Assembly: GCA_022616515.1 (NCBI GenBank)
Contig: JAKEEQ010000528.1
Coordinates: 1 to 34,243, forward strand
DNA length: 34,243 nucleotides
From: Chloroflexota bacterium
Lineage (GTDB): Bacteria > Chloroflexota > Anaerolineae > Aggregatilineales > J027
Direction: 5' to 3'
The notes beneath the pieces are model-generated. The model worked only from the letters and a program-made list of their open reading frames with translations. It did not search any database and was not told the origin of the DNA. A program made the position numbers and the translations under genes. Of the stretch, positions 1-34,243 are shown one piece after another. The stretch's first letter is position 1, and every line of letters begins with the position of its first letter.

Positions 1-82
1 GCGTAAATCGGTTGAGTAGGCTTTCATAAGGCACTAGCATGCCTGGTTCCCCTGATTTATTCAAGTCCTTTCTAGGGTCAAT

Positions 83-1522
83 CTATACGAATTTCGCTCT
101 AGAAGCCTTTTCCTGATAGTAGAACTGTGTAATCTCAGATGGTGTGCCTGAAAATTCCACAATAAATTCCCCGGAGCGTGCATTAAATACACCAGAATGT
201 GCACCAATTCTGTCGTCAAATTTATAGTTTATCAATTCTGAACCAAATCTCTGGCTCAATTGGAGATCTTTCCAATAAGAGAAAGGCCAACGATGGGTGA
301 TGACATCCTTTGACTCAACATCATAAAATGTTACGTAGATTTGCTGATGATACTCCCAAACAAGCGCTATGGAGCGAACCATTCTCATACGCCAATATGG
401 ATGTATAGTGTCATCATAAAAATAATACGATGCATGCACTCGCTGTGGTGAGTAATCAAGTGTAAATTCAACTTCAGGGCGACGCGGATTAAGCAGTGAT
501 TCAAATCCTCCGGAAACTAAATAAACCTGATTGCCGTCAACAATTATGTGTGTCTGAAACGGAGCATTTACCATCTCATATGGCAGCTTCTTTCCTGTTC
601 TGGCATCAATCCTCTCAATTTCCTTTATAGTGGCATATTCCTTGAATTGTATTTCAACCGTTTCGTTATTGTCGGTCCACTTTGCTTTGACCAAATCTCT
701 ATCCCGAACTAGATCGTGTATTGTATGGTTCAACGGGGCACTTAATTGAACACTCATTCCAGGTGTCAGAATCTGTAACTCAAATTCGGCTGTTCTATCA
801 TTAGACTCCCAACCTGTTCCACTGATAACAGCAAGACGATCACCGACGGTTGACCATTCTAAATCATAAATATATTGGTTGTACGGCAGTTGAAAATCTG
901 CGGTTTCGTTCTGAGTATGATCCCAGATATAAATAAATCCCAGCTTTCGCCTGGAGTCGTACTTTGTAAACGCCAGAAACCTGTTGTTAGGTGACCATTG
1001 AATATTGTAAAACCACCCACCCCAACGGTATTCAACCTTTCCATAAATGTTCACTACCAGGCCAAATCCTGTCATGTGAAGCGGGTCGTTGCGATTGAAA
1101 AAAACAACACGCTCACTATCCGGTGACCATTCCAGGATATACATGTCTGGCTCAGTTTTTAGTGATGTCTGTGCGACATCCTCTGCCACAAGAAATCTTT
1201 CACCTGTGGCTATCTCTTCCAGATACAGGTCAAAGTTAATCCCGAAAGGATCTTCAAGGGCTGGTTGAATGTACGTAATATATTTACCATCAGGTGACAA
1301 TTTGCGCAACCATACCGCTAAAGAAGCATTGTACCCATCTGGGAAGACAAAATAATGCCCTGACTTTACATTTAGCAGCACTTTGGGGTATTCGTCATAA
1401 GTCACAAGAATGCAGTGACGGTCTGAAGTAACTTGATTTGCGTCCGATAATTGGCTAAAATCAACCCACACGAAGCTGAACATGAAAATAATGGAGAGAA
1501 AATAGCGTTTGGATACCCACAT
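83..1522 (-). CDS. Secreted WD40/TolB-like beta-propeller protein
   Basis: ORF 83..1573; a hydrophobic signal segment (MWVSKRYFLSIIFMFSFVWV) suggests the start is at ~1522. Repeated 'WSPDSERVVFF', 'WSPNNRFLAFT', 'WSTVGDRLAV' blade motifs. Confidence 0.75.
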   Translation of the reverse strand: MWVSKRYFLSIIFMFSFVWVDFSQLSDANQVTSDRHCILVTYDEYPKVLLNVKSGHYFVFPDGYNASLAVWLRKLSPDGKYITYIQPALEDPFGINFDLYLEEIATGERFLVAEDVAQTSLKTEPDMYILEWSPDSERVVFFNRNDPLHMTGFGLVVNIYGKVEYRWGGWFYNIQWSPNNRFLAFTKYDSRRKLGFIYIWDHTQNETADFQLPYNQYIYDLEWSTVGDRLAVISGTGWESNDRTAEFELQILTPGMSVQLSAPLNHTIHDLVRDRDLVKAKWTDNNETVEIQFKEYATIKEIERIDARTGKKLPYEMVNAPFQTHIIVDGNQVYLVSGGFESLLNPRRPEVEFTLDYSPQRVHASYYFYDDTIHPYWRMRMVRSIALVWEYHQQIYVTFYDVESKDVITHRWPFSYWKDLQLSQRFGSELINYKFDDRIGAHSGVFNARSGEFIVEFSGTPSEITQFYYQEKASRAKFV

Positions 1523-1673
1523 GACAAAAATCCGGCCTGCGATAAATGTTTCACGAAGCCGGATTTTATCCACAAACTTGTTATAAAATGGTGCAGCGTA
1601 GGCATGTCACCGCAATGGCGTAGTGGGATAACAGGTTGTAAGGCTAGGTCTGACAAACCCGGCTCGAAACGAC

Positions 1674-2405
1674 TTATGATTTCTCAAGTTCAAATAGTGG
1701 GGTTTGAACAGGTGCAGGTTCAACTTTTGCTTTTGAGGCATTTGAAACCGCTTTAACAAGCGATGAAATATTTGCACGGCCTGAAGTGGGACTTCTTTTC
1801 AGAGCAATTGCCCCGCGCTTCAAGAAATACAGATTCCCTTCCGATTCTTCACCGTGATTCTGGTAGACCGCTACAAACAGGGAAATTTTGTACTTTAGGG
1901 ATTCTTCACCTGCGGCAAATGTGCCGCCCTTCATCCGCGCTTGAACCAGAACCATCGCATCCGACAGGCCAATGATGGTTTTATTGCGCTGCATTGCCCG
2001 CCACGCTGTCCATCTGGCCTCTGGTGGATATTCTGAGATAATCAACAACTGTTCTGGTTTAGCAATATCTTTTAGCTCTCGCCTTAGAGTGAAATTGTTG
2101 AAACCTTCCGGCAAGACAATGATCGTGCTGCCGCCATTTTCAAGGGCAATTCGATGGGCGGTAGAATCTACGCCTTTGGCATGACCACTTACAACAATCC
2201 AACCCTTATCAAGGATTTGTTCAGCGGTATCCGCCGTTACTTGAAGCCCTTTATCGGTTGCATCACGAGACCCGCAGAAGCCCACCGCAGGTTTGTTTAG
2301 TAGTTCTAGATTTCCCCAGTAATAAAGTGGTTCTGGTGCTTTTTCACCAAGTAGACTTTTGAGCCGCTGAGGATACTGCTCGCTTGTCATTATCTGCGTT
2401 TCCAT
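1674..2405 (-). CDS. DprA/Smf-like DNA-processing family protein (stand-alone Rossmann-like domain)
   Basis: GFCGSRDATDKG, VVSGHAKGVDSTAHRIALENGGSTIIVLPEG, SEYPP, RNKTIIGLSDAMVLVQA match the DprA/Smf motif order. Confidence 0.8.
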   Translation of the reverse strand: METQIMTSEQYPQRLKSLLGEKAPEPLYYWGNLELLNKPAVGFCGSRDATDKGLQVTADTAEQILDKGWIVVSGHAKGVDSTAHRIALENGGSTIIVLPEGFNNFTLRRELKDIAKPEQLLIISEYPPEARWTAWRAMQRNKTIIGLSDAMVLVQARMKGGTFAAGEESLKYKISLFVAVYQNHGEESEGNLYFLKRGAIALKRSPTSGRANISSLVKAVSNASKAKVEPAPVQTPLFELEKS

Positions 2406-2421
2406 AGCGTCGGTAGTCTCC

Positions 2422-3138
2422 CTAAATAGAGTTGGTAGGTACAGGCACAGCCATGAGTACTTGCCGAATTGACCAAATGTGGTCAGTAATGCCTGCTGCC
2501 ATCGCAGGTGAGCGTGGCATCCAACGACGTTTTATCGGCGGCATGACTTCAAGTCGTAATGTTTTCACTGCGCGCGTGAGATTGTAGACGACATCTTCCC
2601 ACACACAGGATGCTTCAAGCATACTCAAGGCTTTAGAAAAGCCCAGCGTTTTGCGAACCAAGCGTCCATTCATCAGGCGAGAAGTCAAATGTGTGCGTTC
2701 AACATGGACGGTTCGTGTTCCTGTTTGAGCTAAGGTTGTGGCATCACCATAGATGACGCGACTATCAACGCCAATGAGATTGCCTTTGGCATCACGGTGT
2801 TTGACCATTTGGGTGTAGTGCCAACCCGCAAGGGGTTGTTTGCGGGTTGGTGGTCGCCCACGTCCTTCATACGCTGGCACTTGCCCATAAACTTGCACCA
2901 ATGCCTCACGATGTCCACCCCAACCATCTGACAAGATCGGAGGTGGCTCATGTGCATGAGCCTCGCGCTGTTTGACCCGGTGCCAGAGTTCAATGGCAGC
3001 TCGGGTTTCGGTTTGTCCAATGCCACGTCCAACACGCAACCGTGTCTCAGGTTCAATCGCGGTGCAACGCCAGTATTCTCCTTGATCTTCACTGGCTACG
3101 CGCTCGTCGCCACTTTTTTGTGACCGACATAGGTCCAC
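2422..3138 (-). CDS. insB: IS1-family InsB-like transposase catalytic part, expressed by -1 frameshift from InsA
   Basis: DGWGGHREAL, VERTHLTSRLMNGRLVRKTLGFSK (IS1 InsB hallmark); the -1 frame joins at CAC AAA AAA GTG (A6G at 3119..3113, minus strand). Confidence 0.87.
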   Translation of the reverse strand: MDLCRSQKSGDERVASEDQGEYWRCTAIEPETRLRVGRGIGQTETRAAIELWHRVKQREAHAHEPPPILSDGWGGHREALVQVYGQVPAYEGRGRPPTRKQPLAGWHYTQMVKHRDAKGNLIGVDSRVIYGDATTLAQTGTRTVHVERTHLTSRLMNGRLVRKTLGFSKALSMLEASCVWEDVVYNLTRAVKTLRLEVMPPIKRRWMPRSPAMAAGITDHIWSIRQVLMAVPVPTNSI

Positions 3139-3515
3139 AACCCAGCGATCTGAACCTGACTAATCTCATACTCGTTCAGCAAAATCGCTTCTACTTCTTG
3201 TGCATGATGGGCGGCTTCTCGTAAGAATGACAAAATCGTGTCTTCCTTGAACCCTTTGCTTCGACTGATACTGCTGATACGTACCCCTTCTGCGAGTAAG
3301 GCAAGGCACTCCAAAATATCCTTTTCTTCAGTTTTACGATTGTAAAACATGGTGCCTTTGCGCTCATTGAAGGTCTTTTGGCACGCTTTACACTGATAGC
3401 GTTGACGACCATCTCTCGTTTTGCCGTAACGAATGATGACGTTGGCTTCCACATCACCATAAGCTTCACAGTCAGGGTTGGGACAAAAGTCACCAACAGA
3501 TGCTAATTGGGTCAT
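3096..3515 (-). CDS. insA: IS1-family InsA-like protein (Zn-finger N-terminal part of transposase)
   Basis: CPNPDCEAYG...YQCKACQKTF zinc-binding Cys pairs followed by an HTH-like region; upstream partner of the -1 frameshift. Confidence 0.85.
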   Translation of the reverse strand: MTQLASVGDFCPNPDCEAYGDVEANVIIRYGKTRDGRQRYQCKACQKTFNERKGTMFYNRKTEEKDILECLALLAEGVRISSISRSKGFKEDTILSFLREAAHHAQEVEAILLNEYEISQVQIAGLWTYVGHKKVATSA

Positions 3516-3571
3516 ATCTCTTTATCACTGTTTTTGATATTATTCTACCAACACTGTCAAGGGAGACGACC

Positions 3572-3705
3572 ATAGCGTCGCTCCCTAACGATCCGTTTTG
3601 TTCGCAATGTCTCAGAGACCTGTTTGTGGGACATGGTATACCATGCCCCTCCGGTGGATGACAATTCGGAGGGGTCGGGTACACCCGATCCCGGTTTCTT
3701 TATGC
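3572..3705. repeat. Cluster of small REP-like palindromic sequences
   Basis: CATGGTATACCATG perfect palindrome, GGGTCGGGTACACCCGATCCC hairpin, GTCGCTCCC motif; no credible coding content. Confidence 0.55.
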
Positions 3706-3807
3706 CTCATCAGGTCAAATAGCACATGTATTATCTTGGACTGATTATAGAACTTATGTTCTGAGAGCGCAACACAGTTAAGCACTTACTGAAAGAATAG
3801 ACAGATG

Positions 3808-3917
3808 TCACACCTTCACCCACACCTGAAACTCAACAATAGTCCGGGCGGCATCGGTGGGGTCGAGACGGTGATAGTCCTTGCGGAAGGGACCAGTAAT
3901 GTCGGCGTTGTTGATGG
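3808..3917 (-). pseudogene. C-terminal remnant of a second MerR/GyrI-like regulator
   Basis: Translates to AINNADITGPFRKDYHRLDPTDAARTIVEFQVWVKV*, 26/36 identical to the C-terminus of the intact MerR protein at 4664..5482; no N-terminal part is present. Confidence 0.8.
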
Positions 3918-4187
3918 CTAGTAGCTTCGCTTCCGCTGCTCATCTACTTGCGCTTCGTAGTCCGCAACTTCTACCAATTCACCATCGTCAGAAAGCATGA
4001 GGCGACCGCGTTTGGCTTTCTCGGCGACTTCATCCCCAAAATGCTCGTGATGCTTGCGTTTGGCAACTTCATTAGGCAAGTTAAGCGCGAAGAAACCGAG
4101 GGCTATGACTACTCCAAGCCCCACTACCATCATTAGAAACATCACCACCATCGGGGTATAATCTACTGTCATCATGGTGTAATCCAC
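3918..4187 (-). CDS. Small single-TM membrane protein
   Basis: 89-aa ORF with hydrophobic segment MVVMFLMMVVGLGVVIALGFFAL and charged tail; lies downstream of the DsrE-like gene. Confidence 0.6.
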   Translation of the reverse strand: MDYTMMTVDYTPMVVMFLMMVVGLGVVIALGFFALNLPNEVAKRKHHEHFGDEVAEKAKRGRLMLSDDGELVEVADYEAQVDEQRKRSY

Positions 4188-4218
4188 TTCCGCTTATTTT
4201 CGGGTCAAGAGCCAGATA

Positions 4219-4572
4219 CTAAAAGGTCAGCGCCTTGTCGGCTTCTGCCACCCATGCTGCCAATTGGCTCATTGTGCTAAGCTCGACACCGTCAATGAGA
4301 TTTAATTCGCGGAGTCCGCGAGCATCGGCGCAGGTTCCACATGCTTTGATCTGTACGCCTTTTTGAACAAGCCCTTTGAACATGCGCTCCAGATTGTAGT
4401 ATCCATCCGGCGTCTTCTGTTGAGGCAGCGCACACAACACTGCATCTGCCATGAGAAATATCTGAACCTCAATGTCCGCATGTTCTTTCCGAAGGGCCAG
4501 AGCTAACCTGAGTGCATTGTAGGCTTTCTCTGAACCATACGGAGCATCGTTAATGATGATAAGCACTTTCAC
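4219..4572 (-). CDS. DsrE/DsrF-like family protein
   Basis: MKVLIIINDAPYGSEKAYNALRLALAL...VQIFLMADAVLCAL...GVQIKACGTCADARGL is typical of the DsrE family. Confidence 0.85.
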   Translation of the reverse strand: MKVLIIINDAPYGSEKAYNALRLALALRKEHADIEVQIFLMADAVLCALPQQKTPDGYYNLERMFKGLVQKGVQIKACGTCADARGLRELNLIDGVELSTMSQLAAWVAEADKALTF

Positions 4573-4663
4573 GTGGATGATCCCTTTGTCTTGATACCAA
4601 TCATACCCGGACAGGAAGCCGAGATCACCTGCTATCTGTCATGCTTCAATCTGCTATTTGTCC

Positions 4664-5482
4664 TTATGAATGAGTCAGGTTCACCGGCACTTGAAACTCG
4701 ACAATGGTGCGGGTGACATCAGCGGGATCGAAGCGGTGATACACCTCGCGGAAGGGGCCGGTAATGTCAGCATTGTTGACGGCAATCCAGTAGCCGACGG
4801 CATTCAGGCACAGCCCGACATTCACATCCCTGTAGCGGATGATGGTCGCCATCTGCTCATGGTCGGGCAGGTCGCGGCGCACAAATTCGGTGTCGGCTAC
4901 CGTGATCGATTGGCGGCTGCCGCTCACATACCAGCCCATTTCCACATCACCGGGGGCGTCGTGCTGTTCGGGGGTATGCAGGATGGTCAGAAAATGGCCC
5001 AGCGAGTTCCGGTGCTGGCCTTCTTCATAAAAGGTGTTGAAGTCGGCGTAGTAATCCTCGTAGGTGGCGTAGGTGGCGCGATAGCTGAGGATAGGCTGAC
5101 CGGGCACTTCTTTCAGGACCACATCAAAATTGCGCAGTTGATTTCCCAGCTCAATTTGCTGCAAGCGCATTTCGACCTGCTTCAAGTTGATCACATCGTC
5201 CCGGATTTGCTGCTGGAGCTGCGCCTGTCGAAAGCGCAGCATTCCACGAATTTCTTCCGCCGAGACATCTGAATTCAGGAAGTCTTTGATTTGCTCCAGC
5301 GATAATCCTATGTCACGCATCACCAGAATGCGATTCAGGCGCGGTAGCTGCTCGATAGTGTAGTAGCGATAACCGGAGTCCGGATCGACCGTTGTTGGCA
5401 CAAAAAGCCCGATTTCGTCGTAATAGCGCAGCAAGCGAATAGTTACGTGCGCGATTTTGGAAAATTCACCGATTCTGAACAT
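4664..5482 (-). CDS. MerR-family transcriptional regulator with GyrI-like effector domain
   Basis: MFRIGEFSKIAHVTIRLLRYYDEIGLFVPTTVDPDSGYRYYTIEQLPRLNRI is a canonical MerR HTH; the C-terminus resembles GyrI-like domains. Confidence 0.93.
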   Translation of the reverse strand: MFRIGEFSKIAHVTIRLLRYYDEIGLFVPTTVDPDSGYRYYTIEQLPRLNRILVMRDIGLSLEQIKDFLNSDVSAEEIRGMLRFRQAQLQQQIRDDVINLKQVEMRLQQIELGNQLRNFDVVLKEVPGQPILSYRATYATYEDYYADFNTFYEEGQHRNSLGHFLTILHTPEQHDAPGDVEMGWYVSGSRQSITVADTEFVRRDLPDHEQMATIIRYRDVNVGLCLNAVGYWIAVNNADITGPFREVYHRFDPADVTRTIVEFQVPVNLTHS

Positions 5483-6497
5483 GGGTCCCGATAGCCAGAT
5501 TGGGTTGGGTTAAAGCGGCACTGCCCGGTGCTACGCCATAGTATGCCATATACTGTCCATCCTGTTCCAGCAGCGATACAAAGAGCGTGATGAGATCGCC
5601 TTCGAGTTCGACTACCGGGTTATTCTCATAGGGCGTGAAGTGGATGCCATCTTCGCTGAAGGCATAGCCGAGCGAACTCTTGAAACCACCATCACCCGAT
5701 GCACCGCCCGTGTAAATCATCTCGTAGCCAAGTTCGGTCTTCACCACCCCGACACCCCACGCGACCGTGAAATCCCACGCCCCCGCTTCACCGGAGGGCA
5801 AAATCGGGTCGCTTTCGTCAAAAGCGGTATCGGTGGTTTCGGGGTCGTCGTACTTCGTCCAGTTAATGCCGTCGTCGCTGAAGGCCATCCCCACCCGACC
5901 GATCCTGGTTCCGTTGCCGCTGAAATACATCATATAGCCACCCTCTTCGGTTTTGAGCACGGCATCCGGGAAGATAAATGCCCCGTCCCAGCGGCGCAGT
6001 GATCCAGCTTCCAGTACGGGTTCATCGAGCCGTTCCCATGGCCCGGTTGGAGCGGGGGCTGTTGCGCGACCGATGCCTTTGCCAAAAGGTGGTGAGCCGG
6101 GTGTAGCCGCACCGTTGTAGTACATAACCCACGTGCCATCATCTTCCACGATGACCACCGAACTGCTGACGCTGAACGAATCCCAACCGTCGCCATCGCT
6201 GGCCTCAAAGATTGGCCCATCACCAACCCGCTCCCATGTAATGCCATCATCGGAGACGGCGTAACCGATGGCCTGGGGCTGGTCGAGGGATTGGTAACTG
6301 GTGTAGAACATGTGATACTGATCATCATGAAACACGACCTTCGGAAAACGAATCGATACATCATCCCATGTGCCTTCTTCACCGACAGGCAGCACTGGAT
6401 TTTCATCAATGGGCTTAAATTCGACACCGGACGATGCAAAGGTAGGAATTGCCATGAGAAATACTCCGAGTACAATCAAGTAAGGTGTGAACTTCAT
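5466..6497 (-). CDS. Secreted glycosidase-like protein (GH43/GH32-type five-bladed propeller fold)
   Basis: Signal peptide MKFTPYLIVLGVFLMAIPTFA; repeated 'YHMFYTSYQ...IGYAVSDDGITWER', 'WVMYYNGAA', 'YMMYFSGNG', 'YEMIYTGGAS' blade motifs. Its 3' end overlaps merR by 17 nt. Confidence 0.8.
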   Translation of the reverse strand: MKFTPYLIVLGVFLMAIPTFASSGVEFKPIDENPVLPVGEEGTWDDVSIRFPKVVFHDDQYHMFYTSYQSLDQPQAIGYAVSDDGITWERVGDGPIFEASDGDGWDSFSVSSSVVIVEDDGTWVMYYNGAATPGSPPFGKGIGRATAPAPTGPWERLDEPVLEAGSLRRWDGAFIFPDAVLKTEEGGYMMYFSGNGTRIGRVGMAFSDDGINWTKYDDPETTDTAFDESDPILPSGEAGAWDFTVAWGVGVVKTELGYEMIYTGGASGDGGFKSSLGYAFSEDGIHFTPYENNPVVELEGDLITLFVSLLEQDGQYMAYYGVAPGSAALTQPNLAIGTHVQNR

Positions 6498-6527
6498 CTA
6501 AAGCCTCCACAACTGGTAATTGGAGGT

Positions 6528-6558
6528 ACTATAAACCCTCACGCTGCGTGAGGGTCAA
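6528..6558 (-). promoter_or_regulatory. Predicted MerR-type promoter/operator (-35 TTGACC, 19-bp spacer, -10 TATAGT)
   Basis: Minus strand reads TTGACC-CTCACGCAGCGTGAGGGTT-TATAGT; perfect palindrome ACCCTCACGC-T-GCGTGAGGGT at 6535-6555. Confidence 0.8.
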
Positions 6559-6596
6559 TAAATATTGCATGAGAATTACACGGGGAGAAGACCTCT

Positions 6597-7958
6597 ATGA
6601 AACGATTGTTGATGCTGGTGGTAGTGTTGAGTTTGGTGGTGATGCCCGGCCTGATAGCGGCGCAGGGTGATGAATTTGTGTGCAATCTCGATGAGGCCGA
6701 CTGTGAGCTTCTGGAAAATACTCTGACAGCGATGGCGGGCGTCCAGACGGTCAATGCTGACACCTTTGATTTTGGTTTTACGCTGGAGACAGGCAGCACC
6801 ACCGATTCGATCAATTTTGTCGGGGCGGGTCCACTGGACTTTTCCGGTGTAGAGGGCGTGGAACTCGACTTCACGCTGGACGAATTCACCACCGAAACGG
6901 ATAATTTTCCGCTTGAATCCGGGGCAACGGCGCTACGCATTGTAGACGGCATGACCTACACCTTTGACGGTGAGACATGGACCTCCTACACCAGCGATAC
7001 CGTTGGACTGACCGAGTTATATTCTCCGGCCAATTTGCTGGCGCTGGCGGTTGGCGCATCAGACGCTGTGGCGTGGGAGCGTGGCGAGGATATTGAAGTC
7101 GATGGGCGTGCGCTGTATGTCTACACGGCTGACATTCAGTTTGGGGACATTCTGGCCTTGGAAGAATTTACTGATTTATTGGACAGCCAGCTTGAAAGTG
7201 GTGAGATTCCGGAGGCAGAGGGCGTGCCCATCGAGATGATCGGACTGGTGTTGGGAGTGCTCGGCACACAGTTGAATGAGGGGACATCGCGGATCACTTT
7301 CCACATTTCGCCGGAAGACAACCTGATTTACGGTACTGTGGTGGATATTGATGTTGCCATTGATTTTGCGGAACTGCTGGGCGCTTTTGGCGGCGGCGAT
7401 GCCGGTGAGTTGCCCCGGCTGGCGACCGATTTTGACCTGACAATGACCCTCAGTGGTTATGGCGAAGCGGTGCAAATTGAAGCACCGGAAGATGCCGTTG
7501 AAGGTGACCCAATTTCGCTGGCGGAGGCGCTCGTTGGCGGTTTGACCAGCGGCATGGATGTCGGCGGTGGTGGCGTTGATTTTGGCGGTGGCAGTGACTT
7601 TGACCCCGGTGCAGTTGAGGCCGAGTTAGTGCCGGGTGAAGAGGCAACGGGTGTATTGACGGTGGAAAACGATTCACAGTTTTACCGTTTCACAGCCAGT
7701 CAGGGTGATGTCATAACGATCACGATGTATGCCCTGAATGAAGACAGCGATCTGGATACCTATCTGCGTCTCCTTGATGCGGAAGGCAATCGGCTGGCGG
7801 AAAATGACGACGCCGAAGACAACCCGCAGTTAGGCTTCTTCGACTCCGAGATTAAGAGCTTTGAGATACCGGCAGATGGTGACTATTTTGTGGAAGCCAC
7901 ATGGTTGTTTACCAGTCCGGACGGCGAATATGGGCTGGTGTTGGCGTTCGAGGAATAA
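6597..7958 (+). CDS. Secreted protein with C-terminal PPC (pre-peptidase C-terminal-like) domain and LppX/LprAFG-like N-terminal region
   Basis: Signal peptide MKRLLMLVVVLSLVVMPGLIAAQG; C-terminal GVLTVENDSQFYRFTASQGDVITITMYAL...DLDTYLRLLDAEGNRLAENDDAED. Confidence 0.75.
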   Translation: MKRLLMLVVVLSLVVMPGLIAAQGDEFVCNLDEADCELLENTLTAMAGVQTVNADTFDFGFTLETGSTTDSINFVGAGPLDFSGVEGVELDFTLDEFTTETDNFPLESGATALRIVDGMTYTFDGETWTSYTSDTVGLTELYSPANLLALAVGASDAVAWERGEDIEVDGRALYVYTADIQFGDILALEEFTDLLDSQLESGEIPEAEGVPIEMIGLVLGVLGTQLNEGTSRITFHISPEDNLIYGTVVDIDVAIDFAELLGAFGGGDAGELPRLATDFDLTMTLSGYGEAVQIEAPEDAVEGDPISLAEALVGGLTSGMDVGGGGVDFGGGSDFDPGAVEAELVPGEEATGVLTVENDSQFYRFTASQGDVITITMYALNEDSDLDTYLRLLDAEGNRLAENDDAEDNPQLGFFDSEIKSFEIPADGDYFVEATWLFTSPDGEYGLVLAFEE

Positions 7959-7981
7959 GCGATGAGAGCGCCACCGTGCGC

Positions 7982-8215
7982 TTACATTTCTTCGGTCTCG
8001 TGCCACGCATCCCACGCGGCAAATGTCTCCATCAGGGCCAGCGTGGTCGCGACCGTATCCGAAGTTTGTGTGTGTGAACGTTTATGGGCAAAGTCGATGG
8101 TCACGACCATATACGTGCCATCTTGAAGCTGCTTGATGACCAGCCTGACCTCGCCTTTGTCGGCAACCAGGCACACGCCACCCGACAATAAACGTTCAAT
8201 GTGAACTTTATCCAT
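7982..8215 (-). CDS. Small hypothetical protein
   Basis: ORF 7982..8224; an ATG at 8215 is available (MDKVHIERLLSGGVCLVADKGEVRLV). Confidence 0.5.
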   Translation of the reverse strand: MDKVHIERLLSGGVCLVADKGEVRLVIKQLQDGTYMVVTIDFAHKRSHTQTSDTVATTLALMETFAAWDAWHETEEM

Positions 8216-8402
8216 GTTATACAATCAGGCCCATCCTGCGAGATGGGCATTGTTTCCTTAATTAAGATAAGAATCTAGAATAGCATATTTCGCCTTCTGA
8301 TGTGAAATTTTTCCAATCCGGGCTTCTGAACTCAGCAGTATCCTCGCGTCGATTGTGCTACAATGTGCGGGCGTTTATTACTTTCGTTAATGGAGTTATA
8401 AA

Positions 8403-9248
8403 ATGTTGACCCCGGAATTCACCCGCGAAGATTATGAGAAGACGGCACGGGCTATTCGTGAACGCATTCATGTCCAGCCAACAGTTGCCCTGATTCTGGG
8501 GTCGGGTTTAGGGCCGCTGGCCGACAGCATTGAGGATGCGACGATCATCCCCTACACGGACCTGCCAAACTGGCCGCGCTCAACGGTGGCAGGGCATCAT
8601 GGGCGGCTGGTGACCGGCAAGCTGGAAAATGTCGATGTCATCGCAATGCAGGGTCGTGCCCATTATTATGAAGGTTATTCGATGGCGCAGGTGGGATTTC
8701 CAATTCGTGTTTTTCAGGTGATGGGTATTAAGACGCTGATTGTCACCAATGCGGCGGGTGGATTGAACCAGTCGTTTGATGCGGGCGATTTGATGCTCAT
8801 TGTCGATCACATCAATTTGATAGGGCACATGGGCCTGACACCGCTGTATGGTCCCAATGACGAGAGTTTTGGCCCGCGCTTTCCGATATTCACCCGCGCC
8901 TACGACAAACATTTAGGTGATATGGCACGTAAGGTAGCCGCCGCTAATGGGATAACGCTGCGCGAGGGCATTTATATCTGCCTGGCAGGGCCTGCCTTTG
9001 AAACCCCAGCGGACATCCGTATGCTGCGCCAGTGGGGAGCCGATGCCGTCGGCATGTCTACCGTGCCGGAAGTGGTGACGGCAGTGCATGGTGGGATGCG
9101 GGTGCTCGGCATCTCATCCATTACGAACATCGCGATTGATGACCCGGCGTCAGATAAGGAAGTCAGCCATGAAGAGGTGCTGGCAACGGGCAAAATAATT
9201 GTGCCGCGCTTGATGACCATGCTGCGTGGTGTGTTGCAGCAGTTGTAG
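8403..9248 (+). CDS. punA: Purine nucleoside phosphorylase (trimeric PNP type)
   Basis: LILGSGLGPLAD, GHHGRLVTG, GRAHYYEGYS, VTNAAGGLNQSF, GPAFETPADIRMLRQWGADAVGMSTVPEV. Confidence 0.96.
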   Translation: MLTPEFTREDYEKTARAIRERIHVQPTVALILGSGLGPLADSIEDATIIPYTDLPNWPRSTVAGHHGRLVTGKLENVDVIAMQGRAHYYEGYSMAQVGFPIRVFQVMGIKTLIVTNAAGGLNQSFDAGDLMLIVDHINLIGHMGLTPLYGPNDESFGPRFPIFTRAYDKHLGDMARKVAAANGITLREGIYICLAGPAFETPADIRMLRQWGADAVGMSTVPEVVTAVHGGMRVLGISSITNIAIDDPASDKEVSHEEVLATGKIIVPRLMTMLRGVLQQL

Positions 9249-9262
9249 GGCAGGAGTTGATG

Positions 9263-9574
9263 ATGATCGCACGCATATGGCATGGCGTTACCCCGGCTGA
9301 GAAAGCAGATGACTACTACGAATACCTGCAACGGACGGGCCTGAAGGATTATCGAGACGCTGAAGGCAATCTTGGCGTTTATGTCCTGCGCCGTATAGAA
9401 GGTAACAGGGCACACTTTACGCTGCTTACCCTGTGGGAGTCCGAAGAAGCAGTCCGCAAATTTGCCGGAGAAGACATTGAAGTGGCGCGATACTATCCAG
9501 AAGATGGCGATTTCCTGCTGGAATTAGAACCCCATGTTGTTCATCATGAGGTTCTAGAGAAATATGTGAAGTAA
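9263..9574 (+). CDS. Antibiotic biosynthesis monooxygenase (ABM)-like small protein
   Basis: MIARIWHGVTPAEKADDYYEYL...FTLLTLWESEEAVRKFAGEDIEVARYYPED; AGGAG upstream. Confidence 0.75.
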   Translation: MIARIWHGVTPAEKADDYYEYLQRTGLKDYRDAEGNLGVYVLRRIEGNRAHFTLLTLWESEEAVRKFAGEDIEVARYYPEDGDFLLELEPHVVHHEVLEKYVK

Positions 9575-9669
9575 GAAGCATTTCACCTATTGTTTCAGAG
9601 GGGTCACCTCGCCCCACAGTAGATTGTGTCCGCTAATGGTTTGGTGTTATGTACGTCAACAACGTCCGG

Positions 9670-11100
9670 TCACTCATAAATCCCCGGTTCCCACATAGAT
9701 CGCCCGGGTTTCTTGCGTTTACCACGCCCCACAAGCAAAACCAATCCGGTCCCAACAACCGCGCCCAATCCTACCATCATGAGCATTCTGAAACCTTCAA
9801 CCACCTTATCGACACCGGAAAATCCCGCCTGTGGGGGAACCGCGCTTGCAAATGCGATACGATTGGGGATGGCATTGGTAGGTTGGGTTGATGTGTTGAC
9901 CAGTTGGGGCCACGTACCCTGAGCGTCAACCGGCTCTCCGAGGGCCGCGATTTCATCGGTGATAAGGCGCAGCACTAGATCATCCAACTGTTCAACGGAA
10001 TAATTGCCGTCCTGTCCCGCTGCCAGGTCGGTGCGTTCAGTACCCGGTGAACCCGCCGCGCCATCTTCATAGGTCAGGAAGACGAAGTGGCCCATCGTGT
10101 AATGAGCAATCTGACGGAAGATGTACTCGCCGTTATCGCGTAATCCGCTGGAGGCAATGGGATGAATCTTGATGCCCCGCCATGCTGCCGCAACAATTTC
10201 CTTTGAATAGTCATAGTCATCGGAATAATCCAAATGGGGTGGCGCGTCCGCCACGAGGAAAATCAGTTTGAGGGTATTCTCATCACGCCAGTTTAATGAT
10301 TGAACCGCCTCATGCAAGCCCTCATTCAGTGACTCTGGTTTATCACCGCCGCCTCTTGCCTGCACGGCATTGAGAGCTTGTTGGAATTCCTGCACATCGC
10401 GCACAAAATCGGTGCGGCGCGTAACATATTCATCACCCCGGTCGCGATAGTGCACAAGCCCATATCGCGCATCAATATTATGGGGCATCTGGTTAATCTC
10501 ACTCGAAATGCGTACGATGTTGTCCTGAAGCTGGCGAATCTCGTCGGCCATGCTGCCGGTAGCGTCGAGTTGAAAAACAACGTCGAGTTGAATCTCATCT
10601 ATTTGCTGTTCGAGATTACTCAAATCGACAACCCATTCTGGGCCAGATTGGCGATCAAGCTCAAAGGTAACTGCCACATCATCCTTTTGGACGATGACAT
10701 CAAAGTAAGGCATCTGCGACCATACGTTGGGGAAAAATAAGGTGCGTCCGTCGGCGTAAGTACGTGATTCAACGAGCAGATTTTGCCCTTCAAAAATCAT
10801 GACTCGTGCATCGTGAACGGGCAAACCATTTCCATCCACGACGGTAATCACCTGACGCTGCCTGACGTCTACATTTCGAATAGGACCGTAAACGGTCGAA
10901 TAACTTGACTGATAAGCCAGATAGTGGTCAAACTGATCGTTATCGTCGATTTCGCCCGCGTTCAGGGTTGAGTTGCTGGTCACAGTTGTTGCCGAGGGTC
11001 CAAACGTCGGATTGTCCGACCCCGAATCGTCGTCTTCCCCGCCACTGCATGCGGAGATGATAAATGCACTGATGAACAATATGAGCAATAAACGTTTCAT
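9670..11100 (-). CDS. VWA-domain lipoprotein with C-terminal TM segment
   Basis: Lipobox MKRLLLILFISAFIISACSGG; MIDAS-like DVVFQLDATGSMADEI; C-terminal MLMMVGLGAVVGTGLVLLVGRGKRKK. Confidence 0.88.
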   Translation of the reverse strand: MKRLLLILFISAFIISACSGGEDDDSGSDNPTFGPSATTVTSNSTLNAGEIDDNDQFDHYLAYQSSYSTVYGPIRNVDVRQRQVITVVDGNGLPVHDARVMIFEGQNLLVESRTYADGRTLFFPNVWSQMPYFDVIVQKDDVAVTFELDRQSGPEWVVDLSNLEQQIDEIQLDVVFQLDATGSMADEIRQLQDNIVRISSEINQMPHNIDARYGLVHYRDRGDEYVTRRTDFVRDVQEFQQALNAVQARGGGDKPESLNEGLHEAVQSLNWRDENTLKLIFLVADAPPHLDYSDDYDYSKEIVAAAWRGIKIHPIASSGLRDNGEYIFRQIAHYTMGHFVFLTYEDGAAGSPGTERTDLAAGQDGNYSVEQLDDLVLRLITDEIAALGEPVDAQGTWPQLVNTSTQPTNAIPNRIAFASAVPPQAGFSGVDKVVEGFRMLMMVGLGAVVGTGLVLLVGRGKRKKPGRSMWEPGIYE

Positions 11101-11343
11101 GATGAAACCTCCTTTTGCTCATGTTACGCTGGTATTCGGCCTGCTTTTTGTGCGTTATTCCACTGCTCACCTGACAACCTGTTCCAGAGACTGAATATCC
11201 ATCAGAGCATTTTTGCCTGACGCGCCGACCTCACCTCCGCGAAGTTGATGAAACCCTGGATTAATGGAGACTCAAATAGCCATGCAACAAACGACTTCTG
11301 CGAGACGAGTGACGTCAAAGTAAGCTGTAGGTCACTGGCACTG

Positions 11344-12177
11344 TTAAACGTGATCGCGCCACGAATATTCAGGATTGTAGCCTAGAATACGCCGCGCTTT
11401 ATCGACGCTGAGCAAGGTTTCAAAGTCGCCAATTCCTTCGCGCAGAGGCACATCCGGGAAAACTTCCCCCATTAACTTGGCGTTGGGGCGATCCATGCAG
11501 GTATCACCCGCCGCGATGATAAAATGATCGGCTCCCTGCACAGCGGCTTCCAGAGCACGACGACAGCTTTGCGCCACATCCCGCGCATCGACATAACCCC
11601 ACAAATTCCATTTACGCAGGTGAGCATCATCCCAAAAGCCCGGAAACCGCGCATAATCGTGCGGCTCCATAATGTTGGAGAAGCGCAAACCGAGAATCGG
11701 GATGTTTGACCAGCGATTCATCTGCCGTGCCATTTCCTCGCTAAGCACTTTTGAGAGCGCATAACTCGATTCGGGATAGAGCGGATGCTCCTCATCAATC
11801 GGGGCGTAGGCGGGTTGTTCGCGGTCAAAGGGCAGTCCCAGCGTAGTTTCACTGGACGCCCACACAATCCGCTCCAAACCAAGTGCCATCGCGGCGGAAA
11901 AGATGTTGTAGGTGCTGGTCATGTTGATGTTAAAGGTAATGCTGGCCGGTTGCAGGCCCGGAGCCGGAATCGCCGCCAGATGAACGACCGCGACCGCGTT
12001 TTCGAGCACCTCATAAGCCTGACCAAGCTGCGTAATGTCCGACTGAATGAATGGACACAGCCGTTCTGCTGGCGGCTCGATGTCCACATTGAGCACCTCG
12101 TAGCTGTGATCGAGCAAATCTTTAACGACTGCGCGACCTGCCTTGCCACTGCCCCCGGTTACAACAATCTTTTTCAC
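11344..12177 (-). CDS. NAD(P)-dependent epimerase/dehydratase (SDR)
   Basis: MKKIVVTGGSGKAGRAVVKDLL Rossmann motif; YALSKVLSEE active-site YxxxK; terminal ARRILGYNPEYSWRDHV. Confidence 0.9.
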   Translation of the reverse strand: MKKIVVTGGSGKAGRAVVKDLLDHSYEVLNVDIEPPAERLCPFIQSDITQLGQAYEVLENAVAVVHLAAIPAPGLQPASITFNINMTSTYNIFSAAMALGLERIVWASSETTLGLPFDREQPAYAPIDEEHPLYPESSYALSKVLSEEMARQMNRWSNIPILGLRFSNIMEPHDYARFPGFWDDAHLRKWNLWGYVDARDVAQSCRRALEAAVQGADHFIIAAGDTCMDRPNAKLMGEVFPDVPLREGIGDFETLLSVDKARRILGYNPEYSWRDHV

Positions 12178-12487
12178 AATTTCATTTTCCTTAATCAGTT
12201 GGTGAGATAGCCATCTCGTCTAAGACAGGTTAAAAAAACGACACGAGCGTCGTTATCTCCATGCCGCAAAACGGAACGCCTCAGAACATTTTACTCCTCA
12301 AGTATATCGCTTGCTGGTGTTTCGCAGGGTAATCAATCTTGAATGATGATGAACTACGCCACCGGGCGGGATGATGGTCTTTCAGCTACTTCACATACAG
12401 TGTAACCGGCAAAACCAGAATTTGTGGGCGGATTGGCTATAATAGTCTTGCCAACAGGTCGGCAGTGCCGCCAACCACCGAGAGTTT

Positions 12488-13156
12488 ATGATGCTGAAAC
12501 GTCTATTTTCACGCCAGCCGCGCACCCTCAACAGCCGCCGCGCCTATGCGCAGTGGGCCAAACACTATCCCGCCGAAGCCCATAATGCGTTCATGCGCCT
12601 TGAGCAATCGACGATGGCGGCATGGCTGCCTGATCTGCGTGGCAAAATCGTGCTCGATCTGGCGTGTGGGACAGGGCGCTGGGGCAATATCGCCGCTGAG
12701 AAAGGCGCGGCACAGGTCATCAGCCTCGATAACAGTTATCACATGTTGGTCGCCGGAAAATTGACGCTTGCTGCTCAAGCCGAATTGTCTGCGCTGCCGC
12801 TGCCCGCATCCTCAGTGGACATGGTGATTTGCGGGCTGGCAATCGGGCACACGCCGCATCTTGAAGAAACCATCAGTGAAATCGCGCGGATTTTGAAACC
12901 GGGTGGCGTGACCCTCTTAAGTGATGTACATCCATATCAAGCATGGCAGGGCGCAAAGCGTACCTTCAAGGGCGATGACGGTAAAACCTATGCTGTAGAG
13001 CACCACATTCACAATTACGCAGATTATTTCAACGCGGCAAAGTCGGCAGATCTAACCGTTACGGGCATTGCTGAATCAGGCATCGAGGACAGTCAGCCTC
13101 CGGTGCTGCTGGTAGTGAGGTTGGAAAATGAGCGAGTTCGACCTGACTATCGTTAA
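12488..13156 (+). CDS. Class I SAM-dependent methyltransferase
   Basis: VLDLACGTGRWG motif I, LSALPLPASSVDMVICGLAIGH, ILKPGGVTLLSDVHP. Confidence 0.9.
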   Translation: MMLKRLFSRQPRTLNSRRAYAQWAKHYPAEAHNAFMRLEQSTMAAWLPDLRGKIVLDLACGTGRWGNIAAEKGAAQVISLDNSYHMLVAGKLTLAAQAELSALPLPASSVDMVICGLAIGHTPHLEETISEIARILKPGGVTLLSDVHPYQAWQGAKRTFKGDDGKTYAVEHHIHNYADYFNAAKSADLTVTGIAESGIEDSQPPVLLVVRLENERVRPDYR

Positions 13157-13326
13157 TGGCTGTCCTGCTGCATACTCCACAACCGGACACCAATAAAACC
13201 TTAACACACGATGGCAAAAAGTTTCCTGACTATTTAACCATAAGGATGTGACTTATGTTACATCACCTTGCGTGTTTTCTGTGCATGATAGAGAGGCACC
13301 TTTTTTATATCATGAGGACAGCTATC

Positions 13327-14754
13327 GTGACATATCCAAGAATCATTCAAGGTGGTATGGGTGTTGCCATTTCCACCTGGCAGTTAGCTAATGCAGTATC
13401 CCGGCACGGGCAGCTCGGTGTTGTCTCCGGGACTGGCATTGGTATTGTACTTATTGCACGCCTGATGGACGGCGACCCCGGTGGGCACATGCGCCGCGCC
13501 CTATCCCACTTCCCATCACCGGAAATTGCCGAACACATCCTGAAAACCTACTATGTTGAAGGTGGCATTCCGCAAGGCACACCGTACAAACGACCGACCC
13601 TCTGGACGGTGAATCCTTCCGCCGAACTGGAAGCCCTGACAGTTGCCGCGAATTTTGTAGAGGTCTGGTTAGCCAGAGAAGGTCACCAGAATCCGGTTGG
13701 TATCAACCTGCTGGAAAAAGTGCAAATGCCAAACATGGCCTCTTTGTACGGCGCGATGCTGGCCGGGGTGGATTATGTGATTATGGGCGCTGGCATCCCA
13801 ACGCAGATACCGGGAATTTTGGATGACCTCAGCAATCACCTGCCAGTATGCTATCGTCTTGATGTCGTTGGCACTGCTGCTGAAGATGATGTGGTCATCC
13901 ACTTCGACCCGCAAACCCGCTTCCCTGAAATTGCTGAACAAGTAGGGCAGCTTAAGAGGCCCCGATTCTTGCCGGTTGTTTCGTCGGTGGTGCTGGCAAA
14001 AGCACTGCTCAAACGGGCCAGTGGCGAGATCAACGGTTTTGTGATTGAGATGCCAGTGGCAGGCGGTCACAATGCGCCGCCACGTGGTCAGATGATCTTA
14101 AACGAGAACGGTGAACCGATTTACAGCGAAAAAGACGATGTTGATCTTTCCAAATTCGTGGAAATGGGGCTGCCGTTCTGGCTGGCGGGTGGCTATGGCA
14201 GCGCGGCCCGATTGCAGGAAGCCCTTGCCGTCGGGGCACAGGGTATTCAGGTCGGCACAGCATTCGCCTACTGTGAAGAATCGGGGTTCGCGCCGGAACT
14301 GCGGAGTGAAGTGCTGCGAAAGGTTAGAACCGGAGAGTTAACGGTTCGCACCGACCCGCGCGTTTCGCCGACTGGATTTCCATTCAAAGTCGTCCAGATT
14401 GAAGGCACAGCCTCTCAGGACAAGGTCATTGAAGAGCGCGAACGCCTGTGTGATGTTGGCTATTTACGGCAAATTTACCGCACTTCAGATGGAGACCTGC
14501 TCTATCGCTGCCCGGCGGAACCTGTGGACGCCTATCTTAAAAAAGATGGCGATCTGGACAGCACCATCGGTCGTAAGTGCCTGTGCAACCATCTGGGGGC
14601 GGCGGCGGGCTATCCCCAAACGCGCCGGTCGGGGTATGTCGAGCCAGCCATTGTCACGTCGGGTGACTGCCTACCTGACATTGAGCAGTTTTTTCAAACA
14701 TCGACTGCCATGAGCTACACGGTACACGACGTGCTGAAGACCCTGCTGTCGTAA
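13327..14754 (+). CDS. Nitronate monooxygenase / 2-nitropropane dioxygenase-like flavoenzyme
   Basis: TYPRIIQGGMGVAIS, GVDYVIMGAGIPTQIPGIL, EMPVAGGHNAPPRG, LAGGYGSAARLQEALAVGAQGIQVGTAFAYCEESG. ORF opens at 13255; GTG at 13327 fits the family N-terminus. Confidence 0.88.
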   Translation: MTYPRIIQGGMGVAISTWQLANAVSRHGQLGVVSGTGIGIVLIARLMDGDPGGHMRRALSHFPSPEIAEHILKTYYVEGGIPQGTPYKRPTLWTVNPSAELEALTVAANFVEVWLAREGHQNPVGINLLEKVQMPNMASLYGAMLAGVDYVIMGAGIPTQIPGILDDLSNHLPVCYRLDVVGTAAEDDVVIHFDPQTRFPEIAEQVGQLKRPRFLPVVSSVVLAKALLKRASGEINGFVIEMPVAGGHNAPPRGQMILNENGEPIYSEKDDVDLSKFVEMGLPFWLAGGYGSAARLQEALAVGAQGIQVGTAFAYCEESGFAPELRSEVLRKVRTGELTVRTDPRVSPTGFPFKVVQIEGTASQDKVIEERERLCDVGYLRQIYRTSDGDLLYRCPAEPVDAYLKKDGDLDSTIGRKCLCNHLGAAAGYPQTRRSGYVEPAIVTSGDCLPDIEQFFQTSTAMSYTVHDVLKTLLS

Positions 14755-14772
14755 AGCCGTGATGTGATAACC

Positions 14773-14795
14773 AAAAAGGGGAGATCAGCTCCCCT
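14773..14795 (-). terminator. Rho-independent terminator for the minus-strand LysM gene
   Basis: Minus strand AGGGGAG-CTGAT-CTCCCCT-TTTT; 7-bp stem plus U-tract. Confidence 0.8.
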
Positions 14796-14816
14796 CGTAC
14801 GAGATAAACGGTATTG

Positions 14817-15887
14817 TTAATCCGCGCCGGTCGGCTGTTGAGCAAACAGACTGGCGCTCGATTGCTGCTGTTGCTGGATGCCGTTGGCGGTGTAGGTGCT
14901 CGCCACGATGATTTGCCCGGTCAGGTCCAGCGGAACTACCCATGAAACACTGGCTCCATCAGAGAGATCGCTGTCTGTGCCAATCAACGACCAACCATCG
15001 GCAAAGGGGTCGAACAAGGCGAATTCGGCGCGGGCCAGATCGGTGCGTGCACCTTCATAGGTGATCGTGACCGTCGATCCCGCTTGCAGGTGTATGGATT
15101 CGCCTCCGCCATCAATGGTTGGCGAAATGATAATATTGCCTTCCGTGCTGGCGGTCGTATAGACACGACTAATCTGGCTTTGCACAACGAGATTTCCTAC
15201 GGCGTTGAAGCCGTTGGCAAATACCTGCTGTCCATCGAGCAGCGTCGGCACAGACCACGATACGGATGCCCCGTCATTGAGATTGTTGTCGCCGCCAATG
15301 ACGCCGCCAACCACACCATTGGGTGACCGCAGCACGAAGGCAACGGACGTGATCGCTTCGGCGGCCCGTGAGTAGCTGAGCGTGATCGTTTTCCCGGCGG
15401 GCAGTGTCACATTATCGCCCACCACAGCAACGATCTCGCTGAAATTGACCTTGCCCGCAACCAGCACGCCTGATTGAGTCGGCGGTGGTGTGATGGTAGG
15501 CGGCAGGGGCAGGCGTGGCACGCGCAAACGCTGTCCGACACTCAGTAAATCTGGATTGCTGAGGCAGTTTCCGGTTGTCAGTGCGTTAACAGTGCTGCCG
15601 GTGGCCTGTGCAATCGTTCCCAACGTGTCGCCGGGTTGGACGATATAAACAGTCCAGCTAGTCTGAATCTGGCAGTTACTGCCGGGGTTATTATTCAAGA
15701 ACGGCGTGCTGGATACAGCGACGGTCACTGTTGGTGTACTTGTCACCACTACAACATTCTGTGTAGCAGTTGGAAAGTTGCTCAACGAAAATGGTGCGGC
15801 GGTCGGCGCAGCATTGCCCTCACCGCCTAATGAACAGGCAATCGTTGCGAGTGCCAGCACCGCTATGAACGCAACAATGCGATACAT
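14817..15887 (-). CDS. LysM-domain lipoprotein
   Basis: Lipobox MYRIVAFIAVLALATIACSLGG; LysM WTVYIVQPGDTLGTIAQATGSTVNALTTGNCLSNPDLLSVGQRLRVP. Confidence 0.9.
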   Translation of the reverse strand: MYRIVAFIAVLALATIACSLGGEGNAAPTAAPFSLSNFPTATQNVVVVTSTPTVTVAVSSTPFLNNNPGSNCQIQTSWTVYIVQPGDTLGTIAQATGSTVNALTTGNCLSNPDLLSVGQRLRVPRLPLPPTITPPPTQSGVLVAGKVNFSEIVAVVGDNVTLPAGKTITLSYSRAAEAITSVAFVLRSPNGVVGGVIGGDNNLNDGASVSWSVPTLLDGQQVFANGFNAVGNLVVQSQISRVYTTASTEGNIIISPTIDGGGESIHLQAGSTVTITYEGARTDLARAEFALFDPFADGWSLIGTDSDLSDGASVSWVVPLDLTGQIIVASTYTANGIQQQQQSSASLFAQQPTGAD

Positions 15888-16118
15888 GGTTTCTCCTGTG
15901 ACAAATTTCACTTTCGCAGCATATACATTACGCTCATTTTTATAGGATTAAATGACGCTAACCCTACGCCGGGTTTATTTTTGCCCGATAACCCGTTTGA
16001 TAAACTTATTACGGCGTTGGCAACCTGACAGAATCCTTACGCTCAACCTACGCTCACAACCCCAAACCGATTCTCTGCCGACATAAAGACTGATGTTAAA
16101 ATGTTTGCGGAGGGAATA

Positions 16119-19100
16119 ATGCTGGGGCGTTATCAACTTCAGGAAAAGATTGGCGAAGGCGGAATGGGAACCGTTTACCGGGCTATTGACCGCCTGACCA
16201 ATGAGACCGTCGCCCTGAAACGGGTCCTGCTGACACCATCCAACCTGGACTTTCACTCCAAAAGCACCGATGCTGATCTGGGTGTGGCCCTTGCCAGCGA
16301 ATTTCAACTGCTGGCGTCGCTGCGACACCCGCATATCATCTCCGTGCTGGATTACGGGTTTGATGAAAACGGCCAGCCCTTTTTCACCATGCCCCTTATC
16401 AAGAATCCGCGCCATATCACCAGTGTGGCTGCCCGAAAAGGCTACAATGACCGCGCCGAACTGCTCATTCAGGCATTGCAGGCGCTGAACTACCTGCACC
16501 GCCGGGGCGTTATTCACCACGACATCAAGCCGGGCAATGTGCTGGTTGATGCCGAGACGGGCGTTGTCAAAGTAGTGGATTTCGGGCTGGCACTGGAAAA
16601 TCAAACCCGTCAGGCTGTCATGGGAACCGCCGCCTACATGCCGCCGGAAGCCTTTGAAGGCGCACCGAGTTCGCAGGCCGGGGATATGTATGCAATGGGG
16701 GTGCTGACCTACCAGATGTTTACCGGACATCATCCTTTCCCCACCAATCACCTGATTGACCTTGTTAAAGCGGTGATGTATGACGTGCCCGATTTGTCCC
16801 CGTTGGAACTCCCACAGTTGCAGTCACTGGTAGGCAGGTTGCTCCTGAAAAATCCAGAGGATCGCCTGCTGGACACGCACGAGGTCATCGTCCAGTTATG
16901 TGCGGCGTTGAACATGCCCCTCCCGGCGGAAACCGTCGATGTCCGCGAGGGCATTTTGCAGGCGGCCAAATTCGTGGGGCGCGAGGCCGAACTTAAAACA
17001 CTGCTGGATGCGCTGGAAAAGTGTCGCGGCGGTCACGGTGGAGCGTGGCTGATTGGCGGCGAAAGCGGTGTGGGCAAATCGCGCCTGCTGGATGAACTGC
17101 GTACCCACGCCCTCGTCAGTGGGATGCTGGTCTTGCAGGGCAGCGGCATTGCCGAAGGTGGCCCGCCCTTCGTGGTGTGGCGCAATATCATGCGACATGT
17201 GCTGCTGTATGTGACCGTCAGCGACAGCGAGGCGTCCATTTTGAAGCCTATCGTGCCCGATATTGATGCACTCATCGGGCGTACAGTGAAGGCACTGGAT
17301 ATTGAACCGCAGCGGCTGGCCCGGACCATGCGCGATGTCATCGGGCGGGTGGATAAGCCTGTGCTGCTCATCCTTGAAGATTTGCACTGGACCGAAGAGA
17401 GCCTTTCGCCAATACAATATTTGATAAACGACATTGAAAACAAGTCCCTGTTGATGGTCGGCAGTTATCGCAATGACGAGCGCCCGGATTTACCCGATGA
17501 ACTGCCTTCCATGCCCCTTATCACACTGGAATGCTTGAGCATCGGTGAGATTGCCCAACTGAGCCAGTCCATGTTGGCACAGTGCAGCGAAACGGTTCTG
17601 CCGCTGATACAAAATGAATCCGGGGGTAATCCGCTGTTTATTGTGGAAGTGGTGCGAGCACTCGCCGAAGAAGCAGGCAGCCTCAACCAGATTGGGCAGG
17701 CCACCCTGCCACCTGCCATTTTCGCCGGGGGAATGGACCGCATCATACAGGCCCGTCTGAAACGCCTGCCGGATACCGCCCGCCCTGCGCTGGAACTGGC
17801 AGCGGTGTATGGGCGCGAGGTGAATCTTGAACTCATCATACATCTCATTCCACAACTTGATATGGATACGTGGCTCAATATCTGTGCAAATGCGGCAATT
17901 GTGGAAGTGCGCGACAATCAGTGGCGCTTTGCCCATGACAGGATGCGTTCAACCATCGTCGACAAACTTGCGGCTGAATACAAAACCGCCCTGCACGAGC
18001 GCATCGCCACTGCGATAGAAGTACTGTATCCCGATGATCCGGCCTATGTCATGCTGCTGGCCCACCACTGGACCCGCGCCGAAAACCGTGACAAGGCTTT
18101 TGACTATATCGTGGCGGCATCCGAGCAGATGCTTGAGGCACACAATTTAAAAGACTCAGTGACACTGGCTGAACAGGCGGTAGAGCTTGCCGGTGTCGCC
18201 CCTTCCCAAATTGCACAGGCCAATCACGTCCTGGCGCGGGCCTATGAACGCACCGGGAACTTTCAGGATGCGGCGCGGATTGCCCGGACGGTCTATGATT
18301 TCTACCAATCACAGGCCAACCGGAAGAACCTTTTTGACATCACGATTACACTGGCTTCCAGCCTCAATTTTCTGGGCAGATTTGATGAGTCCATACAGCT
18401 CTTGCAGGACTCGCTTGAATTGGCGCGGGAGATACAGGGCGATGTTGGTGTGGCCCGTGTCATTGAAGTACTGGCGACCAATGCCATCGATAAAGGCAAG
18501 ATTGATGACGGGCTGGCGTATGCTGAAGCGGCTCTTGCTGGTTTCGAAAGCGCCTTAGAAATGAACGGCGTGTCAAGTATTCTTGGTGCGATAGGTTATG
18601 CGTATGAGGTGCGCGGGGATATGGCCTCGGCAATGGAACATTACGAGCGCAGCCTCGCAATTGCCCGCGAAAACAATCACCCCATGACTATCTGTTCGCG
18701 CCTGATTGATCTGGGCAATATCGCCAGCTTTAGAGATGAACTTGACGCAGCAAACGCCTATTTCAATGATGCGCGGCGCATGGCGCGTGATATGGGCGAT
18801 TTGTGGAGCGAGACAGCCACAATTATCAACATGGGCATCGTTGCGGTGAAACAGGGGCGATATGATGCCGCGCTGGCGATGCTGGTCGAAGGTCGCCAAA
18901 AATGTGAACAGATGGGTGATGAACTTCTTGCAATCATTGCTCAGGCCCAATATGCATGGGCGTTGGTTCGGGCTAATCGCCCTGACGACGCTCTTTCAAC
19001 CCTGCGCGAACTGATGCCTGTGGTTGAAGCACAGGACATGGAACATATCATGCTGGCGATGATCGGAACACTCGGTGAAATCGCCATAGTAAAAGGCAAG

Positions 19101-19271
19101 GTTATTGAAGGTATACAACTGCTGGACTTTGTACTCGAACATCCAGATGCCGATGCCCACCTAAAAAGTTTTGCGCAAAAAATCCGTGATGAACATCCCG
19201 CCATCCCACCAACCGAGGCATCATCTGACCTGCCAAAAGACATCCTGACTGAGTGGTTAAAGCGCTTGTAG
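16119..19271 (+). CDS. Ser/Thr protein kinase - AAA/STAND-type ATPase - TPR-like repeat protein
   Basis: LGRYQLQEKIGEGGMGTVYRA, VIHHDIKPGNVLV, VDFGLA; Walker A GGESGVGKS, Walker B VLLILEDLHW; C-terminal helical repeats. GGAGG precedes ATG 16119; ORF opens at 16101. Confidence 0.93.
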   Translation: MLGRYQLQEKIGEGGMGTVYRAIDRLTNETVALKRVLLTPSNLDFHSKSTDADLGVALASEFQLLASLRHPHIISVLDYGFDENGQPFFTMPLIKNPRHITSVAARKGYNDRAELLIQALQALNYLHRRGVIHHDIKPGNVLVDAETGVVKVVDFGLALENQTRQAVMGTAAYMPPEAFEGAPSSQAGDMYAMGVLTYQMFTGHHPFPTNHLIDLVKAVMYDVPDLSPLELPQLQSLVGRLLLKNPEDRLLDTHEVIVQLCAALNMPLPAETVDVREGILQAAKFVGREAELKTLLDALEKCRGGHGGAWLIGGESGVGKSRLLDELRTHALVSGMLVLQGSGIAEGGPPFVVWRNIMRHVLLYVTVSDSEASILKPIVPDIDALIGRTVKALDIEPQRLARTMRDVIGRVDKPVLLILEDLHWTEESLSPIQYLINDIENKSLLMVGSYRNDERPDLPDELPSMPLITLECLSIGEIAQLSQSMLAQCSETVLPLIQNESGGNPLFIVEVVRALAEEAGSLNQIGQATLPPAIFAGGMDRIIQARLKRLPDTARPALELAAVYGREVNLELIIHLIPQLDMDTWLNICANAAIVEVRDNQWRFAHDRMRSTIVDKLAAEYKTALHERIATAIEVLYPDDPAYVMLLAHHWTRAENRDKAFDYIVAASEQMLEAHNLKDSVTLAEQAVELAGVAPSQIAQANHVLARAYERTGNFQDAARIARTVYDFYQSQANRKNLFDITITLASSLNFLGRFDESIQLLQDSLELAREIQGDVGVARVIEVLATNAIDKGKIDDGLAYAEAALAGFESALEMNGVSSILGAIGYAYEVRGDMASAMEHYERSLAIARENNHPMTICSRLIDLGNIASFRDELDAANAYFNDARRMARDMGDLWSETATIINMGIVAVKQGRYDAALAMLVEGRQKCEQMGDELLAIIAQAQYAWALVRANRPDDALSTLRELMPVVEAQDMEHIMLAMIGTLGEIAIVKGKVIEGIQLLDFVLEHPDADAHLKSFAQKIRDEHPAIPPTEASSDLPKDILTEWLKRL

Positions 19272-19336
19272 CCTTTGGAACGTTTTCGTGAGTAAAATTG
19301 GGTTGGTGGTTTTGGTATCGACAATAAGGACAAAAT

Positions 19337-20407
19337 ATGAAACTTATATTGACAGTAGTTCTGGCGATTCTGCTTGGCGTGTCCGGACAATCAGATGATC
19401 CACAGGCTATTCTCGAAGATATTGTAAGCGGGTATGCAAGCGACGATGATCCAGCGCTGGTGGTACAGGTCAGCGCTCCTGACGGCGTGTGGTCAGCGGC
19501 AGCCGGGATGGCAAACGATGAACGTGCGGCTGTTGTAGAAGACCGTTTCCGCATTGGCAGCATGTCCAAGACATTCGTGGCGGTTACAACGCTTCTGCTG
19601 GTTGAAGATGGTGTATTTGAGCTGGATGACTCTGCCGCCAACTGGCTCCCGCAAGAGGTTGTGGACAACATCGCCAATGTTGATCGGGTTACTATTCGCC
19701 AACTGCTTTCGATGCGCAGCGGCATTGAAGATTATCTTGGCATGGATGATTTCTGGGCAGAGGTTGCATATGACCCCACCTATGAATGGACCGAACTTGA
19801 CGTACTATTGTTTGTCTATGGGCTTGATCCACTCTTTGAACCTGATGAGGACTATTCCTACTCAAACACCAACTACATCTTGATGGAACTGGTGTTAGAA
19901 GAAGCATCCGGTCAGCCGCTGCATACCCTGATACGCGACCTTATTCTAGAACCACTGAATATGGAGAACACCTACACACAGGTAACGGAATCATTGCCGG
20001 GTGGTTTCGTCAACGGGTACAGCGACTTTGATGGTGATGGCATTCCCGAAAATGTATCTAATATCAACGATGGGGCAGGTTTGGCCGATGGTGGACTTAT
20101 CTCCAATGTTGGCGATCTGACCACATTCTATCAGGCGTTATGTAGGGAGCAAAGCCTGCTGAGTGACGAGAGTATGGCGGAACTGCTGGATTTCCAGCCA
20201 GTTGATGATTCAGAAGGTTATAGTCTGGGTCTGAATGGGTGGTTCGGTGATGACTTTGAATTTTGGGGACATGAAGGTGGTGTGCTGGGCTTTCTAAGTA
20301 TTGGGGTCTGTGTGCCTGAAGAACAAGTAACCATTATCGTGCTGAGCGCAAGCGAAGATGTTGACCCTTTCGAAGTCGTGCTCGATATTTTTGATGCCAC
20401 TGAATGA
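19337..20407 (+). CDS. Serine hydrolase, beta-lactamase class C / PBP-like
   Basis: RIGSMSKTFVAV (SxxK), YSNTNY (YxN), HEGG. Confidence 0.9.
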   Translation: MKLILTVVLAILLGVSGQSDDPQAILEDIVSGYASDDDPALVVQVSAPDGVWSAAAGMANDERAAVVEDRFRIGSMSKTFVAVTTLLLVEDGVFELDDSAANWLPQEVVDNIANVDRVTIRQLLSMRSGIEDYLGMDDFWAEVAYDPTYEWTELDVLLFVYGLDPLFEPDEDYSYSNTNYILMELVLEEASGQPLHTLIRDLILEPLNMENTYTQVTESLPGGFVNGYSDFDGDGIPENVSNINDGAGLADGGLISNVGDLTTFYQALCREQSLLSDESMAELLDFQPVDDSEGYSLGLNGWFGDDFEFWGHEGGVLGFLSIGVCVPEEQVTIIVLSASEDVDPFEVVLDIFDATE

Positions 20408-20507
20408 TTTTTTCCCGGCGGTGCATTCTGAGACGGTAGTGGGACGATGCTGGGATGGTCATGGTTTACATTGGACGCGAGAAACAATGTTCAACTCAGG
20501 AGTAACC

Positions 20508-21722
20508 ATGCCGAGCCAACCAGTACCGACATCTGACCCTGCCGTAAATCTACTTTCCCCGGAATTTTTGACGGACCCTTATCCCATCTACGATTACCTA
20601 CGCCGCAATGCTCCTGTGTACTTCATAGAGCCAGCGAACACATGGGTCATCACTCGTTACCGTGACTGTGTCAGCATCTTCAAAGATCCCAGAGCCAGCA
20701 GCACCATTGACCTAACATTTGGCGGCGTTGATCCAGCAGAGCTTCCTCAAACCGTTGCCAGTGTTCAGGCAAATATGGTCTTTATGGATGACCCTGATCA
20801 TGCACGGTTGCGTGCTTTAGTCCATAAGTCCTTTACACCGAGTCTCGTGGAGAACATGCGCGGACAAATTGAACAGGTCGTCAACGAACTACTCGACGAC
20901 ATGGATGGGCAGTCTGAGATTGATTTGATCAAGGCTTTTTCCTATCCTCTTCCTGTTCTGGTAATCGCTGACCCGCTTGGCGTGCCCTTTGAAGATCGTA
21001 ACTTGCTGCGCCAATGGTCACAGATAATCCTCCAGGCAGTTGACCCCCTTGCAACTCCTGACGTGATGGTTAAAGGGGAACAATGCCTTATAGAGTTTTC
21101 CGATTACCTCACCCGGACGATTGAAGATCGCCGGAGACATCCCAGAGAAGACCTGCTCACCAAGCTCGTTCAGGTGGAGGAGCAGGGGGATCGTTTATCG
21201 TATCAAGAACTGCTTTCAACCTGTATTCTGCTGTTGATTGCTGGACACGAAACCACGACCAGTCTCATCGCCAATGGGATTTTGACCCTGCTGAGGCATC
21301 CACACCAACTCCTGACGCTCCGGGCAAATCTCCATCTTATCCCGGCGGCTATTGAGGAAATACTGCGTTACGATAGCCCTGTACCGATGAATCCTCGGAA
21401 AGCATTGGAACCAATCACGCTGGATAGTCACCCCATTCAGGATGGACAGATTATTCTGGTGATGACAGGTTCAGCAAATCGAGACCCCGAAATATTTGAA
21501 CGGGCTGACATATTTGACATCAACCGAACCAACAATCCACATCTAACTTTTGGAAAGGGGATTCACTACTGTTTGGGTGCGCCACTAGCACGATTGGAAG
21601 GGGCTATTGCGTTTAGAGCTTTACTGAAGCGCTTCCCGAATATGCAACTGTCAAGCACCTCTATCGAATACAATCCAACCCTGCGGGTGCGCACACCGAA
21701 GGAACTGCTTCTGACTCTATAG
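20508..21722 (+). CDS. Cytochrome P450
   Basis: I-helix AGHETTTSLIANG, heme motif LTFGKGIHYCLGAPLARLEG. ORF opens at 20358; CAGGAG precedes ATG 20508. Confidence 0.96.
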   Translation: MPSQPVPTSDPAVNLLSPEFLTDPYPIYDYLRRNAPVYFIEPANTWVITRYRDCVSIFKDPRASSTIDLTFGGVDPAELPQTVASVQANMVFMDDPDHARLRALVHKSFTPSLVENMRGQIEQVVNELLDDMDGQSEIDLIKAFSYPLPVLVIADPLGVPFEDRNLLRQWSQIILQAVDPLATPDVMVKGEQCLIEFSDYLTRTIEDRRRHPREDLLTKLVQVEEQGDRLSYQELLSTCILLLIAGHETTTSLIANGILTLLRHPHQLLTLRANLHLIPAAIEEILRYDSPVPMNPRKALEPITLDSHPIQDGQIILVMTGSANRDPEIFERADIFDINRTNNPHLTFGKGIHYCLGAPLARLEGAIAFRALLKRFPNMQLSSTSIEYNPTLRVRTPKELLLTL

Positions 21723-21749
21723 CCGTCGGTAAAATTGGCACCAAGGAAC

Positions 21750-21788
21750 GAAGGTGTTTTCATCTTCCGGGGAAGATACCTTCATTTT
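21750..21788 (+). terminator. Rho-independent terminator downstream of P450
   Basis: Inner stem ATCTTCC/GGAAGAT nested in GAAGGT/ACCTTC, then ATTTTT. Confidence 0.65.
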
Positions 21789-21975
21789 TGCTACCAACAC
21801 GTCGGGATGTCATGTTTTTCTGGTTGGAAAAGCTCAGGCTATTAGAGACAATTAAGTCTTCGTTTTTCTATTACGATTTTTGACCAGACGGATATAATGC
21901 TCGTTACAACCCAATAAGACCGTATTTATAGAGGGACGGAGTTTTCCCCTGTTAACCGAACGAGGGTAACTTATC

Positions 21976-22758
21976 ATGAACAAGTCACAAATTATTGCCC
22001 TTTTTAATCAGGACCAGAGAAAAGACATAGCGTATCCCGACATGCAGCGCGACGTCACGCCGGAAGTGGTGCGGCTCATCGACACGTCCGACTTTGCAGA
22101 AGGGATGATCGTTTATAGCCAGTTAAACGAAGCCAATGCCGACGATGTCATTCGTGAGCAAATCAACTATTTTGAAGGCATCGGGCAGGACTTTGAATGG
22201 AAACTCTATGATTACGATAAGCCGTCTGACTTGAAAGAAAGGTTGGAAGCGCACGGATTTAGCGTGGAAGATGTCGAAGCGGTCATGGTGCTTGATCTGG
22301 AAATAGCCCCGGACACCTTATGGCAGCCTGTCGGCCATGATGTGCGGCGTATCACCAATCCCGATACATTAGCAGACATCCAAACCATTGAACAGCAAGT
22401 GTGGAACGAAGACGCTTCGTGGGTATTCGATTTGCTGGGAAATGCCCTGCGCAATTTTCCTGAGCGAATGAGCGTATATGTCGCGTATGTTGATGGGCGA
22501 CCTGCCAGTGCCGCCTGGATTTACTGCCCCGAACACAGCCAGTTTGCCAGTCTGTTTGGCGGGGCGACCATCAGTGAATTCCGTAAGCGGGGGCTGTATA
22601 CAGCGCTGCTGGCAGGGCGGGCACAGGAAGCCAGAGCACGGGGCGTGAAATATCTGACCGTGGATGCCAGCCCGATGAGCCGCCCTATTCTGGAGAAGTT
22701 CGGCTTTGAATGCATTGCGTATACGTATCCCTGTAAATGGGAACTCAAGGCGCGGTGA
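21976..22758 (+). CDS. GNAT-family N-acetyltransferase
   Basis: C-terminal GATISEFRKRGLYTALLAGRAQEARARGVKYLTVDASPMSRPILEKFGFECIAY. Confidence 0.88.
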   Translation: MNKSQIIALFNQDQRKDIAYPDMQRDVTPEVVRLIDTSDFAEGMIVYSQLNEANADDVIREQINYFEGIGQDFEWKLYDYDKPSDLKERLEAHGFSVEDVEAVMVLDLEIAPDTLWQPVGHDVRRITNPDTLADIQTIEQQVWNEDASWVFDLLGNALRNFPERMSVYVAYVDGRPASAAWIYCPEHSQFASLFGGATISEFRKRGLYTALLAGRAQEARARGVKYLTVDASPMSRPILEKFGFECIAYTYPCKWELKAR

Positions 22759-22825
22759 ATGTGGCTTGTATTAGGTCCTGACCGCCTGCCATGCTTCTAA
22801 CCCGATACGAATATCGGTTCGGAAT

Positions 22826-22887
22826 ATCACGGCGCTGAATAAAGTGAGATGACGAGGGCGGGCAGCCAATGTCCACCCTTTTTGATT
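22826..22887 (+). repeat. 62-nt intergenic repeat, copy A, with terminator-like hairpin
   Basis: ATCACGGCGCTGAAT...GAGGGCGGGC-AGCCAAT-GTCCACCCTTTTTGATT; shared with copy B at 24133-24194. Confidence 0.75.
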
Positions 22888-22977
22888 CCCCTCACCAGAA
22901 TTTAAGCTTAACTAAACAACTTCTAAAAATGGCCCTCGTACACTGTAAACCGTTGCAGCAGTTGAGGACCTTATTTC

Positions 22978-24030
22978 ATGAGACAAGCAGTATTCACCCG
23001 TCTGAATCGCATTCTGCTTTTTGCCATAGCAATGCTGTTAACCACACAGCTATTCACATTACAGGCACTGCGGGATACGCGCGATGCCGACACCTCGTCG
23101 AACAGCATAAGAAGTGCAGCCAACACCAGCGAAGCTGCATGTACTGCAACGGTCAATGTGCGGCGATTAAACCAGCGCACTGGCCCCGGTCAAGCCTACG
23201 CCATTACGGGAAGCGTTACTCGGAGTGATGTCCTCAGTGGTATAAGCTGGGATGCGGGGCGTAGCTGGCTGTTGGTTGCTACAGATGAAGGCTCAGTCTG
23301 GATGTATGCGCCTTACATGAGCCTGAGTGAGGATTGCCAGAATCTAAGTGTTTATTCCGGCTCACTGCCAGAAGTTGAATCTAACACTACCGTTGATGCA
23401 CAAATGCCGCCGCAAGGGAGAAGTAGATCACGTCGCGATGACGGTCAAAGTGTAGAACAGCAGCAAGTCTTCGCATCAACGCCCGTTCCCAGCACAGAAT
23501 CAGCCCAGCCCTCAACCGGCAGCACGCAGGCTGAAACCGTGACCACCGGGTTGTCCACTGTCTTTACACCACAGGTCCAATATTGGGCCGCGAATATCGC
23601 AGCATGGGCCGAAACCTATCAACTTGACCCTAACCTGATTGCTACCGTCATACAGATTGAAAGTTGTGGCGATCCCACTGTGGGTTCGTCGGCGGGCGCT
23701 CAGGGGTTGTTTCAGGTCATGCCGTTCCATTTTACGGCGGGCGAGGACATGCTGGACATAGAAACAAATGCCCGGCGCGGATTGGAGTATCTAAAAGGTG
23801 CTCTGGAGCGCTCGCAGGGCAACGTTGGGCTGGCACTGGTTGGCTACAATGGTGGCTATGGTGCGATGAGTGGTGGTTGGGCGGCTGAAACACGTCAGTA
23901 CTACTACTGGGGTACTGGCATCTACGCTGAGGCAACATCCGGTGCCGCCGAAAGCACCCGATTGGAGGAATGGCTGACAGCAGGCGGTAGTTCATTATGC
24001 AGCAGGGCCAGCACGAGTCTTGGCCTGTAA
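22978..24030 (+). CDS. SH3-like + lytic transglycosylase (SLT) domain protein
   Basis: ATVNVRRLNQRTGPGQAYAITGSV SH3b-like; LDPNLIATVIQIESCGDPTVGSSAGAQGLFQVMPFHF SLT catalytic motif; VGYNGGYGAM. Confidence 0.88.
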   Translation: MRQAVFTRLNRILLFAIAMLLTTQLFTLQALRDTRDADTSSNSIRSAANTSEAACTATVNVRRLNQRTGPGQAYAITGSVTRSDVLSGISWDAGRSWLLVATDEGSVWMYAPYMSLSEDCQNLSVYSGSLPEVESNTTVDAQMPPQGRSRSRRDDGQSVEQQQVFASTPVPSTESAQPSTGSTQAETVTTGLSTVFTPQVQYWAANIAAWAETYQLDPNLIATVIQIESCGDPTVGSSAGAQGLFQVMPFHFTAGEDMLDIETNARRGLEYLKGALERSQGNVGLALVGYNGGYGAMSGGWAAETRQYYYWGTGIYAEATSGAAESTRLEEWLTAGGSSLCSRASTSLGL

Positions 24031-24132
24031 CTAACCTGATTTGTTCGACCGTATTTTGTTTTCAAGTGGGAAAACCTGAAGGTCAAGGTTGAGGACCCGT
24101 TCGTGAGCCATCACCCCGAGTATCACGACATC

Positions 24133-24194
24133 ATCACGGCGCTGAATTAAGCGAAATCGTGAGGGTGGACGTTGGCTGTCCACCCTTTTTGATT
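24133..24194 (+). repeat. 62-nt intergenic repeat, copy B, containing a perfect terminator hairpin
   Basis: ATCACGGCGCTGAAT...GGGTGGAC-GTTGGCT-GTCCACCC-TTTTT-GATT. Confidence 0.8.
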
Positions 24195-24293
24195 GGTCAC
24201 GACAATTATCCCCTGGAATATGATGTCGATCCGATCCGGTATAATTTGGCTGAGAGTCAGTGCATGCAGGGCTTACCTCGAAGGAATTTTCTT

Positions 24294-25451
24294 GTGACAA
24301 ATCCAATTGCCCGTCTTTTAGGCATTTCCCTTATTTTGGCCGTTCTATTAATGCCCACAACAGGTTTCTCGCAACCCGATGACAGGCCATTGACGTGGCT
24401 GGTGTCAACTTACAACCGCACAAATGCACGCCTCATTCAGTTTGATACAGCCACCGATGAAATTGAGTTGGTTCACACATTTCCTAAATATTGGGGGGTA
24501 ACGAACGCCCAATGGTCGCCGGATCTAACGACATTGGCGTTTGTTCGCGGTGAAAATGTCGAGGACAGAGTAGTTTTGGGCACTGATGTCTGTGTTCTGC
24601 ACAGCAACTTTAGTCACGAGCAATGCTGGCAATTACCAATTGTGAATTTTTTTGAAAATGGACTGAAACCAACTCCTATCGCATGGGGTGAGACAAGCAA
24701 TAGCCTTTATGCATTGACATATTTTCCTGATTTTAAAAATGCAACTGCCCTCCAAGTCGCAAATATCGACATAAATTCAGGGCAAATCAACTACTCTCCG
24801 ATGTTTGACATTGGCATCAGGTATGCCGTCGAAGGAATTGACTTTGTGGCATGGAATTCGAAAGATGGAAATGTTGCACTCTATGTTTACGGACCAATTT
24901 ATCCAATCGGCGAAACGACGATATATATCTTTAATTTTGAAACCGATGAGGCGGTACACGTGTTCAAAACGGGACATATTGAATTGCTCTCCTGGTCAGA
25001 AATGGGTGAGGCCGTTCAGTATGTGCAGTACAGTGACATCTCTGATGCATTCCAACTTCTGGAAGCGCCGCCTAATAAACCGACGAGAACTCGGATGCTG
25101 GCCTATGTCCCGGAATTTAATGAGACCCTGATTACGCCAATTTATCGCCCTCTTTGGCACGATGACAGTGAGTTATTCCTGTTTTCGCGAACGATGTATG
25201 ACGAAGAAAATTTTACTCACCATGATGTGTTCTTTCTTTTCAACAATCGAACCGGAAATCTCGATCTGCTGTATAAGGCTCCCAAAAGGGCAGACATCGG
25301 ACAACCTGTTTGGATAGCAGCAGGTTCCTCGTTTGCTGTTTCGATATGTACTCTTGATGGTTGTGGATTATATATCTGGAACCTTAAAGATAAATCCATG
25401 GAGATTGTAGAATTGCCTTATCAGGACATCTATATCCCTGTAGGATACTAA
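24294..25451 (+). CDS. Secreted WD40/TolB-like beta-propeller protein
   Basis: Signal peptide (GTG)TNPIARLLGISLILAVLLMPTTGFSQ preceded by AAGGAA; WSPDLTTLAFVRG blade motif. ORF opens at 24159, inside a terminator, so the later start is preferred. Confidence 0.7.
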   Translation: MTNPIARLLGISLILAVLLMPTTGFSQPDDRPLTWLVSTYNRTNARLIQFDTATDEIELVHTFPKYWGVTNAQWSPDLTTLAFVRGENVEDRVVLGTDVCVLHSNFSHEQCWQLPIVNFFENGLKPTPIAWGETSNSLYALTYFPDFKNATALQVANIDINSGQINYSPMFDIGIRYAVEGIDFVAWNSKDGNVALYVYGPIYPIGETTIYIFNFETDEAVHVFKTGHIELLSWSEMGEAVQYVQYSDISDAFQLLEAPPNKPTRTRMLAYVPEFNETLITPIYRPLWHDDSELFLFSRTMYDEENFTHHDVFFLFNNRTGNLDLLYKAPKRADIGQPVWIAAGSSFAVSICTLDGCGLYIWNLKDKSMEIVELPYQDIYIPVGY

Positions 25452-25524
25452 TCAGAATATCCAAATAACGTCCACCCTTTTGATTCCGCATCAGAGTGGC
25501 GTTTGTCAGGAATCGGGAATTAAT

Positions 25525-25606
25525 TAATTAACTTTATAAATTAATTCGCGAAACCCGCCCGAACACGATCATTCGAGCGGGATTTAGTTAACTTCGTAAA
25601 TTAATT
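25525..25606. repeat. A+T-rich direct repeats flanking a hairpin
   Basis: TAATTAACTTTATAAATTAATT (25525-25546) and TAGTTAACTTCGTAAATTAATT (25585-25606) flank CCCGCCCGAA...TTCGAGCGGG (25554-25581). Confidence 0.7.
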
Positions 25607-25662
25607 ATGGGTTTGCGTGCTGTGATTGTGACCGATAGGGGTGTCAGGTGTAATTTCCGGCA

Positions 25663-25726
25663 GACGCCCCGTTGGGCGTCCCTACGACGGCGTTCGCGAT
25701 TCCGGTAGGAACGTGCAACGGCACGT
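25663..25726. repeat. REP-like palindromes
   Basis: GACGCCC-CGTT-GGGCGTC (25663-25680) and ACGTGC-AACG-GCACGT (25711-25726); a related GGACACCCCGTTGCGTCC lies at 25835-25852. Confidence 0.65.
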
Positions 25727-26001
25727 CCAAATTATGGAATTTAAACCACCCTCCACAAGATCATACGTTGTCAGCAATCGTTCCCCGACCATGACCACAT
25801 AGCGCAGTCAACATGGTATGTTCAACCCTGTTTAGGACACCCCGTTGCGTCCCTACCCACCGCATCGCTTTTCGCGTGAAGGACGACAACTGTGCCCCTG
25901 CCCCAACCAAAAACATACCGTATGGTTTGAACCAGCTTTCTCTCTTGGAGTCCGGTAGGTTTAGTGCTATAAATCAGAAGGTGAATACCAACTTGAAATG
26001 A

Positions 26002-26394
26002 TAGTCAACTACCCCGCCGCAAGCGACGGGGCATGTCGGAGAGTAGCGGTCTTGCCAACCGTGAAAAGACATGGGTAAGCGGTTGACTAGCCTACCCAAG
26101 CCGTAATCTCATTGAGGCTAAGGCGTTTGAAGGGAACTCGCAACCTGGGTGTGGCAGCCCACAGCACAGTACGGATGCCTCCCTAGTCTGTACGCCTCTG
26201 CGGTTGTGAGTGGCGAAGCGGTTAGTTGCCCCCGCAAGGGGAGATGGTGGGGTGACTCACCAGCGTCTTACCGACGTTAAAGGTTCATGGGCTAGAGGCG
26301 CGGCCCCAAAGCGTCTCACCTTATTCGACTTGGTACGAAAGGGGATAGGCGCTCCTCCCCGCCGCAAGCAGCGGGGTTTCCGCGCTAAAACAAG
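26002..26394 (+). ncRNA. Candidate HEARO/omega-RNA-like structured RNA element without IscB ORF
   Basis: Near-identical hairpins CCCCGCCGCAAGCGACGGGG (26012-26031) and CCCCGCCGCAAGCAGCGGGG (26357-26376) bound a region with many short stems (GGGTA/TACCC, CCCC-GCAA-GGGG, GAGGCGC/GCGTCTC, CGTC/GACG); right end is immediately 5' of ATGA. Confidence 0.6.
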
Positions 26395-26398
26395 ATGA

Positions 26399-29300
26399 AT
26401 GACTGATCTTACCGGACAAACCATTAAAGGTTACGAAATCCGCGAAATTATCGGGCAGGGGAATTTCGGGGCGGTGTATAACGCCTTCCAGCAATCCATT
26501 GCTCGTGAAGTAGCGCTCAAAGTTATCCTCCCCAACTACGCCAATCGCCCGGATTTCATCCGGCAGTTTGAAACCGAAGCACAACTGGTGGCCCGGCTGG
26601 AACACCCGCATATCGTGCCGCTGTTTGATTACTGGCGGGAACCGGACAGCGCCTATATTGTGATGCGCCTGCTGCCGACCAGCATCCGGGCCGAACTGCG
26701 CGAAAATGGGCGCTTCGATCCGGCGTCAACGGTGCGCATTATCGAGCAGATGTGTTCGGCGCTCAATCTTTTCCACCTGCAAAACATCGTACACCGCGAC
26801 ATCAAGCCGGATAACATGCTGCTGGACTTTAACCACAACGTCTATGTGTCCGATTTCGGGCTGGCGAAGTTCCTGTCCGATGAGACGGACAATGAAGAAG
26901 GCATTGCCGGGTCACCGGCCTATATGTCGCCGGAGCAAATTCGGGGTGAGGATTTGACGCCGCGCTCGGATATTTACGCGGTGGGGATCATTATCTATGA
27001 AATGCTGACCGGCAGCCATCCCTTTGCCGGATTGAAACTCTCGTCGGTGATTACCAAGCAGTTACGCGAACCGCTGCCGCAGATTTCGGTGCAGTTACTG
27101 CCACTGCCGGGTGCGGTAAATGATGTCATTCAGCGAGCGACTGCCAAAGACCCGGCCCACCGCTACAAGAGCGTGCTTGAGTTGGCGGCGGCGTTGCGGG
27201 ATGCGCTGCTTGGGACGGGCGAAACCGTCTTTGAGACGATTGACATGCCGTCGATAGCAGACATTCCCAACCCGTACAAAGGGCTGCGTCCATTTGAGGA
27301 AACGGATGCGGCTGATTTTTATGGGCGGGAAGCACTGGTCGGGCAGATTGTGGAGCGCTTGAATCAGGACCATCCGATGGCCGGTTTTCTGGCGATTGTT
27401 GGCCCCAGCGGCAGCGGCAAATCCAGCGCTATCAAAGCCGGGTTGATTCCGGCGCTGCGACAGGGTTCAATTGTGGGGTCGGATAGATGGTACATTGCGT
27501 CAATGATGCCGGGGACACGGCCCTTTGATGATCTGGCGGCGGCGCTGCTGAGTGTCGCGAGAAAACACATCCCCGACCTAGCCTTGCGACTGAGAACCAG
27601 TAAGAATGGTCTGGTCGAGGCGGTCAACGAAATACTGCGGGGTGAGCAGGCCGAACTACTGCTGTTCATTGACCAGTTTGAAGAACTGTTTACGCTGGTC
27701 AATGATGAAGAGGCGCGGGCGCATTTTATGGATCTGCTCATTAACGCCACTGCCTCGCCGGACAGCCGGATACGCACCATCATCACGCTGCGGGCCGATT
27801 TTTATGACCGCCCGCTGTTGTATGAAGACTTCGGCAGGCTCATTCAGGCGCGGACGCAGGTTGTGTTGCCGTTGAGCACCAAAGAACTTGAACGGGCGAT
27901 TATGAATCCGGCAGAGCGGGTGGGTATTGCCGTGGACACCAATCTCACTACGACGCTCATCAGTGATGTGAAAGAGGAACCGGGCGCACTCCCACTGCTG
28001 CAATACACGCTCACCGAAATCTTTGAGCGGCGCGAGGGCATGTCGATGACACTGAATGCCTATCGTGATCTGGGGGGTGTGGCCGGGGCGCTAGCGCGGC
28101 GGGCGGAACTGGTGTTCAGTGCCCTCTCTGACCAGCAGCAGTCGATAGCAAGGCAGTTATTCCTGCGGCTGGTGACATTGGGGGAGGGTACGGAGGATGT
28201 ACGGCGGCGGGCACTGCGCTCCGAGTTGATCTCAATTGCCCGTGATCATCGTTTGCTGCAAGCTATTCTTGACCTGTTTGGTAAACATCGCCTGCTCAGT
28301 TTTGACCACGAACCTCAAACACGCGAACCCACCGTCGAGATTGCCCATGAGGCCCTTATCCGGGCATGGCAGCGGCTGCGGGTGTGGATTGCCGAAAGCC
28401 GGGCGGATGTACGCCAGCAGCGCCGCCTGAATGAATTGGCGGAAGAATGGGTCAAGGCATCGCGCGAAACCAGCTTTTTGCTGACCGGGCTGCAACTTCA
28501 GCAGTTTGAGGAATGGTCACATTTCACCTCGCTGGCACTGACCGAGGAAGAGCAGGAATTTCTGGAAGCGTCTATTGACGAACGTGAGCGGCGCAGTGAA
28601 TTAGAAGCCCAGCGTGTCGAGCGACAGGCCCAGTTGGAAGAACGGGCGCGTCGTTTCCGGCAGGTGCTGTTGGTGGTGATTTCGGTGGCCTTTGTGGTGT
28701 CGCTGGTCTTCGCCATCATTGCCTACAGCCAGCGCGAAGAAGCACAGGAAGCCAGTGATCGGGCCGAGCAAAACGCCTTCAATGCCCAGACACAGGCCGC
28801 TATCGCCGATGAGCAGGCCGAGATTGCAGCAACGCAGGCTGCCATCGCGGATAATTCGGCGCGTATCGCGCAGGCGAGGGCTGATACCCTCCAATCACTT
28901 TCACTCACTGAGGCGGGCGAAGATGCGATTCTGGAAAATAACTTTGACCTGGGTATTGCGCTGCTACTGGAGGCCAACAGCATCCCCGATTCGCCGCTGC
29001 GGGCACGACAGGTCCTGTTTGACAACGCACCACAGGGGGCAAAACGCCTGCTGCTGGGCCACGAACAGAAGACCAATGCCGTAGCGACATTTGAGGGGTT
29101 GATTGCGTCGGGCAGCGATGACAACACGATCAAACTGTGGGATATTGAGACCGGGGAAGTCGTGCGCACCCTCGAAGGGCACACTGCCCGCGTGAATGAT
29201 GTGGCATTTTTGCCGAGCGGCCTGCAACTCGTCTCAGTTTCCGACGATCAGACAGCCATCTTGTGGGATGTCGAGACAGGCGAGATAGTGCGGGTCTATC

Positions 29301-30928
29301 AGGGCCACACCGATGATGTGCTGGCGGTGGCGACGGATGGACAGGTAATTGTCACCGGCTCACGCGATGAGACGATTATCGTGTGGGAAATCTTCACGGG
29401 CCGCCCGATCCATACCCTGCAAGGCACCCACACCGCCCGTATCACAACCGTCGATCTGTATAGTTCGCTGGTTGTGTCCGGTGGGGCAGATAACCAGATT
29501 GTGGTGTGGAGCTGCAATACCGGCGACCTGCTTCAAGTGCTGGATGCCCATCAAGATGCGATTGTCGATGTGGCTTTTAGCCCCGACGGACAGCGTATGA
29601 TGTCCGTGTCGGCGGATAACCGCATCATTTTATGGAACGTCAATGGCTGGCAAACTGTGTATGCGCGAGTCCTGACGACTACCCAACCAACCAGCCTGTC
29701 GATTAGCCCGGACGGTACTCAGGTAATCATCGGAGACGGTACGCCATTTGCCGGGGATGATGCTGAAAATGTGATTGTGCTGTGGGACCTTGAGCAAGGC
29801 TCCGAGATTCGCCGTTTCTTCGGGCATGACTTTCAGGTGACCGATGTGGCCTTTGCTAACGATGGCGAGTCGATGGTGTCGGCTTCGGCTAGCGGCGTTT
29901 TGCGGCTGTGGCAGGTGGACGCCGAGTCGTATTTCTGGTCATCACAAATCTGGCCCACCGATTTCACGGCAGTTTATGTGGCGGATGACCGCATTGTGGC
30001 TGCGCTGTCCGACCGTTCGCTGGTGCTGTGGAACATGAACGGCGTGGATGATACGCCGACCTATGTGCGCAAATTTGGCTTGAGCGAACACCGCGAAGCG
30101 ATTACTGCTGTCGATGTCTATGGCAACCGGGCGGTAACCAGTTCGCTGGACCGCACCCTTATTCTGTGGAATCTGGATACCTTTGAAATCATCGCCCGCA
30201 TGGAGGGCCATACCAATCAGGTGCACGGCGTGGCCTTCAGCCCGGATGGCACACGGATTCTGTCCGGGTCCCGTGATCGCACACTCATTTTGTGGGATGG
30301 CGAAACGGGCGAGTTGTTACGGACGTTTTCCGCCGACCACACGAACAGCATCAACGCGGTAGCCTTCAGCCCGGATGGGACACGCGCTCTGTCGGCCTCG
30401 GAGGACCGCAGCCTGATCCTGTGGGATGTGGAAAGCGGGGATAATCTGATGCGGCTGCGCGGTCATATGAGCGGGGTGCTGGATGTGGTGTTTTCAGCCG
30501 ATGGTCACACGGCTTATTCGGGGGGACAGGACCAGCTTGTAATTGGCTGGGACCTCGAAACAGGTGTACCTCTCCAACAATATATGGGCCACACCGATTG
30601 GGTCACATCGGTGGATGTCAGTGCTGATGGCGAAACGATGGTGTCAGGGTCGCGAGATCGCACCGTCCTGTTGTGGACTACGGATATATTGGAGCCGGTT
30701 CATCGCTTCCGTGCCGCCGATGAAAATATTTTGCGGGTGGCGCTGTTAAATGAAGATCATGTGGCGGGGGTTGCCTCAGCGGACGGCAACGTGCGAGTGC
30801 TGCCGGTTTCCGCCGAGGCATATGTTGATTGGATCGGGTCCAATCGCTACGTGTATGAATTGACATGTACCGACCGGGCGCTGTATCCGCTCGACCCGTG
30901 CGATACGACTACCGATCAATCCGAGTAA
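26399..30928 (+). CDS. Ser/Thr protein kinase - nSTAND NTPase - TM/coiled coil - WD40-repeat protein
   Basis: GYEIREIIGQGNFGAVYNA, IVHRDIKPDNMLLD, SDFGLA; Walker A IVGPSGSGKSS, Walker B LLLFIDQFEELF; TM VLLVVISVAFVVSLVFAIIAY; ~14 WD repeats (GSRDRTLILWD etc.). Confidence 0.95.
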   Translation: MTDLTGQTIKGYEIREIIGQGNFGAVYNAFQQSIAREVALKVILPNYANRPDFIRQFETEAQLVARLEHPHIVPLFDYWREPDSAYIVMRLLPTSIRAELRENGRFDPASTVRIIEQMCSALNLFHLQNIVHRDIKPDNMLLDFNHNVYVSDFGLAKFLSDETDNEEGIAGSPAYMSPEQIRGEDLTPRSDIYAVGIIIYEMLTGSHPFAGLKLSSVITKQLREPLPQISVQLLPLPGAVNDVIQRATAKDPAHRYKSVLELAAALRDALLGTGETVFETIDMPSIADIPNPYKGLRPFEETDAADFYGREALVGQIVERLNQDHPMAGFLAIVGPSGSGKSSAIKAGLIPALRQGSIVGSDRWYIASMMPGTRPFDDLAAALLSVARKHIPDLALRLRTSKNGLVEAVNEILRGEQAELLLFIDQFEELFTLVNDEEARAHFMDLLINATASPDSRIRTIITLRADFYDRPLLYEDFGRLIQARTQVVLPLSTKELERAIMNPAERVGIAVDTNLTTTLISDVKEEPGALPLLQYTLTEIFERREGMSMTLNAYRDLGGVAGALARRAELVFSALSDQQQSIARQLFLRLVTLGEGTEDVRRRALRSELISIARDHRLLQAILDLFGKHRLLSFDHEPQTREPTVEIAHEALIRAWQRLRVWIAESRADVRQQRRLNELAEEWVKASRETSFLLTGLQLQQFEEWSHFTSLALTEEEQEFLEASIDERERRSELEAQRVERQAQLEERARRFRQVLLVVISVAFVVSLVFAIIAYSQREEAQEASDRAEQNAFNAQTQAAIADEQAEIAATQAAIADNSARIAQARADTLQSLSLTEAGEDAILENNFDLGIALLLEANSIPDSPLRARQVLFDNAPQGAKRLLLGHEQKTNAVATFEGLIASGSDDNTIKLWDIETGEVVRTLEGHTARVNDVAFLPSGLQLVSVSDDQTAILWDVETGEIVRVYQGHTDDVLAVATDGQVIVTGSRDETIIVWEIFTGRPIHTLQGTHTARITTVDLYSSLVVSGGADNQIVVWSCNTGDLLQVLDAHQDAIVDVAFSPDGQRMMSVSADNRIILWNVNGWQTVYARVLTTTQPTSLSISPDGTQVIIGDGTPFAGDDAENVIVLWDLEQGSEIRRFFGHDFQVTDVAFANDGESMVSASASGVLRLWQVDAESYFWSSQIWPTDFTAVYVADDRIVAALSDRSLVLWNMNGVDDTPTYVRKFGLSEHREAITAVDVYGNRAVTSSLDRTLILWNLDTFEIIARMEGHTNQVHGVAFSPDGTRILSGSRDRTLILWDGETGELLRTFSADHTNSINAVAFSPDGTRALSASEDRSLILWDVESGDNLMRLRGHMSGVLDVVFSADGHTAYSGGQDQLVIGWDLETGVPLQQYMGHTDWVTSVDVSADGETMVSGSRDRTVLLWTTDILEPVHRFRAADENILRVALLNEDHVAGVASADGNVRVLPVSAEAYVDWIGSNRYVYELTCTDRALYPLDPCDTTTDQSE

Positions 30929-32477
30929 TGCGCCCCTCGACCCCGATATTGATGGGCGAGTTGTTCTCGATATAAAAGCGCACAATCTCTTCCAGCGGGC
31001 GACCAAAGTCGTAGCCGTTGTCCGAGTTTTCGGCGAACATCACATAATCATCGCCGCCAGCGAAAATGAAGTCGTTGGTGGCGATGGTGTATACATCATC
31101 AGGATCGAGCGGTTCGTAGTCTCCATCGTCGTTCATGACCTCAACGCTGACAATGCGGCGGCCTTCTTCCTGACTGCCATCGTAAGTGTAGCGCACCCCG
31201 GCCACCTGTAAGAAGCGGCCCGTGCCTTCGGTGTCGTTCACGCGGGAGACGCCATTTTCAAGAGCAGCGATGAAATCCGCGCCGCTGAGTTCGAAGATGA
31301 CGAAGGTGTTATTGAAGGGCAGCACCTGTAACACATCGTCCACCGTCACCGGGCCGGGTTCAATACTGGCGCGGATGCCACCGCCGTTCTGGACGGCAAT
31401 ATCAGCGTCGGTGATTTCAAGCATGGCATCGGTGATCAAATTGCCCATGCTGCATTCCTCAAAGCGGCAAATTTCTTCCTCACCAACGAGCAGCACTTCA
31501 CTTTCCCCCACTTCTCGCGACAGGAAGTCGCCAATGGGTGCCCGCAGGTCTTCGACGAGGGTGGTCATGTCAGGGTCGGGTTCGATGTCGGCGGCGATGA
31601 AAATGGTGTCGCCTGACCATTCGACAGGGACGCCATTGGCATCAAACGTCACATCCAGCCGCCCCAGATACTCGTTGCGACTGCCTGCCTGCACCACCAG
31701 CACCGGCTCACCGGATAGGCTCTGCGCAACGGCAGGATAGGGGCCTTCTGAGTCTTCCTCAGTGTTGCTGAGGAGGATTTCGGAATCGCCACCGACAATC
31801 ACGTCCACGCCGTCGAGTTGGGTCGCCAGTTCGAGGTCATTAAAATAGCCGATATGAGTGAGCAGCACGATTTTATTAACGCCCTGATCGCGCAGTTCAT
31901 CGATATACTGCTGGGCAACGACGGCGTAATCGGTGCTGAAGCTAAGCGCAGGGATAGGCCGAATACGTGAATCGCCTGTTGTGATGCCGATGATGCCGAT
32001 TTGTTCACTACCGACGTCAAGAATGGTGGTTGGCAGAATCTGGCCGTTGAGGTCGGCTGAATTGGAGAAATCGACATTAGCAACCACGATGGGAAAGTCG
32101 AGTTGATCGACGAAATCGGCGAGGGTAGCCGCGCCGTGCGTGAATTCGTAGCTGCCGAGCACCATCGCGTCATAACCCATTTCGACCATAACCTGAGCGC
32201 TGTCCAGCCCCTGATAGAAACTGTGGAAAACCGAGCCGGTGAAGCGGTCGCCTGCATCGACGAGGATGCTGTTGGGTGCTTCGGTGCGGATTTGCTTGAC
32301 GAGGGTCGCCATGCGAGCCACCCCACCTTCGCCATCGTCATCATCGTGGCTGGCGTGGGTGTCGTTGGTGTGCATAATCGTCAGCGTATAAGCCTCCTGA
32401 GCCTGAGTGGAGGTGGAGAGAGGGAGGAGAACCAATATAAGCGCCAAGAAAAATAGTTGTTTTAACATGCGATTCAA
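30909..32477 (-). CDS. 5'-nucleotidase/UshA-family secreted metallophosphoesterase-like protein, with degenerate active site
   Basis: Signal peptide; LTIMHTNDTHASH, VDAGDRFTGS, C-terminal MGNLITDAML, NGGGIRASIEPG; but GSYEF replaces GNHEF and GGDSE replaces GGHSH/Q. Confidence 0.9.
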   Translation of the reverse strand: MNRMLKQLFFLALILVLLPLSTSTQAQEAYTLTIMHTNDTHASHDDDDGEGGVARMATLVKQIRTEAPNSILVDAGDRFTGSVFHSFYQGLDSAQVMVEMGYDAMVLGSYEFTHGAATLADFVDQLDFPIVVANVDFSNSADLNGQILPTTILDVGSEQIGIIGITTGDSRIRPIPALSFSTDYAVVAQQYIDELRDQGVNKIVLLTHIGYFNDLELATQLDGVDVIVGGDSEILLSNTEEDSEGPYPAVAQSLSGEPVLVVQAGSRNEYLGRLDVTFDANGVPVEWSGDTIFIAADIEPDPDMTTLVEDLRAPIGDFLSREVGESEVLLVGEEEICRFEECSMGNLITDAMLEITDADIAVQNGGGIRASIEPGPVTVDDVLQVLPFNNTFVIFELSGADFIAALENGVSRVNDTEGTGRFLQVAGVRYTYDGSQEEGRRIVSVEVMNDDGDYEPLDPDDVYTIATNDFIFAGGDDYVMFAENSDNGYDFGRPLEEIVRFYIENNSPINIGVEGRITRIDR

Positions 32478-32631
32478 TCCTTCACTTGAATTGATGCCTC
32501 TATCATGATTCTGACGCAGGCCAGCCGAAATGCAATTTAAATTTACTTAAAGTTTTGTCAGAATATATTAGCATTTGAAAGCGAGCAGACCTGATTCCTT
32601 ATGCACGGGGGCATGTGGTTAGAATTGCAAC

Positions 32632-32903
32632 CTAGAATGGAAGAAAATGGATCTCTCCATACTATTCATCGGGCGTGGATGCCTTGACTATAAGCTCTAG
32701 GGATTCAACGACGTCCGCAACGGGTTTACATCGTGCGTCAAAACAATGTAACCTTGTTCAGCAGCCCATGAAAGCACATCGTCGTCAGGTTTCCCTTGAA
32801 GCTCGGTGTCTTGAACTCCTACAACAGACACGTCTGCGATTCGTCGTTGAATACCACACAGAATCTCGTTGTTAAAATTTTCATCAGCAAGAAACCTGAA
32901 CAT
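32632..32903 (-). pseudogene. Decayed DUF5615 (PIN-like) toxin
   Basis: MFRFLADENFNNEILCGIQRRIADVSVVGVQDTELQGKPDDDVLSWAAEQGYIVLTHDV, then a frame change to KPVADVVESLELIVKASTPDE*YGEIHFLPF*. Confidence 0.75.
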
Positions 32904-33241
32904 TACTCGCCCTGCTGACGACGATTTGCCAGTCGTTCCAGCAATATTTCACGGGTCAAGGCTGGTGGATGTTTCGCCTCATATTCCTGCCGAAACTATT
33001 TTGCCTCGGCTTGCTGCTGGAGCAAATAGGCGTCGATTTCCTGGCGATGGCATAGATAGTATCCCAATGCCAGATAGACATCATCCAGTACCAGCGTTGG
33101 ATACTATTCGGTGATTGTTTCTGGTGTGCTACCATTATGAAAGGAATAAATGACCAGATCGAGCAGTACGCGCGTATTCCCGACACGCAGCCGACCATGT
33201 TCGTCTTCATAAATGGGGATTTGTACAGTGATTGTTTCCAC
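32903..33241 (-). pseudogene. Decayed DUF433-family antitoxin with two in-frame TAG codons
   Basis: Reading from GTG 33241: VETITVQIPIYEDEHGRLRVGNTRVLLDLVIYSFHNGSTPETITE*YPTLVLDDVYLALGYYLCHRQEIDAYLLQQQAEAK*FRQEYEAKHPPALTREILLERLANRRQQGE*; AAGGAG upstream; stop overlaps the toxin ATG. Confidence 0.8.
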
Positions 33242-33335
33242 AGTCAACTCCTTGTTTCTTTCATTCTACAGCGGAACCTCAAGGCAGGAAGGATAACAAC
33301 TGTATCTTTCCGGTGGAATCAGCAACCATAGTGGT

Positions 33336-33821
33336 TTATTCTTCTTCCTCTATATCCTTTGCATAGGTCCAAACAGTATATTGGAGGAGTTCTTGCGCCC
33401 ACTGACTGCAAAATCCCTCCAAAAACCAGCTTAATTCGCCCGGCATTAGGCCATTTGGCGCGAGGCTGCGTGCCATATCTCGAAGTGCAGGATTATCTAA
33501 TTCCTCGAATTCCGCTTTCTTATTAAGAGGCGCTCGTAACCAAATGTTTATGGCAGAATCCTTACCTCTCTCATAGAGCGGGATAAGGCGCTCTTCGAGT
33601 CTAATTTTCATTTCCGGCAGGTCTCGAAGCAATCCCAGATAAGCTTTGTCGGTCCAGTGCTGGAGAAATCCATTGACGACTTCCAGCAAATAGTGAGGTG
33701 TTATTCCTGTATAGTTGTGATACCCGGCCTGCTCCTCAAAATTGAAGCTCCATATCAGTCGTTCCAACGCTGCACGTGCGTTCGCGAAGGCAAACACCAG
33801 ATAAGATGGCAAACTGTTCAT
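33336..33821 (-). CDS. Hypothetical protein, second of a tandem paralogous pair
   Basis: MNSLPSYLVFAFANARAALERLIWSF...; collinear with the upstream ORF; start ATG is 1 nt after the upstream TAA. Confidence 0.75.
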   Translation of the reverse strand: MNSLPSYLVFAFANARAALERLIWSFNFEEQAGYHNYTGITPHYLLEVVNGFLQHWTDKAYLGLLRDLPEMKIRLEERLIPLYERGKDSAINIWLRAPLNKKAEFEELDNPALRDMARSLAPNGLMPGELSWFLEGFCSQWAQELLQYTVWTYAKDIEEEE

Positions 33822-33822
33822 G

Positions 33823-34243
33823 TTAGGAGACATCGCCTTCCTCCATGTTTTGTGCATAGCTCCATGCGACATATTGGAGCAATTCCTGAGCATCTTGATA
33901 ACAGAATCCCTCCATGAACCAGCTACGTTCACTCGGCAAATGACTATCTGGCGCGAGGCTGCGTGCCATATCTCGAAGTGCAGGTATATCCTGCTCCGCT
34001 AATTCGGCCTTCTTTTCAATTGATGCCCTGAACCAAACATTAGTGGCGGCGTTTTTACCCTGCTCAAATATGGGAATAAGCCTTGTTTCGAGTCGCTCTT
34101 TCATTTCCAGAAACGTATTTATCGAGCCTTGATAAAACCTGTCTGATTCATTTTCAAGAAATCCATTGATGACCTCTAACAAGTGATGTGGGCTTATTTC
34201 GGTATAGGTGTGTTTGCCTGCCCGCTTCTCAAAATCGAACCCC
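33823..34243 (-). CDS. Hypothetical protein, first of a tandem paralogous pair (truncated by window edge)
   Basis: Frame is open to the window edge: GFDFEKRAGKHTYTEISPHHLLEVINGFLENES...; homologous along its length to 33336..33821. Confidence 0.75.
   Translation of the reverse strand, partial: GFDFEKRAGKHTYTEISPHHLLEVINGFLENESDRFYQGSINTFLEMKERLETRLIPIFEQGKNAATNVWFRASIEKKAELAEQDIPALRDMARSLAPDSHLPSERSWFMEGFCYQDAQELLQYVAWSYAQNMEEGDVS

Follow-up and report, generated by a model that had tools for sequence, protein, structure and literature searches.

Cas9 arose from the lineage of the IsrB and IscB OMEGA elements, and the present analysis bears on how such elements can persist in hosts that they do not kill. 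The founding work on HEARO, the RNA of IscB elements, reported that it inserts 5' of ATGA or GTGA. The IsrB branch is represented by the OMEGA nickase DtIsrB (PDB 8dmb), a protein with RuvC and PLMP and no HNH, whose TAM is NTGA and whose guide as a rule lies 5' of the RNA scaffold (PMC9581776). Stand-alone omega-RNAs of IscB are already known (cited in PMC9581776). On the side of translation, the closest described cases are two phage T4 genes, 38 and 25: an intervening helix shortens the spacing between the Shine-Dalgarno sequence (SD) and AUG from 22 to 5 nt in the former and from 27 to 11 nt in the latter (PMC3014915).

The window (the whole stretch of DNA that was analysed, 34,243 nucleotides of a Chloroflexota contig, JAKEEQ010000528.1) carries, directly 5' of a large kinase gene, an element that has no protein gene. 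Its main features are as follows.

26004-26394, plus strand: the whole mobile unit, very probably a stand-alone IsrB-type HEARO/OMEGA element, 391 nt, multi-copy in its own genome, with edges placed by analogy to the empty sites of sister elements
26012-26031, plus strand: left terminal hairpin, CCCCGCCGCAAGCGACGGGG
26357-26376, plus strand: right terminal inner hairpin, CCCCGCCGCAAGCAGCGGGG
26395-26398, plus strand: ATGA, the putative target/TAM tetranucleotide in host DNA, abutting the right end
26399-30928, plus strand: host gene for a Ser/Thr kinase - nSTAND1 - WD40 protein of 1509 aa, assigned with Pfam; its start matches the N-termini of homologs, e.g. MTDRSGTTVRGYEL

The initial annotation had described a block of ~390 nt, poor in ORFs and bounded by near-identical terminal hairpins, which served as leader of the kinase gene. 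Most of this stands: the two terminal-hairpin 20-mers are 90% identical, the element lies directly 5' of the kinase start, and the last 15 nt before the ATG at 26399 do lack an SD. No clear SD is seen in the left flank of this copy either. The edges fared less well. The sister empty sites (see below) moved the start from 26002 to G26004 and the end to 26394, so that ATGA 26395-26398 is target DNA. An ATGA at 25998-26001, formerly taken as a feature of the left edge, is flanking sequence and coincidental. It was also considered as a duplicated target and rejected, being absent at other left ends, while the sister empty sites show no duplication. On the right, the kinase ATG is part of a tandem, ATGAATGA, and lies 4 nt beyond the abutting ATGA, a start that is supported by homologs. 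In the intergenic DNA just upstream of the element, 25665-25685 and 25838-25856 are short GC-rich stretches that resemble each other (CCCCGTTGGGCGTCCCTAC-like).

The family to which the element belongs has common ends, GTCAAC... at the left and ...GCGCTAAAANNNN at the right, the latter followed by ATGA. The search for further copies proposed in the initial annotation found the block, whole or partial, at 25 blastn places in its own assembly. These include a near full-length copy on another contig (C218; 89% identity) and a piece on C117 (93% identity). Contig ends truncate several of the copies, a usual outcome where repeats break an assembly. The ORF-less arrangement is found at no fewer than six distinct right junctions of this genome (L001, L002, L003, L005, L006 and L008), and the copies precede unrelated genes. 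This last observation bears on the idea that the block is a conserved, immobile cis-regulatory leader of the kinase family, for which its position directly at the start codon could be invoked. The initial annotation had named conservation upstream of orthologous kinase genes as the sign of such a leader. Within the family genomes, however, no element match was found upstream of kinase homologs (48-55% identity), and sister elements have empty sites. The cis-regulatory leader was therefore rejected, and we consider it extremely improbable. It is very probable that the block is instead a HEARO/OMEGA mobile element of the IsrB branch that has no protein gene and is inserted 5' of ATGA.

In the RNA, which is of the IsrB type, two segments can be delimited.

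26004-26283, plus strand: IsrB-type omega-RNA scaffold, from the nhmmer profile, the alignment with isrB-borne copies and compensatory pairs
25984-26003, plus strand: putative guide segment in the 5' flank, AATACCAACTTGAAATGATA, assigned by position, which would serve if transcribed

An nhmmer profile made from 66 RNAs located upstream of isrB, all from other genomes, scores 93.8 bits (E 9.8e-29) against positions 25994-26242 of the window, whereas the Rfam HEARO model (RF02033) gives just 23 bits (E 0.011), below its gathering cut-off of 83 bits. The omega-RNA identity proposed at the outset is thus upheld and that of a canonical HEARO is not. With HEARO and IscB OMEGA elements the window element shares its left end (GTCAAC and a CCCC hairpin) and its insertion 5' of ATGA/GTGA, and its right end is common to the HEARO-bearing elements of the same genome; it differs from them by its score, its IsrB-type core and its lack of an ORF. 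In an alignment of 15 sequences that includes isrB-borne copies, compensatory change is seen at 18 of 36 consensus pairs. Single-sequence folding of the window block yields an ordinary minimum free energy for the whole block (z -0.58), and the structural evidence for this RNA comes from the comparison across sequences. The low HEARO score could be taken to mean that the window copy is a dead, degenerate fossil devoid of RNA function, which only lengthens the 5' UTR of the kinase gene. Its degenerate SD, AAAGGGG, and a start codon that is 4 nt off point the same way. However, the copy is 89 and 93% identical to its relatives on C218 and C117, its omega-RNA core is intact relative to isrB-borne copies and its pairing is maintained, so that a fossil seems unlikely. 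The profile match, the compensatory pairs and the resident IsrB sisters together argue for a stand-alone, protein-less IsrB-type OMEGA element.

In the genome isrB is present in about five copies and iscB, which the initial annotation had suggested looking for, in eight; there are 32 HEARO matches. Of these matches 24 are over the cut-off; many have the right end of the window element. Five places share the RNA core only, and there a gene for an RRXRR protein follows directly downstream. This protein is IsrB, since it matches DtIsrB (8dmb) from end to end (E 2.5e-44); it has the RRXRR domain and no HNH, whereas the iscB genes that were examined do have HNH. The isrB matches in other genomes were obtained with an alignment as query, a single-protein query giving none. 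A solitary omega-RNA element with its effector encoded elsewhere in the genome, as first suggested, is hence supported by the isrB copies present in trans. The likeness to the DtIsrB system (PMC9581776) extends to full-length resident homologs without HNH, to the RNA profile match and to the TAM, NTGA corresponding to ATGA; the differences are that the window copy has no isrB and that the present system is known from its sequence alone. Like the stand-alone omega-RNAs of IscB, the window element is an ORF-less omega-RNA locus that could act in trans. Unlike them it is of the IsrB type and forms a short element with both ends, present in at least six copies. We infer, with fair but not strong confidence, that the omega-RNA of the stand-alone copy is used in trans by IsrB.

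Three Y1_Tnp matches were detected in the genome, whose assembly is 80.6% complete, and no matching element ends were found in the loci around them. The Y1 transposase on contig C552 was tried as mobiliser and rejected, no matching ends having been found; its locus (L075, G000:C552:6543-6902) contains a full Y1 transposase gene with different terminal hairpins in the flanks and is not evidently the mobiliser. A broken isrB in two overlapping frames (288 + 100 aa) exists alongside intact copies (L067, G000:C238). A third type of RRXRR+HNH protein, of 401 aa, is encoded at L063 (G000:C397:5735-6250), a contig with no HEARO match listed. Finally, a Cyclobacteriaceae MAG contig (L251, JALHRJ010000002) encodes an IsrB that is 66% identical to those of Chloroflexota and has their right-end layout; its presence in a Bacteroidota bin would reflect either a recent transfer or mis-binning.

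The insertion rule was examined at the right ends. Sequence similarity identified 29 right ends in the window's genome; ATG or GTG follows all of them and [A/G]TGA follows 28, in agreement with the rule from the founding HEARO work and with the initial annotation. Among the genomes compared, the window's species has no same-genus or other close relative, and no empty site was found for the window copy. Empty sites were therefore sought for sister IsrB elements in the same family. They were found for three of them (L252, L254 and L255), so that the search suggested earlier succeeded for the sisters and not for the window copy itself. In each case the joined flanks match four related genomes over ~400 contiguous bases at 78-94% identity, and the junctions are base-exact: left flank / GTCAAC ... 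TTCG or GTTG / ATGA. Nothing is duplicated and nothing is lost, that is, insertion is clean, as with IS200/IS605 elements. By analogy, the window element would extend from 26004 to 26394 with its target at 26395-26398, and its empty site is expected to read CCAACTTGAAATGATA/ATGAATGACTG.

At each of the three sister sites an intact gene starts with the ATGA; judged from the translations, the products are alpha/beta hydrolase-like, PBP2-like and cysteine desulfurase-like. The SD of the host gene is left stranded upstream of the inserted element, most clearly in L255 (AGGAG-AACAATTCCA-ATG). In the window's genome, an ORF of 100 aa or more begins directly at 19/29 right ends, compared with 14.4% of the ATGA sites in the same loci (p 5e-10, the related copies not being fully independent). 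An SD tetramer occurs at -20 to -4 of the left flank in 16/32 cases, compared with 7.5% of control windows (p 2e-10). Among 100 HEARO loci taken from elsewhere in the phylum, SD peaks at the same position, though less strongly. In some other genomes of the phylum the downstream frame is often short, which indicates that the start-codon bias is not universal.

The right end of the element may provide a substitute for the displaced SD. Right ends from Chloroflexota and Poribacteria have the order AAAGGAG (or TAGGAG), 0-4 nt, 5' arm of a closing helix, TCCTCCCC with the inner hairpin, 3' arm, 6-10 nt and ATGA. In the window copy the corresponding parts are the following.

26338-26344, plus strand: degenerate SD-like box, AAAGGGG, where most sister right ends have AAAGGAG
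26348-26352, plus strand: 5' arm of the closing helix, GGCGC, which pairs with 26382-26386 in the minimum-free-energy fold and is supported by the arm-swap test
26382-26386, plus strand: 3' arm of the closing helix, GCGCU, from the same fold and test

The sequence of the closing helix varies widely while its pairing is maintained. When arms were exchanged between elements, the native mean of 14.96 fell to 10.50 (sd 0.46), and it was reached in 0 of 10,000 permutations. A geometry in which the helix, with covariation, bridges SD and AUG is present in right ends from several phyla. In L255 the original spacing between GGAG and ATG is 10 nt, and the bridged spacing offered by the element is also 10 nt (2 + 8). 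The AGGAG box lies inside the 3' end of isrB, in frames that differ by group (AAG GAG in L066, AGG AGC in Poribacteria), and it is also present in ORF-less copies, free of coding constraint; this argues for conservation at the nucleotide level. As in the split sites of T4 genes 25 and 38 (PMC3014915), a helix would bring a distant SD and AUG together, here to an effective ~8-12 nt. The difference is that here the putative site travels with a mobile element into any gene at which this inserts, and that it has been recognised by sequence analysis only. A pattern for the 16S tail carrying the anti-SD was not found in the assembly. On balance we slightly favour the view that the right end supplies a substitute ribosome-binding site in Chloroflexota and Poribacteria, and hold it with less confidence for the window copy; the closing helix may be maintained purely as a hairpin in DNA, for use by the transposase, and its covariation therefore does not prove a role in translation.

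Indeed, the same element can be interpreted without any such role, the SD-like box and closing helix serving transposition only, as a hairpin read by TnpA and as guide sequences, and the bias reflecting tolerated sites combined with a preference for ATGA. Terminal hairpins are the standard ends of IS200/IS605 elements. The SD is strictly free in only 12 of 46 right ends in minimum-free-energy folds, and in many others AAAGGAG pairs weakly with the U-rich linker or CUCC. Moreover, in a nearly all-cyanobacterial set of IsrB elements, 21/25 right ends are directly followed by an ORF of 80 aa or more, although the cyanobacterial isrB loci (L262-L300) lack the SD-helix layout. The start-codon bias thus does not require the SD-helix, a layout that may follow the reliance of the host on SD. 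On the other hand, families and phyla have the AGGAG box in common despite the differing isrB frames, and ORF-less copies retain it too, and the PBP2-like and cysteine desulfurase-like ORFs are intact though their own SD has been displaced by the length of an element. In the IS608 scheme, moreover, the guide sits at the other hairpin foot when one considers the strand that has the conserved flank here, which does not suit a role of the box in transposition. We consider a function in transposition alone the less probable explanation. The ORFs behind the cyanobacterial right ends include those for FabF-like (L290), LpxC-like (L297) and thioredoxin-like (L280) products.

The substitute binding site can be placed in the following scheme. 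A putative Y1-type transposase, acting in trans, would put the element 5' of ATGA. IsrB from a sister copy would then load the omega-RNA of the element with the left flank as guide. Under the known IsrB rules, an NTGA TAM and a 5' guide (PMC9581776), such a guide would target the empty site, once restored, with ATGA next to it, and a nick there would favour retention of the element. With AAAGGAG 0-4 nt 5' of the closing helix and the 3' foot of the helix 6-10 nt before AUG, the helix would bridge the two. The downstream gene would be translated from the right end, the element re-supplying the binding site that it had displaced; insertions at gene starts would thereby be survivable and the element would become the 5' leader of the gene. 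Taken as a whole, a non-autonomous IsrB-branch OMEGA element that depends on functions in trans and inserts cleanly, its substitute site being credited as above, is a likely description of the locus. A wider proposal is more tentative, and we put it somewhat short of an even chance: HEARO, IsrB and IscB elements may be start-codon-seeking elements that enter between the SD and the AUG of a gene and bring a portable, hairpin-bridged ribosome-binding site, which replaces the initiation region of the host gene. The host leader would then be a guide-RNA gene coupled to translation, and stand-alone copies would spread this arrangement without a protein gene.

In the literature, the founding HEARO/OMEGA/ISC papers aside, we came across no description of elements that insert precisely between the SD and the start codon or that carry a portable split ribosome-binding site. 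A portable site at the right end would offer a simple reason why insertions at gene starts are tolerated. It may also mean that the RNA and downstream translation are coupled in many genes, including those for PBP2-like, cysteine desulfurase-like, FabF-like and LpxC-like products.

Two other kinds of right end deserve mention. A canonical HEARO on the minus strand (L026, G000:C428:3749-3972) has an enlarged right-end loop and keeps the order SD / GCGTG...CGCGC / 7 nt / ATGA; the gene downstream of it (MIGQKLGPYEIMDIIGRGG) is again Ser/Thr kinase-like. A second HEARO family (GTCAGGAACTCC...; L048, L050, L053 and L055 of G000) has an unrelated right-end sequence with the same layout of SD, CCGCA/TGCGG helix, 8 nt and ATG.
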